The position numbers and the translations under genes are program-made. From Actinocorallia populi (GTDB taxonomy: Bacteria; Actinomycetota; Actinomycetes; Streptosporangiales; Streptosporangiaceae), in the NCBI RefSeq assembly GCF_002995495.1, contig NZ_PVZV01000004.1:124001-188000 (forward strand): a stretch of DNA of 64,000 nt. The letters run 5' to 3'. This document shows, piece after piece, positions 1-64,000 of this stretch. Numbering within the stretch: position 1 is the first letter of the stretch; every line of letters begins with the position of its first letter. Under the pieces are notes generated by a model that was not told the origin of the DNA, did no database searches, and saw only the letters and a program-made list of their open reading frames with translations.

Positions 1-628
1 ACTGCGCCTGGCCTCCGGGGCGGTGGGCGGGCACGACCATGCGGCGGGCCAGCTGGTTGGCGACGCGGGCGCCGAGGTCGCGGCGCACCAGGTGGAGGCA
101 GAGGTCGAGGCCCGCGGTCAGGCCGGCGCTGGTGAGCACGTCGCCGTCGTCCACGTAGAGCACCGAGTCGTCGACCTGAACCTTCGGGTAGCGCTCGGCC
201 AGCAGGGCGGTGTGCATCCAGTGGGCCGTGGCGCGGCGGCCGTCGAGCAGGCCCGCCTCGGCGAGTGCGAAGGCGCCGGTGCACAGGGAGACCATGCGGG
301 AGCCCGCGTCGTAGGCGCGGCGCAGTGCGGTGATCAGCTCCTGCGGCAGCGGCGCCCCCTCCTCGACGCAGGGGTCGGGGACCGAGGGCACGATGACCGT
401 GTCGGCGCCGACGAGGTCGTCGAGCCCGTACCGGGTCCGCAGCGACAGCCCGGAGCCGGCGTTCTCCGGCCCTTCCCCCGTCGAGCAGAGCCGCAGGTCG
501 TACCAGGGATCGGCCAGGTCGGGCTGCGGCTTGCCGAAGACGGTGCAGGGGATGCTCAGCTCGTACAGGTCCCACGAGGGGAGCCCGATCTCCTCGGACA
601 CGACCACGGCGACGGAACCAGCGCTCAT
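1..628 (-). CDS. GlxA-family transcriptional regulator, N-terminal part (cut by window edge)
   Basis: Only the first 209 codons are visible; the gene starts at an ATG read leftward from 628 and runs off the left edge. The visible part is a DJ-1/PfpI-like domain with the nucleophile-elbow region SLCTGAFALAEAGLLDG at residues 114-130, followed by RATAHWMH, which is typical of GlxA/FtrA-type AraC regulators. The AraC helix-turn-helix expected at the C-terminus would lie outside the window, so it is inferred. It is divergent from the imine-reductase-like gene at 756 with a 127-bp gap, so it is the likely regulator of that gene. Confidence 0.85.
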   Translation of the reverse strand, partial: MSAGSVAVVVSEEIGLPSWDLYELSIPCTVFGKPQPDLADPWYDLRLCSTGEGPENAGSGLSLRTRYGLDDLVGADTVIVPSVPDPCVEEGAPLPQELITALRRAYDAGSRMVSLCTGAFALAEAGLLDGRRATAHWMHTALLAERYPKVQVDDSVLYVDDGDVLTSAGLTAGLDLCLHLVRRDLGARVANQLARRMVVPAHRPGGQAQ

Positions 629-755
629 GCCTCGAAGCGTATGGCAGGAATTTGGTGTTGTGCGTCATTCGTGTCACTGTTTCCGGCCGTCACGTGCTGC
701 GAACGTGTCCACAAGTGATCAATCCCCCTCACACGGACACGAAGGAGTCACGGCA

Positions 756-1640
756 ATGAACGCTGACCGTCAGGCCGTCACCGTCGTCGGGCTGGGCTCG
801 ATGGGCTCGGCCCTGGCCGGGGCGCTGCTGGACCGCGGCCACCCGACCACGGTGTGGAACCGCTCGGCCGGCAAGGCACGGCCGCTGGTCGACCGGGGCG
901 CCCGCGCGGCCGCGGCGCCCCGGGAGGCGATCGAGGCGAGCCCGGTCGTCATCGCCTGCGTGCTGGACTACGCGGCGCTGCACACCGTCCTCGACCCCGT
1001 CGCCGGATCCCTCGCGGGCAAGGTCCTGGTCAACCTCACCTCCGGTTCCCCGGAGCAGGCGCACGAGGCGGCCGCGTGGGCGCGGTCCCACGGCGCCGAC
1101 TACCTCGACGGCGCGATCATGACCACCCCGCCCGGTGTCGGCGACCACGGGATGATGTTCCTCTACAGCGGCCCGCACGCCGTCTTCGAGGCGCACCGCC
1201 CGACCCTGGCGGCCCTGGGCGACCCCCTGCACCTGGGCGCCGACCCCGGTCTCGCCTCGCTCTACGACTCCGCCCTCCTCGGCCTGATGTGGGCGGCCAT
1301 GACCGGCTGGCTGCACGGCGCCGCGCTGGTCGGCGCGGAGAAGGTGCCGGCCGCGGACTTCACTCCCCTCGCGATCCGCTGGCTGACCACCGTGACCGGT
1401 TTCCTCACCACCTACGCGCCCCAGGTCGACGCCGGCCGCTACCCCGGCGACGACGCCACCGTCGACGTGCAGATCGCCGCCATCGACCACCTCCTCCACG
1501 CCGCGAAGGCACGAGGCGTCGACAACGCCCTGCCGGAGCTCCTGAAGTCCGTCATGGAGAGTGCCAAAGCCGCGGGCCACGGCCCGGACAGCTACGCGAG
1601 CGTGATCGAGGTCCTGAGGAAGCCGGTGGAGGCACGATGA
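756..1640 (+). CDS. NAD(P)-dependent imine-reductase-like oxidoreductase
   Basis: This 294-residue protein has an N-terminal Rossmann fold of the 6-phosphogluconate/beta-hydroxyacid dehydrogenase type, with GLGSMG at residues 12-17 and VWNRS at 33-37 marking NADP binding. The DYLDGAIMTTP and FLYSG segments and the helical C-terminal half (LYDSALLGLMWAAMTGWLHG) match bacterial imine reductases better than 3-hydroxyisobutyrate dehydrogenases. The ATG at 756 is preceded by GAAGGAG. It overlaps the next gene by 4 bp (ATGA) and faces a GlxA-type regulator. The natural substrate cannot be read from the sequence; a general beta-hydroxyacid dehydrogenase-like role remains possible. Confidence 0.8.
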   Translation: MNADRQAVTVVGLGSMGSALAGALLDRGHPTTVWNRSAGKARPLVDRGARAAAAPREAIEASPVVIACVLDYAALHTVLDPVAGSLAGKVLVNLTSGSPEQAHEAAAWARSHGADYLDGAIMTTPPGVGDHGMMFLYSGPHAVFEAHRPTLAALGDPLHLGADPGLASLYDSALLGLMWAAMTGWLHGAALVGAEKVPAADFTPLAIRWLTTVTGFLTTYAPQVDAGRYPGDDATVDVQIAAIDHLLHAAKARGVDNALPELLKSVMESAKAAGHGPDSYASVIEVLRKPVEAR

Positions 1641-2251
1641 CCACCGATCTCATGACGAACCCGACGTCCCCCGCCACACCATGGACGGACCTGCTGCCGT
1701 CCGCCGCCGAGGCCTGCCTGACAGCCCTCCTGAAGGGAGCCGACCAGGACTGGTCGCGCCACGCCCGGGGCCTCGACTGGACCTGCCGCCAGACCCTCGA
1801 CCACCTCGCCCTCGGGCTGACCGGTTACGCGGGCCTGCTCATCGCCCGCCCCCGCGACCGCTACATCACCCTCTTCGCCTCGCTCGACCCGCAGGCGCCC
1901 GTCCCCGACTGCCTGGACGGCCTCCGCATCGCCGCCTCTCTCCTGGCCTCCACCGTCCGCGACACGCCCCGCGACGTGCGCGCCTGGCACCCGTGGGGCC
2001 ATTCCGACGCCGCCGGATTCGCCGCCATGGGGGTGACCGAACTGCTCCTGCACACCTACGACATCACCCACGCCCTCGGCCTCCCCTGGACCCCGCCCGA
2101 CGACCTCAGCGCCGCGGTCCTCGCCCGCCTCTTCCCCGACGCGCCCCCCGGCCACGCCCCGTCCGACACCCTGCTGTGGTGCACAGGCCGCACCCCCCTG
2201 CCCGGACGGCCCCGGCGCAGCGCATGGCAGTGGGACGGAACCGTGCGCTGA
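1637..2251 (+). CDS. Mycothiol-dependent maleylpyruvate isomerase/DinB-like four-helix protein
   Basis: This 204-residue protein is translationally coupled to the preceding reductase (ATGA overlap). WTCRQTLDHLALGLTGYA near residue 55 and MGVTELLLHTYDITHALGL near residue 135 are the helices that carry metal-binding His residues in the DinB/maleylpyruvate isomerase N-terminal superfamily, including the conserved H in LLLHTYD. Many actinobacterial members are mycothiol-dependent transferases; that role is inferred here. The C-terminus ends in GRPRRSAWQWDG, a common short tail of this group. Coupling suggests it acts on the same substrate or stress as the reductase. Confidence 0.75.
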   Translation: MTTDLMTNPTSPATPWTDLLPSAAEACLTALLKGADQDWSRHARGLDWTCRQTLDHLALGLTGYAGLLIARPRDRYITLFASLDPQAPVPDCLDGLRIAASLLASTVRDTPRDVRAWHPWGHSDAAGFAAMGVTELLLHTYDITHALGLPWTPPDDLSAAVLARLFPDAPPGHAPSDTLLWCTGRTPLPGRPRRSAWQWDGTVR

Positions 2252-2335
2252 GCCGACCCGGGGCCAGACGCAGCGCACGATTCCAGAAGCCACCTGCGGA
2301 GGGACATCGCTCGACCGGGACCGGCGGTGCCGCGG

Positions 2336-3229
2336 TCACGGGGCGGGCGGGTTGAACTTGGAGTAGGCGGGGGGGCTCCAGCGCAGGGGCATGGCGGCGG
2401 TGGCCTCGCGGACCTCTTCGACGGTGAAGTCGACGAGGCGTTGGGCGCCGGGGAAGGCGGCGGCCTCGGCCTCGTCCCAGACGGTCTCGGCGGTGCCGGT
2501 GAGGTGGAGGAGGGAGCCGGTGGTCCAGGAGGGGACGAGGAGGGCGGCGGCGGGGTTGAGTTCGAGGTTGCCCAGGGTGAGGAACATCGTGTTGCCCTGG
2601 TAGTCGGGCCAGCGGAGGCGGGTGGGGGACAGGACGCGGACGAAGCCGGGGGAGCCGCCCCGGTGGGAGGCGTCGGCGTCGCCTTCGGGGGAGGCGGTGG
2701 CGACGAAGAACGTGTCGGCCTCCGCCAGGGTGCGCTGCTGGGCGGGGGTGAGGGAGGTGCCCCGGTGGAGGGTGCGGGGAGCGGAGGGGAAGGGGGCGGG
2801 GGTGCGCTGCTGGATGTACTTGGGGCAGTTGGAGATGACCTGGTCGGTGGTGACGAGCAGACCGCCGGGAACGGGCTCGGAGGTGCCGTTGATGCGCATG
2901 CGGCGGCGGGTGGCGGGCTCGATGGCGATCATGCCGACCTTGGCGGGGGACGCCAGGGCCTCGGCGAGGGGGTCGTCGGGGTGGGGGAGCGACCGGATGG
3001 CGAGGGTCGTCTCGGTGGGCTGGAGGAAGCCGGGATCGCCGGTGAGGAGGGTCGTCCACAGGCGTCCGGCCGGGTCGGCGGCACCGACGACGATCATGGG
3101 TTGCCGGGTGAGGAAGGCCATGGCGACCTCCGGGAAGGCGGTCCTGATGGCGCGGAGCGCGGACTCGGCGGGCCTCTGCAGGCCGGCTCGGTGCTGAACG
3201 GAGAGCTCTCCGTCGTGGTAGGTCGCCAT
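2336..3229 (-). CDS. Pyridoxamine 5'-phosphate oxidase-family flavin-binding protein
   Basis: A 297-residue protein of the PNPOx-like split-barrel class. It begins HDGELSVQHRAG and has two barrel-like halves: residues about 20-150 and a second half containing FFVATASPEGDADASHRGG and FLTLGNLELNPAAALL, typical flavin-binding segments. Members usually bind FMN or F420 and act on small molecules; the substrate is unknown. I start at the ATG at 3229, because the longer open frame runs back through the VOC gene. It lies 11 bp downstream of that VOC gene on the same strand, so the two are probably co-transcribed. Confidence 0.8.
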   Translation of the reverse strand: MATYHDGELSVQHRAGLQRPAESALRAIRTAFPEVAMAFLTRQPMIVVGAADPAGRLWTTLLTGDPGFLQPTETTLAIRSLPHPDDPLAEALASPAKVGMIAIEPATRRRMRINGTSEPVPGGLLVTTDQVISNCPKYIQQRTPAPFPSAPRTLHRGTSLTPAQQRTLAEADTFFVATASPEGDADASHRGGSPGFVRVLSPTRLRWPDYQGNTMFLTLGNLELNPAAALLVPSWTTGSLLHLTGTAETVWDEAEAAAFPGAQRLVDFTVEEVREATAAMPLRWSPPAYSKFNPPAP

Positions 3230-3240
3230 GGCGGGGCCGC

Positions 3241-3675
3241 CTAGAAGAAGCCGCAGGTGGGAGCGCCTGCGACGGGGGCGGTGGCGGACTCGGCGCCGGA
3301 CGGGGCGTAGATCTCCAGGCGGATGCCGTCGGGGTCGGTGAAGAAGATGCCGCCGGAGGCGGCCCCCTCGCCGTGGGGAACGATGCCGTCGTAGGTGAAC
3401 CGGGTGCCCATGGCGCGCAGGACGTCCTCGGCCGCGCGGACCTCGTCGATCGTGTCGACCTGGAACGACAGGTGGTGCAGGCCCGCGACGTCCGTGCGGG
3501 CGGCGGTCTCGGTCTGGCGCCACAGGGCGACGGCCAGCCTCCCGTCCTTGCCCAGGAGGGCGTGGCCCTCGTCGCGTCCGGCGACCTCGAAGCCGAAGGC
3601 GCGCGTGTAGAAGGCGATCGAACGGTCGAGGTCGGTGACGTTCAGCCCGACGTGACCGGTCTGCAGGGTGCTCAT
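3241..3675 (-). CDS. VOC-family (glyoxalase/bleomycin resistance-like) protein
   Basis: A 144-residue single-domain vicinal oxygen chelate protein. It opens with GHVGLNVTDLDRSIAFYTRAFGF, the first beta-alpha-beta-beta-beta module. HHLSFQVDTIDEV near residue 67 and GGIFFTDPDGIRLEIYAP near residue 109 carry the second-module metal-binding His and Glu. The substrate is unknown; options are glyoxalase I, an extradiol dioxygenase relative or a drug-binding protein. It is divergent from the CGNR regulator at 3788, and the intergenic DNA carries GGTTAG elements in both orientations. Confidence 0.85.
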   Translation of the reverse strand: MSTLQTGHVGLNVTDLDRSIAFYTRAFGFEVAGRDEGHALLGKDGRLAVALWRQTETAARTDVAGLHHLSFQVDTIDEVRAAEDVLRAMGTRFTYDGIVPHGEGAASGGIFFTDPDGIRLEIYAPSGAESATAPVAGAPTCGFF

Positions 3676-3706
3676 GGGGGTGCCCTTCCTCCGGCGGAGA
3701 CGATCT

Positions 3707-3777
3707 CTAACCGGTGAAAGTGACTTTAAGGGTTAGGTCATCGATCGTCAACCGGTCCAGCGGGCATGAGTGGTTAG
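3707..3777. promoter_or_regulatory. VOC/CGNR intergenic region with repeated GGTTAG elements
   Basis: CTAACC at 3707-3712 and GGTTAG at 3731-3736 form an inverted pair 18 bp apart; a further GGTTAG at 3772-3777 overlaps the -10 box of the CGNR gene. This arrangement suits an operator shared by the divergent VOC and CGNR genes. The assignment is inferred from position and repetition only. Confidence 0.3.
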
Positions 3778-3787
3778 CATGGGTGCC
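3775..3787 (+). promoter_or_regulatory. Leaderless-type -10 box of the CGNR gene
   Basis: TAGCAT at 3775-3780 lies exactly 7 nt before the ATG at 3788, with no Shine-Dalgarno sequence. This decides the start at 3788 over the upstream GTG at 3770 and ATG at 3779. Confidence 0.45.
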
Positions 3788-4333
3788 ATGGACCCCCGAC
3801 CGCTGACCGGTGAGCCGATCTCCGTCGAACTGCTGAACACCCGGTGGATCCAGGACGGGCGGTGGCAGGACCTGCTCACCTCGCCCGACGGCCTGGCGAT
3901 CTGGCTCGCCTCGCCCACGGTCGTCTCGGAGCTGGGGGAACACCCCGTCCACGCCGACGAGCCGACGCTCGCCGCGCTGCTGCGGGCGCGGGACGGCCTG
4001 GCGGCGCTCCTGGCCGACCCCGCGGACACGGCGGCGGCCGACGCCGTGCTCGCCCGCGGGGTGCTCCGCCTCGCCGCCTCACCGCAGGGCGTCGTCGAAC
4101 GCCTCGAACTGGACGATCTCGCCTACTACCCGGCCTGGACGGCGGTGCGGAGCCACCTCCGCCTGATCGGCGACCGCCCCGACAGGTTCCGCAAGTGCGC
4201 GAACGAGGCATGCGTCCTGCACTTCTTCGACATCTCGAAGAACGGCACGCGCCGCTGGTGCTCCATGACGGGCTGCGGCAACCGGGCCAAGGCCTCCCGC
4301 CACTACGCCCGCACCCGCTCCGGGCGGGACTGA
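3788..4333 (+). CDS. CGNR zinc-finger regulator (ABATE/DUF1470 family)
   Basis: A 181-residue protein. The N-terminal about 125 residues form the DUF1470 (ABATE) domain, thought to sense a ligand. The C-terminus is a CGNR zinc finger: FRKCANEACVLHFFD, then RRWCSMTGCGNRAKASRHY, giving the C-x4-C and C-x4-C metal set with the CGNR signature. These proteins are presumed DNA-binding regulators in Actinobacteria. It is divergent from the VOC gene and is its likely regulator. The start at 3788 is chosen because a TANNNT box ends 7 nt upstream. Confidence 0.85.
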   Translation: MDPRPLTGEPISVELLNTRWIQDGRWQDLLTSPDGLAIWLASPTVVSELGEHPVHADEPTLAALLRARDGLAALLADPADTAAADAVLARGVLRLAASPQGVVERLELDDLAYYPAWTAVRSHLRLIGDRPDRFRKCANEACVLHFFDISKNGTRRWCSMTGCGNRAKASRHYARTRSGRD

Positions 4334-4335
4334 GG

Positions 4336-4659
4336 TCAGTGGCCTCCGCCGGCCAGGTTGAGGCCCACCACCCCGGCGAGGATCAGGAGGATCGAGGCGA
4401 TCTTGAGGGGCGAGGCGTTCTCGCCCAGGACCAGGACGCCCAGGGCGGCGGTGCCGACGGCGCCGATGCCCGTCCAGACGGCGTAGGCGGTCCCCACCTC
4501 GAGGTGCTTGAGGCCCAGGGACAACAACCCGAAGCTGAGCACCGCGAAGACGGCGAAGGAGACGCTCGGGGCGAGGACCGAGAAGCCCTTGCTGAGCTTC
4601 AGCGAGTAGGCCATGGCGACCTCGAACAGACCTGCGGTGATGACCATCAACCAAGCCAT
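4336..4659 (-). CDS. gdx: Small multidrug resistance family guanidinium exporter (Gdx/SugE type)
   Basis: A 107-residue, four-helix SMR transporter, the usual family length. The membrane-embedded proton/substrate glutamate is E13 (GLFEVAMAY), followed by SLKLSKGF. The segment GTAYAVWTGIGAVGT matches the Gdx/SugE branch, which exports guanidinium, rather than the EmrE/Qac drug-pump branch. AAGGAGGA lies 6 nt before the ATG. A 40-nt element upstream (4682-4721) matches the guanidine-III riboswitch, which strongly supports guanidinium as substrate. Gdx is a dual-topology homodimer in known cases. No second SMR gene is present next to it. Confidence 0.92.
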   Translation of the reverse strand: MAWLMVITAGLFEVAMAYSLKLSKGFSVLAPSVSFAVFAVLSFGLLSLGLKHLEVGTAYAVWTGIGAVGTAALGVLVLGENASPLKIASILLILAGVVGLNLAGGGH

Positions 4660-4681
4660 GACGGCTCCTCCTTGCGGAAAA

Positions 4682-4721
4682 GCGTCGTCTTTGCAGGCCG
4701 GGTACGGCGCGTCTCGTCCGG
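4682..4721 (-). ncRNA. Guanidine-III (ykkC-III) riboswitch
   Basis: Read on the minus strand, the element starts CCGGACGAG, continues GCGCCGTACCCGG, then an A-rich stretch and AAGACGACGC. This is close, as I recall it, to the crystallised Thermobifida fusca guanidine-III aptamer. The P1 stem CCGG/CCGG is intact. The pseudoknot helix pairs GCGCCGT with ACGACGC, with one C-A mismatch relative to the recalled perfect partner ACGGCGC. The 3' strand of the pseudoknot ends about 10 nt before the gdx Shine-Dalgarno, which suits translational control. A separate GGACCC/GGGTCC hairpin (4724-4740) lies just upstream. Confidence 0.85.
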
Positions 4722-4880
4722 ACGGACCCCTCCTGGGTCCATACCGCCCTCAACGAACGGGACATCCCCCGGATTCCCGGACCGTCCGGAGAGGCCGGGG
4801 GGGCTGGAGGGAGCGGAGGCCGCCGCCCTCCCCGACCAGGTCACAGGTTTCCGGAATGTCCGCCGGGTAGGAGAGGAGAT

Positions 4881-5351
4881 ATGACGACGACGAAAGCGAA
4901 CACCCTGCTCAAGACGTCGATGGCGGTCGGGGTCGCGGCCGGGGCGGGCGGCCTGGTCACCGACGCGAAGTCCGACTGGTACCGCGAACTCGACAAGCCG
5001 TCCTGGCAGCCGCCGCCCCAGGCGTTCGGCATCGTGTGGCCCGCGCTCTACGGCCTGATCGCCTACTCGGCCGGGCGGGCCATGGACCGCGCCCCCGCCG
5101 GCGAACGGCGGGGCGTGGCGCAGATGCTCGGCGTCAACCTGGCGCTCAACACGGGCTGGTCGGCACTGTTCTTCGCGGCCAAGAAGCCGCGTGTCGCGCT
5201 GGGCGAGATCGTGGCGCTCAACGTCTCCAACGCCCTGCTGGTGAGCAAGGCCTGGCGGGCCGACCGCACCGCGGGGATGCTCCTGCTGCCGTACGCGGCC
5301 TGGACGGCCTTCGCGACCGTCCTCAACAGCGCGATCGTCCGCCGGAACTGA
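4881..5351 (+). CDS. tspO: TspO/MBR family tryptophan-rich sensory protein
   Basis: A 156-residue, five-helix membrane protein. WYRELDKPSWQPPPQAFGIV near residues 33-52 is the TspO N-terminal signature, followed by WPALYGLIAYSAGR and NLALNTGWSALFF; this last segment corresponds to the porphyrin/cholesterol pocket region. TspO proteins bind tetrapyrroles and modulate stress responses. A GGAGAGGAG Shine-Dalgarno precedes the ATG. It is divergent from gdx, sharing the 221-bp region that contains the riboswitch on the other strand; no functional link to guanidine is implied. Confidence 0.93.
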   Translation: MTTTKANTLLKTSMAVGVAAGAGGLVTDAKSDWYRELDKPSWQPPPQAFGIVWPALYGLIAYSAGRAMDRAPAGERRGVAQMLGVNLALNTGWSALFFAAKKPRVALGEIVALNVSNALLVSKAWRADRTAGMLLLPYAAWTAFATVLNSAIVRRN

Positions 5352-5387
5352 GCGGGCGTCCGGCCTCCCGGCCGCCCGCCCGGGACG

Positions 5388-5936
5388 TCACCGGGCCGCC
5401 TCCAGGAGCGTGGCGCGCGGTTTGAGCAGGACCTCCATCTCCTCCTGGCCGGGCGGGTGGGCCAGCGCCATGTCCGCCTCGTAGTACAGGGCCAGCTGCA
5501 TGGGGCGGCCGTGCGCCGACCACAGGGCGGTGCGGTCGGACAGCGGCAGGTCCAGCAGCCGGACGGTGAGCCTGCGCAGGCGCGCGGCCAGGCAGGCGCC
5601 CAGGTCGTCGGGGCTGAGGGAGGGCACCGAGTGGAAGATCTGCGCGACCCTGCCCAGCCGGGCCTGCAGCTCCAGCGGCTGGAAGCCGGGGCCGGTGACC
5701 ACGTAGGTCAGGCGCAGCCCGAGCGGCGGGCGCTGGAGCCGGCCGGGCGGCCCGGAGAGCGGGGCGTTGCGCAGGTAGGGGTGCTCGGTGATGCCGCACA
5801 GGCACAGGTGGATCTGGTGCGGGGTCAGCGCGGCGCCGGCGTCCAGGGAGCTGATCGCCACCCAGTCGGGGTCGCCGCCGCGGACCCGCAGGAGCTCGGC
5901 CAGCGCCGAGGTGACCTCGTCGATCATGACGGCCAC
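5388..5936 (-). CDS. Pvc16/DUF4255 family protein, isolated from any injection-system cluster
   Basis: A 182-residue protein with the Pvc16 N-terminal (DUF4255) pattern: IDEVTSALAELLR at the start, then LCLCGITEHPYLRNAP, LRLTYVVTGPG and ARLGRVAQIFHSVPSL. In extracellular contractile injection systems this family is the tail-terminator/cap protein joining sheath and tube. No sheath, tube, baseplate or ATPase gene lies in this window, so it may be a remnant or serve another role. A GTG start at 5936 is chosen because GGAG lies 6 nt before it; the ATG at 5927 would leave that site 15 nt away. Confidence 0.75.
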   Translation of the reverse strand: MAVMIDEVTSALAELLRVRGGDPDWVAISSLDAGAALTPHQIHLCLCGITEHPYLRNAPLSGPPGRLQRPPLGLRLTYVVTGPGFQPLELQARLGRVAQIFHSVPSLSPDDLGACLAARLRRLTVRLLDLPLSDRTALWSAHGRPMQLALYYEADMALAHPPGQEEMEVLLKPRATLLEAAR

Positions 5937-6098
5937 CGGGATCTCCGTTCGCCCATCGGGCGCCCCTCTCTCTCGCCGCGTGCCGGGCCCGGGCCGGAGC
6001 GAGGGTCGTCACGCTGTGTACCGTTCTCTTAGCGCAATGTAACACTCGGTGGGCCGGTGGTGGCAAGAGGTGGCGAACCGGACGAAATACGGGAAGCC

Positions 6099-7448
6099 TC
6101 AGCCCGCCGCCTCCTCGCCGTTCCGGACGGCGCCGGCGTAGTCGTCGTCGATCACCACGACCCGCCGGCCCGCGGCGGTCAGGAAGGATCCGGCGATGGC
6201 CGAGCGGTAGCCCGAGGCGCAGTGCACCCAGACCTCGCCCTCGGGCACCTCCTCCACCCGGGAGAGCAGCTCGTGCAGCGGGATGTGGACCGCCCCCGGC
6301 AGGTGCGACCGCTCCCACTCGTCGTTCCGGCGGACGTCCAGGACGACGACCGGGCGGTGGTGGCGCACCGCCGCGAGCTCGTCGAAGGTCGCGAGCCCGA
6401 ACCCGCTCAGGGGCGCGCCGCCCGTCCAGCCGGACGGGTCGCCGGTGGCGGCCGCGGCGGGGCGCTCGATGCCGATCCGGACGAGTTCGCGCTGGGCCTC
6501 GGCGATCTCGTCGGGGGTCTCGGCGAGCAGGCTCACCGGGGTGCCCCACGGGATCAGCCACCCCAGGTAGGTGGCGAAGGAGCCGTCCAGGCCGAAGTTG
6601 AACGCCCCGCCCAGGTGGCCGGCCGCGAACGCCTTGCGGGAGCGCAGGTCGACGACCCACTCCCCGGCCTCGACGCGGCGCCGCAGCTCGGCGGCGTCCG
6701 CGCGGCGCGCCTCCGACAGGTCGGGGGCGCCGGGGCCCTCGAGGTTGCGGGGGGTCATGTGGGCGTAGTAGGCGGGGTAGGCGTCGAGGCCGGCCAGCAG
6801 GGTCTCCACGTACTCCCGCTCGTCCTGGGTGAGCACCGGGTTGATCCGCCGCTCCCGCCCGATCGTGGACAGGGGGGCGTCGGACTGGGTGGCGGAGCAG
6901 AAGCTGCCGAACCCGTGCGTCGGGTAGACCTCGGTGCCGTCGGGCAGTTCGGCGGCCAGGCGCCGCGCCGTCCGGTGCTGGGCGCGCGCCAGGGCGTCGG
7001 TGTGGTCGGGGCCGAGCAGGTCGGGGCGGCCCGTCGAGCCGTAGAGCAGGGAGCCCCCGGTGAACACCGCGACCGTCTCGCCCTCGGACTCCAGCACGTA
7101 GGACAGGTGCGTGTGGGTGTGCCCGGGGGTGGCCATGGCGCGGACGCGCATCCGCGGGCCGACCTCGACGACGTCCCCGTCGCGGATGGGGGAGCGTTCG
7201 AAGCGCACCGGGTCGTCGGCGTTGACGTGGTAGGCGGCGCCGGTGGCGCGGGCCAGGGCCGGGCCGCCCGTCACGTAGTCGTTGTGGATGTGCGTCTCGA
7301 AGACGTGCGTGATGGTCACGCCCCGGGCGGGTTCCCTCATGCGGTCGATGTCGCGCTGCGGATCGACGACGAAGGCGGTCTCGCCGTCGGTGACCAGGTA
7401 GCTGCGGTCCCCCAGTGTCGGGGTCTCCATGGGAATGATCTTGATCAT
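6099..7448 (-). CDS. Persulfide dioxygenase-like MBL-fold protein with rhodanese domains
   Basis: A 449-residue protein. Residues about 1-240 are an ETHE1-like MBL fold with ETHIHNDYVTGG (metal site), ATPGHTHTHLSY and PTHGFGSFC. Residues about 255-335 form a first rhodanese-like domain, without an obvious active-site Cys. Residues about 360-445 form a second with the active loop HCASGYRSAIA, whose Cys carries persulfide. The HxHxDY form resembles CstB-type enzymes that oxidise low-molecular-weight persulfide to thiosulfate. The upstream region carries a perfect CsoR/CstR-type operator (7495-7510). It is divergent from the PCuAC/DyP genes. Confidence 0.88.
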   Translation of the reverse strand: MIKIIPMETPTLGDRSYLVTDGETAFVVDPQRDIDRMREPARGVTITHVFETHIHNDYVTGGPALARATGAAYHVNADDPVRFERSPIRDGDVVEVGPRMRVRAMATPGHTHTHLSYVLESEGETVAVFTGGSLLYGSTGRPDLLGPDHTDALARAQHRTARRLAAELPDGTEVYPTHGFGSFCSATQSDAPLSTIGRERRINPVLTQDEREYVETLLAGLDAYPAYYAHMTPRNLEGPGAPDLSEARRADAAELRRRVEAGEWVVDLRSRKAFAAGHLGGAFNFGLDGSFATYLGWLIPWGTPVSLLAETPDEIAEAQRELVRIGIERPAAAATGDPSGWTGGAPLSGFGLATFDELAAVRHHRPVVVLDVRRNDEWERSHLPGAVHIPLHELLSRVEEVPEGEVWVHCASGYRSAIAGSFLTAAGRRVVVIDDDYAGAVRNGEEAAG

Positions 7449-7494
7449 CGTGTATCGCCCCCTGTGTTCGAGATTAGGCGGAGTGCCGCCACTT

Positions 7495-7510
7495 ATACCC
7501 CCCGGGGTAT
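7495..7510. promoter_or_regulatory. CsoR/CstR-type operator
   Basis: ATACCCC-CC-GGGGTAT is a perfect 7+2+7 inverted repeat, 47 bp upstream of the persulfide dioxygenase-rhodanese start and 97 bp upstream of the divergent membrane protein gene. It matches the operator class of copper-sensing CsoR and persulfide-sensing CstR repressors. Related sites precede trxA (23187) and the CstR-like gene (23662). Confidence 0.75.
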
Positions 7511-7606
7511 CTGATCTGTACGGTATGCCCTGTTCTGGAAGAGGGCAAACGGTCGTCCACGACCCGGCGGGTGAAGATCGCGGAAGCGTGGCAGGATGGC
7601 GTCGAG

Positions 7607-8182
7607 ATGAACACCCGGCCCCCGCTCCGTCTGGCGCGCGCCTCGGTCTTCGCGGCCGTGTGCGTGCTGCTGACCTCTGCGGGGCACGCGACGGCCTCCG
7701 GGGAACCGCTGGGGCCCGGGAGCGTTCTGGCGGGGTTCGCCGGAGTGCTGGCCTTCGCGTTCGTCCTCGCCGGGCACGAACGCTCCCTTCCCGTGATCAC
7801 CGGCGGGCTGCTGGGCGGGCAGTTCATGCTGCACACCCTGTTCACGGCCGCGGCCACCGGATTCGGCCACCACGGAAACCTCCAGCACCTCGTCGCCGAA
7901 CCCGCCGGGGGCGGCACGGGCATGGCGGCCGCGCACCTGCTCGCCGCGTGCGGGTCGGGCTGGTGGCTGCGCCGGGGCGAGCGGGGCGCCTGGCGGCTGG
8001 CCCGGCAGGCGGCCAGGACACTGCTGCGGCCGCTCCTCCTTGTCCTCTCCCCGCCCGTCGAAGCGGTGCCGGCCGCCGCGGTGCCGCCGGACGTCGCCGT
8101 CCCGCGCTCCGTCGCGGTGCTGCGGCACGTGCTCGTCCTCCGGGGGCCGCCGAAGGGTTTCCAGGCGCTCGGCTCCGGCTGA
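7607..8182 (+). CDS. Membrane protein of the PCuAC/DyP copper operon
   Basis: A 191-residue protein with a hydrophobic N-terminus (ASVFAAVCVLLTSAG) and further membrane helices around residues 38-55, 63-82 and 100-117. His residues occur near the membrane (GHERSL, MLHTLF, GFGHHGNLQH), as in small actinobacterial membrane proteins found next to YcnI/PCuAC genes. The C-terminal 60 residues are Val/Ala/Pro-rich and look cytoplasmic. The family is not named here with certainty. The ATG at 7607 follows the divergent operator region; an in-frame GTG at 7571 is the alternative. Copper handling is inferred from the downstream genes. Confidence 0.7.
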   Translation: MNTRPPLRLARASVFAAVCVLLTSAGHATASGEPLGPGSVLAGFAGVLAFAFVLAGHERSLPVITGGLLGGQFMLHTLFTAAATGFGHHGNLQHLVAEPAGGGTGMAAAHLLAACGSGWWLRRGERGAWRLARQAARTLLRPLLLVLSPPVEAVPAAAVPPDVAVPRSVAVLRHVLVLRGPPKGFQALGSG

Positions 8183-8196
8183 ACGCCACCGATGCC

Positions 8197-8214
8197 GACG
8201 GCCCGCGGGCCGTC
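8197..8214. repeat. Perfect 18-bp palindrome between the membrane gene and PCuAC
   Basis: GACGGCCCGCGGGCCGTC is fully self-complementary. It lies 15 bp after the stop of the membrane protein gene and 66 bp before the PCuAC start. It could be an RNA hairpin that attenuates read-through or stabilises an end; no T tract follows. Confidence 0.45.
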
Positions 8215-8279
8215 CTTCACGCCCGCCTTCGCGCGGGTGCCAGGAAACCCTTTCGACAGAGCACTCACGGAGCATCCGC

Positions 8280-8804
8280 ATGTCTTCTCGTCTCATCCCG
8301 CTGTTCGCCGCGCTCGCTTTCGGATCCGCCGCCCTCACCGGCTGCGGGTCGGACGGAACCTCCACCGAGAAGGCGGCCGCCGCACCCTCCGCCTCCGCGA
8401 CCAGCGCCGCCGCCCCGCTGACCTTCGAGAACGCCTGGGTGAAGGCCGCGGAGAAGGGCATGACCGCCGCGTTCGGCACCCTCGTCAACACCACGGGCGC
8501 CGACGTCACCGTGGTCTCGGCCGCCACCCCCGCCTCGCCGATGGTCGAACTGCACGAGGTCGCCGGAACCGGCGGCCAGGCCCGCATGAAGGAGAAGGAC
8601 GGCGGGTTCGTCGTCCCCGCCGGAGGCGAGCTGGAGCTCAAGCCCGGCGGCTACCACATCATGCTCATGGGCCTGAAGCAGAAGCTCGAGCCGGGCGGCG
8701 AGGTCACCCTCACGCTGACCCTGAAGGACGGCACGAAGACCGACGTCACCGCCGTGGTCAAGTCCTTCCAGGGCGGCAACGAGACCTACGCCCCGGGGCA
8801 CTGA
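8280..8804 (+). CDS. Periplasmic-type copper chaperone PCu(A)C, lipoprotein
   Basis: A 174-residue protein with a lipoprotein signal peptide ending at the lipobox LTGC (Cys21). The mature part is a PCu(A)C (DUF461) cupredoxin-like domain: ENAWVKAA, AAFGTLVN, MVELHEVA, MKEKDGGFVVPAGGELELKPGGYHIMLMGL (given as a span). It contains the H-x(n)-M-x(21)-H-x-M copper site, here H in ELHE, M in ARMK, and H and M in YHIML. It delivers Cu(I) to extracytoplasmic cuproenzymes. Its stop overlaps the DyP start (TGATG), so the two are coupled. Confidence 0.92.
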   Translation: MSSRLIPLFAALAFGSAALTGCGSDGTSTEKAAAAPSASATSAAAPLTFENAWVKAAEKGMTAAFGTLVNTTGADVTVVSAATPASPMVELHEVAGTGGQARMKEKDGGFVVPAGGELELKPGGYHIMLMGLKQKLEPGGEVTLTLTLKDGTKTDVTAVVKSFQGGNETYAPGH

Positions 8805-9994
8805 TGGCCGGGCGGAACATGAGCCGGCGGGGCCTCCTCGCCGGCGGCGCGGTGGCGGCGGGCGGGCTCGCCGCCACCGGCGGCTACCTCACCGGCAGGG
8901 GCACGGCCGCCGGCGTGCCCGAGGCGAACGCGGCCGAGCAGCCGCGGACCGTCCCGTTCCACGGCGCCCACCAGGCGGGCGTCGTCACACCCCCGCAGAC
9001 GTACGGCGTCTTCGTCGCCTTCGACCTGCGCCAGGGGACCACCCGGGAGTCGCTGGGGCGGCTGATGCGGCTGCTCACCGACGACGCCCGGCGGCTCGCG
9101 GAGGGACGGGCGGGGCTCGCCGACGCCCAGCCGGAACTCGCCGACCTCCCGGCCCGGCTGACCGTCACCTTCGGGTTCGGGCCCGGCATGTTCGAGAAGG
9201 TCGGCCTGGCGCACCAGCGCCCGCTCGCCGACCTGCCGGAGTTCGAGAACGACAGGCTGGAGGAGCGCTGGAGCGGCGGAGACCTCCTGGTCCAGCTGTG
9301 CGGGGAGGACGCCGTCACCCTCGCCCACGCGCTCCGGCTGATCGTCAAGGACGCGCGGGACTTCGCCACGGTCCGCTGGGTGCAGCGCGGCTTCCGGCGC
9401 AGCCCGCAGTCCCAGCCGCCCGGCGAGACCCAGCGCAACCTCATGGGCCAGCTCGACGGCACCGTCCAGCCCGACGACCCCGACAAGGCCGTCTGGATCC
9501 CCGGCCGTCCCGCCTGGCTGAAGGGCGGCACCCTCATGGTCCTCCGCCGCATCCGCATGGACCTCGAGAAGTGGGACGCCGCCGACGAGGCCGCCAAGGA
9601 GTTCTCCATCGGCCGCAAGCTCGCCGACGGAGCCCCCCTGACCGGCGGGAGGGAGACCGACGACCCCGACTTCGCCGCGAAGGACGTCGCGGGCTTCCCC
9701 GTCATCGACGACAACGCCCACATCCGCCTGGCCAGGGTGGAGGACCCCGCCCTCCGCATGCTCCGCCGCGCCTACAACTACGAGGAGGACATCACCGAGG
9801 ACGGCGTCGTCGACTCCGGCCTCCTGTTCATCTCCTACCAGGCCGACCTGGCCCGCCAGTTCACCCCGGTCCAGCAGCGCCTGGCCGGGTCCGACCTCCT
9901 CAACGAGTGGATCACCACCACCGGCTCGGCGGTCTTCGCCCTGCCTCCCGGCTGCACCGAGACGGGCTGGATAGGCCAGACCCTCCTGTCCTGA
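8804..9994 (+). CDS. Tat-exported Dyp-type heme peroxidase (DtpA/EfeB-like)
   Basis: A 396-residue protein beginning with a Tat signal (MSRRGLLAGGAVAAGGLAAT). The Dyp GXXDG motif is present as GQLDGT near residue 218, with the catalytic Asp; the proximal heme His lies in the C-terminal half. The PCuAC-DyP pairing recalls Streptomyces lividans, where DtpA and ECuC/Sco act in copper delivery and maturation of the radical copper oxidase GlxA; that link is inferred. EfeB-type iron-uptake peroxidase is the alternative, but no efeU/efeO is adjacent. A strong terminator follows at 10006-10049. Confidence 0.9.
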   Translation: MAGRNMSRRGLLAGGAVAAGGLAATGGYLTGRGTAAGVPEANAAEQPRTVPFHGAHQAGVVTPPQTYGVFVAFDLRQGTTRESLGRLMRLLTDDARRLAEGRAGLADAQPELADLPARLTVTFGFGPGMFEKVGLAHQRPLADLPEFENDRLEERWSGGDLLVQLCGEDAVTLAHALRLIVKDARDFATVRWVQRGFRRSPQSQPPGETQRNLMGQLDGTVQPDDPDKAVWIPGRPAWLKGGTLMVLRRIRMDLEKWDAADEAAKEFSIGRKLADGAPLTGGRETDDPDFAAKDVAGFPVIDDNAHIRLARVEDPALRMLRRAYNYEEDITEDGVVDSGLLFISYQADLARQFTPVQQRLAGSDLLNEWITTTGSAVFALPPGCTETGWIGQTLLS

Positions 9995-10005
9995 CCGCCC
10001 GTACC

Positions 10006-10049
10006 ACGTGTCAGGCCTCCGACCCGTCCGGGTCGGGGGCCTGACACGT
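10006..10049. terminator. Long inverted-repeat terminator after the DyP gene
   Basis: ACGTGTCAGGCCTCCGACCC at the left pairs with GGGTCGGGGGCCTGACACGT at the right with one G-U pair, giving an approximately 20-bp stem with a tiny loop. It lies between the convergent DyP and nanE genes and can serve both strands. Confidence 0.8.
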
Positions 10050-10121
10050 CCCCCGGGTCCCCCACCGCACGCCCGGCCCCGGCTCAGGCGGGCCGAGGCG
10101 GGCGAACCGGGCAGGGCGGCG

Positions 10122-10808
10122 TCAGCTCAGGGCGGCGGCGAAGGAGGCGGTGATCCAGGCGGGGTCGGTGATGGCGGTGCCGACGACGACGGAGGTGGCG
10201 CCCGCCTCCAGGGCGGCGGCGGCGTGGGCGGGGGAGTGGTAGCGGCCCTCGGCGATGAGGAGGACGTCCGGGAGGGCCTCGCGCAGGGCGCGGACCAGGG
10301 CGAGGTCGGGGCCGTCGGTCTTGGGGCGGGCCGGGGTGTAGCCCGCGAGGGTGGTGGCCACGATGTCGGCTCCGGCCTCGGCGGCGGCGAGGCCCTCGTC
10401 GAGGGTGGCGACGTCGGCCATGACCAGGCGGCCCAGGTCGTGGACGGCCCGGACGGAGTCGGCGAAGGGCAGCCCGTCGGGGCGGGGGCGGTCGGTCGCG
10501 TCGATCGCGACGACGTCGGCGCCCGCCTCGACGACGGCACGGGCGGCCGCGACGGTCGGGGTGATGTAGACGCCCTCCGTGCCGTCCTTGGTGAGGCCGA
10601 TGACGGGCACGTCCACCGCGGCCCGGATCGAGACGATGTCGGGGGTGCCGCCCACGCCGCCGCAGCGGATGGCCGCGGCCCCGCCCCTGACGGCGGCCTG
10701 CGCCATCCGGGTGAGCGCGGCGGTGTCCCGCAGCGGGTGCCCGTCCCACGCCTGGCAGGAGACGATCAGTCGGCCGCCGGCCAGCGCGGCGAATTCACTC
10801 GGCGTCAT
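10122..10808 (-). CDS. nanE: N-acetylmannosamine-6-phosphate 2-epimerase
   Basis: A 228-residue TIM-barrel protein of the NanE family. Visible motifs are LIVSCQAW at the first strand, IRCGGVGGTPDI, PVIGLTKDG with the catalytic Lys, VVAIDATDRPRP, IVATTLAGYT and LLIAEGRYHSP. It converts ManNAc-6-P to GlcNAc-6-P. The start overlaps the end of nanK by 14 bp, so it is the last gene of the sialic acid operon. No nagA or nagB lies nearby, so GlcNAc-6-P must be handled by genes elsewhere. Confidence 0.92.
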   Translation of the reverse strand: MTPSEFAALAGGRLIVSCQAWDGHPLRDTAALTRMAQAAVRGGAAAIRCGGVGGTPDIVSIRAAVDVPVIGLTKDGTEGVYITPTVAAARAVVEAGADVVAIDATDRPRPDGLPFADSVRAVHDLGRLVMADVATLDEGLAAAEAGADIVATTLAGYTPARPKTDGPDLALVRALREALPDVLLIAEGRYHSPAHAAAALEAGATSVVVGTAITDPAWITASFAAALS

Positions 10809-11760
10809 GGTGCTCTTCTCTCTCGCGTTCCTGTTTCGGAGGGGCCTGGAGGGCGGCCTTGGCCTGGAGGGCGGCGCCGATGAGGGGGGCGTCGGTGCCC
10901 AGGGCCGCGGGCAGGACGGGCAGGGCGCGCAGCGGGGGGAGGGCCTCGGCGTGGAGGGCCTCGGTGAGCGGGGCGCGGAACTGCGCGCCGATCTGGGCGG
11001 CGCCGCCGCCGATGACGAGGGCGTCGGGGTCCAGGACGGCGAGGAGGCCGGCGAGGGCACGGCCCAGGAGGGCGGCGGCCCCGTGGACGACCTCGCGGGC
11101 GGTGGGGTCGCCGGCGGAGAGGCGGGCGGCGATCTCGGGGAGGGGCAGGCGCTCGCCGGTGCGGGCCGCGTAGGCGGCGGCCATGGCGGGGCCGGAGGCC
11201 ACGGCCTCCAGGTGGTCGTGACGGCCGCACCCGCAGGGGATCGCCCCGGTGGCGGGGACCAGCAGGTGGGCGGTCTCGCCCGCGGTGCCGTGGGCGCCGT
11301 ACTCGAGGTGCCCGTCCCTGGTGAGCGCGCCGCCGACGCCCGTGCCGACCGAGACGTACATGACCCGGGAGAAGCCCGCTCCGGCGCCCGCCCGCGCCTC
11401 GCCGTAGGCCATGGCGCGGACGTCGTTGTCGACGGTGACCGGGACGCCGGTCAGCGCCTCCATCGTGGCGCGGACCTCCATCCCGGCCCAGCCGGGGAGC
11501 ACGTCGGTGGCCGAGACCACGCGCCCCTCGGCGCGGTCGACGACCCCGGGCGAACCCACCCCGGCGGCCGCGACCGTCCCGCCGCCGAGCCCGGAGCGCA
11601 GTTCGGCGACGAGGCGCGCGGCCGCGACGGGCACCGCCGCGCCGCCCTCGGCGGGGGTCGGCGTGCGGCCCTGCCGCACGATCCGTCCCTCCGCCGAGAC
11701 CAGCGCGGCGGCGATCTTCGTCCCGCCGATGTCGACCCCGGCGTAGAACGTTCCAGACAT
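10795..11760 (-). CDS. nanK: ROK-family N-acetylmannosamine kinase
   Basis: A 321-residue ROK kinase with the phosphate-binding motif DIGGTKIAAAL near residue 10, NDVRAMAYGE with the catalytic Asp region, GTGVGGAL, and HGTAGETAHLL. The ROK zinc signature CxCGxxGCxE is altered here to CGCGRHDHLE: the third Cys is replaced by His, which could still bind zinc. The nanA-nanK-nanE context supports ManNAc as substrate over glucose. The start ATG shares a base with the nanA stop (TGATG). Confidence 0.88.
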   Translation of the reverse strand: MSGTFYAGVDIGGTKIAAALVSAEGRIVRQGRTPTPAEGGAAVPVAAARLVAELRSGLGGGTVAAAGVGSPGVVDRAEGRVVSATDVLPGWAGMEVRATMEALTGVPVTVDNDVRAMAYGEARAGAGAGFSRVMYVSVGTGVGGALTRDGHLEYGAHGTAGETAHLLVPATGAIPCGCGRHDHLEAVASGPAMAAAYAARTGERLPLPEIAARLSAGDPTAREVVHGAAALLGRALAGLLAVLDPDALVIGGGAAQIGAQFRAPLTEALHAEALPPLRALPVLPAALGTDAPLIGAALQAKAALQAPPKQEREREEHHDAE

Positions 11761-12698
11761 CACAGCAGGCCGGCGCCGCTCAGGCAGGTGCGGACGTGGT
11801 CGGTCTCGGCCTCGTTCAGGGGGATCTGCGGCGGGGCGGCGAGGGGGGAGGCGATGACGCCGCGCAGGTGCAGGGCGGTCTTGAAGGCGCCCAGGGCCGA
11901 GGACCCGCGGCCCATGCGGTCGGCGGGGGCGGCGTTGACCAGGTCGAAGAGGCGCAGCAGGCGCTCCTGCTCCTCGCGGGCGTCGTCCCACTTGCCGGCC
12001 GCGGCGAGCTGGGCGAGGCGGGCGTACCCGGCGGGGTCGACGTTGCCGAGGCCGGGGACGACGCCGTCGACGCCCATGCGGTAGGCGGAGTCGACGGTCA
12101 GCTCGGAGCCGGTGAAGACGCGGAACCGCGACAGGCCCGCGTCGTTGCGGGCGACCAGCAGGCAGCGCAGCCCGTTGTCGTCACCGGTGGAGTCCTTCAG
12201 GCCGGCCAGCACGCCCTCGGCGCCCAGGCGCAGCAGCATCGAGGCGTCCAGCCGGGAGTGCACCGAGACCGGCACGTCGTAGGCGTAGAGGGGCAGCGAG
12301 GTCGCCGCGGCGATCCGCCGGAAGTGGTCCTCGATCTCCACCGGGTGGGTGCGCGTGTAGAACGGCGCGGTGGCGACGAGCGCGTCCACGCCGGCCTCGG
12401 CGGCGGTCTTGGCGTGCTCGATCACCCGCAGGGTCGTCATGTCGATGATCCCGGCGATCACCGGTACCCGGCCGGCGGCGCGCCGCACGACGGTCTCCAG
12501 GGCCGTGCGCCGCTGCGCGTCGGGCAGGAACGCGACCTCGCTGGTGGAGCCGAGGGCGAACAGGCCGTCCACACCGTTGTCGACGAGGAAGTCCACGAGC
12601 CGCTCCAGCGACGGCACGTCCACTTCGAAGTCGGCGGTCAGCGGGGTGCAGACGGGCGGGATGACACCGCTGAGGGCGGTGGCGGCGACGGTGGTCAC
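11760..12698 (-). CDS. nanA: N-acetylneuraminate lyase / DHDPS-family aldolase
   Basis: A 312-residue class I aldolase of the DHDPS/NAL family. GVIPPVCTPL is the N-terminal strand, LGSTSEVAFL the GxxGE-type carboxylate-binding loop, YAYDVP carries the catalytic Tyr, and VLAGLKDSTGD the Schiff-base Lys. Family members include dihydrodipicolinate synthase and N-acetylneuraminate lyase; location next to nanK and nanE argues for cleavage of sialic acid to ManNAc and pyruvate. It uses a GTG start at 12698 that overlaps the upstream ATPase stop (GTGA). Confidence 0.85.
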   Translation of the reverse strand: MTTVAATALSGVIPPVCTPLTADFEVDVPSLERLVDFLVDNGVDGLFALGSTSEVAFLPDAQRRTALETVVRRAAGRVPVIAGIIDMTTLRVIEHAKTAAEAGVDALVATAPFYTRTHPVEIEDHFRRIAAATSLPLYAYDVPVSVHSRLDASMLLRLGAEGVLAGLKDSTGDDNGLRCLLVARNDAGLSRFRVFTGSELTVDSAYRMGVDGVVPGLGNVDPAGYARLAQLAAAGKWDDAREEQERLLRLFDLVNAAPADRMGRGSSALGAFKTALHLRGVIASPLAAPPQIPLNEAETDHVRTCLSGAGLL

Positions 12699-13744
12699 GG
12701 GGTCTCCTGGGTGAGGGCGGCGGCGAGGTCGGCCTCGCCGGTCACGGGGTGGTGGCACCGGTAGCGGTGCGCGGGAAGGTCGCCGGAGGCGTAGGCGGGC
12801 ATGGCGTCCGCGCACGTCTCGTCGGCCCGCCAGCAGCGGGTGCGGAAGGGGCAGCCGCTCGGCGGGGTCACCGCGGACGGCACGGGGCCGGTCAGCGGGA
12901 TGGGGTCGATCGGGTCGAGCAGGCTCGGCGTGGCCGAGAACAGCGCCCGGGTGTAGGGGTGGCGGGTGGCGTCGGGGACCGCGACGGCGGGCGCCTCCTC
13001 GACGATCCGCCCGAGGTACATCGTCACGACGCGGTCGGACATGCGGCGGACCGTCTGGATGTCGTGGGACACGAACACCATCGACAGCTCCAGCCGCTCC
13101 TTCAGGTCGAGCAGCAGGTTGAGGATCTGGGCCCGGACGGAGACGTCCAGCGCCGAGGTCGGCTCGTCGGCGACGAGCAGCTGCGGCTCCATGGCCAGCG
13201 CCCGCCCGATCGCCACGCGCTGGCGCTGGCCGCCGGACAGCTGGCCCGGCAATGCGTCGGCCAGCACGGGCGGCAGCCCGACCAGCGACATCAGCTCCCG
13301 CACGCGTTCGTCGCGCTGCGCCGGCGTGCCCTTGCGGTGCACGTCCAGCGGGTCGCGCAGGATCGTCCGGATCGGCAGCCGCCGGTTCAGCGCGGTCGAC
13401 GGGTCCTGGAAGACCATCCCGACGGACGCGCCGAGCACCCGCCGCCGCTCCCGCTCCGGCAGCTCGGTCACGGGCGTCCCGCGGTACAGCACCGTCCCCA
13501 GGGTCGGCTTCTGCAGCCCGACCAGCACCTTGGCCAGCGTGGACTTGCCGCAGCCGGACTCTCCGACGATCCCGACGGTCTCCCCGCGCGCGATGGCGAG
13601 GTCGACCCCGGTCATCGCGTGGACCCGCGCCTTGCTGAACAGACCGCCGCCCCGCGTCGGATGCTGGACGTGCACGTCACGCAGCTCCATCACGGCTGCG
13701 TCCTGCGCGTCCGGAGCCGCTTTCACGCTCGCCGCCTCTTTCAT
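12695..13744 (-). CDS. Dpp/Opp-type ABC transporter ATP-binding protein (DppF-like)
   Basis: A 349-residue ATPase: Walker A GESGCGKST, Q-loop FQDPSTALNRR, signature LSGGQRQRVAIGRAL, Walker B LLVADEPTSALD, and a C-terminal oligopeptide-transporter extension with Cys residues (CPFRTRCWRADETC). AGGTCC and GGGAGG precede the ATG. It follows the permease-ATPase fusion on the same strand. The 133-bp gap carries a short imperfect copy of the fusion's 3' end (compare CCGCAAGGGTCTCGGCCGG near 13756 with CCGCGAGGGTCTTGGCCGG near 13893), suggesting a small local duplication. Confidence 0.93.
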   Translation of the reverse strand: MKEAASVKAAPDAQDAAVMELRDVHVQHPTRGGGLFSKARVHAMTGVDLAIARGETVGIVGESGCGKSTLAKVLVGLQKPTLGTVLYRGTPVTELPERERRRVLGASVGMVFQDPSTALNRRLPIRTILRDPLDVHRKGTPAQRDERVRELMSLVGLPPVLADALPGQLSGGQRQRVAIGRALAMEPQLLVADEPTSALDVSVRAQILNLLLDLKERLELSMVFVSHDIQTVRRMSDRVVTMYLGRIVEEAPAVAVPDATRHPYTRALFSATPSLLDPIDPIPLTGPVPSAVTPPSGCPFRTRCWRADETCADAMPAYASGDLPAHRYRCHHPVTGEADLAAALTQETP

Positions 13745-13877
13745 GAAGGACCTCCCGCAAGGGTCTCGGCCGGGGTGTTGCGCACGCCCGCCGCGGCGGG
13801 CCGGCCCGGCCGCCGGGCGGGCGCGGTCGCGTCCCGTCCGGCGGAGGGCCGTGTCACGGAGGTGTCCGGTGTGGGTC

Positions 13878-15851
13878 TCACGACGGGTCTCCCGCGAGGG
13901 TCTTGGCCGGTCCGGCCGTGGCGGCGGGGGTGCCGCCGATGGGGTGGTGGCAGGCGAAGGCGTGGGCGGAGCGGTCGCCGGCCAGCTCCGGATGGGTGGT
14001 GGCGCACAGGTCGGTGGCGGCGGCGCAGCGGTCGGCGAAGCGGCAGCCCTTGGGGAAGGCGGCCGGGGACGGCACGACGCCGCGGATCTGGGCGAGCCGG
14101 GTGTCGGCGGCCTCCAGGGAGAGGACCGAGTCGAGCAGGCCCCGCGCGTAGTGGTGGCGGGGGGCGCCGACGACCTGCGGGGTGGCGCCGCACTCGGCGA
14201 TCTGGCCGCCGTACATCACCACGACGCGGTCGGTGACGTCGGAGACCAGCGCCAGGTCGTGGGAGACCAGGATGAGGGCGAAGCCCAGCTCCTCGCGCAG
14301 GCGCAGCAGCAGCCGCATGACCTGGGCCTGGACGGTGACGTCGAGCGCGGTGGTCGGCTCGTCGGCGACGATCAGGCGCGGGTCGCGGGACAGGGCCAGG
14401 GCGATGAGGACGCGCTGGCGCTGGCCGCCGGACAGCTCGTGCGGGTAGCTCCTGAGGGTGCGCGCCGGGTCGAGGCCGACGAGCTCCAGCAGTTCCTCGG
14501 GGGTGCGGGTGCCGCCGCGCCGGTGCACCTGCTTGAGCTGGGACCTGATGGTCATCGCCGGGTTCAGCGAGGACAGCGCGTCCTGGTAGATCATGGCCAT
14601 GTCGTGGCCGAGCAGCTTGCGCCGTTCGCCCGCGGGCAGGGTCAGCAGGTCGCGCCCGTCGAAGAGGATCCGCCCGCCGACGCGGGCGCCCTTCGGCTCC
14701 AGGCCCATGATCGCGAGGCTGGTGAGGCTCTTGCCGCAGCCGGACTCGCCGACCAGCCCGAGCACCTCGCCGGGCCGCACCTCGAAGCTGATCCGGTCGA
14801 CGATGTCGACGCCGTCGTGCCGCTCGGCGAAGCCGATGGCCAGGTCGCGCACCTGCAGCAGCGGCTCGCCTTCGGGCAGCGGACGTGCCCGTTCGGCCAG
14901 CCGCTCACCGGCCCGGCGCAGCCCCTCGCTCAGCACGGCCGGGGCGGGCGCCGCGGCGGCGTCCGGGGACTCCAGCGGGTCGGTGGCCTTGCGCAGCGCG
15001 GCCGGGTTGGCCCGCGCGGCCGGGGCGGCCCAGGCGTCGGAGACGCCCTCGGACAGGACGTTCAGCGCCAGCACCGTGAACAGGATGAACACACCGGGGA
15101 AGAACGTCGCCCACCAGCCGCCGGACAGCACCAGCGCCTTGCCGTAGGCGATCACGCTGCCCCACGACGGGTCGGGGTCCTGCACGCCCGCGCCGATGAA
15201 CGACAGGCTCGCCTCGAACACGATCGCGTTGGCGACCAGGACGGTGCAGTACACCAGGATCGGCGCCGCGCAGTTGATGACGACGTGCCTGCTCAGGATG
15301 TGGAAGCGCCCGGCGCCGATGACCCGCTCGGCGTTGACGTAGTCCTCGCCGTACTGCGAGAGCACGTTGGCGCGGATGACGCGGGTGATCTGCGGCACGA
15401 ACAGGAACGCGATCGTGCAGATCAGGACGGGCAGGCTGTTGCCGAAGACGGTGACCATGACGGCGGCCAGCGCCACCATCGGGAACGCCATGATGACGTC
15501 GAGGCCGCGCATGATCACTTCGTCGACGGCCTTGCGGGAGGTCGCGGCCAGCGAGCCGAGGACCGCGCCGGCGACGAGCGCGAGCGCCGTCGCGCCCAGG
15601 CCGATCGCCAGCGACCAGCGGGTGCCGTGGGCGATCCGGGCGAAGACGTCGCGGCCGACCCGGTCGGTGCCGAACCAGTGCTCCGCCGACGGCGGCTGCT
15701 GCGGGGTGCCGGTGAGCAGCGGGTCGTGGGCGGCGATCAGCGGGGCGAGGAGGCCCATCATCGCCACGAGCAGGACGAAGCCCAGAGCGATCCGGGATGC
15801 CGTGGAGAGCTTGCGCAGGGTCCCTGCGAGCCCGGAGAGGACGGTACGCAT
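13878..15851 (-). CDS. Fused Dpp-type ABC permease (DppC) and ATPase (DppD)
   Basis: A 657-residue fusion. Residues about 1-300 are a DppC-like permease with an N-terminal OppC segment (HDPLLTG) and the inner-membrane EAA-like loop. A linker of about 45 Ala/Pro-rich residues follows. Residues about 345-657 are a complete ATPase: GESGCGKS, IYQDALSSLNPAM, LSGGQRQRVLIALAL, LIVADEPTTALD, and the CRFADRC tail. Such fusions are known in actinobacterial peptide/nickel-type transporters. It starts one base into the stop of the DppB-like gene. Substrate is probably sialic acid, from context. Confidence 0.92.
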   Translation of the reverse strand: MRTVLSGLAGTLRKLSTASRIALGFVLLVAMMGLLAPLIAAHDPLLTGTPQQPPSAEHWFGTDRVGRDVFARIAHGTRWSLAIGLGATALALVAGAVLGSLAATSRKAVDEVIMRGLDVIMAFPMVALAAVMVTVFGNSLPVLICTIAFLFVPQITRVIRANVLSQYGEDYVNAERVIGAGRFHILSRHVVINCAAPILVYCTVLVANAIVFEASLSFIGAGVQDPDPSWGSVIAYGKALVLSGGWWATFFPGVFILFTVLALNVLSEGVSDAWAAPAARANPAALRKATDPLESPDAAAAPAPAVLSEGLRRAGERLAERARPLPEGEPLLQVRDLAIGFAERHDGVDIVDRISFEVRPGEVLGLVGESGCGKSLTSLAIMGLEPKGARVGGRILFDGRDLLTLPAGERRKLLGHDMAMIYQDALSSLNPAMTIRSQLKQVHRRGGTRTPEELLELVGLDPARTLRSYPHELSGGQRQRVLIALALSRDPRLIVADEPTTALDVTVQAQVMRLLLRLREELGFALILVSHDLALVSDVTDRVVVMYGGQIAECGATPQVVGAPRHHYARGLLDSVLSLEAADTRLAQIRGVVPSPAAFPKGCRFADRCAAATDLCATTHPELAGDRSAHAFACHHPIGGTPAATAGPAKTLAGDPS

Positions 15852-16807
15852 CAGGAGGCACCCCTCAAACGCGGGTTGGCGAAGAGATAGAGGATGTCGA
15901 CGACCAGGTTGACGATGACGAAGGCGAGGGCGATGTAGAGCACCACGCCCTGGACGAGGCCGGGGTCTCCGGCCGTCACGCCCTGCATGATGAGGGTGCC
16001 CAGGCCCGGCAGGCCGAAGATCGCCTCGATGACGACGGCGCCGCTGAGCATGTAGCCGATCTGCAGCCCCAGCACGGTCATCGGGGTGATCAGCGCGTTG
16101 CGCAGCACGTTGCGGCCGACGACGACCACGCGGGGCAGCCCGCTGCCGATCGCGGTGCGCACGTAGTCGCGGTCGAGTTCCTCGACCATCGAGGTGCGGA
16201 TGATGCGGGTCAGCAGGGAGGCGACGGGCAGCCCCAGCGAGATCGCCGGGAGCGCCATGCTCTTCAGCCAGCCGGAGAAGGACTCCGACGGGTTGACGTA
16301 ACCGCCGGTCGGCAGCAGCTCCCAGTTGAGGGAGAACTGCTGGATGAGCAGGATGCCCAGCCAGAAGGAGGGCATGGCCACGCCCGCCATCGACACCACG
16401 CGGATCACCTGGTCCGGCCACCGGTCCCGGAAGAGGGCGCCGGTGACGCCCAGGACGGTGGACAGGACCACGGCGAGCGTCACGCCCAGCAGGGTGAGCT
16501 GCAGGGTCAGCGGGAACGCGGTGGCGATGACTTCGGTGACCGGCCTGCTCGGCGGCGAGGTGACCCCGAGGTCGCCCTGGACGAGGTCGCCCAGGAACCT
16601 CACGTAGCGCACCAGCAGCGGGTCGTTCAGGCCGTTGGCCTCGGCGTACGCCTCGCGGGCCTCGGGGCTGGCCCCGTCGCCCAGCGCGTTGTACGCCGGG
16701 TCGTTCGGTGAGAAGCGCAGGACGACGAAGACGAACAGCGTGATCCCCAGCACCAGCGGCACCAGGGTCAGCAGACGTCGCGCCGTCATGCGGAGGATCG
16801 CGCTCAT
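15851..16807 (-). CDS. Dpp-type ABC transporter permease (DppB-like)
   Basis: A 318-residue permease with six predicted helices: an N-terminal RRLLTLVPLVLGITLFVFVV helix, a periplasmic loop with LNDPLLVRYVRFLGDLVQGDLG, and the EAA-type loop TAIGSGLPRVVVVGRNVLRNA. Length and the C-terminal YLFANPRLR are normal for DppB/OppB. It is the first membrane component after the binding protein and is coupled to the downstream fused permease-ATPase by a TGATG overlap. Confidence 0.93.
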   Translation of the reverse strand: MSAILRMTARRLLTLVPLVLGITLFVFVVLRFSPNDPAYNALGDGASPEAREAYAEANGLNDPLLVRYVRFLGDLVQGDLGVTSPPSRPVTEVIATAFPLTLQLTLLGVTLAVVLSTVLGVTGALFRDRWPDQVIRVVSMAGVAMPSFWLGILLIQQFSLNWELLPTGGYVNPSESFSGWLKSMALPAISLGLPVASLLTRIIRTSMVEELDRDYVRTAIGSGLPRVVVVGRNVLRNALITPMTVLGLQIGYMLSGAVVIEAIFGLPGLGTLIMQGVTAGDPGLVQGVVLYIALAFVIVNLVVDILYLFANPRLRGAS

Positions 16808-16828
16808 GGTCTACGTCGTCCTGTCGTT

Positions 16829-18424
16829 CTAGGCCCGGCCGACGTTCAGCAGCGACATGCCGGTCGTCGGCAGCGGCTTGAACCCCTTGAGGGCCTTGTC
16901 GTCCCACCCGGTGTTGAGCTTCCGGTGGAAGATCGGGTAGAGGGCGGCGTGCTCGGCGACCAGGTCGAACGCCTGGCGCCACAGCTCCTTGCGGGCGGCG
17001 GCGTCGGTCTCGCGGGCGGCGTCGTCCAGCAGCTCGACGACCTTCTTGCCCTCGGTGGTGCCGGCGCTGTAGTGCCGGGTGTTCGGCCAGGTGCCGACGT
17101 AGAACCAGCGCATGAGCAGGTCGGTGTCGTTGCCGAAGACCGACGGGTCGCCGGGGGCGGCCATGACCTGGTACTTGCCGGTGTCGACGAGGTTGGTGTA
17201 CTGGCCGCCGGACTGGCCGATGTTCAGCGTGGTCTTCACGCCGATCGCGTCCCAGCTCTGCTTGATCAGCGGGGCGCAGTCCTTGACGAAGTCGGTGTCG
17301 GTGAGGACCAGGTCGATCGCGAGGTCCTTGACGCCGGCCTCGGCGAGCAGGGACTTGGCCTTCTCCGGGTCGTAGCCGTACACCGTCTTGGCCTGGACGT
17401 AGTCGGGGTGGCTCTTGGGCAGGTAGCCGGTGGCCGCCTCGGCGTTGCCCAGCAGGGCGGTCTCGATGAGCTTGCCGGTGTCCAGGCCGTAGTGCAGGGC
17501 CTGGCGGACGCGGACGTCGTCGAACGGCTCGGCCTTGAGGTTGAACATCAGGAACATCAGGCCGAAGCTCTGCACCGCCTCGACGGAGGCGTCGCGCTTG
17601 AGCTCCTCGACGTTCAGGTACGGCACGGCCTCGATGGCCTGGACGCGGCCGGACTGCAGCGCGGTCACGCGGGCCGACGGGTCGGTCAGCAGCTGCCAGT
17701 TCATCTTCTCGACCAGCGCCGGGCGGGGCCCGTTGTAGCCGTCGAACTTCTCGAAGGCGATGCCGTCGGTGGCCGAGGCGCTGACGTACTTGAACGGGCC
17801 GGAGCCGATGGGCAGCGCGTCGTACTTCTTCTGGTCGGCCTCGACGACGGCCTTCGGCACGACCTTCACGACCGCCAGGCGCTCGGCGAACATCGGGAAG
17901 GCGTACTTGAGCTTGAACTCGACGGTGGTGCCGTCGACCTTCTTCACCGAGTCGAGGAACGGCAGGAACTGGGAGAACAACGAGGCGTTCTTCGGCTCGA
18001 GGACCCGCTCGAAGCTGTAGACGACGTCCTCGGGGGTGACGGCGGAGCCGTCGTGGAACTTGGCGCCGTCGCGCAGGGCCACCCGGTAGGTGGTGGTGTC
18101 GACCTCCTCGGGCATCGCCTTGGCGAGCGCGGTGTAGGGCTCGCGGGTGGCCGGGTCGAGGTCGACCAGGGACTCCAGCGTGTGGAGGTTGGCCGCGGTG
18201 GCGACCGCGCTGGAGGCCGTCATCGGGTCGAAGCCCGTGGACAGCGCGTAGGCGAGCGCGACGTCGATGGAGTCCTTGGACCCGGACGACGAGTCGCTGC
18301 CGGTGGAGGAGGGTCCGCCGCAGGCCGAGAGCGAGGCCGCGATGGCGGCGCCGCCGGCGATCAGGCCGGAGTACCGCAGGAAGTCACGACGGCTGGCGCC
18401 GCTTCCGTTTTGTACCTCTGTCAC
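16829..18424 (-). CDS. ABC transporter substrate-binding lipoprotein (DppA/SatA class)
   Basis: A 531-residue SBP_bac_5 (cluster C) protein. The N-terminus has a Tat-like motif SRRDFLR followed by a hydrophobic stretch and the lipobox LSAC, so it is a lipoprotein anchored outside. Segments such as YRVALRDGAKFHDG, PEDVVYSFERVL and VRQALHYGLDTGKL are typical of peptide-type binding proteins. Because nanA-nanK-nanE follow, sialic acid is the likely ligand, as for SatA of Haemophilus ducreyi, which belongs to the same class. The GTG at 18424 follows GGGAGAAG. Confidence 0.9.
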   Translation of the reverse strand: MTEVQNGSGASRRDFLRYSGLIAGGAAIAASLSACGGPSSTGSDSSSGSKDSIDVALAYALSTGFDPMTASSAVATAANLHTLESLVDLDPATREPYTALAKAMPEEVDTTTYRVALRDGAKFHDGSAVTPEDVVYSFERVLEPKNASLFSQFLPFLDSVKKVDGTTVEFKLKYAFPMFAERLAVVKVVPKAVVEADQKKYDALPIGSGPFKYVSASATDGIAFEKFDGYNGPRPALVEKMNWQLLTDPSARVTALQSGRVQAIEAVPYLNVEELKRDASVEAVQSFGLMFLMFNLKAEPFDDVRVRQALHYGLDTGKLIETALLGNAEAATGYLPKSHPDYVQAKTVYGYDPEKAKSLLAEAGVKDLAIDLVLTDTDFVKDCAPLIKQSWDAIGVKTTLNIGQSGGQYTNLVDTGKYQVMAAPGDPSVFGNDTDLLMRWFYVGTWPNTRHYSAGTTEGKKVVELLDDAARETDAAARKELWRQAFDLVAEHAALYPIFHRKLNTGWDDKALKGFKPLPTTGMSLLNVGRA

Positions 18425-18489
18425 ATCTTCTCCCAGGCAATGAGGGGTTTTGCGGGGGATGAGCAATATATCCGCAAAGAACCAATGAC

Positions 18490-18504
18490 GGATGTAGGAC
18501 ATCC
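18490..18504. promoter_or_regulatory. Candidate GntR operator, first palindrome
   Basis: GGATGT-AGG-ACATCC is a perfect 6+3+6 inverted repeat in the intergenic DNA between the divergent binding-protein gene and the FadR-type regulator. The size suits a GntR dimer site. Confidence 0.5.
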
Positions 18505-18523
18505 AACGTCGAGCGTCCGGTGT

Positions 18524-18534
18524 AGGCTAAGCCT
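18524..18534. promoter_or_regulatory. Second palindrome in the binding protein/gntR intergenic region
   Basis: AGGCT-A-AGCCT is a perfect 5+1+5 inverted repeat, 65 bp upstream of the gntR start. It may be a second operator or part of the gntR promoter. Confidence 0.3.
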
Positions 18535-18598
18535 CGCTCTAGACAGGGTCAAGACGTGGCCTGTGGAGAAACGGGGTCGGTATGTGGAGCGTGAACGG

Positions 18599-19336
18599 AT
18601 GACCGGAGCACGGCCCGGACGCCGTGTGAGCCGGGCGCGCAGCAGCCGAACCGAGGAGGTCCAGCAGCGGATCAAGCAGCTGATCCTGGAGCGCAACCTC
18701 GCGGTGGGCGATCCCATGCCCACCGAGTTCGAGCTGGTCGACGAGCTCGACGTCAGCCGCAACTCGCTGCGCGAGGCGCTGAAGGCGCTGCAGGCCGTGG
18801 GGATCGTGGACATCAAGCACGGCTTCGGCATGTACGTGGGCTCGATGTCCCTGGGCGCGCTGGTCGACGAGCTGACCTTCCACGCCAGGATCTCCCAGCA
18901 GAACGGCCACAACGACCTGGCCCACCTGGTGGAGGTCCGCGAGATCCTGGAGCGCGGCCTGATCGACCAGGTCATCGAGCGGGGCCTGGCCGACGAGACG
19001 CCCGAGCTGGACGTGGTCATGGCCCAGATGGAGGCCGAAGCGGCCGCGGGCGGCGTCACCCCCGAGACCGACCGGCGCTTCCACGAGCTGCTCTACCAGC
19101 CGCTGGCCAACCCGATCGTCAGCCAGCTCCTGAGCGCCTTCTGGGACGTCTACAACACGCTGCGCCACGATCTGGCCCCCGCCGAGGAGAGCCCGATGGA
19201 GATCGCCCTGCGCCACCGGGAGATCTACGACGCGCTGCGCGCGCACGACAGGCCGGCCGCGGCCGTCGCGATGACGGCGCACTTCCGGGGCATCCACGTC
19301 CGCCTGGCCAAGATGGAGCAGCGCAGCTCCACCTGA
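18599..19336 (+). CDS. FadR-subfamily GntR regulator, probable sialic acid repressor
   Basis: A 245-residue protein. Residues about 15-80 are the winged helix: EEVQQRIKQLILERNLAVGD, PMPTEFELVDELDVSRNSLR, then EALKALQAVGIVDIKHGFGM. The all-helical FCD effector domain follows, with HLVEVREILERG and conserved His positions (FHELLY, HREIYDAL, HFRGIH) that bind metal in this subfamily. It is divergent from the transporter-nan operon and is its likely regulator, with a sialic acid derivative as inducer by analogy with other NanR proteins. The ATG at 18599 is chosen; a GTG at 18584 is possible. Confidence 0.88.
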   Translation: MTGARPGRRVSRARSSRTEEVQQRIKQLILERNLAVGDPMPTEFELVDELDVSRNSLREALKALQAVGIVDIKHGFGMYVGSMSLGALVDELTFHARISQQNGHNDLAHLVEVREILERGLIDQVIERGLADETPELDVVMAQMEAEAAAGGVTPETDRRFHELLYQPLANPIVSQLLSAFWDVYNTLRHDLAPAEESPMEIALRHREIYDALRAHDRPAAAVAMTAHFRGIHVRLAKMEQRSST

Positions 19337-19357
19337 CCGGGCGGCCGCGGGGGTGCG

Positions 19358-20536
19358 TCAGGCGGACCAGCCGTGGCGGCCCAGCCAGCCGCCGATCAGG
19401 TCCACCGCCTCCCGGAGGCGGGGCAGCTGGTCGGGCCCCATGTAGTAGTGGGTCGCGCCCTTGATCTCGTGGAGCTCCTTGTCCTCGTGGGTGAAGGCCT
19501 CGAAGATCCGGTGGGTGTGGCTGGGCGTGCAGGCGTCGTCGGCGGAGTTGCCGACGACCAGGACGGGCACCGAGATGTCCGGCGCGCAGCGCTCGGCGTC
19601 GGCGTTGGCCTCGTCGTAGCTCCACTGCGACAGCCAGCTGCGCAGGGTCGTGAAGCGGGCGAGGCCGACCGGGCTCATGTTCACCACGCGCGGGTCGCCC
19701 TGGTAGCACCAGTGGGGCCGGCGGTCGTTGGGGTCCACGGCGGGGTCCAGCCAGCGCGGGTCGGCCATGGTCCCGTGCACGACGAAGCCGAACTCGTCGT
19801 GCGGGCGCCCGGCGGCCTTCAGGGCGGCGAGCTTGGCCTTGACCCACGCGGTGATCCGCCGGTTCCGGGCGATCTGCGCCTGCCGGTAGCGCTCCAGGAA
19901 CTCCGCGCCGTACGGGGGCTGGTTCGGGTTCTCGGGGTTGTAGAGGTCCAGCTCCGGGTCCCGGACGGACGGGTCGTGCTCGTCGAGGAGGGACGGGTCC
20001 ATCCACTCGGTGAGCGTCTGGTGGCGGCTGACGTGCGCGGCCAGCAGCATCAGCCCGTCCGCCGGGATCAGGCCGAGCGCGGTGAGGTCGAAGGGGTCGC
20101 CGGCGGGGGTGCGGGTGACCGTGGGGTTCTCGGCCTGCGCCTGGTAGAAGGCCGACAGCGCGCCGCCGCCGCTCCACCCGGCCAGCACGACCTTGGAGTA
20201 GCCGAGCTTCTCCTTGGCGTGGCGCACGCACGCGCCGAGGTCCTGGGTGACCTTCTCCATGATCAGTGCGCTGTCCACGCCCCGGTAGCGGCTGTTGCAG
20301 TAGATGACGTGGTGCCCGGCCTTGGCCAGCGCCACCGTCATCGGCAGGTACGCGCCGCCGCCGATCGGGTGCATGAAGACGATGACGGTGTCCGACGCCT
20401 TCTCCGGGCGCAGCAGGTGCGCCTCCAGGGCGACGATCTCGCCCGTCCCGCCGTAGGTGTCGCGTACGGGGGAGTCGTCGCTGAAGACGACGAGGAGGGG
20501 CACGCGCTCGTAGGAACCGCTGAGGGGGGTGCTCAT
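19358..20536 (-). CDS. Alpha/beta hydrolase
   Basis: A 392-residue alpha/beta hydrolase. The nucleophile elbow is GWSGGGALSAF (Ser near residue 120); VLVVGNSADDACTPSHTH carries the Asp and GATHYYMG the catalytic His. IVFMHPIGGGAYLP near residue 53 is the oxyanion-hole region. It is the last gene of a minus-strand operon with tetR (21632) and the homogentisate-dioxygenase-like gene (20542), 5 bp downstream of the latter. An ester or C-C hydrolase role in aromatic or terpenoid breakdown is plausible but unproven. Confidence 0.82.
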   Translation of the reverse strand: MSTPLSGSYERVPLLVVFSDDSPVRDTYGGTGEIVALEAHLLRPEKASDTVIVFMHPIGGGAYLPMTVALAKAGHHVIYCNSRYRGVDSALIMEKVTQDLGACVRHAKEKLGYSKVVLAGWSGGGALSAFYQAQAENPTVTRTPAGDPFDLTALGLIPADGLMLLAAHVSRHQTLTEWMDPSLLDEHDPSVRDPELDLYNPENPNQPPYGAEFLERYRQAQIARNRRITAWVKAKLAALKAAGRPHDEFGFVVHGTMADPRWLDPAVDPNDRRPHWCYQGDPRVVNMSPVGLARFTTLRSWLSQWSYDEANADAERCAPDISVPVLVVGNSADDACTPSHTHRIFEAFTHEDKELHEIKGATHYYMGPDQLPRLREAVDLIGGWLGRHGWSA

Positions 20537-20541
20537 GGCGG

Positions 20542-21627
20542 TCAGGCTCCTTCGGGACGGAGGGCGGGGGCGACCTTGAGGGGCTTGCGCACGTCGATGG
20601 ACATCACCGACCAGTTGAGCTCGTCGTACTGGTCGAACTTCCGGCGGGAGCGTTCGCGCGCCGGCTCCGGCGGGCCGTGGTGGACGCCCTGCGGCGAGTG
20701 CGTGATCAGCCCGGCGGGCATCGGGATGCCGAGCAGGTCGCCGCCGTGGAAGAGCGCGACCTCGTCGTAGTCGGCGTTGCGGTGGTACCAGGGCAGCCGT
20801 TCGGCGCCGGGACGCATCTCGGCGGGCCGCGGCAGGAAGTTCAGCACGACGACGTTCTCGTTCTGCAGGAACATGTGGACCGTCGGAGGCAGGTGAACCC
20901 CGGGCGACAGGACCGCGTTGTAGTCACGGATGTTGTACTTGAACGGGAAGTAGTCGCCCTTCCAGCCCTCCACGTCGCAGGGGTTGTGGGGGTAGAAGAG
21001 CGACCCCTGCTCCTCGCGCCGGGTCAGGCGGATCTCCCACTCGGGCCCGCCGTCGGTGAGCACCTCCGGCTCGGGCACGAAGACGGTCGAGGAGTCGAAC
21101 GGGAAGTGCCGCCCGAGGATGCCCGCGGGCGGAGTGCGCAGTTCGTCCACGGTCTCGATGATGAAAAAGACGCCCTCGGATCCTTCGTCCGGGAGCTGCC
21201 GGTAGGTGACGGCCTTGGGCAGCAGCACCCAGTCGCCCGGCTCGTAAGGGATCGGCCCGAACTCCGTCTGGAAGACGCCGGTCCCCGCGTGGACGAAGAA
21301 GAGCTCGTCGCCGCCGATGTTGCGGGCGAAGAACGGCATCGCCTCGGCCCGGCGGCTCAGCAGGAACCGCACGTCGTCGTTGTGGAAGAGCGGAAGCGGG
21401 TTGCCGCGCGGGTCCTCCAGGTCGGTGGGCCGCAGGTCCCCGGCCATCGCCGCGGTCATCTGGATCGGGCCCTCGGCCCGGTAGGCGGTCGGGTCGTTGC
21501 GCCGGTACAGCTGGGCCTGGCGTCCGGTGAAGCCCATCCTGCCCAGTTCGTCGTCCTTCAGCCCGTCGAGGTCGCGGTGGACGTGAGGGGGCGTCGTTCC
21601 TCTGCGGAACTGCACGAACGATTCCAT
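20542..21627 (-). CDS. Homogentisate 1,2-dioxygenase-like cupin enzyme
   Basis: A 361-residue member of the homogentisate dioxygenase family. Shared features are the DWVLLPKAVTYRQL cupin strand, HLPPTVHMFLQNENVV, WYHRNADYDEVALFHGGDLL and the C-terminal iron-ligand signature HSPQGVHHGPPEPARER. True HmgA enzymes are about 430 residues, so this is a shorter relative; the substrate may differ from homogentisate. It sits 4 bp downstream of tetR and 5 bp upstream of the hydrolase. No fahA/maiA gene is adjacent, which weakens a tyrosine-catabolism assignment. Confidence 0.8.
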   Translation of the reverse strand: MESFVQFRRGTTPPHVHRDLDGLKDDELGRMGFTGRQAQLYRRNDPTAYRAEGPIQMTAAMAGDLRPTDLEDPRGNPLPLFHNDDVRFLLSRRAEAMPFFARNIGGDELFFVHAGTGVFQTEFGPIPYEPGDWVLLPKAVTYRQLPDEGSEGVFFIIETVDELRTPPAGILGRHFPFDSSTVFVPEPEVLTDGGPEWEIRLTRREEQGSLFYPHNPCDVEGWKGDYFPFKYNIRDYNAVLSPGVHLPPTVHMFLQNENVVVLNFLPRPAEMRPGAERLPWYHRNADYDEVALFHGGDLLGIPMPAGLITHSPQGVHHGPPEPARERSRRKFDQYDELNWSVMSIDVRKPLKVAPALRPEGA

Positions 21628-21631
21628 GTGC

Positions 21632-22231
21632 TTACTCCTCGGACGAGGGCGGTGCGGGACGGGGCGCGAGCAGGACGCCGCGCAGGAAGATGTCGCAGTA
21701 CAGGTCGGCGATCCGGTCGGTGTCGAGCCGCCCGTCGCCCTCGATCCACAGGTAGGAGTAGTTGAACATCCCGAGGATGCCCAGGACCGCGACCCGCGGC
21801 TCGGCCGGCTGGAAGATCCCGCGCGCCGCGCCCGAGGCGTAGACGCGCTGCCAGATCTCGGCGTACCGGTCGCGCAGCTCCAGGACGTGCCGCAGGCGTT
21901 CGCCGGTGAGCGCGTTGAAGTCGCGGTAGTGGACGGTCCACTCCAGCCGGTGGTCGGCGATGTTGCGCAGGAGGGCGCGGGCCATGCGGCGGAGGCACTC
22001 CGCCTCGTCGGGCGCCTCGTCGGCGATCTGCGTGGCGAGGCCGACCATGTGCTCCAGCTGGGTGCGGCTGATCTCGTAGAGCAGGGACTCCTTGTTGCCG
22101 ATGTGGTGGTACAGGGCGCCGCGTTTGAGCCCGACCTCCTGCTCCAGCTGCGCCATGCCCGCGCCGTGGTAGCCGTCCCGGGCGAAGAGGCTCGCGGCCG
22201 CCTTGAGGATGCGTTCTCGTTGCGGGGACAC
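21632..22231 (-). CDS. TetR-family transcriptional regulator
   Basis: A 199-residue repressor. The N-terminal HTH is PQRERILKAAASLFARDGYH, then GAGMAQLEQEVGLKRGALYH, then HIGNKESLLYE. The C-terminal ligand domain resembles TetR_C_33/KstR2-like members. I choose the GTG at 22231 because GAGGAG lies 9 nt upstream, and because the upstream alternative (TTG at 22285) would run the gene through a palindromic operator. It heads the operon with the cupin and hydrolase genes and is divergent from the SDR gene at 22327. Confidence 0.88.
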   Translation of the reverse strand: MSPQRERILKAAASLFARDGYHGAGMAQLEQEVGLKRGALYHHIGNKESLLYEISRTQLEHMVGLATQIADEAPDEAECLRRMARALLRNIADHRLEWTVHYRDFNALTGERLRHVLELRDRYAEIWQRVYASGAARGIFQPAEPRVAVLGILGMFNYSYLWIEGDGRLDTDRIADLYCDIFLRGVLLAPRPAPPSSEE

Positions 22232-22260
22232 CTCGGGCCGCTCCTCGGGGGACGCATTGT

Positions 22261-22283
22261 GTACCGACCGATCGGTACGGTAC
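22261..22283. promoter_or_regulatory. Candidate TetR operator, GTACCG-type
   Basis: An imperfect 23-bp palindrome: GTACCGACCG on the left mirrors CGGTACGGTAC on the right around the perfect core ACCGATCGGT, with two mismatched positions. It lies between the TetR gene and the divergent SDR gene and is probably the autoregulatory site. Confidence 0.6.
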
Positions 22284-22284
22284 A

Positions 22285-22301
22285 ACTAGAATCGTATTCT
22301 G
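22285..22301. promoter_or_regulatory. AGAAT-type operator, copy 1 (shared with 33541)
   Basis: ACTAGAATCGTATTCTG contains the perfect 5+3+5 repeat AGAAT-CGT-ATTCT. An almost identical 17-mer, with one base different, precedes the acyl-CoA dehydrogenase/DUF6285 pair at 33541. Two separate palindromes here suggest control of this intergenic region by two regulators. Confidence 0.6.
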
Positions 22302-22326
22302 GTCAACGACTGCGCTGGAGCGAACC

Positions 22327-23121
22327 GTGAACGCATCCGCCGAGAACGCCTTCCCGACCGGTCCGGGAACGCTCACCGCCGACCTGACGGGCCGGGTCGC
22401 CGTGGTCACCGGGGCCTCCAGCGGCCTCGGCGCGCGGTTCGCCGAGCTGCTCGCCCGCTCCGGCGCCACCGTCGTGGCCGCCGCGCGCCGCAAGGAGCGG
22501 CTGGAGGAGCTGGCCGAGCGGGTGCCCGGCATCGTCCCGGCGGTCTGCGACGTGACGGACGACGCCTCCCGGCGGGAGCTGCTGCGCACCGCCCTGGCCC
22601 TGACGGGTCGGGTGGACGTGCTGGTCAACAACGCCGGCCACGGCTACCAGAAGGCCGCGCTGGACGAGACGGTCGAGGAGTTCGAGGGCATCCTCACCCT
22701 CAACCTCACCGCGACCTTCGCGCTGGCCACCCTCTTCGCCCGCGAGATGATCGCCGCGGGCGGCGGCAGCATCATCAACCTCGCGTCCATCCTCGGCCTG
22801 GTCGCCGCCTACCCGTCCTCGCAGGCCTCCTACGTCGCCGCCAAGTCCGGCGTCGTCGGCCTCACCCGCGACCTGGGCGTGCAGTGGGCGGCCCACGGGG
22901 TGCGCGTCAACGCGCTGGCGCCCGGCTGGTTCCCCAGCGAGGCCACCGACGAGATGTTCACCGACGAGCGCAGCCACCGCTGGGTGACGCGCAACACCCC
23001 GATGGGCCGCGGCGGCCGGACGGGCGAGCTCGACGGCGCGCTGCTCCTGCTGGCCAGCGACGCCTCCACGTTCATGACGGGCCAGACCGTCACGATCGAC
23101 GGCGGCTGGACGGTCCGCTGA
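22327..23121 (+). CDS. SDR-family oxidoreductase
   Basis: A 264-residue classical short-chain dehydrogenase: cofactor motif TGASSGLG near residue 30, AAARRKERL (Arg/Lys after strand 2, favouring NADPH), NNAGHG at about 102, the Ser of INLASILG, and YVAAK with catalytic Tyr and Lys at about 177-181. The C-terminal TFMTGQTVTIDGGWTVR is typical. A GTG start follows GGAG with a normal gap. It is divergent from tetR, behind both palindromes; the substrate is unknown. Confidence 0.9.
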   Translation: MNASAENAFPTGPGTLTADLTGRVAVVTGASSGLGARFAELLARSGATVVAAARRKERLEELAERVPGIVPAVCDVTDDASRRELLRTALALTGRVDVLVNNAGHGYQKAALDETVEEFEGILTLNLTATFALATLFAREMIAAGGGSIINLASILGLVAAYPSSQASYVAAKSGVVGLTRDLGVQWAAHGVRVNALAPGWFPSEATDEMFTDERSHRWVTRNTPMGRGGRTGELDGALLLLASDASTFMTGQTVTIDGGWTVR

Positions 23122-23186
23122 TCCGCCCCTTCCGAGGGGCGTCCTCCCGGCCCCCGGGGAACAAATCCTCTGAGAGCGGTGTTCGG

Positions 23187-23202
23187 ATACCCGTTGGGGT
23201 AT
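23187..23202. promoter_or_regulatory. CstR-type operator before trxA
   Basis: ATACCCG-TT-GGGGTAT is a 7+2+7 inverted repeat with one mismatch, placed 17-32 bp before the trxA start so that bound repressor would block the promoter or transcript start. Confidence 0.7.
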
Positions 23203-23218
23203 CCCGAGAGGAGAGATC

Positions 23219-23584
23219 ATGGCGACCGTCGAACTGACCAAGGACACCTTCCAGGAGGCCGTGGACCAGGGAGGAGTGCTGCTGGTGGACTTCTGGGCGT
23301 CCTGGTGCGGCCCGTGCCGCCAGTTCGCGCCGGTCTTCGAGCGGGTCTCCGACAAGCACGACGACGTGGTGTTCGCCAAGGTCGACACCGAGGCGCAGCC
23401 GGAGCTGGCGGGGGCCTTCCAGATCACCTCGATCCCCACCCTGGCCGTGATCAAGGACAAGGTCGTGATCTTCTCCCAGCCGGGCGCGCTGCCCGAGCCC
23501 GCCCTGGAGGACCTGGTCGACCAGGCCAGGCAGCTCGACATGGACGAGGTGCGCCGCCAGATCGCCGAGTCCGGCCAGGCCTGA
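23219..23584 (+). CDS. trxA: Thioredoxin
   Basis: A 121-residue thioredoxin fold with the active site FWASWCGPCRQ near residues 24-34 and the cis-Pro loop SIPTLAV. Its length is slightly more than TrxA because of a C-terminal helix ending VRRQIAESGQA. GAGAGGAG precedes the ATG. A CstR-type operator lies immediately upstream and the CstR-like gene follows, so a role in reducing persulfide or polysulfide stress products is more likely than general housekeeping. A perfect hairpin separates it from cstR. Confidence 0.92.
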   Translation: MATVELTKDTFQEAVDQGGVLLVDFWASWCGPCRQFAPVFERVSDKHDDVVFAKVDTEAQPELAGAFQITSIPTLAVIKDKVVIFSQPGALPEPALEDLVDQARQLDMDEVRRQIAESGQA

Positions 23585-23621
23585 CGGCCCGGCGGGGCCG
23601 GGACGGCCCCGAGGGACCCGG

Positions 23622-23649
23622 CCCGCCGGACGGTACGCCGTCCGGCGGG
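23622..23649. terminator. Hairpin terminator between trxA and cstR
   Basis: CCCGCCGGACGG and CCGTCCGGCGGG form a perfect 12-bp stem closing a TACG tetraloop. There is no strong T tract, but stem strength and position after trxA support a terminator or processing hairpin. Confidence 0.65.
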
Positions 23650-23661
23650 GCGGCCCGCCGT

Positions 23662-23677
23662 ATACCCCCGCGGGTAC
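23662..23677. promoter_or_regulatory. CstR-type operator before cstR itself
   Basis: ATACCCC-CG-CGGGTAC is a 7+2+7 inverted repeat with two mismatches, 36-51 bp before the start of the CstR-like gene. It is consistent with autoregulation. Confidence 0.65.
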
Positions 23678-23682
23678 CATGA

Positions 23683-23979
<297 letters not shown>

Positions 23980-23990
23980 CCCCCGCCCCG

Positions 23991-25202
23991 TCAGGAGCCG
24001 GCCGCGGCCGGATGGGCGGTGGCGGCGTCGACCAGGTCGTGGGAGACGCCCAGGCGGGCGGCGGTCGCGGCGGAGGCCGCGTCGACGAAGTCGAGGCTGC
24101 GGCGGAGCTTGCGGTCCGGTTCGCCCGGGATGAGGCGCTGGAGCTCGTTGAAGAGGAAGACGGGCGGGGCCAGCACGGCCGGGAGGTGGCGCCAGAGGTT
24201 GCGCTCGACGTTCAGGAGGTCGGCGGTGCGGTCGCCGGTGAAGGCGCGGGAGAGCCCGTGGGCCATGGGGCGGGCGAGGCGGCGGACGAGGGGGGCCAGG
24301 GCCCCGCTCTGGTCGGCCAGCGTGTCGGGCATGATCGTGTCGAGGAGCTCGGCGACCAGCTCGCGGCTGTAGTCGCTGGGCTGCGCGCCGGTCAGGTGGT
24401 AGATCCGCTCCAGTTCGGCGAACTCCTCCTCCGTCCGGGGCAGGACGCGCTCGTCGACGCCCATGAGGTACCCGACGTACCGGAACAGGTGGTAGACGGC
24501 CGCCCTCTCCCGCGCGGTGTGGCGGATGCCGAAACCCCTCATCACCCGCAGCGGGATCAGGCTGAACTCGATCAGCGTGTACGCCGAGTCGGCCTGGTTG
24601 ATGGGGTGGCCGAGCCGATCGGCGTCCCAGGGCAGTCCGGTGAGGATGTGGTGCCGGACGAAGGCGTGGATGAGCCGCACCCGCACGGTGGCGGCCAGGC
24701 CGGGCGCGAAGCGCTCCAGCCCGCCGGGGCGGGCGGCGGACCACAGCCAGGAGGCGGTCTCGTACGTGCGGACCTGCCCCTGGTCGGTGAACCGGCGGGT
24801 CAGCGCGAGCGGTTCGACCGCCGCGCCGTTGACGTAGCTCCCGACGAGGGAGGCCGGGCCGAGCGCGAGCCCGATCGTGAGGGGGTGCCGGCAGTAGGCG
24901 CGGGCGCCCTCCTCCAGCAGCTCGGGCCGCAGCCACTCCGGCCGCCGGTCGATCTCCTCGAAGAGCCGCACGAGCGACGCGGGCGGGTCCTCCAGGCTCT
25001 CCACGCCCTCGGCCAGCCCCTGGCGGAGCATCCGCATGCCCTTGCCGCGCCCGATCTCCACCAGGTCCGCGACGACCGCGTCGGCCGTGGGATCCCCCCA
25101 GGTGAGGGCCTCGAAGAAGATCTGCGCGCGCTCCCCGTACCGGGCCAGCGCGTCCTCGGGGCGGCCCACCCGCCCGGGTACGGAGATCGACGGTGTGCTC
25201 AT
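23991..25202 (-). CDS. DUF2236 oxygenase (MpaB/latex-clearing protein-like)
   Basis: A 403-residue member of the DUF2236 family, which includes heme b proteins such as latex-clearing protein Lcp and fungal MpaB. Features are RTYETASWLW, TVRVRLIHAFVRHH (likely heme-ligand His region), GHPINQADSAYTLIEFSLIP and GIRHTARERAAVYHLFRYVG. It has no signal peptide, unlike secreted Lcp. The substrate is unknown. A palindromic TetR-like site lies just upstream (25221-25234). A second DUF2236 gene is at the right edge of the window. Confidence 0.82.
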   Translation of the reverse strand: MSTPSISVPGRVGRPEDALARYGERAQIFFEALTWGDPTADAVVADLVEIGRGKGMRMLRQGLAEGVESLEDPPASLVRLFEEIDRRPEWLRPELLEEGARAYCRHPLTIGLALGPASLVGSYVNGAAVEPLALTRRFTDQGQVRTYETASWLWSAARPGGLERFAPGLAATVRVRLIHAFVRHHILTGLPWDADRLGHPINQADSAYTLIEFSLIPLRVMRGFGIRHTARERAAVYHLFRYVGYLMGVDERVLPRTEEEFAELERIYHLTGAQPSDYSRELVAELLDTIMPDTLADQSGALAPLVRRLARPMAHGLSRAFTGDRTADLLNVERNLWRHLPAVLAPPVFLFNELQRLIPGEPDRKLRRSLDFVDAASAATAARLGVSHDLVDAATAHPAAAGS

Positions 25203-25220
25203 GGCGCAGCAGCCTAGGCC

Positions 25221-25234
25221 AGTAAGTGCTTGCT
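25221..25234. promoter_or_regulatory. Candidate TetR-type operator upstream of the DUF2236 gene
   Basis: AGTAAG-TG-CTTGCT is a 6+2+6 inverted repeat with one mismatch, starting 19 bp upstream of the DUF2236 start. DUF2236 genes are often TetR-controlled; no tetR gene is adjacent here. Confidence 0.4.
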
Positions 25235-25262
25235 TGCTAGAGGGAGGAGGAGGTGATCCGCC

Positions 25263-26564
25263 TCATCCCGGATAGGGCGGGGTGGCCGGGAGGGCCTTGC
25301 AGGTGGCCAGGAGGGCGGGCAGGGAGCAGCGTGCGGGCGGCTTGACGGGGACGTAGCCCGCCGGGAGGCCGTTGCGGCGGATGAGCTCGCGATAGGTCGC
25401 CACGGCCTCCGTCGGGCGGCGGGTGAGGGAGGGGTCGGTCTCCACGTCCACCGTGTAGAGGCCGAAACGGGGACGGTAGGAGCCCCACTCGTAGCCGTCC
25501 AGGAGGGACCAGTGGTTGTAGCCGATCACGTCGATGCCGTCCTGGATGGCACGGTGGATCCAGTAGGCGTGGTCGCGGATGGAGTGGGAACGCTGGTAGC
25601 CGTCCGCCTGAGGCTTGCCGTTGTCGGTGCCCGCGCCGTTCTCGATGATGTAGATCGGCAGGTCGGGGAACCGCCGGTGGTAGTCGTGCAGCACGTGGTA
25701 GAGGCCGTCGGGCTCGGCCTCGACCGCCCAGTACTCGCCGCTGAAGATCCGCAGCACCGTCAGGTTCGTGGCGCTCATGCTGAGGTAGTAGTCGAGGCCG
25801 AGGTAGTCGAGCTTGTCGGGCACCTCGGTGAGGAGCGCGCGGTCGAACAGCGGGTTGAGCACCGTGCTGTAGGCGACGTTCGTGGTGACCATGGCGTCGT
25901 CGTCGATCCGGTGGATCATGTCATAGGCCCTGCGGTGCGCCTCGACGAGGCGGGAGCTCATCAGGGGCGCCTCGGAGGGCTTGAGCGCCCTGTTCCGCAC
26001 CTCGTCCAGGATGTAGTAGCTCGCCTCGTTGAACGTCACCCACAGGACGTCGTGCTCGGCGTAGCGCCTGACGACGAACTCCGCGAAGTCCAGCCAGTCC
26101 TCGACGGTCCGCTCGTTCTTCCACGCGCCCTGCTCGTGCACCCAGGCCGGGTGCACGAAGTGGCTGAGCGTCAGCATCGGCCGCATCCCGTGCGCGACCA
26201 TCCGCGCGACGAGGTCGTCGTAGTACCGGACCTCGCGCCAGTCGGTCTTCCCGCGCTCGGGCTCGATCCGGGCCCACTCCACCGACGTCCGGAAGACGTC
26301 CACGCCCAGCGAGGCCGCGCGCCGGAGGTCCTTCGGGTAGCGGTGCCGGAAGTCCACGCTGTTGCGGTACGGGTCCTTGTCCTTGCGCTGGGCCAGGAAC
26401 CGCTTCCAGTTGCTGTCCGGGTAGTGCCCCTCGTGCTGGAACCCGGACACCCCCACTCCCCACATGAAGTCCGCGGGGAACCCGCCCCCGCCCTTCGCCG
26501 CGGCGGGCACGGGAAGCAGGAGCATGGCAGCTGTCGCCAGAAGTACCGTGAAAGCACGTTTCAT
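25263..26564 (-). CDS. Secreted glycoside hydrolase family 1 (beta-glucosidase-like)
   Basis: A 433-residue protein with a Sec signal peptide (KRAFTVLLATAAMLLLPVPAAA). The mature part is a GH1 TIM barrel: FMWGVGVSGFQHEG, VDVFRTSVEWARIEPE, the acid/base Glu in VTFNEASYY, and the nucleophile Glu in IYIIENGAG. The C-terminus contains an additional Cys pair (CSLPALLATC) after the barrel. Most GH1 enzymes are cytoplasmic, so secretion is notable. Substrate specificity (beta-glucoside, galactoside or other) cannot be assigned. The gene is single and divergent from the sirtuin gene. Confidence 0.9.
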   Translation of the reverse strand: MKRAFTVLLATAAMLLLPVPAAAKGGGGFPADFMWGVGVSGFQHEGHYPDSNWKRFLAQRKDKDPYRNSVDFRHRYPKDLRRAASLGVDVFRTSVEWARIEPERGKTDWREVRYYDDLVARMVAHGMRPMLTLSHFVHPAWVHEQGAWKNERTVEDWLDFAEFVVRRYAEHDVLWVTFNEASYYILDEVRNRALKPSEAPLMSSRLVEAHRRAYDMIHRIDDDAMVTTNVAYSTVLNPLFDRALLTEVPDKLDYLGLDYYLSMSATNLTVLRIFSGEYWAVEAEPDGLYHVLHDYHRRFPDLPIYIIENGAGTDNGKPQADGYQRSHSIRDHAYWIHRAIQDGIDVIGYNHWSLLDGYEWGSYRPRFGLYTVDVETDPSLTRRPTEAVATYRELIRRNGLPAGYVPVKPPARCSLPALLATCKALPATPPYPG

Positions 26565-26691
26565 AGGCAGAAGACCGAGCCTCTCGATTTTCGCCGGATG
26601 ATACGGGTGTACCGCCGACGGCGCCACGGCCTGACCGGACGAGGCCGGTCGGCGGTCCGGCCACCCGGCGGGCTGAGGCACTATGGAGATG

Positions 26692-27549
26692 ATGAGCGAC
26701 ACGGGGTTGGAGCTGCTGGCCGAGCTGGTCGCCGACGGCTCGGTGGTGGTGCTGAGCGGGGCGGGGCTGTCCACCGAGTCGGGCATCCCCGACTACCGCG
26801 GGGTGACGGGGCGGGCCCGGCGGTCCGAGCCGATGACCTACCAGGCGTTCACCGGCGGCGTCGAGGCGCGCCGCCGGTACTGGGCGCGCAGCCACCTGGG
26901 CTGGCGGGCCCTGACCGGCGCGGCGCCCAACCACGGCCACCGGGCGGTGGCCGAGCTGCAGCGGCGCGGCCTGGTCTCGGGGATCATCACCCAGAACGTG
27001 GACGGGCTGCACCAGGCGGCCGGCGCCCGCGAGGTGATCGAGCTGCACGGCGGCCTGGACCGCGTGGTCTGCCTGGGCTGCGGCGAGCGCACCCCGCGCG
27101 AGCTGCTCGACGCCCGGCTGCAGGCCGCCAACCCCGGCTGGGCCGACCTCGTCGGCGCGGCGGTCGGCGGCCGGGTCAACCCCGACGGCGACGCCCGCGT
27201 CGGCGACGAGCACGTGCGCTCCTTCGAGATCGTGGACTGCGCCTCCTGCGGCGGCGTGCTCAAACCCGACGTGATCTTCTTCGGCGAGAACGTGCCGAGG
27301 CCCCGCGTCGACACCTGCTTCGCGCTGACCGCAGCCGCCGGCCTCCTGCTGGTCCTGGGCTCCTCCCTGACCGTCCGCTCCGGCTACCGCTTCGTCGTCA
27401 GGGCCGGCGAACTGGGCGTCCCGGTCGCCATCGTCAACCAGGGCGCCACCCGCGCCGACGCCGAGGCGCTGATCAGCCTCGACGCGCCCCTCGGCGCCAC
27501 GCTGGGCACCCTCCTGAGCACCCTCGAAGAGCTGGAACCGAGCACCTGA
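26692..27549 (+). CDS. Sir2-family NAD-dependent protein deacylase
   Basis: A 285-residue sirtuin: NAD-binding GAGLSTESGIPDYRG near residue 20, TQNVDGLH, catalytic His in VIELHGGL, two zinc Cys pairs (CLGCG and CASCG), KPDVIFFGENVP, and GSSLTV. A longer-than-usual insert lies between the Cys pairs. The start at 26692 is chosen because CACTAT, a -10-like box, ends 7 nt upstream; in-frame ATGs at 26683 and 26689 are alternatives. Targets are probably acylated lysines on metabolic enzymes such as acyl-CoA synthetases. Confidence 0.92.
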   Translation: MSDTGLELLAELVADGSVVVLSGAGLSTESGIPDYRGVTGRARRSEPMTYQAFTGGVEARRRYWARSHLGWRALTGAAPNHGHRAVAELQRRGLVSGIITQNVDGLHQAAGAREVIELHGGLDRVVCLGCGERTPRELLDARLQAANPGWADLVGAAVGGRVNPDGDARVGDEHVRSFEIVDCASCGGVLKPDVIFFGENVPRPRVDTCFALTAAAGLLLVLGSSLTVRSGYRFVVRAGELGVPVAIVNQGATRADAEALISLDAPLGATLGTLLSTLEELEPST

Positions 27550-27589
27550 TCCGCGGCGGAAAAGGCGGTGCGCAGGGTTGTGCGCGGTT

Positions 27590-27601
27590 TATGCTCCGCT
27601 C
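27590..27601 (+). promoter_or_regulatory. Leaderless-type -10 box
   Basis: TATGCT at 27590-27595 lies 6 nt before the ATG at 27602 and no Shine-Dalgarno sequence is present. Confidence 0.45.
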
Positions 27602-28069
27602 ATGCGGATCTTCACGGCGGACGGGTCTGACGTCGCCTTCGTCGCGGTGGGCCAGGAGGCCACGGGGATCATCGCCATCGGGCAGGTGGCGAACGGAGTG
27701 ATCGCGATCGGGCAGATCGCCACCGGAGTCGTCGCGTTCGGGCAGTTCGCCCGCGGTTTCCTCGCGATCGGCATGGTGGCGGCGGGGGTCGTCTCGGTGG
27801 GCATGCTGGGGGTCGGCGTGCTCTGGGCGTCGGGGATGCTGGCGGTGGCGCCGTTCGCCGGTCCCGGCATGCTCGCGCTGGGCTTCCTCGGCCGGCTCTC
27901 CCCGCTGGAGGCGTTCAGCCCGCGCACCCGCTGGGTCCCGCCGTGGCGGGCGCTGCCGCCGTGGCGGGTCTTCCTCGGCACGGCCGGGCTGGCGGCGCTC
28001 GCCGCGCTCTGGTGGTACACGACGGGCATGTGGCTGGTGCTGCCGCGGATCTCCCTCGGATTCGGGTGA
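27602..28069 (+). CDS. Ten-residue-repeat protein of unknown function
   Basis: A 155-residue protein with no family I can name. Residues about 14-75 consist of six or seven copies of a roughly ten-residue unit with consensus A-x-G-V-I-A-I-G-Q-x, for example TGIIAIGQVA, NGVIAIGQIA and TGVVAFGQFA, decaying toward GMLGVGV. Regular Gly spacing allows either a small beta-solenoid or a glycine-zipper-like membrane bundle. After a Pro/Trp-rich hinge (RWVPPWRALPPWR) comes one clear membrane helix (LGTAGLAALAALWW). The convergent small membrane gene at 28077 lies 7 bp beyond its stop. Confidence 0.75.
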   Translation: MRIFTADGSDVAFVAVGQEATGIIAIGQVANGVIAIGQIATGVVAFGQFARGFLAIGMVAAGVVSVGMLGVGVLWASGMLAVAPFAGPGMLALGFLGRLSPLEAFSPRTRWVPPWRALPPWRVFLGTAGLAALAALWWYTTGMWLVLPRISLGFG

Positions 28070-28076
28070 TCCTGGC

Positions 28077-28238
28077 TCAGGACGTTCCCGCGGCCGCCAT
28101 GACCAGGACGAAGGCGGTCATCACCAGCAGGAGGGCTCCGATCGCGTTGACCCAGCCGGGCACCGGGGAGAACAGCCGGTGGCCGCTGCGCGAGAAGCCC
28201 GCCCGGGGATCGTGCGGCACGGGGGTGCGCTCGGCCAT
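28077..28238 (-). CDS. Small single-helix membrane protein (53 aa)
   Basis: An open frame of 53 residues, starting MAERTPVPHDPRAGFSR. The N-terminal half is polar, and residues about 29-50 form one hydrophobic helix (WVNAIGALLLVMTAFVLVMA). It begins 3 bp after the stop of the 312-residue gene upstream, in an operon-like arrangement, and its codons follow the GC3 bias of real genes. No homolog is recognised; a partner or anchor for the upstream membrane protein is possible. Confidence 0.6.
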   Translation of the reverse strand: MAERTPVPHDPRAGFSRSGHRLFSPVPGWVNAIGALLLVMTAFVLVMAAAGTS

Positions 28239-28241
28239 CGG

Positions 28242-29180
28242 TCAGCCCGCCTTCAGCTCGGGGACGAGGGACAGCCCGGTGCGGCGGGCCTTGGCGACGC
28301 TGGCGCGCAGCGCCTCCTCGACGATCCTGGCCTGCTCGGTCAGGCCGCCGATCTCGACCAGGGCCAGCTCGTCGCGGACGGTGCGGGCCAGCAGCTCCTG
28401 GTAGGCGTCGCCGTTGGCGGCGAGCCGCTGGATCGTCCGCCACTGCTCCAGCGCCTCGTCCGCGGCCCGCGTCTGCGCCGCGTACTCCTCCAGCGCCGCG
28501 ATCCGCTCGGTCACCGAGGCCGTGGCCAGGCGCAGGATCTCCTTCTGCGGGGCCAGCAGCTCCGCCACGCGGGGGTCGTCGGCCCTGGTGCCCTCATGCT
28601 CGTCGGTGAGCCGGTCGAGCTCCATCAGCGTCTGGGCGATCTCCCACCGCTGCGCGGGCAGCGTGACGGTGTTGCGCACGTCGTCGAGCAGCCCGTGGGC
28701 GTTGACCTCCGACTCCAGGACGGTCTCGACGGCCTTCGCCGCCCGGTAGAGCAGGGAGCGGTACTTCTGGGCGAGGTCGCCGTACTGCACGTAATGCCCG
28801 TGGCGGAGGCGGGCGAGTCTGCCGGCGGCGTCCTCCCCGCAGAGCGCGAGGAGCACCAGGAAGGCCGCCGGCAGGACGGCGAGCACGAGCGCGGTGAAGA
28901 CGGACCGGGGCTGCCAGGCCAGCGCCCCGATCAGCACCGCCTGGGCGGCCAGCCCGGCGGCTCTGACCCGGGACCCGTGGAAGGTGCCCATGAGGCCGGG
29001 CAGGAACGTCCAGACCGGCGCCTGCCAGAGCGCGAAGAACGCGTCGCGTCCCGTCCGGCCGCCGAGGCGCGGCTCGGGGACCGTCTCCATCGGGCCGTAC
29101 AACGCCTCGGGCGCGCTCTTCAGAATCCGCTGCTCCTCCTGCGGAATCTGCGGATCCACCACGACTATCGACTGCGCCAT
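28242..29180 (-). CDS. Membrane-anchored coiled-coil protein of unknown function
   Basis: A 312-residue protein. After a soluble N-terminus (about 75 residues) there are two adjacent membrane helices at about 75-112. The C-terminal 200 residues are charged, helical and coiled-coil-like, with repeats of E/R/L-rich helices such as RWEIAQTLMELDRLTDEHEG and VTERIAALEEYAAQTRAA. No enzyme motif is seen. Similar uncharacterised proteins occur in Streptomyces and relatives. It is followed closely by the 53-residue membrane protein. Confidence 0.75.
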   Translation of the reverse strand: MAQSIVVVDPQIPQEEQRILKSAPEALYGPMETVPEPRLGGRTGRDAFFALWQAPVWTFLPGLMGTFHGSRVRAAGLAAQAVLIGALAWQPRSVFTALVLAVLPAAFLVLLALCGEDAAGRLARLRHGHYVQYGDLAQKYRSLLYRAAKAVETVLESEVNAHGLLDDVRNTVTLPAQRWEIAQTLMELDRLTDEHEGTRADDPRVAELLAPQKEILRLATASVTERIAALEEYAAQTRAADEALEQWRTIQRLAANGDAYQELLARTVRDELALVEIGGLTEQARIVEEALRASVAKARRTGLSLVPELKAG

Positions 29181-29241
29181 GCCACCCTCCAGCAGACTTC
29201 CTACCAGTAGACGCGGGAGGGCGGCATTCGGTTCTGCAGGG

Positions 29242-30150
29242 TCAGAGCAGGCTCTTGAGGAGGGCGCGGGTGCGCTCCCCGTCCTTGCCGGACAGGAAAC
29301 CGCCGGCCACGAAGTCGGTGACGCCCGCGTCCTTCAGGTCGGCGATGGCGGCGGCGACGGTGTCCTCGTCGCCGAGGACGGCCAGGTCGGCGGGCCCGGC
29401 GGCCCCCTCGCGGTCCATCATCGCGCGGTAGGACGGGAGCTGCCCGTAGACCGCGAAGACCTCTCCGGCACGGGCGCGCGCGGCCTCCACCTCGTCGGTC
29501 ACGCCGACGGGGAGGATGCACACGACGCGCGGGTCGGGACGCCCGGCGGCCTCGGCGGCGGACCTGATGGTCGGCACGATGTGGTCGCGGACGGTCTTGG
29601 GCCCCGTCATCCACAGGATGGTGCCGTCGGCCTGCTCGGCGGCGACCTTCAGCATCTTCGGGCCGAGGGCGGCCACGACGACGGGCACGCGGCCCTCGTT
29701 GGGCACCGACAGGCCGATCTGCGCCTTGACGGTCTCGCCGGAGAAGGAGACGTGCTCGCCCTCCAGCAGCGGGGCGAGCACCGACAGGTACTCCTTCATG
29801 TGCCGGACGGGGCGGTCGAAGTCGTACCCGAACATGTCTTCGATGACCATCTTGTGGGAGAGGCCGACGCCCAGGGTGAGGCGCTGCCCGCCCAGTGCCA
29901 GTGCCGTGGTCCTGGCCTGCTGCGCCAGCGCCGCGGGATGGCGCGGGTAGGTCGGCACCACGGACGTGCCCAGTTCGATGCCGGGCACCCGGCTGCCGGC
30001 GACGGCCAGGCAGGTCAGCGCGTCCATGCCGAAGATGTGGCTCATCCAGACCGAGGCGAACCCGTCGTCCGCGGCCCGCCGCACTCCGTCGGTGAAGCGC
30101 TCCAGGGCGTCGGGTCCACCGCGCTCGTCCATCGAGATTCCGATCCGCAT
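29242..30150 (-). CDS. LLM-class (F420-type) oxidoreductase
   Basis: A 302-residue luciferase-like TIM barrel. RRAADDGFASVWMSHIFG, ELGTSVVPTYPRHPAALAQQ, RLTLGVGLSHKMVIEDMFG and HMKEYLSVLAPLLEGE match the actinobacterial F420-dependent LLM subgroup rather than FMN monooxygenases. The cofactor choice is inferred from family resemblance. The gene is monocistronic, between a membrane protein operon and a secreted hydrolase, so context gives no substrate. Confidence 0.87.
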   Translation of the reverse strand: MRIGISMDERGGPDALERFTDGVRRAADDGFASVWMSHIFGMDALTCLAVAGSRVPGIELGTSVVPTYPRHPAALAQQARTTALALGGQRLTLGVGLSHKMVIEDMFGYDFDRPVRHMKEYLSVLAPLLEGEHVSFSGETVKAQIGLSVPNEGRVPVVVAALGPKMLKVAAEQADGTILWMTGPKTVRDHIVPTIRSAAEAAGRPDPRVVCILPVGVTDEVEAARARAGEVFAVYGQLPSYRAMMDREGAAGPADLAVLGDEDTVAAAIADLKDAGVTDFVAGGFLSGKDGERTRALLKSLL

Positions 30151-30279
30151 GCCAGTCTCCTCGTTCCGGTCGCTTCAGTGATCTTCCTGTGGGGATTCTG
30201 CCCGATCGGCCGCTCGCCGCACCCCGCGATCCGCACGCCGCACCGGTTCTGCGAACCGCCCGGCCCGGGTGTTCAACTG

Positions 30280-31167
30280 GTGACTGTGCGCGACAGTCTC
30301 CTGCTCAAGTACACGACGTGCGCCGCCGCCACGGCCGGCCTGCTGCTCGGCCCGCAGAGTCCGGTCCCGGCGCGGGCGGACGTGCCCCTGCGCTACGTGG
30401 CGCTCGGCGACTCCTACACCTCGGCCCCCTACGTCTCCCGGGTCCGCCCCGGCTCACCGGCCAAGTGCCGCCGCTCCGAGCTGAACTACCCGGGGCGGAT
30501 CGCGTTGAAGCTGCACCCCCGCGACTTCACCGACGTGAGCTGCTCCGGCGCGGCCCTGCGCCACCTGACGAGCCGGCAGGGCGAGAACCCGCCCCAGCTG
30601 GACGCGCTGAAGGCGGACACCACGCTGGTCACCCTCACCATGGGCGGCAACGACATCGGCTTCGACAAGTGGAAGACGTGCGCGCTCCTCAGCCTCACCG
30701 ACCCCAACGGCGCGCCGTGCCGCAAGCGGCTGCGGCGCGACGGCGGCGGAGACCCGTTCGCCGAGGCCTTCGCCCGGACGGGGCCGCGGTTCGGCGCGGC
30801 GCTGCGCCGGATCCGCGAGCGCTCCCCGCTGGCCGAGGTCTACGTGCTGGGCTATCCGATGCTCGTCCCGTCCTCCGGCCACGGCTGCTACCCGCGCGTC
30901 CCGTTCGCCCGCGGCGACGTGGCGATGGTGCGCAACGTGCAGCGGCGGCTGAACACGATGCTCGCCCGCCAGGCCAGGGCCAACGGCGCGGTGTTCCTGG
31001 ACCTGTCGGCGCCCGGCCACGACATGTGCCAGCGCGACGACGACAGGCGCTGGGTGGAGCCGCTCCTCCCCGGCATGCGCGCCGCGCCGTTCCACCCCAA
31101 CACCAACGGGGTGGCGGCGATGACCCGCGCCGTGCTGCGCGCCCTGCGGTATCCGGTGGACGCCTGA
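30280..31167 (+). CDS. Secreted SGNH/GDSL hydrolase
   Basis: A 295-residue protein with a signal peptide (LLLKYTTCAAATAGLLLGPQ, cleavage near PARADV). Block I is ALGDSYTSAP with the catalytic Ser, block III is MGGNDIGF, and block V is FHPNTNG with the catalytic His. The Asp normally three residues before that His is absent (APFH), as in the Ser-His dyad esterase of Streptomyces scabies. Six or more Cys suggest disulfides, as expected for a secreted enzyme. Likely a lipase or esterase. The GTG at 30280 is chosen; a GTG at 30286 is an alternative. Confidence 0.85.
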   Translation: MTVRDSLLLKYTTCAAATAGLLLGPQSPVPARADVPLRYVALGDSYTSAPYVSRVRPGSPAKCRRSELNYPGRIALKLHPRDFTDVSCSGAALRHLTSRQGENPPQLDALKADTTLVTLTMGGNDIGFDKWKTCALLSLTDPNGAPCRKRLRRDGGGDPFAEAFARTGPRFGAALRRIRERSPLAEVYVLGYPMLVPSSGHGCYPRVPFARGDVAMVRNVQRRLNTMLARQARANGAVFLDLSAPGHDMCQRDDDRRWVEPLLPGMRAAPFHPNTNGVAAMTRAVLRALRYPVDA

Positions 31168-31197
31168 GACCCCTTCTCTCCGGGCCGTGCCCGCGCC

Positions 31198-31210
31198 TAG
31201 CATGGCGGCC
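31198..31210 (+). promoter_or_regulatory. Leaderless-type -10 box of the phosphotransferase gene
   Basis: TAGCAT at 31198-31203 is followed by exactly 7 nt and then the GTG at 31211; the ATG at 31202 would lie inside the box. Confidence 0.45.
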
Positions 31211-32182
31211 GTGGAGGAGCTACCGAATGAGATTCGGCCCGTTTTGGCGGGCCTGGCGGAGCACTACGGGCCCGGGGTGCGCGTCGAGGGGCTGCGCCGG
31301 GACAGCGGCGGGGCGTCCCGGCTGACCAGCGTGTTCGAGGCGGTCACCGCGGCGGGGGAGCGGCACCGGCTGGTGTTGCGGCTGGCCACGCCGGGGGCGA
31401 ACGACGTCAGCAGCCCGCTGGCCCGCGAGGCGGCGCTCATGCGGGCGGCCCGCGAGGCCGGCGCGCCGGTGCCGGAGATCATCACCGCGGGCGACGGCTC
31501 CTCGGGAGGGCCCGAGCACATCGTGATGACCTACATCGAGGGCGAGACGATCCCGCGCCGCGTCCTGCGCTCGCCCGAACTGGCCGGGGCCAGGGCGGGC
31601 CTGGCCGCCGAGTGCGGGGAGATCCTCGCGGCGATCCACCGCATCCCGCCCGCATCCGTGCCGGACCTGCCCGGCGGCGACCAGCTGGCGGCGTGGACGG
31701 CCGTCCTGGACGGCCTCGGCACCCCCTACCCCGCGCTGGAGCTGGCGCTGCGGCGGCTGACGCTGACCCGCCCGCCGAGCACCCGGCAGGTCGTGGTGCA
31801 CGGCGACTTCCGCAACGGCAACCTCATGATCGGCCACGACGGGGTGCGGGCCGTCCTGGACTGGGAGCTGTCCCACCTGGGCGACCCGCTGGAGGACCTC
31901 GGCTGGTTGTGCGCCAAGGCCTGGCGGTTCGGCTCGCCGCTGCCCGTCGGCGGGTTCGGCGAGTACGAGCAGCTCGTCGAGGCCTACGAGCGCGCCTCGG
32001 GCACCGAGGTCGACCGGGACGCGGTGCGCTGGTGGGAGCTGTTCGGCGTGTTCCGCTGGGGCGTCATCTGCGCCCTGCAGACGCGGCGGCACCTGATCGG
32101 CGGCGAGCGCTCGGTGGAACTGGCCGCCCTGGGCCGCCGGGTCGCCGAGAACGAGTGGGACCTGCTCCAGGCCCTGGCCTGA
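31211..32182 (+). CDS. APH-family phosphotransferase (ACAD10/11 kinase-domain type)
   Basis: A 323-residue aminoglycoside-phosphotransferase-fold kinase. RDSGGASRLTSVFEA is the nucleotide loop, VVHGDFRNGNLMI the Brenner motif with catalytic Asp, VLDWELSHLGDP the Mg-binding Asp segment, and LGWLCAKAWRFG follows. This subgroup resembles the APH domain fused to acyl-CoA dehydrogenase in animal ACAD10/ACAD11. An acyl-CoA dehydrogenase gene sits convergently just downstream, supporting a joint role in handling hydroxylated acids or acyl-CoAs; antibiotic resistance is unlikely. Confidence 0.85.
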   Translation: MEELPNEIRPVLAGLAEHYGPGVRVEGLRRDSGGASRLTSVFEAVTAAGERHRLVLRLATPGANDVSSPLAREAALMRAAREAGAPVPEIITAGDGSSGGPEHIVMTYIEGETIPRRVLRSPELAGARAGLAAECGEILAAIHRIPPASVPDLPGGDQLAAWTAVLDGLGTPYPALELALRRLTLTRPPSTRQVVVHGDFRNGNLMIGHDGVRAVLDWELSHLGDPLEDLGWLCAKAWRFGSPLPVGGFGEYEQLVEAYERASGTEVDRDAVRWWELFGVFRWGVICALQTRRHLIGGERSVELAALGRRVAENEWDLLQALA

Positions 32183-32284
32183 GGACCACCCGGCCCGAGA
32201 CCCGGGCCGGGTCTCGGGTCGGGACGCCGGGTGCCGGGCCGGGATGCCGGGTCTCGGGCCGGGATGCCGGTCCTGGGTTGGACG

Positions 32285-32322
32285 GGTCCGTCCGGCCCAG
32301 GGGCCCCGGGGCCGGACGGACC
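32285..32322. terminator. Bidirectional terminator between convergent genes
   Basis: GGTCCGTCCGGCCC and GGGCCGGACGGACC form a perfect 14-bp stem with a 10-nt loop. It lies between the convergent phosphotransferase and acyl-CoA dehydrogenase. Immediately upstream (about 32194-32278) are short direct repeats of the type GGGCCGGGATGCCGG and GGGTCTCGGG. Confidence 0.75.
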
Positions 32323-32349
32323 GTGTTCCGCGGTCGCGCGGATCGCGGG

Positions 32350-33522
32350 TCAGAAGGTCCAGCGGCCGCCCTTGGCGTACTCCTTGAGGATGCGCTGGCC
32401 GGTGCGGCCGATGTGGACCTCGTCGGGGCCGTCGTAGACGCGTCCGGCGCGGGCGTGGCGGTACATGCGGTCAAGGGGGGTGTCCTCGGTCAGGCCCTCG
32501 GCGCCGTGCACCTGGATGGCGCGGTCGATGACGTTGTGCAGCATCCGGGCGCCCGCCACCTTGATCGCGGCGATCTCCACCCGGGCCTGGTCCCCGGAGT
32601 CGATCTTGTGGGCGGCGTGCAGGGTGAGCAGCCGCGCCGCCTGGATCTCGGTGTAGGAGTCGAAGACGTGCTGCTGGAGCAGCTGCTTGTCGGCGAGCGG
32701 GCCGCCGAAGGCCTCCCGCCGGTGCAGCCTCTCGCACATGAGGTCGAAGGCGCGCTGGGCCTGGCCGAGCCAGCGCATGCAGTGGAAGATCCGGCCGGGC
32801 CCGAGCCGCTCCTGGGCGATGACGAAGCCGTGGCCGCGCGGGCCGAGCAGGTTCTCCTCCGGCACCCGCACCTCGTCGTAGAGCACCTCGTAGTGGCCGT
32901 CGTGGAGGCCGAGGACCGGCGTGTCGCGGACGATCGTGTAGCCGGGCGTGTCGGTCGGCACGAGGATCATGCTGAACGACAGGTACGGGCTCGCGTTCTC
33001 CTCGGTGCGGCACATGACCGTGGTGTAGGCGGCCCGAGCGGCGCCGGTGGTGAACCACTTGCGGCCGCGGATGACCCACTCGCCGTCCTCCAGGGTCGCC
33101 GTCGTGCGCAACTGCGTCGGGTCGGAGCTGGAGATGCCCGGCTCGGTCATGGCGAAGCTGGGCGAGATGTCCCCCTGGACCAGCGGCATGAGGAACCGTT
33201 CGCGCTGCGCCGGGGCGGCGTACTTGTGCAGCATCAGCGAGTCCTGGAGCGTGTAGGTGCCCAGGGCGATCTGCCCGAACTCGCTGCGGCCCTGCACCTC
33301 GTTGACGTAGACGTAGTCCATGAACGGCAGGCCGCCCCCGCCGAGCTCCTTCGGGTGCCCGAGCGCCCACAGGCCCTCGGCCTTGGCCTCCCGCTGCAGC
33401 GCGTGCAGCAGGTCCGTGTCCCCCTCCTGGAGGGCCTTCTCGTTGGGTTCCACCCGTTCGGTCAGGAACGCGTGGACGGCGTCCCGCAGCGGCCGCACCG
33501 ACGCCGGCACCTCAAAGCTCAT
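32350..33522 (-). CDS. Acyl-CoA dehydrogenase (ACAD10/11-like)
   Basis: A 390-residue FAD acyl-CoA dehydrogenase. FAMTEPGISSSDPTQL and WFTTGAARAAYTTVM are the FAD/substrate-binding signatures, AQERLGPGRIFHCMRWLGQA the central helix, and RVYDGPDEVHIGRTGQRIL the C-terminal signature. The sequence pattern (Y-D-G-P-D-E-V-H) is of the ACAD10/11-like branch. The start is the ATG at 33522. It is divergent from DUF6285-adh across a 57-bp region with an AGAAT-type palindrome. Confidence 0.9.
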   Translation of the reverse strand: MSFEVPASVRPLRDAVHAFLTERVEPNEKALQEGDTDLLHALQREAKAEGLWALGHPKELGGGGLPFMDYVYVNEVQGRSEFGQIALGTYTLQDSLMLHKYAAPAQRERFLMPLVQGDISPSFAMTEPGISSSDPTQLRTTATLEDGEWVIRGRKWFTTGAARAAYTTVMCRTEENASPYLSFSMILVPTDTPGYTIVRDTPVLGLHDGHYEVLYDEVRVPEENLLGPRGHGFVIAQERLGPGRIFHCMRWLGQAQRAFDLMCERLHRREAFGGPLADKQLLQQHVFDSYTEIQAARLLTLHAAHKIDSGDQARVEIAAIKVAGARMLHNVIDRAIQVHGAEGLTEDTPLDRMYRHARAGRVYDGPDEVHIGRTGQRILKEYAKGGRWTF

Positions 33523-33540
33523 GTCTCTGCCCTTCCTGTG

Positions 33541-33557
33541 ACTAGAATCGCATTCTG
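33541..33557. promoter_or_regulatory. AGAAT-type operator, copy 2
   Basis: ACTAGAATCGCATTCTG holds the perfect repeat AGAAT-CGC-ATTCT between the divergent acyl-CoA dehydrogenase and DUF6285 genes. It differs by one base from the site at 22285-22301, implying a common regulator. Confidence 0.65.
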
Positions 33558-33579
33558 TCTTGTGAAGGGAGAGCGCGCC

Positions 33580-33954
33580 ATGCCCGGACCGCACGACGTG
33601 CCCGCCGCGCGCGGGCTGGTGGAGGCCGTCAGGGAGTTCCTGGAGCGGGACGTCCTGCCCGAGGCCTCGGGGCGGCGGCGCTTCCACGCGCTGGTCGCCG
33701 CCAACCTGCTGACCATGGTGGAGCGGGAGCTGGAGCTGGGTCCGGCGCAGGCCGAGGAGCACCGGGAGCGGCTCGCCGCGCTGGGCTTCGGCTCCGACGC
33801 CGAGCTGGCGCGGGCGATCCGGGCCGGGGAGCTGGACGGCCGGTACGGCGAGGTCCGCGCGGCGCTGCTGGAGGCGGTGGCGGCGAAGCTGGCCGTGGCG
33901 AACCCGGCCTACCCGGCGGCGCCCGAGGGCGCATCGGCTATAAGTAAGCCATGA
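33580..33954 (+). CDS. DUF6285-like small protein
   Basis: A 124-residue, mostly helical protein beginning MPGPHDVPAARGLVEAVREF; HALVAANLLTMVERELELGP is typical of DUF6285, a family usually encoded beside APH-type phosphotransferases and acyl-CoA dehydrogenases, as here. Its role is unknown; it may be an accessory subunit. The GAAGGGAGAG run supplies the ribosome site. Its stop overlaps the ADH start (ATGA), so the two are coupled. Confidence 0.75.
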   Translation: MPGPHDVPAARGLVEAVREFLERDVLPEASGRRRFHALVAANLLTMVERELELGPAQAEEHRERLAALGFGSDAELARAIRAGELDGRYGEVRAALLEAVAAKLAVANPAYPAAPEGASAISKP

Positions 33955-34967
33955 CTTACGTCGCTACCGTCGCCGACCTCCGCGAGCCCGGAGGCCCCTT
34001 CGAGCTGCGCACCCGGGACCTCGCCGAGCCGGGCCCCGACGAGGTCCTGGTCCGGCTGGTCGCCACCGGCGTCTGCCACACCGACCTGGTGGCCGCCGAC
34101 CGGCCCGTCGTGCCCGGCCAGATCCTCGGCCACGAGGGCGCGGGCGTCGTGGAGGCCGTGGGCGCCGAGGTCGGGGCGGTCGAGCCCGGCGACCACGTCG
34201 TGCTCAGCTACGCCTGGTGCGGCGAGTGCGCCAACTGCGCGCGGGGGCGCATGGCCTACTGCGCGCGCTTCCTGGAGCTGAACTACGTGGGGGAGCGCTT
34301 CTTCGGCCAGTCCTCCTTCGCCACCTTCACCCTCACCAGCGAGCGCAACGTCATCCGGGTCGCCAAGGACCTGCCCTTCGAGTTCCTCGCCCCGCTCGGC
34401 TGCGGCGTGCAGACCGGCGCCGGAGCCGTCCTCAACGTGCTCAAGCCGCGGAAGGGCTCGTCCCTGGCGGTCTTCGCCCTCGGCGCGGTCGGGCTCAGCG
34501 CCGTCATGGCCGCGCACATCGCCGGCTGCGACCGGATCGTGGCGATCGACCCCAACCCCGAACGCCGTGCCCTGGCGCTGGAGCTGGGCGCGACCGAGGC
34601 CGTCGAGCCCGCCGACGCGCCGCGGGGCACCATGGACCACTCGGTGGAGTGCGTCGGCAGTCCCGACGTGGTGAAGGCCGCCGTGAGCGCGCTGGCCGGC
34701 CCCGGCGAGTGCGTGACACTCGGCTTCACCGGACGGCGCAACCCGGTGGAGCTCGACCAGAGGGCGCTGATGAACGGCCGGAGCATCCGCGGCTCCATCG
34801 AGGGCGACGGCATCCCGCAGCGCTTCATCCCCGAGCTGATCAAGTACCACCGCCAGGGGCGGCTGCCCGTCGAACGCCTGGTGCGCACCTACGCCTTCGC
34901 CGACATCAACGAGGCGATCGCCGCCGCCCGCCAGGGCGCGGTGGTCAAGCCGGTGCTGGTCTTCTGA
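33951..34967 (+). CDS. Zinc-dependent alcohol dehydrogenase (MDR family)
   Basis: A 338-residue medium-chain dehydrogenase. GVCHTDL supplies the catalytic Zn Cys, GHEGAGVVEAVG the second ligand region, and C-x2-C...C spacing (CGECANCARGRMAYC) the structural zinc. ALGAVGLSAVMAAHIAG is the Rossmann motif, with IDPNPER after strand 2 favouring NAD. LGCGVQTGAGAVLNV is typical of class III/aryl-alcohol dehydrogenases. It is coupled to DUF6285 and probably belongs to the same acid/alcohol catabolic unit. Confidence 0.9.
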   Translation: MTYVATVADLREPGGPFELRTRDLAEPGPDEVLVRLVATGVCHTDLVAADRPVVPGQILGHEGAGVVEAVGAEVGAVEPGDHVVLSYAWCGECANCARGRMAYCARFLELNYVGERFFGQSSFATFTLTSERNVIRVAKDLPFEFLAPLGCGVQTGAGAVLNVLKPRKGSSLAVFALGAVGLSAVMAAHIAGCDRIVAIDPNPERRALALELGATEAVEPADAPRGTMDHSVECVGSPDVVKAAVSALAGPGECVTLGFTGRRNPVELDQRALMNGRSIRGSIEGDGIPQRFIPELIKYHRQGRLPVERLVRTYAFADINEAIAAARQGAVVKPVLVF

Positions 34968-35024
34968 CCCGCGGCCGGACGACCGCAGCGAAGCGAGGAC
35001 CGGCCGGTCCGCCTGCGGGGGTCC

Positions 35025-35038
35025 GGGGGTCGTCCCCC
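35025..35038. terminator. Short GC hairpin between convergent genes
   Basis: GGGGG-TCGT-CCCCC is a perfect 5-bp stem with a tetraloop between the convergent adh and transglycosylase-like genes. It is weak evidence for a bidirectional terminator. Confidence 0.4.
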
Positions 35039-35049
35039 AGGTCGGTGTT

Positions 35050-35877
35050 TCAGCCCAGGAGGACGCGGTCGGCGGGGGCGGCCGCGTCCTTCAGCCAGCC
35101 TTCCTGGCCCTCCTCAGGGCTCCAGCGCCGGCCGTCGAAGCGCACCTCGCTGAACCCGTACGTGCGGGCGTGGGTCATCGCCCAGGTCGCCACCGACCAG
35201 CCGGTGGCCGCGGAGGCCTTCGCGGGCAGCCTGATGGCCTGCCCGTCCTGCGCGAAACGCCTGCCGAAGGTGCGGCGCAGCTCCGCGGCGGAGTCCTCGG
35301 GCCGCGGCGAGACCTCCTCCTTCTGCCGGTACCAGCAGGTGATCGCGGCGGGGGACTCCCCGGCGAATCCGGTGGTGAGGATCTCGGCCATCCCCTCGTG
35401 CTGGGCGTAGAGGCTGCCGTCGAAGCTGCGCTGGACGAGCTGGGCCGCGTCGTGCACCTCGCGCTCGGCGTAGTCGTCCACCTTCACCAGGGCGTCGAAG
35501 AACTTCGTGGTGGAGTACACCGGGTCCTGCAGCTGCTCGGGAGTGCCCCAGCCCTGGGACGGGCGCTGCTGGAAGATGCCGACGGAGTCGCGGTCGCCGT
35601 AGGCGAGGTTCTCGATGTGCGACTCCTGCTCGGCGGTCGCGTAGGCGATCACCAGCGCGCGCCGGGGGAGCTTCTCGCGGTGCGCCACGCCCGCGATCGT
35701 CGCGGCGTTCGCCGCCTGCTCCACCTCCAGCTGGATGTCCCCGGCCGCGGCCGTCGCCGTGCAGCCCTCACCCATCAGCGCCTTGTCGACCTCGGAGAAC
35801 AGGCGGTACCCGCCGAACCCGAGGGCACCCGCCAGCACCACCACCGTGACGACGATGGCCAAGCCCCGCCCACCCAT
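35050..35877 (-). CDS. Membrane-anchored lysozyme/transglycosylase-like protein
   Basis: A 275-residue protein with an N-terminal membrane anchor or signal (LAIVVTVVVLAGALGFGGYRLF) and an extracytoplasmic domain containing ATAEQESHIENLAYGDRDSVG and FQQRPSQGWGT, a lysozyme-like fold signature seen in actinobacterial proteins often mislabelled heavy metal transporter. E in AEQESH could be the catalytic acid. The start at 35877 is favoured because TACGGT ends 6 nt upstream; the ATG at 35901 has no ribosome site. Confidence 0.75.
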   Translation of the reverse strand: MGGRGLAIVVTVVVLAGALGFGGYRLFSEVDKALMGEGCTATAAAGDIQLEVEQAANAATIAGVAHREKLPRRALVIAYATAEQESHIENLAYGDRDSVGIFQQRPSQGWGTPEQLQDPVYSTTKFFDALVKVDDYAEREVHDAAQLVQRSFDGSLYAQHEGMAEILTTGFAGESPAAITCWYRQKEEVSPRPEDSAAELRRTFGRRFAQDGQAIRLPAKASAATGWSVATWAMTHARTYGFSEVRFDGRRWSPEEGQEGWLKDAAAPADRVLLG

Positions 35878-35924
35878 GACCAGACCGTACCTTTTTCCCA
35901 TAACCGTTCAGGACAACCAGGGTC

Positions 35925-37010
35925 TCAGGTCAGCCAGGCGCGCAGGCGCCGTTCGCAGTCGCGCACCGTGGCCAGGGAGACCCGCTCGTCCCTGTGGTGG
36001 GCCAGCGTCGGGTCCCCGGGGCCGTAGTTGACCGCGGGGACGTCCAGCGCCGAGAACAGCGACACGTCCGTCCAGCCGAGCTTGGCCCGCACCCGCCCCG
36101 CCTCGATCGCCTCGGCGGGCTCCAGGGCGGTGACGGCGCGGACGAAGTCCTGCGCGGCCGGGTGCAGCAGGCCGGGGCGGGCCGACTCGCTGCGGTCGAC
36201 GACCTCGACCTCGTAGCCGAGGGGCTCGAACAGCTCCCGCAGCAGGGCCTCGGCGGCCGCCAGGTCGCGGTCGGGCGCGAAGCGGTGGTTCACCGAGATC
36301 ACGCACTCGTCGGGCACGACGTTGCGGGCGATGCCGCCGCGCGCGAAGACGGCGTTCAGCCCCTCGTGGTAGGTGATGCCGTCGACCACGGGGCGGCGCG
36401 CCTCGTAGGCGTCCAGCAGGTCGATCAGCGGCTTGACGGCGTGGATGGCGTTGGCGCCCATCCAGGAGCGCGCGGTGTGCGCCCGCGCCCCCCGCGCCGT
36501 GACGTCCACCGTGATGGTGCCCTGGCAGCCGCCCTCGACCTCGCCGTCGGTGGGCTCCATGAGCACCGCGAAGTCGGCGGCCAGCAGCTCCGGACGGGTC
36601 TCGGCCAGCCGCTTGAGCCCGTTGCGGTCGGCGGAGACCTCCTCGCACTCGTACGCCACGTACGTCACGTCGCGGGTGGGCTCGGTCAGGACCGCGGCCA
36701 GGTGCAGCAGGACGGCGAGCCCGCCCTTCATGTCGCAGGAGCCCAGCCCCCACAGGGTGTCGCCCTCCAGCCGGGACGGCAGGTTGCCGTTCACCGGAAC
36801 GGTGTCGGTGTGGCCGGCCAGCACGACGCGCTCGGCGCGGCCCAGGTGCGTGCGCGCGACCAGGGTGTCGCCGTCCCGCACGACCTCCAGCCAGGGCAGC
36901 GCCCGCAGCCCGGCCTCGATCTCCGCGACGACCGCCCGCTCGTTGCCGCTCACCGATTCGATGTCCACCAGGGTGCGCGTCAGCTCGGCCACGTCCATCG
37001 AGAGATCCAT
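35925..37010 (-). CDS. dapE: Succinyl-diaminopimelate desuccinylase
   Basis: A 361-residue M20-family dizinc amidohydrolase. AGHTDTVPVNG carries the first zinc His and Asp, LGSCDMKGGLAVLL the bridging Asp, YECEEVSADRNG the catalytic Glu, and LMEPTDGEVEGGC the next ligand. It removes succinate from N-succinyl-LL-DAP in lysine and peptidoglycan DAP synthesis. The ATG at 37010 follows TAAGCT by 8 nt and lacks a ribosome site. It is divergent from the LOG-family gene, an order also found in other Actinobacteria. Confidence 0.93.
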   Translation of the reverse strand: MDLSMDVAELTRTLVDIESVSGNERAVVAEIEAGLRALPWLEVVRDGDTLVARTHLGRAERVVLAGHTDTVPVNGNLPSRLEGDTLWGLGSCDMKGGLAVLLHLAAVLTEPTRDVTYVAYECEEVSADRNGLKRLAETRPELLAADFAVLMEPTDGEVEGGCQGTITVDVTARGARAHTARSWMGANAIHAVKPLIDLLDAYEARRPVVDGITYHEGLNAVFARGGIARNVVPDECVISVNHRFAPDRDLAAAEALLRELFEPLGYEVEVVDRSESARPGLLHPAAQDFVRAVTALEPAEAIEAGRVRAKLGWTDVSLFSALDVPAVNYGPGDPTLAHHRDERVSLATVRDCERRLRAWLT

Positions 37011-37060
37011 GTTCAGCGAGCTTACTTTCCGCGTCGGGTCCGTTGGGGCTTTCGGGCGGT

Positions 37061-37072
37061 TAACGTGACCGG
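37061..37072 (+). promoter_or_regulatory. Leaderless-type -10 box of the LOG-like gene
   Basis: TAACGT at 37061-37066 lies 6 nt before the ATG at 37073. On the opposite strand a TAAGCT box lies 8 nt before dapE, so the 62-bp gap may hold two back-to-back leaderless promoters. Confidence 0.4.
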
Positions 37073-37882
37073 ATGGATGACGATCGCACGGACAGGGCAC
37101 ACAGGAAGAAGCGCCGGCAGGGCCCGGCGGTGCTGCGCGGCAGGGCGCTGCCGGAGAGCACCCACGACCAGCGGCTGCTGGACACCCGGGGTTCGGTGGA
37201 CTGGCTGCACCAGGACCCGTGGCGGGTGCTGCGCATCCAGTCGGAGTTCGTGGAGGGCTTCGGCCTGCTGGCCGAGCTGGGCCCGGCGGTGAGCGTGTTC
37301 GGCTCGGCGCGGCTCAGGCCCGGCTCGCGGTACTACGAGCTCGCCGAGCGGGTGGGGCGCGGCCTGGTGGAGGCCGGCTACGCGGTGATCACGGGCGGCG
37401 GCCCCGGGATCATGGAGGCGGGCAACAAGGGCGCGAACGAGGAAGGCCTGTCGGTCGGCCTGGGCATCGAGCTGCCCTTCGAGCAGGAGCTGAACCAGCA
37501 CCTGGACATCGGCATCTCGTTCCGCTACTTCTTCGTGCGCAAGACGATGTTCATCAAGTACAGCCAGGCGTTCGTGGTGCTGCCCGGCGGCTTCGGCACC
37601 ATGGACGAGCTGTTCGAGGCGCTCACCCTGGTGCAGACCGGCAAGATCACACGGTTCCCGATCGTCCTGGTCGGCCGGGAGTTCTGGTCCCCGCTGCTGG
37701 AGTGGTTCCGCGGCACGCTGACCGCCGAGGGCGTGATCTCCCCGGACGACCCCGACCTGCTGTACCTCACCGACGACCCCGACGAGGTGGTGCACATGAT
37801 CGTCGAGGCGCACCGCGAGGGGAACCGCCGCCGCGAGGAGCGGGCCGCCGTCGAGGCCGCCGAGGAGGAGGCGGGTACCTGA
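37073..37882 (+). CDS. LOG-family (TIGR00730) protein, long type
   Basis: A 269-residue Rossmann-like protein with a basic N-terminal extension of about 70 residues. Core motifs are SVFGSARLRPGS, ITGGGPGIMEAGNKGA and the PGGFGTMDELFE active-site motif. LOG proteins release cytokinin-type bases by hydrolysing nucleoside 5'-monophosphates; the long type is widespread in Actinobacteria near dapE and its substrate is not certain. A second, shorter LOG gene lies at 41994. Confidence 0.9.
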   Translation: MDDDRTDRAHRKKRRQGPAVLRGRALPESTHDQRLLDTRGSVDWLHQDPWRVLRIQSEFVEGFGLLAELGPAVSVFGSARLRPGSRYYELAERVGRGLVEAGYAVITGGGPGIMEAGNKGANEEGLSVGLGIELPFEQELNQHLDIGISFRYFFVRKTMFIKYSQAFVVLPGGFGTMDELFEALTLVQTGKITRFPIVLVGREFWSPLLEWFRGTLTAEGVISPDDPDLLYLTDDPDEVVHMIVEAHREGNRRREERAAVEAAEEEAGT

Positions 37883-37966
37883 GGGAACGGTGGGGTGAAT
37901 TGTCGCTGAAAGTTCACTTATGTCCACTATCTAAAGTGGTGGCTGTTCTGGCACCGTCCTCGGTCC

Positions 37967-38407
37967 ATGAGGACATGGAGAACACGGTTCGCCGGGGCGC
38001 TGGCCGTCCTCGGGCTGGTGGCGGGATGCTCCGCCGAGAACACCGCGCTCCGGCAGATCTCGCCGGGCGCCACCGTCTACATCGACGGGTGGGACGACAG
38101 CGCGGACAGCGGTGACCAGGCGCTGGTCGAGCAGAAGCCGTCGGGGATGTGGGTGCTCCCGGTGGACGCCCCCTTCCGCGTCAGGTCCGGCGGGGACTTC
38201 ACCGTCAAGGTGACGCTCGACTCCCGGCGCGGCTTCGTCGTCACCGACCTGGGCGGCACCCTGGCGGGCAAGGACCACGACGACTGCCTGGAGGCGGGGG
38301 AGACCTATGCCTTCGTCGACGTCCCCGCCACGGGCATCCGGTGGGAGGGGGAGCCCCGGCGCACCGACTCCACCAACGACGACTGCCAGGTCATCCCCGC
38401 GGAGTGA
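37967..38407 (+). CDS. Small lipoprotein of unknown function
   Basis: A 146-residue protein with a signal peptide (RTWRTRFAGALAVLGLVAGC) and lipobox VAGC at Cys21. The mature part is predicted beta-rich, with the Asp-rich stretch YIDGWDDSADSGDQ and two Cys (DDDCLE and NDDCQV regions) likely joined by a disulfide. No known family is recognised. The upstream DNA (37895-37945) is relatively AT-rich for this genome and probably holds its promoter. Confidence 0.7.
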   Translation: MRTWRTRFAGALAVLGLVAGCSAENTALRQISPGATVYIDGWDDSADSGDQALVEQKPSGMWVLPVDAPFRVRSGGDFTVKVTLDSRRGFVVTDLGGTLAGKDHDDCLEAGETYAFVDVPATGIRWEGEPRRTDSTNDDCQVIPAE

Positions 38408-38808
38408 ATAAAGGGGGGCTCGGGCGGAATTCCGGTCCCCCTTCGCCGCGCAACATCACTCACGAGGCGTCACCGAGCCGTTCCGGTCCGTCCCAGACGC
38501 TTGAGTTAGGTCACGGGTTCACATCACTCATGGGTGATGAGCGTCACAAAATTAGACGAAGCCGATCAGGCAACCTTTCCCTCTCTTCAAGAGTCGTCCC
38601 CGCGGGTAGAAGCGGGCGACTCCGCGCGGGCTCCTCTCGAACCGCCTGTTGAAGCGGGAGAACAAGCACGTTTCGGGCATTCGCTCTTTCATGCCGAACG
38701 TGGCGGCTGCCGAGCCTGCCAGCCCTACCCGGTATCCCGGGGCCCAAACCAAGACCGCCCTTCCCGGCCACCAGGGGGGTCCCACCGGCGTGGCTATGGT
38801 CTTTTCGC
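38408..38808 (+). promoter_or_regulatory. 401-bp intergenic region upstream of ectA
   Basis: No convincing gene lies here; open frames on both strands lack normal codon bias. Contents: TTGAGT at 38501 as a possible -35; an 18-bp near-palindrome CATCACTCATGGGTGATG (38522-38539) as a candidate operator; a hairpin GAGTCG.../...CGACTC (38591-38622); a second hairpin pairing CGTTTCGGGCAT with ATGCCGAACGTG (38669-38707); and TATGGT 8 nt before ectA. Either a long structured leader precedes ectA or ectA has its own short-leader promoter. Confidence 0.55.
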
Positions 38809-39330
38809 ATGACCAAGGAGCTTCCATCCCGAGTCAGCGGCTTGTCCGAAACCATCGTCCTCGACCACCCGCATCCCGGGGACGGCAGCGCCCTGTGGCG
38901 GCTGGCCGTCGAGTCCCGGGCCCTGGACGTCAACTCCCCTTACAGCTACCTCCTGTGGTGCCGGGACCACGGCAGGACCTCCGTGGTGGCCCGGGACGGC
39001 GACGGCGGGGCCTGCGGCTTCGTCACCGGCTACCTGCGTCCCGCCGCCCCCGACACCCTGTTCGTCTGGCAGGTCGCCGTGGCCGACTCCCACCGCGGCC
39101 GCGGCCTGGCCGGGCGGATGCTCGGCTGGCTCGCCGAGGGCAAGCCGCAGGCTCGCTTCCTGGAGGCGACGGTGACCCCCGACAACACCGCCTCGACCCG
39201 CCTGTTCGAGGCGTTCGCCCGGGAACGGGGAGCCGGTCTGCGCAGAAGCGAGCTCTTCGCGGCCGAGGACTTCCCGGTGCCCGGCCACGATCCCGAAGTG
39301 CTCTTCCGTATCGGCCCGTTCCCCTCGTGA
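38809..39330 (+). CDS. ectA: L-2,4-diaminobutyrate N-acetyltransferase
   Basis: A 173-residue GNAT acetyltransferase. LDVNSPYSYLLWCRDHGRTS is the EctA substrate-binding signature; VWQVAVADSHRGRGLAGRML is the acetyl-CoA P-loop (RGRGLA); ATVTPDNTASTRLFEAFAR follows. It forms N-gamma-acetyl-diaminobutyrate, the second step of ectoine synthesis. It is the first gene of the ectABCD operon, which makes the osmo- and thermo-protectants ectoine and 5-hydroxyectoine. Confidence 0.96.
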   Translation: MTKELPSRVSGLSETIVLDHPHPGDGSALWRLAVESRALDVNSPYSYLLWCRDHGRTSVVARDGDGGACGFVTGYLRPAAPDTLFVWQVAVADSHRGRGLAGRMLGWLAEGKPQARFLEATVTPDNTASTRLFEAFARERGAGLRRSELFAAEDFPVPGHDPEVLFRIGPFPS

Positions 39331-39382
39331 GCAGCGGCCTTTCCACCCCCACCCCTGACAGCGCCAGGAAAGGCGGCACCAC

Positions 39383-40633
39383 ATGAACGTCTTCGAAGAG
39401 GTCGAGTCCGAGGTCCGCAGCTACTGCCGCGGCTGGCCCACCGTCTTCAACAAGGCCCAGGGCAGCCGGGTCTACGACGAGTCCGGCCGCGACTACCTGG
39501 ACTTCTTCGCCGGAGCCGGGACCCTCAACTACGGCCACAACCACCCCCAGCTCAAACTGAAACTGCTCGGGTACCTCGTCAACGACGAGATCGTGCACGC
39601 CCTGGACGCGCACACCGTGGCCAAGCGCGACTTCCTGGAGACGTTCCAGAAGACCGTCCTCATCCCCCGGGGCCTCGACTACAAGGTGCAGTTCACCGGC
39701 CCCACCGGCACCAACGCCGTCGAGGCCGCGCTGAAGCTCGCGCGCAAGTACACCGGCCGGGAGACGGTCGTGAGCTTCACCAACGCCTTCCACGGCATGT
39801 CGCTGGGCTCGCTGTCGGTCACCGGCAACTCGATGAAGCGCGGCGGAGCGGGCGTGCCCCTCAACCACGTCTTCACCATGCCCTACGACAACTACCTCGA
39901 CGGGTGCACTCCCGACTTCCTGCTGTTCGAGCGCATGCTCACCGACAACGGGAGCGGCCTGGACAAGCCCGCCGCGGTGATCGTGGAGACGCTCCAGGGA
40001 GAGGGCGGGCTCAACGAGGCCGGCGTCGGATGGCTGCGCGGCCTGGCCGACCTGTGCAAGCGCCACGAGATGCTGCTGATCGTCGACGACATCCAGATGG
40101 GCTGCGGGCGGACGGGGCCGTTCTTCAGCTTCGAGGAGGCCGGGATCGTCCCGGACATCGTCTGCCTGTCCAAGTCGCTGAGCGGCTACGGCCTGCCGAT
40201 GGCGGTGACGCTGCTGCGCCCGGAACTCGACGTCTGGGAGCCCGGCGAGCACAACGGAACGTTCCGCGGGTTCAACCCCGCGTTCGTGACGGCGACCGCC
40301 TCCCTGGACTTCTGGCGGGGCGAGGGCCTGCGCGAGCAGACGCTCGCCAAGGGCGAGCAGGTGGCCGGAACCCTGGACGAGCTCGCCGACGAGCACGACA
40401 AGGACATCGCGGCCCGGCGCGGGCGCGGCCTGGCCCAGGGCCTGGTCTTCACCGATCCGCCGGTGGCCGGGCGGGTCTGCGCCGAGGCCTTCCAGCGCGG
40501 CCTGCTGATGGAGACCTCGGGACCGGACGGCGAGGTGGCCAAGCTGCTGCCCCCGCTCACCATCACCGGATCGGACCTCACCGAGGGGCTGGCCATCGTG
40601 CGCGAGTCCGTCGCCGCCGCCCTGGACGCCTGA
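39383..40633 (+). CDS. ectB: L-2,4-diaminobutyrate 2-oxoglutarate aminotransferase
   Basis: A 416-residue class III PLP aminotransferase, the normal EctB length. [12 protein letters not shown] near the N-terminus, [30 protein letters not shown], and [18 protein letters not shown] precede the PLP Lys in [13 protein letters not shown]. It makes L-2,4-diaminobutyrate from aspartate semialdehyde with glutamate as amino donor. GCCAGGAAAGG precedes the ATG, 52 bp after ectA. Confidence 0.97.
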
Positions 40634-40650
40634 GAGAACGGAGCACGACC

Positions 40651-41046
40651 TTGATCGTCAAGACCCTGCAGGACGTCATCGGCACCGACCGCGACGTGCA
40701 GGCGGCCACGTGGTGCAGCAGGAGGCTGGTGCTCGCCGGGGAGAAGGTCGGCTTCTCCCTGCACGACACCATCCTGTACGCGGGCACCAGCACCTCGATG
40801 TGGTACGCCAACCACATCGAGGCGGTCTACTGCATCGGCGGCACCGGCGAGCTGGTGAACGAGGAGACGGGCGAACGCCACGACATCGCCCCCGGCACCA
40901 TGTACCTGCTGGACGGGCACGAGCGGCACACCCTGCACGCCCACACCGAGCTCCGCACGATCTGCGTGTTCAACCCGCCGTGCACCGGCCGCGAGGTCCA
41001 CGACGAGCACGGCGTCTACCCGCTGATCGAGGAGGGGGACGCGTGA
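40651..41046 (+). CDS. ectC: Ectoine synthase
   Basis: A 131-residue cupin of EctC type: [15 protein letters not shown] at the N-terminus, [18 protein letters not shown] with the iron Glu, [16 protein letters not shown] with the iron His, and [15 protein letters not shown]. It cyclises N-gamma-acetyl-diaminobutyrate to ectoine. It uses a TTG start at 40651: GGAG lies 7 nt upstream and the EctC N-terminus matches from this codon. Its stop overlaps the ectD start (GTGA). Confidence 0.96.
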
Positions 41047-41927
41047 GCGGCCACGACCCCTACCCCACGCGCCGCGCCGACCGCCCCGAGCTGATCGCGC
41101 GGGTGGACCCGGTGGTCCACGGCGGCGGCGAGGGGCCGCTGTCCGCCGGGGAGCTCGGCGGCTTCGACCGCGACGGCTTCCTGGCGACGGACCGGCTGAT
41201 CACCCCGGAGGAGGTCGTGCGCTACCGGGCCGAGCTGGACCGGCTCGCCGGCGACCCCGCGCTGCGCGGCGACGAGCGGCTCATCACCGAGAAGGGGTCC
41301 GGAGAGGTCCGCTCGGTCTTCGAGGTGCACCGGATCAGCCCGGTCTTCGCCGCGCTCGCCGCCGACCCGCGCATCGTCGGACGGGCCCGGCAGATCCTCG
41401 GCTCGGACGTCTACGTGCACCAGAGCCGGGTCAACTACAAGCCCGGCTTCCGCGGCAAGGACTTCTACTGGCACTCCGACTTCGAGACCTGGCACGCCGA
41501 GGACGGCATGCCGCGGATGCGCGCGGTGAGCGTCTCGATCTCGCTCACCCCCAACAACCCGTACAACGGCGCGCTGATGATCATGCCGGGCTCGCACCGG
41601 ACGTTCGTCTCCTGCGTGGGGGAGACGCCCGCCGAGCACTACCGGGAGTCCCTGAAGGACCAGGAGGTCGGCACCCCCGACCCGGAGAGCCTGACGAAAC
41701 TGGCCGACACCCACGGGATCGAGCTGTTCACCGGCGACGCGGGCTCGGCGGTCATGTTCGACTGCAACTGCATGCACGGCTCGAACGGCAACATCTCCCC
41801 CTACCCGCGCTCGAACGTCTTCCTGGTGTTCAACAGCGTGGAGAACGCCTGCGCGGAGCCGTACGCCGCGCCGGGCCGCAGGCCGTCCTTCCTGGCGTCC
41901 CGCGACTTCACCCCGGTAGGGGGCTGA
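41043..41927 (+). CDS. ectD: Ectoine 5-hydroxylase
   Basis: A 294-residue Fe(II)/2-oxoglutarate dioxygenase. The EctD signature is [19 protein letters not shown], which contains the HxD iron ligands; the distal His is in NCMHGSNGN, with the 2-oxoglutarate Arg nearby (YPRSN). It converts ectoine to 5-hydroxyectoine. It starts on a GTG that overlaps the ectC stop. Its presence means this strain can make both solutes, which is usually linked to heat or desiccation tolerance as well as salt. Confidence 0.96.
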
Positions 41928-41993
41928 CCTCCGCCGGAGCCCCTCCGGCCCTATGATCGCCGGAAAAGCCGAGGGATTACGGAGGGGCCCGCC

Positions 41994-42572
41994 TTGCCCA
42001 TGACGATCACCGTCTTCTGCGCGTCCAGCGACCGCATCGCCGCCAAGCACGTCGAGGTGGCGGCGGAGCTGGGCGCCGAACTGGCGCGGCGGGGGCACAC
42101 CCTGGTCACCGGCGGGGGGACCAGGTCGTGCATGGGCGCGGTCGCCAGGGCGGCGCGGGCCGGGGGAGGGCGGACGGTCGGCGTGGTCCCGGCGGGCATG
42201 CCCGGCTCGCAGGAGGGCGCCGACACCGAGAACGACGAGCTGGTGCGCACGCCCGACATGCGCTCGCGCAAGGCCGAGATGGACCGCAGGGCCGACGGCT
42301 TCCTCATCCTGCCCGGCGGCATCGGCACGCTGGAGGAGCTGCTGGAGGTCTGGACGGCCCGCAGCCTGAACTTCCACACCAAGCCGATCGTGGTCCTGGA
42401 CCCGTACGGGGTGTACGAGCCGCTGCGCACCCTGATGGACCACCTGCTCGAGGAGGGCTTCAACCGGCCGGCCGCGGCCGAGGCCGTCTCCTACACCACC
42501 GAGGTGGGCCAGGCCCTCGACCTGCTGGAGTCGGAGTACCGCAGGGTGAACGAGGAACTCCTGGAGTTCTGA
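41994..42572 (+). CDS. LOG-family cytokinin riboside 5'-monophosphate phosphoribohydrolase
   Basis: A 192-residue LOG protein of the short type: TVFCASSDRIAAKH, VTGGGTRSCMGAVARAA, the catalytic Arg/Glu segment MRSRKAEMDRRADG and the PGGIGTLEELLE motif. It resembles, from memory, Mycobacterium tuberculosis Rv1205, which hydrolyses cytokinin nucleotides. The TTG at 41994 is favoured because GGAGG lies 8 nt upstream; the ATG at 42000 is the alternative. A TATGAT box at 41952 is a likely -10 for its promoter. It follows ectD but has its own promoter. Confidence 0.9.
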   Translation: MPMTITVFCASSDRIAAKHVEVAAELGAELARRGHTLVTGGGTRSCMGAVARAARAGGGRTVGVVPAGMPGSQEGADTENDELVRTPDMRSRKAEMDRRADGFLILPGGIGTLEELLEVWTARSLNFHTKPIVVLDPYGVYEPLRTLMDHLLEEGFNRPAAAEAVSYTTEVGQALDLLESEYRRVNEELLEF

Positions 42573-42584
42573 GCCGCGCGCCAG

Positions 42585-42602
42585 GAAACTTCGGAAGTTC
42601 CG
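42585..42602. terminator. Small hairpin after the LOG gene
   Basis: GGAAACTTCGGAAGTTCC is an imperfect self-complementary 18-mer (ACTTC-GGAAGT core) 12 bp after the LOG stop and 100 bp before the PhoX gene. It is a possible terminator or processing site. Confidence 0.3.
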
Positions 42603-42702
42603 GCGGATTTCGCACGGCTCTCACAGAGCGTTCAACCTGCCGGGTCAGGATCCGCGAGGTCGGCAAAGGCCGATCATGCCTGCGGCAAGGAGTTCCTGAC
42701 CC

Positions 42703-44019
42703 ATGAGTGTTTCCCGTCGTGGTTTCGTGGCCGGTGGAGCCGTCTCCATCGCGCTCGCCGGAAGCCTGGACTCCGTCTTCGTGACCGCGGCCGGCGCGGC
42801 CGAGGGCGAGGCGTACGGCTACGGGCCGCTGGTCCCCGACCCGGCGGGAGTCCTGGACCTGCCCCGCGGCTTCAGCTACGAGGTGCTGTCCACCGAGGGC
42901 GAGGCGCTGCCCGGCGGCGGCGTCGTGCCCGGCGCGCACGACGGCATGGCGGCCTTCCCCGGCCGCCGCCACGACGACCTGCGCCTGGTGCGCAACCACG
43001 AGCAGGAGGAGGACGGGACCAAGGCCGTCGCCCGCCCCGAGCTGACCTACGACCCCGAGGCCTTCGGCGGCACCACCACGATCCACGTGGACCGCGAGGC
43101 CAGGGTGCTGGACCAGTACGTCAGCCTCGCCGGCACCGCCGACAACTGCGCGGGCGGCGTCACCCCGTGGGGCACCTGGCTGACCTGCGAGGAGACCGAG
43201 GGCTTCGACGCCCAGACCAAGTCGCACGGCTGGGTGTTCGAGGTCGACCCGACCGGCCGCAGGACCGTGGCCGAGCCGATCGAGCCGCTGGGCCGGTTCG
43301 AGCACGAGGCCGTCTGCATCGACCCGCGCGACAACGTCGTCTACCTGACCGAGGACGCCGAGGAGCCGTTCGGGCTCTTCTACCGCTTCCTGCCCCGGTC
43401 GCACCGCGGCGGCTACCACTGCTACCAGGCGGGCGGCGCCCTGCAGGCGATGCGCGTTCCGGGCGTCTCCGACCTGGCCCAGGTGATGGAGGCCGGCACC
43501 GTCCTGCGGGGCGTGCAGTGGCTCGACGTGCCCGACCCGTCGGCGGCGAAGACCTCCACCCGCGCCCAGTTCGACGACGTCACCCGCTCGTCGAAGCTGG
43601 AAGGCGCCTGGTGGAGCCGGCACAAGGCGTACTTCGTCGCCTCCTACGCGCTCAGGGAGGAGGGCGCGGCCGGCGACCACGCGGGCCAGGTCTGGGCCTA
43701 CGACCCGCGCCGCAACACCCTGGAGCTGGAACTGGTCTTCAAGCCGGGCGGGAGGTTCGAGTCGCCCGACAACATCACCGTCTCGCCGTACGGCGGCGGC
43801 GTGATCCTGGCCGAGGACGGCGACGGCGAGCAGTTCCTCGTCGGCACCGACCGCAGGGGCGAGCCCTTCGCGCTGGCCCGCAACGCCCTGAACGACTCCG
43901 AGTTCGCCGGAGTGACGTTCTCCCCGGACGGCCGCACCCTCTTCGCCAACCGCCAGGAGGGCCCCGGCACCACCTTCGCCATCCGCGGCCCCTGGCAGCG
44001 GATCGGCGGCCGCCGCTGA
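42703..44019 (+). CDS. PhoX-like/DUF839 phosphatase, Tat-exported
   Basis: A 438-residue protein with a Tat signal (SRRGFVAGGAVSIALAGSL). The mature part is a PhoX/DUF839 beta-propeller: HDGMAAFPGRRHDDLRLVRNHEQ, AGTADNCAGGVTPWGTWLTCEET, FEHEAVCIDPRDNVVYLTED, FDNITVSPYGG-like SPDNITVSPYGGGVILAED, and AGVTFSPDGRTLFAN. PhoX enzymes are iron/calcium phosphatases released under phosphate limitation; the Cys pair and Glu residues needed for the metal cluster appear present, but activity is not proven. The GTTCAACCTG upstream (42630) is a weak PHO-box-like element. Confidence 0.85.
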   Translation: MSVSRRGFVAGGAVSIALAGSLDSVFVTAAGAAEGEAYGYGPLVPDPAGVLDLPRGFSYEVLSTEGEALPGGGVVPGAHDGMAAFPGRRHDDLRLVRNHEQEEDGTKAVARPELTYDPEAFGGTTTIHVDREARVLDQYVSLAGTADNCAGGVTPWGTWLTCEETEGFDAQTKSHGWVFEVDPTGRRTVAEPIEPLGRFEHEAVCIDPRDNVVYLTEDAEEPFGLFYRFLPRSHRGGYHCYQAGGALQAMRVPGVSDLAQVMEAGTVLRGVQWLDVPDPSAAKTSTRAQFDDVTRSSKLEGAWWSRHKAYFVASYALREEGAAGDHAGQVWAYDPRRNTLELELVFKPGGRFESPDNITVSPYGGGVILAEDGDGEQFLVGTDRRGEPFALARNALNDSEFAGVTFSPDGRTLFANRQEGPGTTFAIRGPWQRIGGRR

Positions 44020-44023
44020 CCTC

Positions 44024-44344
44024 TCAGGCCAGAGCCCGTCTCCCGACCGCCGGGGGGCGGGCTCCCGCCATCGCGGAGACCATGTCGAGCACCTGGCGCA
44101 GCTCGTCCGGATCGCCCTCGTACTCGAAGGCCGCCGCTCCCAGCCAGGCGTAGACGGCCGCCGCGGCCAGGGCCCCCGAGCCGGTTCCGGTGACGGTCAC
44201 CTTCACCGGACGCCCCCCGGCGACCAGGGCCTCCAGCTCTCCGGCGGCGGGGTCGGCGCCCGCGTCGAGCAGGTCTTCCGGATCCCCGGGAGGTCCGGTC
44301 CACACCAGATCACGGCGGTTTCGCGCGTTCATATCCTCGAGCAT
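44024..44344 (-). CDS. Small protein resembling the C-terminal tail of dihydropteroate synthase
   Basis: A 106-residue protein. Its C-terminal half (AAVYAWLGAAAFEYE, then LRQVLDMVSAMAGARPP) resembles the last helix-strand-helix of actinobacterial dihydropteroate synthases (FolP/FolP2), while the first half has no pterin or sulfa-site motifs. It may be a decayed folP or an unrelated small protein that uses the same fold element. The ATG at 44344 is chosen; ATG at 44332 is possible. It is divergent from the gene at 44378 with a 33-bp gap. Confidence 0.55.
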   Translation of the reverse strand: MLEDMNARNRRDLVWTGPPGDPEDLLDAGADPAAGELEALVAGGRPVKVTVTGTGSGALAAAAVYAWLGAAAFEYEGDPDELRQVLDMVSAMAGARPPAVGRRALA

Positions 44345-44377
44345 GGCACGATCGTCGTACCGGTGAAGGAGGACCCC

Positions 44378-44761
44378 GTGCCCGTAGTGCTCTTGCTCGC
44401 CGCCGTCGTGGTGGTCGCGGCCGCCGTCGTGCTGGCCTCGGGGCGGGGCGGTGAGCTGCGCGAGCCCGTCGAGGAGCTGCCGCCGACGGGGCTGCCGGAG
44501 GACCGGCTGCCGACCGGGACGGACGCGGCGATGGTGAAGCTGCCCAAGGGGGTCTGGGGCTACCACCCGCTGCTCACCGACGAGGTGCTGGGGCGGCTCG
44601 TGCACGCCCTGATGCGCCGGGAGAGCGAGGTGGCCGCGCTGGAGCGGCGGATCGCCGAGCTGACCGCGTACGGGCCGGGGGAGAGCCTGGGCGCGTCCTG
44701 GCTCAAGAAACCGGACGAGCCGGACTTCCTGGACGGGCCGTTCGGGCGGGACCGGGCCTGA
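44378..44761 (+). CDS. Single-pass membrane protein (Rv1209-like)
   Basis: A 127-residue protein with an N-terminal membrane helix (VPVVLLLAAVVVVAAAVVLA), an acidic linker, then the conserved stretch MVKLPKGVWGYHPLLTDEVL and a short coiled coil (RRESEVAALERRIAELT). It resembles a DivIVA-like actinobacterial membrane protein encoded next to DUF3117. The start is the GTG at 44378, because AAGGAGG lies 5 nt upstream; an upstream in-frame GTG at 44363 would place that site inside the gene. Function unknown, possibly cell-envelope related. Confidence 0.75.
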   Translation: MPVVLLLAAVVVVAAAVVLASGRGGELREPVEELPPTGLPEDRLPTGTDAAMVKLPKGVWGYHPLLTDEVLGRLVHALMRRESEVAALERRIAELTAYGPGESLGASWLKKPDEPDFLDGPFGRDRA

Positions 44762-44939
44762 CGGAGCGGCGAAAAAGGCCAGGACAAGGGGCCATCGGAG
44801 ATCTCGCGGACCTGATCGTTACCACTTCGCGCCCGGAACACGGGATAATGGACCACTACTGCTAGACGCGGACGCTTCGGCGGCCAGCGGCTCGCACGGG
44901 CCCGAACGGCCCTGGGCCGGGAAGGAAGGGGATGCACGC

Positions 44940-45107
44940 ATGGCGGCGATGAAGCCGCGGACAGGTGACGGTCCGCTCGAAGTGACCAAGGAGGGACGCG
45001 GCATCGTCATGCGCGTGCCGTTGGAAGGCGGCGGCCGGCTCGTGGTCGAGCTGACTCCCGACGAGGCCAGAGAGCTGGGCGAGGCCATCGGCGGAGTGGT
45101 CGGCTGA
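44940..45107 (+). CDS. DUF3117 small protein (55 aa)
   Basis: A 55-residue protein, starting MAAMKPRTGDGPLEVTKEGR and ending with ELTPDEARELGEAIGGVVG. It matches DUF3117, a highly conserved small acidic protein found in nearly all Actinobacteria. Function is unknown. GGAAGGAAGGGG provides the ribosome site. It lies between the Rv1209-like gene and pepA, and a T-tailed terminator follows it. Confidence 0.92.
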   Translation: MAAMKPRTGDGPLEVTKEGRGIVMRVPLEGGGRLVVELTPDEARELGEAIGGVVG

Positions 45108-45124
45108 AGAGCCGCACGGCCGTG

Positions 45125-45180
45125 CGGTCCCGGCAGATCTCGCCGCCGGGACCGAGGCCGTCTTCGTCCTTTTTCTTTTT
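45125..45180 (+). terminator. Intrinsic terminator with T tract after DUF3117
   Basis: CGGTCCCGGC and GCCGGGACCG form a perfect 10-bp stem with a 10-nt loop, followed after a short spacer by CCTTTTTCTTTTTCC. This is the clearest rho-independent terminator in the window and separates DUF3117 from pepA. Confidence 0.8.
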
Positions 45181-45229
45181 CCTCTTCCCACCGTCGCCGT
45201 CTCCGGCTTTTCTCCCCTAGGGGGCCGTC

Positions 45230-46604
<1,375 letters not shown>

Positions 46605-46624
<20 letters not shown>

Positions 46625-47228
46625 TGACCCGGCGCCGCTTGGGCAGCCCGATCCTGCGGTCCTCGAACGGCGCCTCGGACAGGGCGCGGACCTGCTCGAT
46701 GACCCGGTCCTGCGGCACCGTCCAGCCGTCCAGCACCGGGACGCTCCAGCGCAGCACCGGCACGCCGGGCAGCCCCTGAGTCTTGACCCGCAGCATCTCC
46801 GCGCCGGAGGTGGCGCGGGCGTGCGGGCTGTCCTCGGCGGGCAGGAACGCCAGCCGGTGGGCCAGGCCCTTGCCGCCGGGTATCCCCTCGGTCCAGGCGC
46901 AGACCGCGGCGACCTCGCCCCACGGCAGGAACCTGTCGCGCGAGCGCGGCAGCGGCCACTTGGCGGGGACGCGCACGCCCTCGCCGTCCAGGACGAGCAG
47001 CGGCCTGCGCCCCAGCAGGTGGCCGGCGACCACCGCCAGCACCGCGCCGAAGGCGACCACCCCGGTGACCCCGAGCAGCAGGAAGACGACGCCGCCCGCG
47101 CTGGCGGGGTCGGCCAGCCCGCCGATGACGAACATCACCGAGCAGAACAGCAGGATCAGCACCCCGACGGCCTGGCCCGAACCGCGGAAGGAGGGCTTCA
47201 GCCGGACGGTGAGGGGGGAGGGCGCCAT
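46605..47228 (-). CDS. Membrane protein with PH-like domain, unknown function
   Basis: A 207-residue protein: two membrane helices at about 20-42 and 45-68, followed by a beta-rich domain starting LLVLDGEGVRVPAKW that resembles a bacterial PH-like domain, and a basic C-terminus (PKRRRVIRPKKR). No enzymatic motif is seen. It lies 2 bp downstream of the O-methyltransferase gene and is probably co-transcribed with it. Its 3' end overlaps pepA by 20 bp. Confidence 0.75.
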
Positions 47229-47230
47229 GG

Positions 47231-47854
47231 TCAACCTCGTTTCTGTGCGACGAGCAGGCCGTCCCCGAGCGGCAGGAACAACGGGATGAGCGTCTCGTCC
47301 TCGGCGACGAGCCGGGCCGTCGTGCGCACGCCCCGCGCGTCCGCCGGGTCGGCCAGGGGGGTGCGGGCGTCGTCGAAGGCGACCACGCCGCCCGGCCGCA
47401 GCAGCCGCAGCGCGGCGGCCAGGTACTCGGGGTACTCGCGCGGCATCGCGTCGCAGAACACCAGGTCGTAGGCGGAGTCGGTGAGCCGCGGCAGGACGTC
47501 CAGGGCACGGCCGCTGATCATCCGGGTGCGGGCGGCGGCGAATCCGGCGTCGGCGTAGGCGAGCTTGGCCAGCCGCTGGTTCTCCGGCTCGACGTCCACG
47601 CTGGTCAGGACGCCCTGGGGATGCATGCCGCGCAGCAGCCAGATGCCCGACACGCCGCACCCGGAGCCGATCTCGACCACGGTCCTGGCCCTGATCAGGG
47701 AGGCGACGAACCGCAGCGCCGCGCCGCCGTCCGCCCCGACCGGATCGGCGCCGAACTCCTCCCCCAGCCGCCGGGCCTCGCGCAGCGGCTCATCCTCCGG
47801 GGAGAACCACTCCCCGTCGGTGTGCACCTCGTTGATGGCCGCCTCCCGTGTCAC
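47231..47854 (-). CDS. O-methyltransferase (family 3), Rv1220c-like
   Basis: A 207-residue SAM-dependent O-methyltransferase. VVEIGSGCGVSGIWLLRG is the SAM-binding motif I, LTSVDVEPENQRLAK motif II, and YDLVFCDAMPREYPEYL a metal-binding Asp region. GTG start at 47854; GGAGG lies 6 nt upstream. It is divergent from sigE, the same arrangement as mycobacterial Rv1220c-sigE, and the shared region contains a nearly symmetrical ECF-type promoter, so it may be SigE-controlled. Substrate unknown. Confidence 0.9.
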   Translation of the reverse strand: MTREAAINEVHTDGEWFSPEDEPLREARRLGEEFGADPVGADGGAALRFVASLIRARTVVEIGSGCGVSGIWLLRGMHPQGVLTSVDVEPENQRLAKLAYADAGFAAARTRMISGRALDVLPRLTDSAYDLVFCDAMPREYPEYLAAALRLLRPGGVVAFDDARTPLADPADARGVRTTARLVAEDETLIPLFLPLGDGLLVAQKRG

Positions 47855-47886
47855 AAGAACCCTCCGGGGGCAAAACGATAGCGCCG

Positions 47887-47920
47887 ACCGGGAACGTCGT
47901 GGCGTTCCGCGACGTTCTAA
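47887..47920. promoter_or_regulatory. Divergent ECF (SigE-type) promoter
   Basis: On the plus strand GGAAC (47891-47895), a 17-nt spacer, then CGTT (47913-47916) match the SigE consensus. The reverse strand reads AGAAC, 17 nt, CGTT at the mirrored positions, with the arms GGAACGTCG and CGACGTTCT forming an inverted repeat. One element may thus drive sigE and the O-methyltransferase in opposite directions. Confidence 0.75.
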
Positions 47921-47985
47921 AAAACACCAGCCGAAGGAAACGATGCTCCCTCGGCACGGAAGAGGAGAGGGTGGTCTGAGACACC

Positions 47986-48594
47986 ATGTCTGTCTCAGCG
48001 GTTCCATTTCAGGGCGCGGCCGGAGGAGTCGTCGGCAGGGAGAACGCCCCGGCGGCACAGTGGTCCCCGCCTTCGTGGGACCAGGTCGTCCGCGACCACT
48101 CCGCCCGGGTCTACCGGCTGGCCTACCGGCTGACCGGCAACCAGCACGACGCCGAGGACCTCACCCAGGAGGTCTTCGTGCGGGTGTTCCGCTCGCTGGC
48201 CAACTACACGCCCGGCACGTTCGAGGGCTGGCTGCACCGGATCACCACCAATCTCTTCCTCGACTCGGCGCGCCGCAAGCAGCGCATCCGCTTCGAGAAC
48301 CTGGCCGATGACGCCGCGGACCGGCTGCCCGGCCGGGAGAAGACCCCCGCCCAGGTGTACGAGGACACCAACTTCGACGACGACGTCCAGGCCGCGCTCG
48401 ACGCCCTGGCGCCCGACTACCGTGCCGCCGTCGTGCTGTGCGACATCGAGGGCCTGTCGTACGAGGAGATCGCCGCCACGCTCGGCGTGAAGCTCGGCAC
48501 CGTCCGCAGCCGCATCCACCGGGGGCGCGGCCAGCTGCGCGCGGCCCTCGCCCACCGTGCTCCCGCGGAGAAGAGGAAAGGGATCACCCAGTGA
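47986..48594 (+). CDS. sigE: ECF RNA polymerase sigma factor SigE
   Basis: A 202-residue ECF sigma factor. After a 30-residue N-terminal extension, region 2 spans [20 protein letters not shown] to [15 protein letters not shown] (recognises -10), and region 4 spans [20 protein letters not shown] to [15 protein letters not shown] (recognises -35). GAGGAGAGGG precedes the ATG. Next comes rseA, overlapping by 4 bp. Its own promoter fits the SigE consensus, implying autoregulation. By analogy it responds to cell-envelope stress. Confidence 0.95.
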
Positions 48595-49190
48595 GCTGCC
48601 TTGGCGACCGTCTGACCGCCCTGGTCGACGGAGAGCTCGACCATGACGGCAGGGACCGGGCGCTGGCCCATCTGGCGGTCTGCGACGGTTGCCGGAGCGA
48701 GGCCGAGTCGCTGCGCCGCCTCAAGCGCAGACTGCACTCGCTGAAGGACCACCCCGTCGGGAACGAGCTGCTGGGCCGCCTGTACGGGCTGGGGGACACT
48801 CCGGCCGACCCGCCGAAAACCGACCTTCTCTGGCCACCTCAGGTCAAAATGGACGGACCGGTCCCGGGTGACGAGCTGATGCGCCGGCTGTACCGCCTGG
48901 ACGAACCGGGCGACGGCAAGACCGAGGCCTCCCGGTACCGCCGTCCCAGGGACGGCCGTCCGGCGCGCGATCGGCGGCGGGAGGCCCCGCGGCGGAGGCT
49001 GCCGCGGGCGCGTTACCTGGTGGCGGGCGCGGCCACGCTGGCGGCGCTGGGCGCGGGCACGGCCCCCTACGTGAACACCGGCAACGCGCGGGTGCCCAAG
49101 GTGTCACCCAGCTGGAGCCAGGTCTCGGTGCACAATGGCGGGGTCTCCCAGGTGCGCCTGCCCCGCCGCCAGGACGAGCAGAAGCGCTGA
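48591..49190 (+). CDS. rseA: Anti-sigma factor RseA (zinc-binding, membrane-anchored)
   Basis: A 199-residue protein with an N-terminal zinc anti-sigma domain: conserved His in [11 protein letters not shown] gives H-x3-C-x2-C. A variable middle contains two copies of a short motif ([10 protein letters not shown] at about 60 and [12 protein letters not shown] at about 93). One membrane helix at about 142-162 ([16 protein letters not shown]) places the C-terminus outside. It starts on GTG overlapping the sigE stop (GTGA) and holds SigE inactive until envelope stress. Confidence 0.9.
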
Positions 49191-49302
49191 ATTCTCCGCT
49201 TTCGGCATTATCTCCGCCTAGCGTTTAGGGTGCTTACGGCAAGCACATGGCGGGCGGGCCACGATAAGCCCGTACATCTCAGGCTCGTCAAGGAGTGGGG
49301 TA

Positions 49303-50925
49303 ATGACGGAGGAAAGCCGAGGCTCGGTGGAGTCGCCGGGGGAACCGGGGTTCACTCCCCCGGACGCACCGGCCGAGCCGCCGGCGGACAGGCTGGTGGT
49401 CTCCCGGGAGGCCGCCCAGGCCGCGGCCCCCGCAGCCACCATGATGGACGGCGTGAACGTCCATCAGCAGGACGGCGGCCAGTCGCAGTGGCATTCGGGG
49501 GGACAGCCACTGCCCAAGCAGCAGAAGTCCGAACCCCAGCCGAACTTTGCACAACCGGACTCCTTCCGGGAGTCCGAGAACGCCCCGCCACCGCCCTACC
49601 AGGACGCCCCGCCCCCCTACGGGGAGCCGGCGCCCTACGCGGAGCAGCGGCCGGGATTCGCCCCGCCCCAGCAGGGCGCCTTCTGGCCGGGCACGCAGCC
49701 CCCGGTGCCGCCCCAGCAGCCGCCGCCGCTGCTCGTCCCCGGCATGGGCGGCCAGCCGCCCGTCCCGGGCCAGGGCGGCCCCTCCGGCCCCGGCAGCCCC
49801 AACTGGGCACCGGTGCCCGGCCCGCCGCCGGCGCCCAAGCGCGCCCCCGGTCTCGGCGTCTTCGCGATCGCCGCGCTGGTGATCGCGCTGGTCGCCGGCT
49901 CGGTCGGCGCCGGCCTCTCGGTGGCGCTGACCGGTGAGGAGCGGCCCGGCAACGTCTCCCTGGGCACCGACGGCGGCGACCCGAGCCAGGTGCGCGATCC
50001 CGACTCCGTGGCGGGCATCGCCCAGCGGGTGCTGCCCAGCGTGGTGACGATCAAGGTCAGCATGGGCAACGGCGAGGGCAGCTCGGGCACGGGCTTCGTC
50101 GTCGAGGGCGGCTACGTCATCACCAACCACCACGTCATCTCCGCGGGCGGCCTCGGCCAGCCCTCCAGCGTCACGCTCGTCACCAACGACGAGAAGCAGC
50201 TGCCGGCCACCGTGGTCGGCAACTCCCCGGAGAACGACGTGGCGGTGCTGAAGACCCAGGGCGACCACGGGCTGCCCCCGCTGGAGCTGGGCGACTCCGA
50301 CGCGCTGGCCGTCGGCGACCAGGTGATGGCGATCGGCTCGCCGCTGGGCCTGTCCGGCTCGGTGACCACCGGCATCATCTCGGCCAAGGACCGGGTGGTG
50401 CCCACCCAGAGCGAGGGCAACGCCGAGGCCGGCATGATCACCGCGCTGCAGACCGACGCGGCGATCAACCCCGGCAACTCCGGCGGCCCGCTGCTGGACA
50501 TCGCCAGCGGCCGGGTGATCGGCGTGAACACCGCGATCGCCAGCCTCAGCAGCGGCGGCGGGGAGAGCGGCAGCATCGGCCTGGGCTTCGCCATCCCCAG
50601 CAACAAGGTCCGCCAGGTCGCCGAGACCCTGATCCAGGGCGGCACGGTCAAGAAGACCGTGATCGGCATCAGCATGGACCGCACCTACGTCGGCGACGGC
50701 GTGCAGATCCTCAAGGGCGAGCAGGGCGTCATCAAGGGCGGCCCCGCCGACCAGGCGGGACTCAAGCCCGGCGACGTCATCCTCAAGGTCAACGACAAGG
50801 TGATCACCTCCACCGAGTCGCTGGTCGTGGTGATCACCTCGCACGCGCCGGGCGACCGGGTGAAGCTCACCTACCGCCGCGGCGGACAGGAGAAGACGGT
50901 CGACGTGACCTTGGGTCAGGGTTGA
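49303..50925 (+). CDS. htrA: HtrA-family membrane serine protease with PDZ domain
   Basis: A 540-residue protein. Residues 1-185 are Pro/Gln/Gly-rich and predicted cytoplasmic; a membrane helix spans about 187-210. The S1C trypsin-like domain has catalytic His (YVITNHHVI), Asp (SPENDVAVLK) and Ser (NPGNSGGPL). A PDZ domain follows, with GGPADQAGLKPGDVILKVN. It follows rseA, as in mycobacteria (Rv1223), and acts on misfolded or regulatory envelope proteins. GTCAAGGAG precedes the ATG. Confidence 0.95.
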   Translation: MTEESRGSVESPGEPGFTPPDAPAEPPADRLVVSREAAQAAAPAATMMDGVNVHQQDGGQSQWHSGGQPLPKQQKSEPQPNFAQPDSFRESENAPPPPYQDAPPPYGEPAPYAEQRPGFAPPQQGAFWPGTQPPVPPQQPPPLLVPGMGGQPPVPGQGGPSGPGSPNWAPVPGPPPAPKRAPGLGVFAIAALVIALVAGSVGAGLSVALTGEERPGNVSLGTDGGDPSQVRDPDSVAGIAQRVLPSVVTIKVSMGNGEGSSGTGFVVEGGYVITNHHVISAGGLGQPSSVTLVTNDEKQLPATVVGNSPENDVAVLKTQGDHGLPPLELGDSDALAVGDQVMAIGSPLGLSGSVTTGIISAKDRVVPTQSEGNAEAGMITALQTDAAINPGNSGGPLLDIASGRVIGVNTAIASLSSGGGESGSIGLGFAIPSNKVRQVAETLIQGGTVKKTVIGISMDRTYVGDGVQILKGEQGVIKGGPADQAGLKPGDVILKVNDKVITSTESLVVVITSHAPGDRVKLTYRRGGQEKTVDVTLGQG

Positions 50926-51009
50926 CCAGCTGCTTTGTCAGCTCTGGGGTGGCGGATACCCTAAGGGGGGCCGGGACCGATCCCGGCCTCCCTGTCCATG
51001 GAGGCGCAG

Positions 51010-51384
51010 TTGTTCGACATCGGACTCCCTGAGGCGCTGGTCCTGGCCATCCTGGCCCTGGTCATCTTCGGGGAGAAGCTCCCGTCGGTGGCGCAGCAGG
51101 CCGGGCGCACCCTGCGCCAGCTCCGCCAGATGGCGCAGTCCGCGCAGACCGACCTGCGCGAGGGGCTGGGCCCGGAGTTCAAGGACTTCGACCCGCGCGA
51201 CCTCAACCCCAAGTCCTTCGTGCGCAAGCACCTGTTCGAGGACGACGACGACCCCCTGGGCGTGCGCAGGCTCCGCGAGGAGCTCGACGACGACTTCGCC
51301 GAACCGCTGGGCCCTCCCGGACGCGGCCGCTCGGAGATGCTGGGCCAGGACGAGCGCCCGCCCTTCGACGACGAGGCCACCTGA
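51010..51384 (+). CDS. tatB: Twin-arginine translocase subunit TatB
   Basis: A 124-residue protein starting with the TatB N-terminus (FDIGLPEALVLAILALVIFG), then the hinge GEKLPSVAQQAGRTLRQLRQ and an amphipathic helix, and a charged C-terminus. The TTG at 51010 is chosen: it gives the canonical M-FDIG start and GGAGG lies 5 nt before it; the ATG at 50998 would place that site in the gene. Several Tat substrates occur in this window. tatA/tatC are not here. The order htrA-tatB matches mycobacteria. Confidence 0.93.
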   Translation: MFDIGLPEALVLAILALVIFGEKLPSVAQQAGRTLRQLRQMAQSAQTDLREGLGPEFKDFDPRDLNPKSFVRKHLFEDDDDPLGVRRLREELDDDFAEPLGPPGRGRSEMLGQDERPPFDDEAT

Positions 51385-51412
51385 CCACCTGACCCCGCCC
51401 GCGGCCCCGACC

Positions 51413-51622
51413 CCGGGAAGACCCGCGAACCGGAACTCCGTATAAGAGTCCCCGCGTCGAGGAATCCCGCGAGGCGGGGGCTTGTGAAGGGCTCCCGTGC
51501 CGGGAAGCCCGCAAGGTGAGCCGGGGAGGCCCGTGAGGCGGGACTCCGTAGAGATTTCTCAGGCCGGGGAAGCCCGCGAGCCGGGGGAGGCTCCGTAAGG
51601 CCGGGGAGGACTTCCGCGCAAA
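51413..51622 (+). repeat. Degenerate tandem repeat between tatB and mrp
   Basis: Six imperfect units begin near 51413, 51458, 51500, 51520, 51563 and 51600. The shared core is GCCGGGGAAGCCCGCGAG followed by SCGGG and ACTCCGTA-AAG, with a period of about 20-45 nt. The 306-bp gap between the stops of tatB and mrp contains these and a terminator, and no gene. Each unit can form a small CCCG/CGGG hairpin. Confidence 0.6.
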
Positions 51623-51659
51623 GAAGATCCCGCGCCCCCCAGGGGGACGCGGGATCTTC
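51623..51659. terminator. Bidirectional terminator between tatB and mrp
   Basis: GAAGATCCCGCG and CGCGGGATCTTC form a perfect 12-bp stem; the loop contains a further CCCCC/GGGGG pairing. It sits between convergent genes, right after the repeat array. Confidence 0.85.
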
Positions 51660-51690
51660 GCGTTCGGCCGCCGCTCGTGCGGCGGACGGG

Positions 51691-52827
51691 TCAGCGGCCG
51701 GCCGGGGTGACGCTCAGCTGGCGGCCGAGGAGGCCGCGGCTGCGACCCGCCAGGTTCTCGGCGATCTTGCGCAGCTCGGCGGCGGCGGGGGCGTCCGGGT
51801 CGGACAGGACCAGGGGCTTGCCGGCGTCGCCGCCCTCGCGCAGGCGGGTGTCCAGCGGGACCTGGCCCAGCAGCGGCACCCGGGCGCCGAGGGTCCTGGT
51901 GAGCTCGTCGGCCACGGTCTGGCCGCCGCCCTCACCGAAGATGTACTGCTTCTCGCCGCAGTGGTCGCACAGGTGGTACGACATGTTCTCGATGACGCCC
52001 GCCACCTGCTGGTGGGTCTGCGCGGCGATCGCGCCGGCCCGCTCGGCGACCTCGGCGGCGGCCTGCTGCGGGGTGGTGACCACCAGGATGTCCGCGGACG
52101 GCAGCAGCTGGGCCACGGAGATGGCGATGTCGCCGGTGCCGGGCGGCAGGTCCATCAGCAGGATGTCCAGGTCGCCCCAGTAGACGTCGGCGAGGAACTG
52201 CTGCAGCGCGCGGTGCAGCATCGGGCCGCGCCACACCACCGGCTGGTTGCCCGCGGTGAACATGCCGACCGAGATCACCTTCACGTCGTGCGCCGACGGA
52301 GGCATGATCATGTCCTCGACCTTGGTGGGCCGGCCTTCCACGCCCAGCATGCGGGGGACGGAGTGGCCGTAGATGTCGGCGTCCACCACGCCGACCTTGC
52401 GGCCGAGGGCGGCGAAGGCCGCGGCGAGGTTGACCGTGACGGAGGACTTGCCGACGCCGCCCTTGCCGCTGGCCACCGCGTAGACCTTGGTCAGCGAGCT
52501 GGGCTTGGCGAACGGGATCTCCTTGGCGGGCTGGCCGCCGCGCAGGGTGTTCTGCAGCTCCTTGCGCTGCTCGTCGCTCATGACGTCCAGCTCCACCCGG
52601 ACCGCCGGCGCGCCGGCGCGGGTGACCGCCTCGGTCACCTCCTTGGTGATCCGGTCGCGCATCGGGCAGCCGGCCACGGTCAGGTAGACGCCCACGGTGA
52701 CCGCGCCGTCCGGGGCGATGTCGATGTTCTTGACCATGCCGAGATCGGTGATCGGACGGCGGATCTCCGGGTCGTTGACCGTGGCGAGCGCCGCGGTCAC
52801 CTGCTCGGTCGTCAAAGGGGAGGCCAT
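51691..52827 (-). CDS. mrp: Mrp/NBP35-family iron-sulfur cluster carrier ATPase
   Basis: A 378-residue ApbC/Mrp protein. An N-terminal DUF59/MIP18-like domain (DPEIRRPITDLGMVKNI) precedes the P-loop ATPase with the deviant Walker A SGKGGVGKSS, LMDLPPGTGD and the CDHCG pair that binds an Fe-S cluster between dimer subunits. It carries Fe-S clusters to apoproteins. The start at 52827 is chosen because TACCAT lies 7 nt upstream on the minus strand; the ATG at 52836 overlaps that box. Confidence 0.93.
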   Translation of the reverse strand: MASPLTTEQVTAALATVNDPEIRRPITDLGMVKNIDIAPDGAVTVGVYLTVAGCPMRDRITKEVTEAVTRAGAPAVRVELDVMSDEQRKELQNTLRGGQPAKEIPFAKPSSLTKVYAVASGKGGVGKSSVTVNLAAAFAALGRKVGVVDADIYGHSVPRMLGVEGRPTKVEDMIMPPSAHDVKVISVGMFTAGNQPVVWRGPMLHRALQQFLADVYWGDLDILLMDLPPGTGDIAISVAQLLPSADILVVTTPQQAAAEVAERAGAIAAQTHQQVAGVIENMSYHLCDHCGEKQYIFGEGGGQTVADELTRTLGARVPLLGQVPLDTRLREGGDAGKPLVLSDPDAPAAAELRKIAENLAGRSRGLLGRQLSVTPAGR

Positions 52828-52840
52828 GGTCCCCATGGTA
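52828..52840 (-). promoter_or_regulatory. Leaderless-type -10 box of mrp
   Basis: Read on the minus strand, TACCAT (52840-52835) is followed by 7 nt and the ATG at 52827. Confidence 0.45.
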
Positions 52841-52953
52841 TGGAACGTTCAGGCCCACGGCGAACGCGGGGTTGGTAGATCCTTCGCGCTCGGGGGGCGG
52901 GCAACGTTTCGGAAACATCGGCGAAGTGAATCACCCCGGAAGACCTGGCGTTT

Positions 52954-52966
52954 TACGATCGTTTGC
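52954..52966 (+). promoter_or_regulatory. Leaderless-type -10 box of the MarR gene
   Basis: TACGAT at 52954-52959, then exactly 7 nt, then the GTG at 52967. No ribosome site is present. Confidence 0.45.
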
Positions 52967-53452
52967 GTGACTGACGTGAGTGCTCTCCCCGGAGTGACGA
53001 TCTCGCCCGAAGAGCTTGCGGTCTGGCGTGTCCTCCTGCGGGCGCAGGTCCGGATCTCCCGCCACCTCCACCAGGACCTGCTGGCCGAGCACGACCTCGC
53101 ACTCGGCTCCTACGACGTGCTCCAGCACCTGGCCGAGCAGCCGGACGGAAGGCTGCGCATGAACGACCTGGCCGACCGCGTCCTGCTGTCGCGCAGCGGC
53201 CTCACCCGGCTGGTCGACCGGCTGCAGCGCGACGGGCTGGTCCGCCGCGAGACCTGCACCAGCGACGCGCGGGGGCTGTTCGCCGTGCTGACCCTGCAGG
53301 GCAGGGAACGGCTGCAGAAGGCCACCGCCACCTACCACCGCGGCATCCGCGAGCACCTGCTGGGCCGGCTCGACGCCGCGGAGAAGAGCCAGTTCACGGC
53401 GCTGCTGCACAAGCTCTCCCAGGACGATCAGCCGGTGGCGCTGTCGGCCTGA
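52967..53452 (+). CDS. MarR-family transcriptional regulator
   Basis: A 161-residue winged-helix protein: HQDLLAEHDLALGSYDVLQH is the dimer/first-helix region, MNDLADRVLLSRSGLTRLVD the recognition HTH, and RDGLVRRETCTSDARGLFAV the wing. The single Cys (ETCTSD) lies in the wing. Its target is unknown; it is convergent with the DUF1003 gene, whose 3' end overlaps it by 25 bp, and divergent from mrp. Confidence 0.9.
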   Translation: MTDVSALPGVTISPEELAVWRVLLRAQVRISRHLHQDLLAEHDLALGSYDVLQHLAEQPDGRLRMNDLADRVLLSRSGLTRLVDRLQRDGLVRRETCTSDARGLFAVLTLQGRERLQKATATYHRGIREHLLGRLDAAEKSQFTALLHKLSQDDQPVALSA

Positions 53453-53964
53453 GGCCGCCCCGGGCCGTCCGGCCTGCCGGGCTCGCCGTCCCGGCCGGTC
53501 TCCAGCTCCCGCAGCAGCTGCTGCAGCTCCGAGCGCAGGAAGTCGCGGGTGGCCACCTCGCCGAGGGCCATGCGCAGCCCGGCGATCTCCCGGGTCAGGT
53601 ACTCGGTGTCGGCGATGGTGCGCTCGGTCTGCCTGCGGTCCTGCTCGTACTGCACCCGGTCCCGGTCGTCCTGCCGGTTCTGCGCCAGCAGGATCAGCGG
53701 GGCGGCGTAGGAGGCCTGCAGCGACAACATCAGGGTCAGGAAGATGAACGGGTAGGGGTCGAACCGCCACGCCGCCGGGGCCAGGAAGTTCCACGACACC
53801 CATGCCACGACGAAGACCGACATGTAGACCAGGAACCGCGCGGTGCCCAGGAAACGGGCGATCCGCTCGGAGATCTCGCCGAAGGACTCGGGGTCGTAGT
53901 GCGGCCGGGGGAAGCGGCGGCGGACCTCGCGGGGCTGGTCCAGGCGTGCGCGGGGAGTGGTCAT
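53428..53964 (-). CDS. DUF1003 membrane protein
   Basis: A 178-residue DUF1003 protein: ISERIARFLGTARFLVYMSV and the second helix FIFLTLMLSLQASYAAPLIL flank the short loop with WNFLAPAAWRFDPYP; QNRQDDRDRVQYEQDRRQTE starts the soluble coiled-coil tail. Function unknown; in many Actinobacteria it pairs with the MgtE-N/CBS gene, as here (ATGA overlap), suggesting a shared role at the membrane. Confidence 0.9.
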   Translation of the reverse strand: MTTPRARLDQPREVRRRFPRPHYDPESFGEISERIARFLGTARFLVYMSVFVVAWVSWNFLAPAAWRFDPYPFIFLTLMLSLQASYAAPLILLAQNRQDDRDRVQYEQDRRQTERTIADTEYLTREIAGLRMALGEVATRDFLRSELQQLLRELETGRDGEPGRPDGPGRPQADSATG

Positions 53965-55277
53965 CGGCCGTCCCGCAGCGACTCGGCCTCGGCGTCGAAG
54001 GGCTCGACGGGCCCGTCCTCGGTGTCCATGACGGTGCCGCGCCAGTCCTCGGGCAGCAGGTGGTCGAGCACGTCGTCGATGGTGACCGCGCCGAGCATGT
54101 GCCCGTCCTCGTCCACGACGGCAGCCGAGACGAGGTTGTAGGTGGCCAGGTAACCGGCCACGGTGTGCAGCGACATCGACGGGCGCAGCGGCGAGAGCGC
54201 CGGGTCGACGATCGCGCCGATCATCGTGGACGGCGGGTCGCGCAGCAGCCGCTGGAAGTGCACGGTGCCCAGGTAGTGGCCGGTCGGCGTCTCGGTGGGC
54301 GGGCGGCAGACGTAGACCTGCGCGGCCAGCGCCGGGTTGAGGTCGGGGTTGCGGATCTGGGCGAGCGCCTCGGCGACCGTGGCGTCGGGCTGGAGGATCA
54401 CCGGCTCGGTGGTCATCAGCCCGCCCGCGGTGTCGTCGGCGTAGCTCAGCAGCCGCCGCACCGGCTCGGCCTCGTCGGGCTCCATCAGGGCCAGCAGCCG
54501 CTCGCGCTGCTCGGGCGGCAGCTCGCCCAGCAGGTCGGCGGCGTCGTCGGGGCCCATCACCTCCAGCACGTCCGCGGCGCGGTCGACGTCGAGCTTGCCG
54601 AGGATCTCCACCTGGTCGTCCTCGGGCAGCTCCTCCAGGATGTCGGCCAGCCGCTCGTCGTCCAGGGCGGCGGCCACCTCGCCGCGGCGCTTGGGCGACA
54701 GCTCGTGGATGACGCTGGCCAGGTCGGCGGGCTTGAGCCGCTCGAAGGCGTTGATCAGCCCGACCGCGCCCTGCTGCTCGGCCGCCACGTGCAGGCCGCT
54801 GATCTCCTCCCAGTCCAGGACCTGCGTCTCGGACCTGCGGCGGCGGACGCCCCCGGCCCGCCGGGGGCGGGCGGGCCGCTGGACCGCCACCTTGGTGACG
54901 CGCCAGTCCCGGCCCCTGACCGGCTCCATGCCGACGTCGATGACGACGTACTCCTCCCCGTCCTCGCCCCTGACGTGGCGGTCGAGCATCTCGGCGATCG
55001 CCAGGGTCTCGGCGGGGCGCTGGGAGAAGCGGCGCATGTTGAGCCGCCCGTTGAAGATGACGGCCTTGGCGTCGAACGTGGTGACCCGGGTGATCGGCAG
55101 GAAGACGGGCCGGCGCGGCGGGACGTCCACCACCAGGCCCAGGACCCGGGGGCGGCCGGTGCCCGACCACAGCGCGACGACCACGTCCCGCACCCGGCCG
55201 ACCTGGTCGCCCGCGGGGTCGAAGACGGCGACCCCGGCGAGACGCGCGATGAACACCCGCGACGGCCCCGAACTCAT
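53961..55277 (-). CDS. MgtE N-terminal/CBS domain protein (no transport domain)
   Basis: A 438-residue cytosolic protein. An N-terminal PRC-barrel-like region (to about 130; FDPAGDQVGRVRDVVVAL) is followed by the MgtE intracellular N domain (repeated helical hairpins, LASVIHELSPKRRGEVAAAL and LADILEELPEDDQVEILG) and two CBS motifs (AGGLMTTEPVILQP and AVVDEDGHMLGAVTIDD). The MgtE membrane domain is absent. It may sense Mg2+ or nucleotides and regulate the DUF1003 partner. The ATG at 55277 follows TAACGT by 7 nt. Confidence 0.88.
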   Translation of the reverse strand: MSSGPSRVFIARLAGVAVFDPAGDQVGRVRDVVVALWSGTGRPRVLGLVVDVPPRRPVFLPITRVTTFDAKAVIFNGRLNMRRFSQRPAETLAIAEMLDRHVRGEDGEEYVVIDVGMEPVRGRDWRVTKVAVQRPARPRRAGGVRRRRSETQVLDWEEISGLHVAAEQQGAVGLINAFERLKPADLASVIHELSPKRRGEVAAALDDERLADILEELPEDDQVEILGKLDVDRAADVLEVMGPDDAADLLGELPPEQRERLLALMEPDEAEPVRRLLSYADDTAGGLMTTEPVILQPDATVAEALAQIRNPDLNPALAAQVYVCRPPTETPTGHYLGTVHFQRLLRDPPSTMIGAIVDPALSPLRPSMSLHTVAGYLATYNLVSAAVVDEDGHMLGAVTIDDVLDHLLPEDWRGTVMDTEDGPVEPFDAEAESLRDGR

Positions 55278-55290
55278 GTCCCTGACGTTA
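55278..55290 (-). promoter_or_regulatory. Leaderless-type -10 box of the MgtE-N/CBS gene
   Basis: On the minus strand TAACGT (55290-55285), then 7 nt, then the ATG at 55277. Confidence 0.45.
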
Positions 55291-55313
55291 CCCAAGATCG
55301 GAGCAGGTCAACG

Positions 55314-55847
55314 TTAAAGGTCGGCTTTGCGACGTTTGCCACCCAGCATGAACGGTTTCCGCGTGGCGTTCACCGCCGGGTTCGGCACCGGGCGCACCGC
55401 GGAGTACGGCTCGTACTCGCCGGGCCCCTCCGGGTACAGGCCGGTGGGGGTGAGCCGCATCAGGTACGCCTCCCTGGCCCAGCGGGGGACCGGGGAGTAG
55501 GGAACGCCCTCCTCCACCGTCTCGTCCGGCTGCGGCCGGGCGTTCAACCGCTCCTTGAACAGCAGCGGCGCGACCTCGTCCCACTCCTCGGTGCCCGAGG
55601 CGACCTCGCCGACCGCGGCCCGCCACGACACCAGCCGGCCGCCCTTGTCCTTGCTGCGCACGATGACGGTGACCCGGTCGGCCTCCGGCAGCCCCGGCAG
55701 CGGCTGCTCACCGGCGCCGCCGGTCAGGACGTAGGCCGCGCCGCCGTGCCACACGTGCCACGCCGGGCGGGGACGGGAGCCGTCGGGCAGGGCGATCCAC
55801 ACCAGACCCGACTTCTTCATCGCCTCGTCCACCAGTGCTTCGGTCAT
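55314..55847 (-). CDS. PPOX-like FMN-binding split-barrel protein (tentative)
   Basis: A 177-residue protein with a beta-rich middle (LVWIALPDG, AYVLTGGAGEQPL, RVTVIVRSKDKGGRLVSW) that resembles the pyridoxamine-phosphate-oxidase-like split barrel of actinobacterial F420/FMN proteins. It ends in a basic tail (LGGKRRKADL). No catalytic residues are identifiable, and the assignment is by overall pattern. It is on the same strand as the MgtE-N/CBS gene, 36 bp upstream of its start, but that gene has its own -10 box. Confidence 0.6.
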   Translation of the reverse strand: MTEALVDEAMKKSGLVWIALPDGSRPRPAWHVWHGGAAYVLTGGAGEQPLPGLPEADRVTVIVRSKDKGGRLVSWRAAVGEVASGTEEWDEVAPLLFKERLNARPQPDETVEEGVPYSPVPRWAREAYLMRLTPTGLYPEGPGEYEPYSAVRPVPNPAVNATRKPFMLGGKRRKADL

Positions 55848-55913
55848 GCGCCCATCATGACGGTCCGGCGCGCCGGAGGAGAACCCGGCTGCCGGTCCTG
55901 ATCACCCGCTCGG

Positions 55914-55926
55914 TAGTCTCCCGGCC
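55914..55926 (+). promoter_or_regulatory. Leaderless-type -10 box of the CitE-like gene
   Basis: TAGTCT at 55914-55919, then exactly 7 nt, then the ATG at 55927. Confidence 0.45.
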
Positions 55927-56865
55927 ATGCAGCGCTCTCGACGCACCACCCTGGCCGTGCCCGGCAGCAACCCGCGCTTCATCGAGAAGGCGCAGGGGCT
56001 CGCCGCCGACGAGATATTCCTGGACCTCGAGGACGCCGTCGCGGTCGACGCCAAGGCCGGCGCGCGCAAGCTCGTCGTGGAGGCGCTGAACCAGGGCGAC
56101 TGGGGGAACAAGGTGCGGGTCGTGCGCGTCAACGCGCTCGACACCGAGTGGACCTACCGCGACGTCATCGAGGTGGTCGAGGGCGCGGGCGAGCGGCTGG
56201 ACTGCGTGATGCTGCCCAAGGTGAGCCGGCCCTCGGACGTGTCGTGGCTGGACACGCTGCTCACCCAGATCGAGCGGGCCAACGGGCTCCCGGCCGGCGG
56301 GATCGGCATCGAGGCGCAGATCGAGGACGCCCGCGGCCTCATCGAGGTGGACGCGATCGCCGCCTCCTCGCCGCGGCTGGAGACCCTCGTCTTCGGTCCG
56401 GGCGACTTCATGGCGTCCATCAACATGAAGACGCTCGTGGTGGGCGAGCAGCCCCCCGGCTACACCGAGGGCGACGCCTACCACTACATCTACATGCGCA
56501 TCCTGATGGCCTGCCGCGCCTACGGCCTGCAGGCCATCGACGGGCCGTACTTCAACGTCCGCGACACCGAGGCGTTCACCCGCGCGGCACGGCGGACGGC
56601 GGCGCTCGGCTACGACGGCAAGTGGGTGCTGCACCCGTCGCAGATCGAGGCGGGCAACGAGGTGTTCTCCCCGGCGCAGGAGGACTACGACCACGCCGAG
56701 CTGATCCTCGAGGCCTACGAGTACTACACGACGGTCGAGAGGCGCGGCGCCGCGATGCTGGGCGACGAGATGATCGACGAGGCGTCGCGGAAGATGGCGC
56801 TGGTCGTCGCCGCCAAGGGCCGGGCGGCGGGCCTCTCCCGCACCCGGCGCTTCGAGGCGCCCTGA
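55927..56865 (+). CDS. HpcH/HpaI-family CoA ester lyase (malyl-CoA lyase/CitE-like)
   Basis: A 312-residue TIM-barrel lyase. LAVPGSNPRFIEKA and IFLDLEDAVAVDAKAGAR supply the substrate-binding and Mg-binding Glu/Asp, RVNALDTEWTYRD the CoA-site Arg, MLPKVSRPSDV the middle strand, and GIEAQIEDARGL and VFGPGDFMASINMK the metal Glu and Asp. The branch resembles malyl-CoA/beta-methylmalyl-CoA lyases and thioesterases. No other citrate-lyase or ethylmalonyl-CoA genes are adjacent, so the pathway is open. Confidence 0.88.
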   Translation: MQRSRRTTLAVPGSNPRFIEKAQGLAADEIFLDLEDAVAVDAKAGARKLVVEALNQGDWGNKVRVVRVNALDTEWTYRDVIEVVEGAGERLDCVMLPKVSRPSDVSWLDTLLTQIERANGLPAGGIGIEAQIEDARGLIEVDAIAASSPRLETLVFGPGDFMASINMKTLVVGEQPPGYTEGDAYHYIYMRILMACRAYGLQAIDGPYFNVRDTEAFTRAARRTAALGYDGKWVLHPSQIEAGNEVFSPAQEDYDHAELILEAYEYYTTVERRGAAMLGDEMIDEASRKMALVVAAKGRAAGLSRTRRFEAP

Positions 56866-56910
56866 GGTCCTGGGGCGGGCTTCCCCGGTTTGGAAGGCGC
56901 TCCGGGTGCG

Positions 56911-56922
56911 TAGGCTCCTCCC
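56911..56922 (+). promoter_or_regulatory. Leaderless-type -10 box of the CPBP gene
   Basis: TAGGCT at 56911-56916, then 6 nt, then the ATG at 56923. Confidence 0.45.
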
Positions 56923-58452
56923 ATGGAGCCGCCATCCGCCACCCCGCCCTCCGGACCGGACGAGCCGGGCAGAGACGAGCCGGCCGAGGCCCCCCGGGAG
57001 GAGCCCCCGGCGCCCTGGCAGCCCCCGGACTCCGGGCGGCCCGACTTCGCTCCGCCGCAGCCCCAGGCGGCCTGGCCCGCCGAGCACACCTACCCGGTGC
57101 GCTCCGCGGAGCAGCCCCCGCCTCCCGCCGGGCCCGCGCCGACCCCGACCGCCCCCGGCTACCTGCTGCCCGGCCAGGTCGCGCCCGGAGCCGGACCCGC
57201 CACCGGGCCGTTCCAGGCCTACCCGGGGTACGCCCCGCAGGGCCCCGGCACGCCGGGGCAGCCCGCACCGCCCGGCTACGAGACCCTGCCGTCCGGCTAC
57301 GCGCCGGGGCAGCCCTACCCCGGGTTTCCGCCCGGCCACGTCCAGGGGCAGCCCGTGCCGCCCGGCTACGGGGCCGTGCCGTCCGGCTACGCGCCCGGAC
57401 AGCCCTACCCCGGGTTCCCGCCCGGTCATCCCGTCCCCGGATCGCCGCCCTACGGGTACGCCGTCCCGCGGCGGTCGAGCGTGGTGCCCGCGCCGCCCGG
57501 CACCCCCTTCCACCAGCAGGACCGCACCGAACGGCACCGCTGGTGGCGGCCGCTGCTGGGGACGGCCGCCCTGCTGGCGGGTGTCTTCTTCCTGGTCATC
57601 GTGGTGTTCGTCGGCTGGATGGTGGGGCACGCCCTGGTCACCGGGGAGCTGCCCGAACCGGCGGCCGAGGGCGACCAGCTCGTCGGCGGTCCGCTGGAGG
57701 ACCTCGCCCTCCAGCTCGTCATGCTCGGCGTGCTGATCCCGCTGGTCCCGCTGGCCGTCTGGATCTTCTCCCGCCGCCCCATGGGCACGGTCATCTCGGT
57801 GCTGGGCCGGATGCGCTGGCGCTGGCTGGGCGCGTGCGCGCTGGCGGCCCTGGTCTACGTGGCGGTCTCCCTGGTGACCGGCATGATCGTGACGGCCGTC
57901 TTCACCGACGACGAGCCCCTGGTGGGGGAGTGGGTGGGCTGGAGCGCCTTCTGGGCCCCGGCCCTGGTGATCCTGCTGCTGGTGCCGTTCCAGTCCAGCG
58001 CCGAGGAGTTCGTCTTCCGCGGCTGGCTGCTGCAGGCGATCGGCGGCTGCACCCTGCGCCGCCCCGACGGCTCCCACCGCAACGCCCTCACCCGCGTCCT
58101 GGGCCGGGCGTTCGGCACGCCGTGGCCCGCCATCCTCATCAGCAGCGCCCTCTTCGTCGCCGGCCACGGCTACCGCACCTGGGCGATGGTCGACATCTTC
58201 CTCTGGGCGGTGGCCTGCGGCTGGCTGGCCGTCAAGACCGGCGGCCTGGAGGCCCCGATCGCCCTGCACGTCCTGAACAACCTGCTGGCCTTCGGCGTCA
58301 CCGCCGCCGCCGGCGACCTCGAGGACTCCCTCCAGCAGGGCGCCGCCCCCTGGTACTACCTCCTGTCCGACATGCCGCCCCTGATCGTCTTCGTCGTTCT
58401 CGTCCTGTGGCTCCGCCGCCGCATGAACATCGCCACCGTGACGCCAGGGTGA
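56923..58452 (+). CDS. CPBP-family (CAAX/Abi) intramembrane protease with proline-rich cytoplasmic tail
   Basis: A 509-residue protein. Residues 1-195 are Pro/Gly/Gln-rich and contain two tandem 30-residue copies beginning PPGYETLPSGY and PPGYGAVPSGY. About seven membrane helices follow. The three CPBP motifs are complete: EExxxR in SAEEFVFRGWLLQ (about 360-372), FxxxH in FVAGHG, and HxxxN in ALHVLNN. Rce1-type members cleave peptide bonds within the membrane; substrates here are unknown. A tandem paralog with all motifs lost follows at 58477. Confidence 0.88.
   Translation: MEPPSATPPSGPDEPGRDEPAEAPREEPPAPWQPPDSGRPDFAPPQPQAAWPAEHTYPVRSAEQPPPPAGPAPTPTAPGYLLPGQVAPGAGPATGPFQAYPGYAPQGPGTPGQPAPPGYETLPSGYAPGQPYPGFPPGHVQGQPVPPGYGAVPSGYAPGQPYPGFPPGHPVPGSPPYGYAVPRRSSVVPAPPGTPFHQQDRTERHRWWRPLLGTAALLAGVFFLVIVVFVGWMVGHALVTGELPEPAAEGDQLVGGPLEDLALQLVMLGVLIPLVPLAVWIFSRRPMGTVISVLGRMRWRWLGACALAALVYVAVSLVTGMIVTAVFTDDEPLVGEWVGWSAFWAPALVILLLVPFQSSAEEFVFRGWLLQAIGGCTLRRPDGSHRNALTRVLGRAFGTPWPAILISSALFVAGHGYRTWAMVDIFLWAVACGWLAVKTGGLEAPIALHVLNNLLAFGVTAAAGDLEDSLQQGAAPWYYLLSDMPPLIVFVVLVLWLRRRMNIATVTPG
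57268..57440 (+). repeat. 90-bp tandem duplication in the CPBP gene
   Basis: Two direct copies start at 57268 and 57358, encoding 30-residue units with the shared stretch PSGYAPGQPYPGFPPGH. The second copy diverges after about 80 bp. It lies entirely within the proline-rich tail. Confidence 0.7.
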
Positions 58453-58463
58453 TCACCGCGGCC

Positions 58464-58476
58464 TAGCCTTCCGTGC
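58464..58476 (+). promoter_or_regulatory. Leaderless-type -10 box of the second CPBP paralog
   Basis: TAGCCT at 58464-58469, then exactly 7 nt, then the ATG at 58477. Confidence 0.45.
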
Positions 58477-59715
58477 ATGCCCCCGTCCCCCGACGATCCC
58501 ACCATCACCCGCAGGGACCTTCCAGGCGACGATCCCACCATCACGCGCAGGGATCCTCCTGGCGCCCTCCGCCCGCGGTTCCTGCCACCGCTCCCGCCCC
58601 CTGCCGCCTCCCCCGCCCCTCCGGCAGGGGGATACCGGTACCCGGTGCCGGGCCCGCCTCTCCAAGGGCACCGGCTCCCGGAGGGCAGGAGACCCTGGAC
58701 CGCGGCGCCCGCGCCGGGCACCCCTTTCCACCAGCAGGGCCGGACGGCGCGGTACAGGTGGTGGCACTCTCCGGTAGGACTGTGCGTGCTGCTCCTCGCC
58801 GCGGTGCCCGCCCTCCTCCTGGCACTGGTGTTCTGGTCGGTGGTGGTCTTCGCGCTGACAGGGAAGCCACCGGAGCCGCTGAAGGCGGAATTCGGCATGG
58901 TGGGGTCGGCGGCGAAGTTCTTCCTGATCAGCGGGTCGCTGCTGCCGGTCGTGCCGTTCGCGGTCTGGGCGGTCTCCCGCCGCCCCATGGGTACGGCGTT
59001 CTCGGTGCTCGGCCGGGTGCGCTGGGGCTGGCTCGGGGTCTGCATGATCCCCGCAGGCGGATACTTCGCCTTCACTTACGGAGTCATCCTGATGGTCAAC
59101 GCCCTCGTGAAGGACGAACCCTTCACGGTGAGATGGGACGGGGGGAAGGAGGACTGGGCTTCCCTGGCCATGATGATGCTGACGGCCTCGGCCTACGTGA
59201 TCTTGATGGAGCTCCTGCGCGGCTGGGTGATCCAGGCCGTCGGCGCGTACACCCTGCAGAGGGCCGACGGCGGCCGCCGCGACGGGTTCGCCGGGGTGGC
59301 GGCCCGCGTGCTCGGGTCCCCGTGGCCCGGGATCGCCGCGACCTGCCTGATGAGCCTGGCCATGCTCGGCTCCGGTGATCCGGCGGAGATGGCCGGTGTC
59401 GTCTTCATGGCGGTCGTGTACGGCTGGCTGATGGTGAAGACCGGCGGAGTGGAGGCCATGATCGCTCTCCAGACGGTGAGCTTCACGGGAATCATGGTCG
59501 TCGTGGCCGTCACGGGCCGGTTCGGCATCGCGGGGGAGGACGAGGACGCCTGGTACCGCATGCTGCCCAACCTGACGGGACTGGTGTTGTTCACCGTCGC
59601 CGTCCTGTGCCTGAGCCGCTTGATGAACGTCGCGACGGTGACGCCGCCGCGGGCGGCGCCGCCGTACGGGACGTATCAGGCCGGGGGGTTGGGGTTCCCC
59701 GCGCCGAAGACCTGA
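58477..59715 (+). CDS. Catalytically inactive CPBP paralog
   Basis: A 412-residue protein similar along its membrane part to the preceding protease (GTPFHQQGRTARYRWW, RRPMGTAFSVLGRVRWGWLG, RGWVIQAVGAYTLQRADGG, KTGGVEAMIAL). All three catalytic motifs are lost: EExxxR reads VILMELLRGW, with no Glu in either required position; FxxxH reads LAMLGSG; HxxxN reads ALQTVSF. The frame is intact, so it looks like a retained pseudo-protease, not a pseudogene. Its N-terminus has two copies of DDPTITRRD followed by L/P-PG. It overlaps the convergent gene by 40 bp. Confidence 0.8.
   Translation: MPPSPDDPTITRRDLPGDDPTITRRDPPGALRPRFLPPLPPPAASPAPPAGGYRYPVPGPPLQGHRLPEGRRPWTAAPAPGTPFHQQGRTARYRWWHSPVGLCVLLLAAVPALLLALVFWSVVVFALTGKPPEPLKAEFGMVGSAAKFFLISGSLLPVVPFAVWAVSRRPMGTAFSVLGRVRWGWLGVCMIPAGGYFAFTYGVILMVNALVKDEPFTVRWDGGKEDWASLAMMMLTASAYVILMELLRGWVIQAVGAYTLQRADGGRRDGFAGVAARVLGSPWPGIAATCLMSLAMLGSGDPAEMAGVVFMAVVYGWLMVKTGGVEAMIALQTVSFTGIMVVVAVTGRFGIAGEDEDAWYRMLPNLTGLVLFTVAVLCLSRLMNVATVTPPRAAPPYGTYQAGGLGFPAPKT
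58492..58563 (+). repeat. 36-bp tandem duplication at the start of the CPBP paralog
   Basis: Two adjacent 36-bp copies begin GACGATCCCACCATCAC at 58492 and 58528, encoding two DDPTITRRD units. Confidence 0.7.
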
Positions 59716-60398
59716 GTCCACTCGCCGGGGGTCTGCTGCTGTTGCTGGGGCTGCGGCTGGCCGTACTGCGGCTGGGGGGCGGGCGCCGGGGGCTGGCCGT
59801 AAGGCGGCTGCTGCGCGTACGGGGGCTGCTGGCCGTAGGGCTGGGGCTGGCCGTACGGGGGCGCGGGCGGCTGCTGGGCGGGGGCGCCGAACGCGTGCTG
59901 GGGGCCGCCGAAGGGCTGCGGCGGGGCGCCGAAGGCCTGTTGGGGGGCGCCGAAGGGCTGCTGGGGCTGCTGGACGGGCGGGAGGCCGGCGTACTGGACG
60001 TGCCACTGCTGGAGGCCCTGGAGCTTGAGGGCGAACTCGGGGTCGGGCATCGAGAAGTAGTGCAGGGGCGCCCAGGCGCGGCGGCTGGTGCCGTCGGTGA
60101 AGCGGACGAGCACGCGGTCCTGGAACCACCATTTCTGCTTCTCCACCGACTGGACCTGCGCCCAGGGGTAGGTGCGGGTCTGCCAGCCGTTCATGGTCAG
60201 GCCCTGCGGGCTCAGGGTCAGGCCGAACTTCGCGAACTGGAAGTAGTACAGGACCATGGCCCCGCCGACCGCGAAGGCCACCAGGGCGCTGGGGACGCTG
60301 GTGAAGAGGCGCAGGAGCCCGATCACGCCCCAGACGGCCGCCAGGGCCAGATAGACCTTCCGCTGGCGTTCTTCCAGCCGGAACTCGACCTGCTGCAT
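59676..60398 (-). CDS. Membrane protein with YcxB/PH-like domain and Pro/Gln-rich tail
   Basis: A 240-residue protein: two membrane helices at about 13-55 (VYLALAAVWGVIGLLRLF, then VAFAVGGAMVLYYF), a beta-rich PH-like/YcxB-type domain (GLTLSPQGLTMNGWQTRTY, VEKQKWWFQDRVLVRFTDG) and a 95-residue tail of Pro, Gln, Ala, Gly and Tyr repeats (FGAPQQ and YGQPP units). Such tails are common in actinobacterial membrane proteins and may form flexible interaction regions. Function unknown. It is convergent with the CPBP paralog. Confidence 0.75.
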   Translation of the reverse strand: MQQVEFRLEERQRKVYLALAAVWGVIGLLRLFTSVPSALVAFAVGGAMVLYYFQFAKFGLTLSPQGLTMNGWQTRTYPWAQVQSVEKQKWWFQDRVLVRFTDGTSRRAWAPLHYFSMPDPEFALKLQGLQQWHVQYAGLPPVQQPQQPFGAPQQAFGAPPQPFGGPQHAFGAPAQQPPAPPYGQPQPYGQQPPYAQQPPYGQPPAPAPQPQYGQPQPQQQQQTPGEWTQVFGAGNPNPPA

Positions 60399-60460
60399 CG
60401 GGGGCGTCTCCTCGGAGCGACGTGGCCTGCCGTGGGCCGGTGCGGGCGCGAAACTTGATT

Positions 60461-60856
60461 TTACTCGGGTATGACCCGCCAGGAACGGAGCGTTTCGACC
60501 AGACCGGCCGTCACCGCGAGGCCCGCCACCTCGGCCAGGGGCACCCAGCGGACGTCCGCGGCGTCGTCCCCGGCGGCCAGGTCCCCGCCCGTCACGGTGC
60601 AGAGGTAGTCGTGGACCTCGTATCCGGAGACCTCCACCGATCCCAGGAGGGCCCCGGCGGCGACCGCCAGCCCGGTCTCCTCGCGCAGTTCCCGCACCAC
60701 CGCCTCGGCGTCGGTCTCGCCCGGCTCGACCCGCCCGCCGGGGAGCGACCACAGCCCGGCGCCCGGCGGGCGCCCCCGCAGGACCATCAGCAGTTCGCCC
60801 CCTCGCACCACCACCCCGCCCACGCAGCGCGGCCTCCCGTACGGCTCCTCGGACAT
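60461..60856 (-). CDS. NUDIX hydrolase
   Basis: A 131-residue single-domain NUDIX enzyme. The Nudix box is complete, spanning GGRVEPGETDAEAVVRELRE and then ETGL (G-x5-E-x7-RE-x2-EE-x-G), preceded by GLWSLPGG. These enzymes cleave nucleoside diphosphates linked to another group; MutT-type pyrophosphatase is one option. It is on the same strand as the PH-like gene, with a 62-bp gap. Confidence 0.93.
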   Translation of the reverse strand: MSEEPYGRPRCVGGVVVRGGELLMVLRGRPPGAGLWSLPGGRVEPGETDAEAVVRELREETGLAVAAGALLGSVEVSGYEVHDYLCTVTGGDLAAGDDAADVRWVPLAEVAGLAVTAGLVETLRSWRVIPE

Positions 60857-60937
60857 GCCTCCAGTAAAGACTCCTGGGGGAGTTGATGGGCTCTTCCGCC
60901 TTGACTTGACGGCCTCTGACTACGACTGTGGGTAAAC

Positions 60938-61579
60938 GTGAGACCGGAACCCACCTGCCCCCGCTGCGGTAGGACCGTCGTGCCGCCGAACGCAAGGTCC
61001 GCCGACTGGACCTGCCCGGTGCACGGTGCCGTTCTGCCCCTCCAGCCGCCCGCCAGCCCGTCCGAGGAGGGTCTGGCGGTGGTCCGCTCCCGTGCCCGGG
61101 TGCCGATCTGGCTGCCGTGGCCGCTGCCGATGGGCTGGCTGGTCACCGGTTTCCTGCACGCGGGCGACGAGCACACCGGCGCGCGCGCCGCGGCGGTGGC
61201 GCTTTCGGGCCCCGGCCTGACCGCCGGGCCCGCCGACCTGCTGCTGGTCGCCGAGGAGGTCGGGGTGGGGCTCGGTGCGCGCCTCGCGGGGCTGCGCGGT
61301 CCCGACCCGGGGCCGGGGTTCGACGAGGGGCCCGCCCACGCCAAGGTCCACGCGGAGGGCAGGCCGGTGCCGCTGTGGTCGGTCGACGCCGGGCCCGGGG
61401 TCGCCGTCTACGCGGGAGAGGCCAGGGGCCGCTGGCTGTGGGCGCTGTTGTGGCCGGCCGAGGCGGGGGCCCTGATGGCCGACCAGTTCCAGTTCATCGA
61501 CCTCCGGGAGCCCGGCATGGTCCTCGACCTGCCCTTCGGAGCGCCGTGTCCCCGGTTGGGCGATCTACCGGCGGTCTGA
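60938..61579 (+). CDS. DUF6758-like protein with N-terminal zinc ribbon
   Basis: A 213-residue protein. The N-terminus CPRCGRTVVPP...CPVHG looks like a zinc-ribbon (two Cys then Cys/His). The rest has Pro-rich (WLPWPLPMGWLVTGF) and beta-rich segments with no known catalytic motif. It resembles DUF6758, an actinobacterial family encoded beside an MBL-fold protein and a RecB-like nuclease, as here. The GTG at 60938 is the start. Function unknown. Confidence 0.75.
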   Translation: MRPEPTCPRCGRTVVPPNARSADWTCPVHGAVLPLQPPASPSEEGLAVVRSRARVPIWLPWPLPMGWLVTGFLHAGDEHTGARAAAVALSGPGLTAGPADLLLVAEEVGVGLGARLAGLRGPDPGPGFDEGPAHAKVHAEGRPVPLWSVDAGPGVAVYAGEARGRWLWALLWPAEAGALMADQFQFIDLREPGMVLDLPFGAPCPRLGDLPAV

Positions 61580-61659
61580 TGATTCCGGACAAATCAGTCA
61601 TTGTTTTTCTGTCGCGCACGCTCTCCGCTCGGGTCGTGCGTTCATTCGGCAAGGAAGGA

Positions 61660-61671
61660 TAGGCTTCGCGG
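61660..61671 (+). promoter_or_regulatory. Leaderless-type -10 box of the degenerate MBL gene
   Basis: TAGGCT at 61660-61665, then 6 nt, then the GTG at 61672. Confidence 0.45.
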
Positions 61672-62367
61672 GTGACTGCGCGCATTGAACAGATTGTGAC
61701 CAGTGGCCCCGTGACCGTGGACGACGAGGTCTTCACGACGGAGGCGAACACCTGGGTCGTCGGCGATGACGAGGCCGTCATCGTGATCGACCCGGCCAAC
61801 GACGTCGAGGCCGTCCTCAAGGCGGTCGACGGGCGCGAGGTCATGGCCGTGGTCTGCACGAACGGCAGAGACAACATCGTCAGCACCGTCCTGGAGGTCT
61901 CCGCGGACGAGGAGCGGGGGGACGCCCCGATCCTGCTGCACCGCGGCGACCGGAGCCTGTGGCGCGACTACTTCCGCAAGCTCGCCAAGGACACCGACGA
62001 CGAGGAGCTGCGCTCCCTGGAGCCCGACCAGTACCTGGAGGAGGGCGGCACCTTCGAGATCGCCGGGATCCAGCTGGAGGTGCTGCACACGCCGGGCTTC
62101 ACCCCGGGCAGCATCTCGCTGTACGGCGAGAGCGACGGCATCCTGGTCACCGGCGGCACGCTGTGGCGCGGCCGTCCGGGCTCCTACGGCGGCGTCTACC
62201 TCGACCTGCACACCCAGCTGAACTCCATCACCGCCCAGTTCGGCCAGCTTCCGGCCGACACGCGCGTCCTGCCGGGCAGCGGCGAGGAGACCACGGTCGG
62301 CGAGGAGGCCGACCGCTGGGAGTCCTGGTACTCGCTGCAGCAGGCCGGCGCCGAAGAAGAGGAGTGA
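61672..62367 (+). CDS. MBL-fold protein lacking all metal ligands
   Basis: A 231-residue protein with a clear metallo-beta-lactamase fold pattern (NTWVVGDDEAVIVIDPA, HTPGFTPGSISLYG, LPGSGEETTVGEE). The metal motif THxHxDH is TNGRDNI (residues 63-69): both His, the Asp and the final His are replaced. The next ligand His (HTPGH) is Phe, the Asp of GDxL is Gly (VTGGTLW), and the last His (PGHG) is Ser. It therefore cannot bind the usual two metals and is probably a binding or regulatory protein. It lies between DUF6758 and a RecB-like nuclease. Confidence 0.85.
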   Translation: MTARIEQIVTSGPVTVDDEVFTTEANTWVVGDDEAVIVIDPANDVEAVLKAVDGREVMAVVCTNGRDNIVSTVLEVSADEERGDAPILLHRGDRSLWRDYFRKLAKDTDDEELRSLEPDQYLEEGGTFEIAGIQLEVLHTPGFTPGSISLYGESDGILVTGGTLWRGRPGSYGGVYLDLHTQLNSITAQFGQLPADTRVLPGSGEETTVGEEADRWESWYSLQQAGAEEEE

Positions 62368-62377
62368 CGCGGGCCCC

Positions 62378-63274
62378 GTGGAGCAACTCGGGCTCGAGGG
62401 GATGCCGCGCCGGCTCTATGCGTGCACCCCGTCACGGCTGAACACCTGGCTGGACTGCCCCCGCCGGTACCGGATGACGTATCTGGACCGGCCGCAGCCG
62501 TCCAAGGGCCTGCCGTGGGCGCACAACAGCGTGGGCGCGGCCGTCCACAACGCCCTCGCGGGCTACTGGCGGCTGCCCCGGGCCGAGCGAACGCCGCAGG
62601 CGGCGGGCGCGCTGCTGGTCCGGGGGTGGCTGACCGACGGGTTCCGCGACGCCGAGCAGTCACGGGCGTGGCGCGAACGGGCCCGGATCATGGTCGAGGA
62701 GTACGCGGAGGGCCTGGACCCGGAGCGCGAGCCGGCGGGCGTGGAGCGCACCGTGGCCGCCCGCACCGAGGTGATCGCGGTCTCCGGCCGGATCGACCGG
62801 CTGGACCACCGGGGCGGGGAGCTGGCCGTCGTCGACTACAAGACGGGCCGCCGCCCGCTCGGGCCCGACGACGCGCGCGGCTCGCTGGCGCTGGCCCTGT
62901 ACGCCGTCGCGGCCGCGCGGGTGCTGCGCCGCCCCTGCCGGACGGTCGAGCTGCACCACCTGCCGACCCGGACGGTCGCGGTGTGGGAGCACACCGAGGA
63001 GTCGCTGGCCCGGCACCTGCGCCGGGCCGAGCAGACCGCCATGGAGTGCGCCGACGCCGACGAGTCCTACCGCGGCGGCCCCGCGCCGCGCCGGACGGGC
63101 GGCGCGGTCGAGCACGCCCCGTACGACGCGGCCTTCCCGCCCCGCACCGGGCCGCTGTGCGGCTGGTGCGACTTCGCCCGGCACTGCCCCGAGGGCAGGG
63201 CCGCCGCCGCGCTCAAGGACCCCTGGTCCGGCCTGGCCGGCGAGGACGCGGCGGCTCCCGTCAGGCCGGAGTGA
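62378..63274 (+). CDS. RecB-like PD-(D/E)XK exonuclease
   Basis: A 298-residue PD-(D/E)XK nuclease. SPSRLN-type TPSRLNTWLDCPRRYRM starts the domain, VGAAVHNAL follows, and SGRIDRLDHRGGELAVVDYK carries the catalytic Asp, Asp and Lys, continuing TGRRP. Cys near residue 28 and the C-terminal CGWCDFARHC set form a likely 4Fe-4S site, as in AddB/Cas4-like nucleases. No helicase is adjacent. GTG start at 62378, 10 bp after the MBL gene, so the two are co-transcribed. Confidence 0.9.
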   Translation: MEQLGLEGMPRRLYACTPSRLNTWLDCPRRYRMTYLDRPQPSKGLPWAHNSVGAAVHNALAGYWRLPRAERTPQAAGALLVRGWLTDGFRDAEQSRAWRERARIMVEEYAEGLDPEREPAGVERTVAARTEVIAVSGRIDRLDHRGGELAVVDYKTGRRPLGPDDARGSLALALYAVAAARVLRRPCRTVELHHLPTRTVAVWEHTEESLARHLRRAEQTAMECADADESYRGGPAPRRTGGAVEHAPYDAAFPPRTGPLCGWCDFARHCPEGRAAAALKDPWSGLAGEDAAAPVRPE

Positions 63275-64000
63275 GCACCCTGCCGGACGGCCAGCGCCGG
63301 GGGTCGCGCAACCCGATCAGCCCGCCGCCCAGGTCGTAGCCCTCCGCGGCCAGCGCCTGGCGGCTGCGCTCGAGCATCTCGCGGGTCGGCTTCATGAACG
63401 CGAGGTCGTGCACGCTCTCGGGGATGGAGTTCATCGCCATCCGGAACGAGCGCAGCGCGGCCGTCACCGCGGGCTGCGGCACCTCCGGCAGCAGCCCGTA
63501 CATGTCGCGCGCCCACTTGGGCAGCGTGTAGTAGCACAGGGCCCCGAACGGGAACCAGGCGGGCTTGCCGGGGGCGAGGAACTTGAGATTCTCGGGCATC
63601 CGCGGCCACAGCAGGAACCTGACGGTCTCGCGGGCCTCGTCGGTGACCCGGAGCCTCGGCCGCATCTCCAGGAAGTAGGCCTCGGTCTCGGCCACGGTGG
63701 CCGGGACGTCCTCGGCGTGCAGCCCGACGTGGGCGGCGACCTCGCGCTGCTCGTCCAGGTACCGGTCGGCCATCTTGTCGGTGAGCGGGAGCCCGCCCCT
63801 GCGCGCGGTCTCCAGGTAGGAGAAGACCTCGGCGCAGTGCACCCACAACAGGAACTCGGGCTGGTCGAGCCGCTCCTTCTTGCCGGTGTCGTGGTTGAGG
63901 ATCCGCAGGCTGCGGTGGATCTGCCGGACCTTGGCGGCCAGCGGCTCGATGTCCTCGCGCGAGCCGAACGTCGCCACCCCCACGAAGTCCGCGGTCCGCT
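63261..64000 (-). CDS. DUF2236 oxygenase (second copy), cut by window edge
   Basis: The visible C-terminal part (about 245 codons) runs from the right edge. The frame continues upstream of the GTG at 63983 as RTADFVGVATFGSREDIEP, which matches the DUF2236 TxFGS segment, so the true start is beyond the window. Features: LLWVHCAEVFSYLE, PLTDKMADRYLDEQREVA and LWPRMPENLKFLAPGKPAWFP. It overlaps the 3' end of the RecB-like gene by 14 bp. Substrate unknown; related to the gene at 23991. Confidence 0.85.
   Translation of the reverse strand, partial: RTADFVGVATFGSREDIEPLAAKVRQIHRSLRILNHDTGKKERLDQPEFLLWVHCAEVFSYLETARRGGLPLTDKMADRYLDEQREVAAHVGLHAEDVPATVAETEAYFLEMRPRLRVTDEARETVRFLLWPRMPENLKFLAPGKPAWFPFGALCYYTLPKWARDMYGLLPEVPQPAVTAALRSFRMAMNSIPESVHDLAFMKPTREMLERSRQALAAEGYDLGGGLIGLRDPRRWPSGRVLTPA

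Follow-up and report, generated by a model that had tools for sequence, protein, structure and literature searches.

A guanidine-III riboswitch in the leader of an SMR exporter gene of Actinocorallia populi and a hairpin that may serve as its expression platform

How might a leader that serves just one SMR exporter gene in Actinocorallia populi sense guanidine and pass that signal to the ribosome, when the pseudoknot of its aptamer carries a C-A mismatch? A preliminary description of this DNA had placed a guanidine-III aptamer ahead of the gene, and a cmscan search of the 64-kb window (the whole 64,000-nucleotide stretch that was analyzed) against Rfam, the check which that description had proposed as a possible refutation, bears this out. 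RF01763 (Guanidine-III) matches at 4744 to 4679 on the minus strand with 55.8 bits against a gathering score of 36 (E value, 7.6e-9), complete over model positions 1 to 67. No other Rfam family reached its gathering score in the window, RF01763 is present as a single copy in the whole 8.25-Mb genome, and no Guanidine-I riboswitch was found elsewhere in that genome. The span first noted, 4660 to 4721, runs from the first base of P1 to the base preceding the start codon; the Rfam match extends further 5', to 4744, because the model takes in a variable hairpin, here at 4740 to 4724. P1, GCGCCGT, and the P2 3' strand all lie on the minus strand where they had been placed, and the spacing of about 10 nucleotides between the aptamer and the Shine-Dalgarno (SD) sequence comes to ten bases, 4681 to 4672. 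The features of the locus are as follows.

4336 to 4659, minus strand: SMR exporter gene, 107 amino acids (PF00893, 85.6 bits against a cut-off of 23.7, full length)
4657 to 4659, minus strand: start codon ATG of the SMR gene, which starts 22 nucleotides past C41
4660 to 4689, minus strand: proposed OFF hairpin, minimum free energy of -16.0 to -16.2 kcal/mol, which excludes P2
4667 to 4671, minus strand: Shine-Dalgarno sequence GGAGG, 10 nucleotides past the aptamer and 7 ahead of the ATG
4682 to 4721, minus strand: aptamer core, bases C1 to C41 by the T. fusca numbering, with a variable loop two bases shorter (RF01763 match)
4682 to 4688, minus strand: P2 3' strand ACGACGC (bases 35 to 41), with A38 at 4685 opposite C15
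4704 to 4710, minus strand: P2 5' strand GCGCCGU (bases 12 to 18), including G17 at 4705 and C15 at 4707
4711 to 4713, minus strand: third strand of the P2 triplex, G9 A10 C11 (GAC), from the sequence
4714 to 4717, minus strand: invariant ACGA (A5 to A8), from the sequence
4718 to 4721 with 4698 to 4701, minus strand: P1, CCGG with CCGG, from the sequence and RF01763
4724 to 4740, minus strand: variable 5' hairpin GGACCC-AGGAG-GGGTCC, 6 bp, outside the crystallized core, placed by Rfam model positions
4881 to 5351, plus strand: TspO-like gene; the aptamer, on the minus strand, is intergenic between it and the SMR gene (4659 to 4336, minus strand)

Judged by its family membership, the element is a real and typical guanidine-III riboswitch with a putative ligand response. 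That membership, the gene order, and the geometry are direct observations; guanidine as the ligand, the direction of regulation, and the transport substrate we infer. Neither a sigma-70-like nor a terminator-like site was found within 4250 to 5000. The ACGA, CGUAC, and GACG core and the bases C6, G7, and G17 are all present, and six of the seven P2 pairs are Watson-Crick, the fourth being the C4707/A4685 mismatch (C15/A38). Bases 9 to 13 (4713 to 4709) and 37 to 41 (4686 to 4682) are the same five letters, GACGC, which gives the CGUC ahead of the start codon two possible GACG partners. In the triplex, A10 falls on C15.A38 and C11 on G14-C39; the third strand of T. fusca we take to be G9 G10 U11. 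Passages of PMC5696562 on the T. fusca structure (5NWQ) describe a P1 formed by bases 1 to 4 with 21 to 24, contacts of guanidine with C6, G7, and G17, and a triplex that sets G10 on C15-G38 and U11 on G14-C39. The window aptamer shares with it the CCGG/CCGG P1, the ACGA/CGUAC/GACG core, the P2 pseudoknot, the three contact bases, an SD sequence soon downstream, and an SMR gene, and differs in having C15.A38 for C15-G38, A10 C11 for G10 U11, and an aptamer-to-SD distance of 10 rather than 16 nucleotides (PMC5696562).

The element is very probably a guanidine-III (ykkC-III) ON switch that acts on the SMR gene through a hairpin hiding the SD sequence, and the most likely switch is a hairpin built in part from the P2 3' strand. 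In the absence of ligand, the P2 3' strand (GACGACGC) would pair with the CGUC just ahead of the start codon, and the pairing would run on into an anti-SD/SD stem, GCUUUUCC-GCAA-GGAGGAGC, hiding the ribosome binding site. The outer stem of this hairpin joins GACG (4689 to 4686) to CGUC (4663 to 4660), with A38 and C39 bulged; the inner stem joins GCUUUUCC (4683 to 4676) to GGAGGAGC (4671 to 4664) across the loop GCAA (4675 to 4672), with the SD sequence buried. Both the hairpin and P2 use the P2 3' strand, and on paper the two structures are mutually exclusive. With guanidinium bound between C6, G7, and G17, the P2 pseudoknot and triplex would hold that strand, the base of the hairpin (the GACG/CGUC and GC/GC pairs) would be lost, and the SD sequence would be freed; the exporter would then be made, and guanidinium would leave the cell. 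Nearest-neighbor sums give -4.9 kcal/mol for ligand-free P2 against -16.0 kcal/mol for the hairpin. The C15.A38 mismatch leaves ligand-free P2 weak, and the OFF state may be firmly set as a result.

The stability of the hairpin in the window leader (L001) has a z score of -4.4 and is equaled by none of 100 shuffles of the linker. Across 136 unique stretches of P2 strand plus linker with an SMR open reading frame, a set that includes some mechanically assigned start codons and a few erroneous linkers, the mean z score was -1.19, and for 50 stretches no more than 5 of 100 shuffles were as stable. The excess was found in 24 of 48 members of the A10/C.A class, 4 of 7 of G10/C.A, and 13 of 33 others, and it was weak in the commonest class, G10/C-G (9 of 48; mean z score, -0.52). 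Eighteen representatives with less than 60% protein identity gave a mean z score of -1.45, with 9 of 18 showing the excess (Wilcoxon P = 0.0056). CGTC, which is complementary to the invariant GACG, lies no more than 12 nucleotides before the start in 49 of the 136 leaders, compared with a shuffle mean of 13.6 and maximum of 24 in 200 rounds; among the same named loci it precedes 27 of 74 riboswitch genes versus 17 of 276 mechanical control open reading frames with an SD sequence (Fisher P = 3.6e-10). In 19 relatives, hand-chosen because the hairpin stem was visible, 95.2% of the hairpin pair cells form, versus 35 to 57% when the alignment is slid by one to three columns. No pair in these relatives changed on both sides and the covariation score was not above that of shuffles, so that the comparison speaks for conservation of the hairpin and not for covariation. 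The whole 105-nucleotide leader exceeds its shuffles in stability only modestly (z score, -1.63; 9 of 200 shuffles as good), and cuts of 85 and 28 nucleotides have z scores of -1.10 and -1.03. The A10/C15.A38 aptamers of Streptosporangium, Nonomuraea, Planotetraspora, and Planobispora agree with the window at bases 9 to 15 and 34 to 41, and those with short linkers have a hairpin of the window type, GACG(AC)GCUCC-loop-GGAGC-CGUC, from which the window stem differs in its U-rich anti-SD with two G-U pairs and its GCAA loop. The idea that A38 is itself an adaptation to the expression platform was rejected, as exchange of A38 and G38 gave no hint of linkers being matched to base 38 (P = 0.35).

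It is rather unlikely that the main output of the same riboswitch is mRNA stability, with the folded pseudoknot blocking RNase E scanning and SD exposure being secondary. The effect of guanidine-III on RNase E was reportedly described by Richards and Belasco in 2021. A 2025 review, in the passages that concern this class, has guanidine-III promoting a pseudoknot that halts RNase E scanning (PMC12186494); the SD hairpin of the window, however, surpasses shuffled linkers in stability by a wide margin and is joined directly to the P2 strand. The same passages state that guanidine-III is predicted to free the SD sequence and has been shown to affect mRNA stability (PMC12186494), so that the hairpin proposed here gives specific shape to an idea already in the literature, and a passage of PMC5696562 calls the mechanism less well established. 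In-line probing cited in that paper found P1 and P2 of T. fusca paired even without ligand, which, as cited, fits an SD-hiding hairpin poorly unless a longer leader competes.

The C-A mismatch, presented in the preliminary description as a departure from the usual form, is real (C4707/A4685) but is no peculiarity of this locus, being a recurrent family variant. Because the NC line is unmarked at the C-A pair, Rfam's own model does not count the pair as bad. Of 102 filtered aptamers whose third strand has its full three bases, 44 have C15.A38; relatives are over-represented in this sample, which derives from 149 regex places in 150 loci after 42 were dropped by a P1/P2 filter (true aptamers with a changed P2 pair among them) and 5 had a shorter third strand. 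All 31 of the 102 that have A10 also have C15.A38, and the G10 aptamers of this set have at pair 15/38 C-G (30), C.A (10), U-A (8), U.G (6), or A.A (3). A looser parse yielded 162 aptamers out of 215 loci, 157 of them with the 7-nucleotide stretch; A10 was present in 55 of these 157, all with A38, and A38 in 26 of the 102 without A10. Within the same order, 83 of 297 genomes match a pattern of A10 with any base at 38, and among the matches listed all have A38 and C15; a phylum-wide pattern search matched only 6 of 396 genomes, and the exact aptamer core was found in none of the viral contigs. The A10/A38 form is present in Actinomycetota, Myxococcota, Pseudomonadota (two Legionella records), Planctomycetota, and Verrucomicrobiota. 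Among 100 relatives, 45 have a guanidine-III match, 43 of them over the cut-off.

All A10 aptamers comprise two core sequences, GACGCGC or GATGCGC with GACGACGC, and the coupling of A10 and A38 in a base triple is for this reason not independently demonstrated. The same pattern would arise if a single old haplotype had been passed on by descent or transfer; a base triple, with like third-strand purine on like purine, may be another way to read it. We rejected A10-A38 as proven covariation despite the lack of any exception in 157 aptamers. By corrected mutual information the pair ranks first or second with all rows or with one row per genus and sequence, and with the count restricted to the 47 distinct core sequences it is no longer among the top ten column pairs. 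The SMR tree calls for at least 8 changes of A10 and 15 of A38, with only 4 independent pairs on supported branches, too few for a sign test to attain significance. We know of no structure of the C.A aptamer form. It is conceivable, though very improbable, that A10-C11/C15.A38 marks a distinct sub-class, placed ahead of a proton-coupled exporter, whose triplex is closed by protonated bases, making the switch responsive to pH in addition to guanidine; A10 would then sit with a C15.A38+ wobble, and C11+ would lie on G14-C39. If true, this would account for A10 never occurring without A38 (0 of 157) and for a form frozen to two cores across five phyla.

One of the seven P2 pairs is non-Watson-Crick and neither of two genomes of the same genus (G001 and G002) has a guanidine-III match in a search with stricter filters, as might be expected if the mismatch had broken P2 and left the element unresponsive. 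Such decay is hardly credible, given the prevalence of C15.A38 in the filtered aptamers and of the A10 pattern in the order, the 19.8 bits by which the window exceeds the Rfam gathering score, and the recurrence of the exact core in five phyla.

The best solved-structure matches of the SMR product are the SMR chains 6wk5_B and 8vxu_A, the former of which we take to be Gdx-Clo. The product aligns full length and ungapped to 6wk5_B, with E13, S42, Y59, and W62 in common with the Gdx (SugE) exporters and Met16 in place of their Trp16. The NCBIfam SugE equivalog model PRK11431 is the best of 21 SMR models for this protein, yet its score of 107.6 bits is below the cut-off of 126. Of the earlier claim of a Gdx-type SMR protein, membership in the SMR family (PF00893) and nearness to Gdx stand; the protein is likely to be "Gdx-type" and a putative guanidinium exporter by its sequence, and that label is not fully secured because of the missed SugE cut-off and the Met at Trp16. 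Passages of PMC7695847 describe Trp16 as conserved in Gdx and as supporting E13 in Gdx-Clo, where guanidinium exchange is reduced, though not lost, in the W16G variant; the clade with Met16 may accordingly have altered transport.

In 136 riboswitch-linked SMR proteins, residue 16 is Trp in 86, Met in 45, Phe in 1, and unread in 4, and the Met16 proteins form a single actinomycete clade with one change on the SMR tree. Although 39 of the 45 Met16 genes stand behind A10/C15.A38 aptamers, a shift of this aptamer class to another guanidinyl ligand in step with Met16 was rejected as scarcely believable: the conserved core is intact, C6, G7, and G17 included, this aptamer class also precedes 8 Trp16 genes while 6 Met16 genes have a different one, and shared descent accounts for the association, since Met16 is one clade with a single change and exceptions run both ways. 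Next to the SMR gene, a gene for a CGNR zinc-finger/ABATE-type regulator (3770 to 4333) converges with it, their stop codons two bases apart. Elsewhere in the genome, on contigs C12 and C2, four further SMR matches form two adjacent pairs that look like two-subunit SMR pairs; having one RF01763 match only, the genome leaves these four without a guanidine-III switch.

Guanidine-III aptamers above the gathering score also lie directly before genes for small membrane proteins of the CBU_0592 family (L079, L114, L044, L066, and L059), with further such loci at L229, L233, L237, L241, and L249 and at L235, apparently the same contig as L044. The assignment rests on NCBIfam NF047864 for L044, L066, L079, and the loci of a class-wide search and on alignment for L059 and L114. 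In that search the family matched in 27 of 246 genomes of the class, and 6 of 30 CBU_0592 loci examined had a guanidine-III aptamer. Nine aligned proteins have an invariant Glu in GF(L/F)LLE and a Trp three residues further on; four tested had no Pfam match, no match was found among solved structures, and a literature search found no paper mentioning CBU_0592. An arginase-family open reading frame follows the aptamer at L060 (PF00491, tested), with similar-looking frames at L148, L166, and L182. At L093 the aptamer is followed by an EamA-like transporter, which scored below the cut-off, and at L185 by an Sm_multidrug_ex protein (PF06695).

On its own, the window riboswitch is one more member of a known riboswitch class, and its interest, which is for specialists, lies in the sequence of the sub-class, the hairpin model, and the CBU_0592 lead. 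The proposed hairpin, which takes up both the P2 3' strand and the SD sequence, offers a concrete expression-platform model for the guanidine-III class. Two natural core forms dominate, the C.A "mismatch" being one of them, and T. fusca (C15-G38, G10) therefore does not represent the whole class. The presence of guanidine-III aptamers before CBU_0592-family genes suggests an uncharacterized guanidine-related membrane protein and makes this family a candidate guanidine-related transporter.
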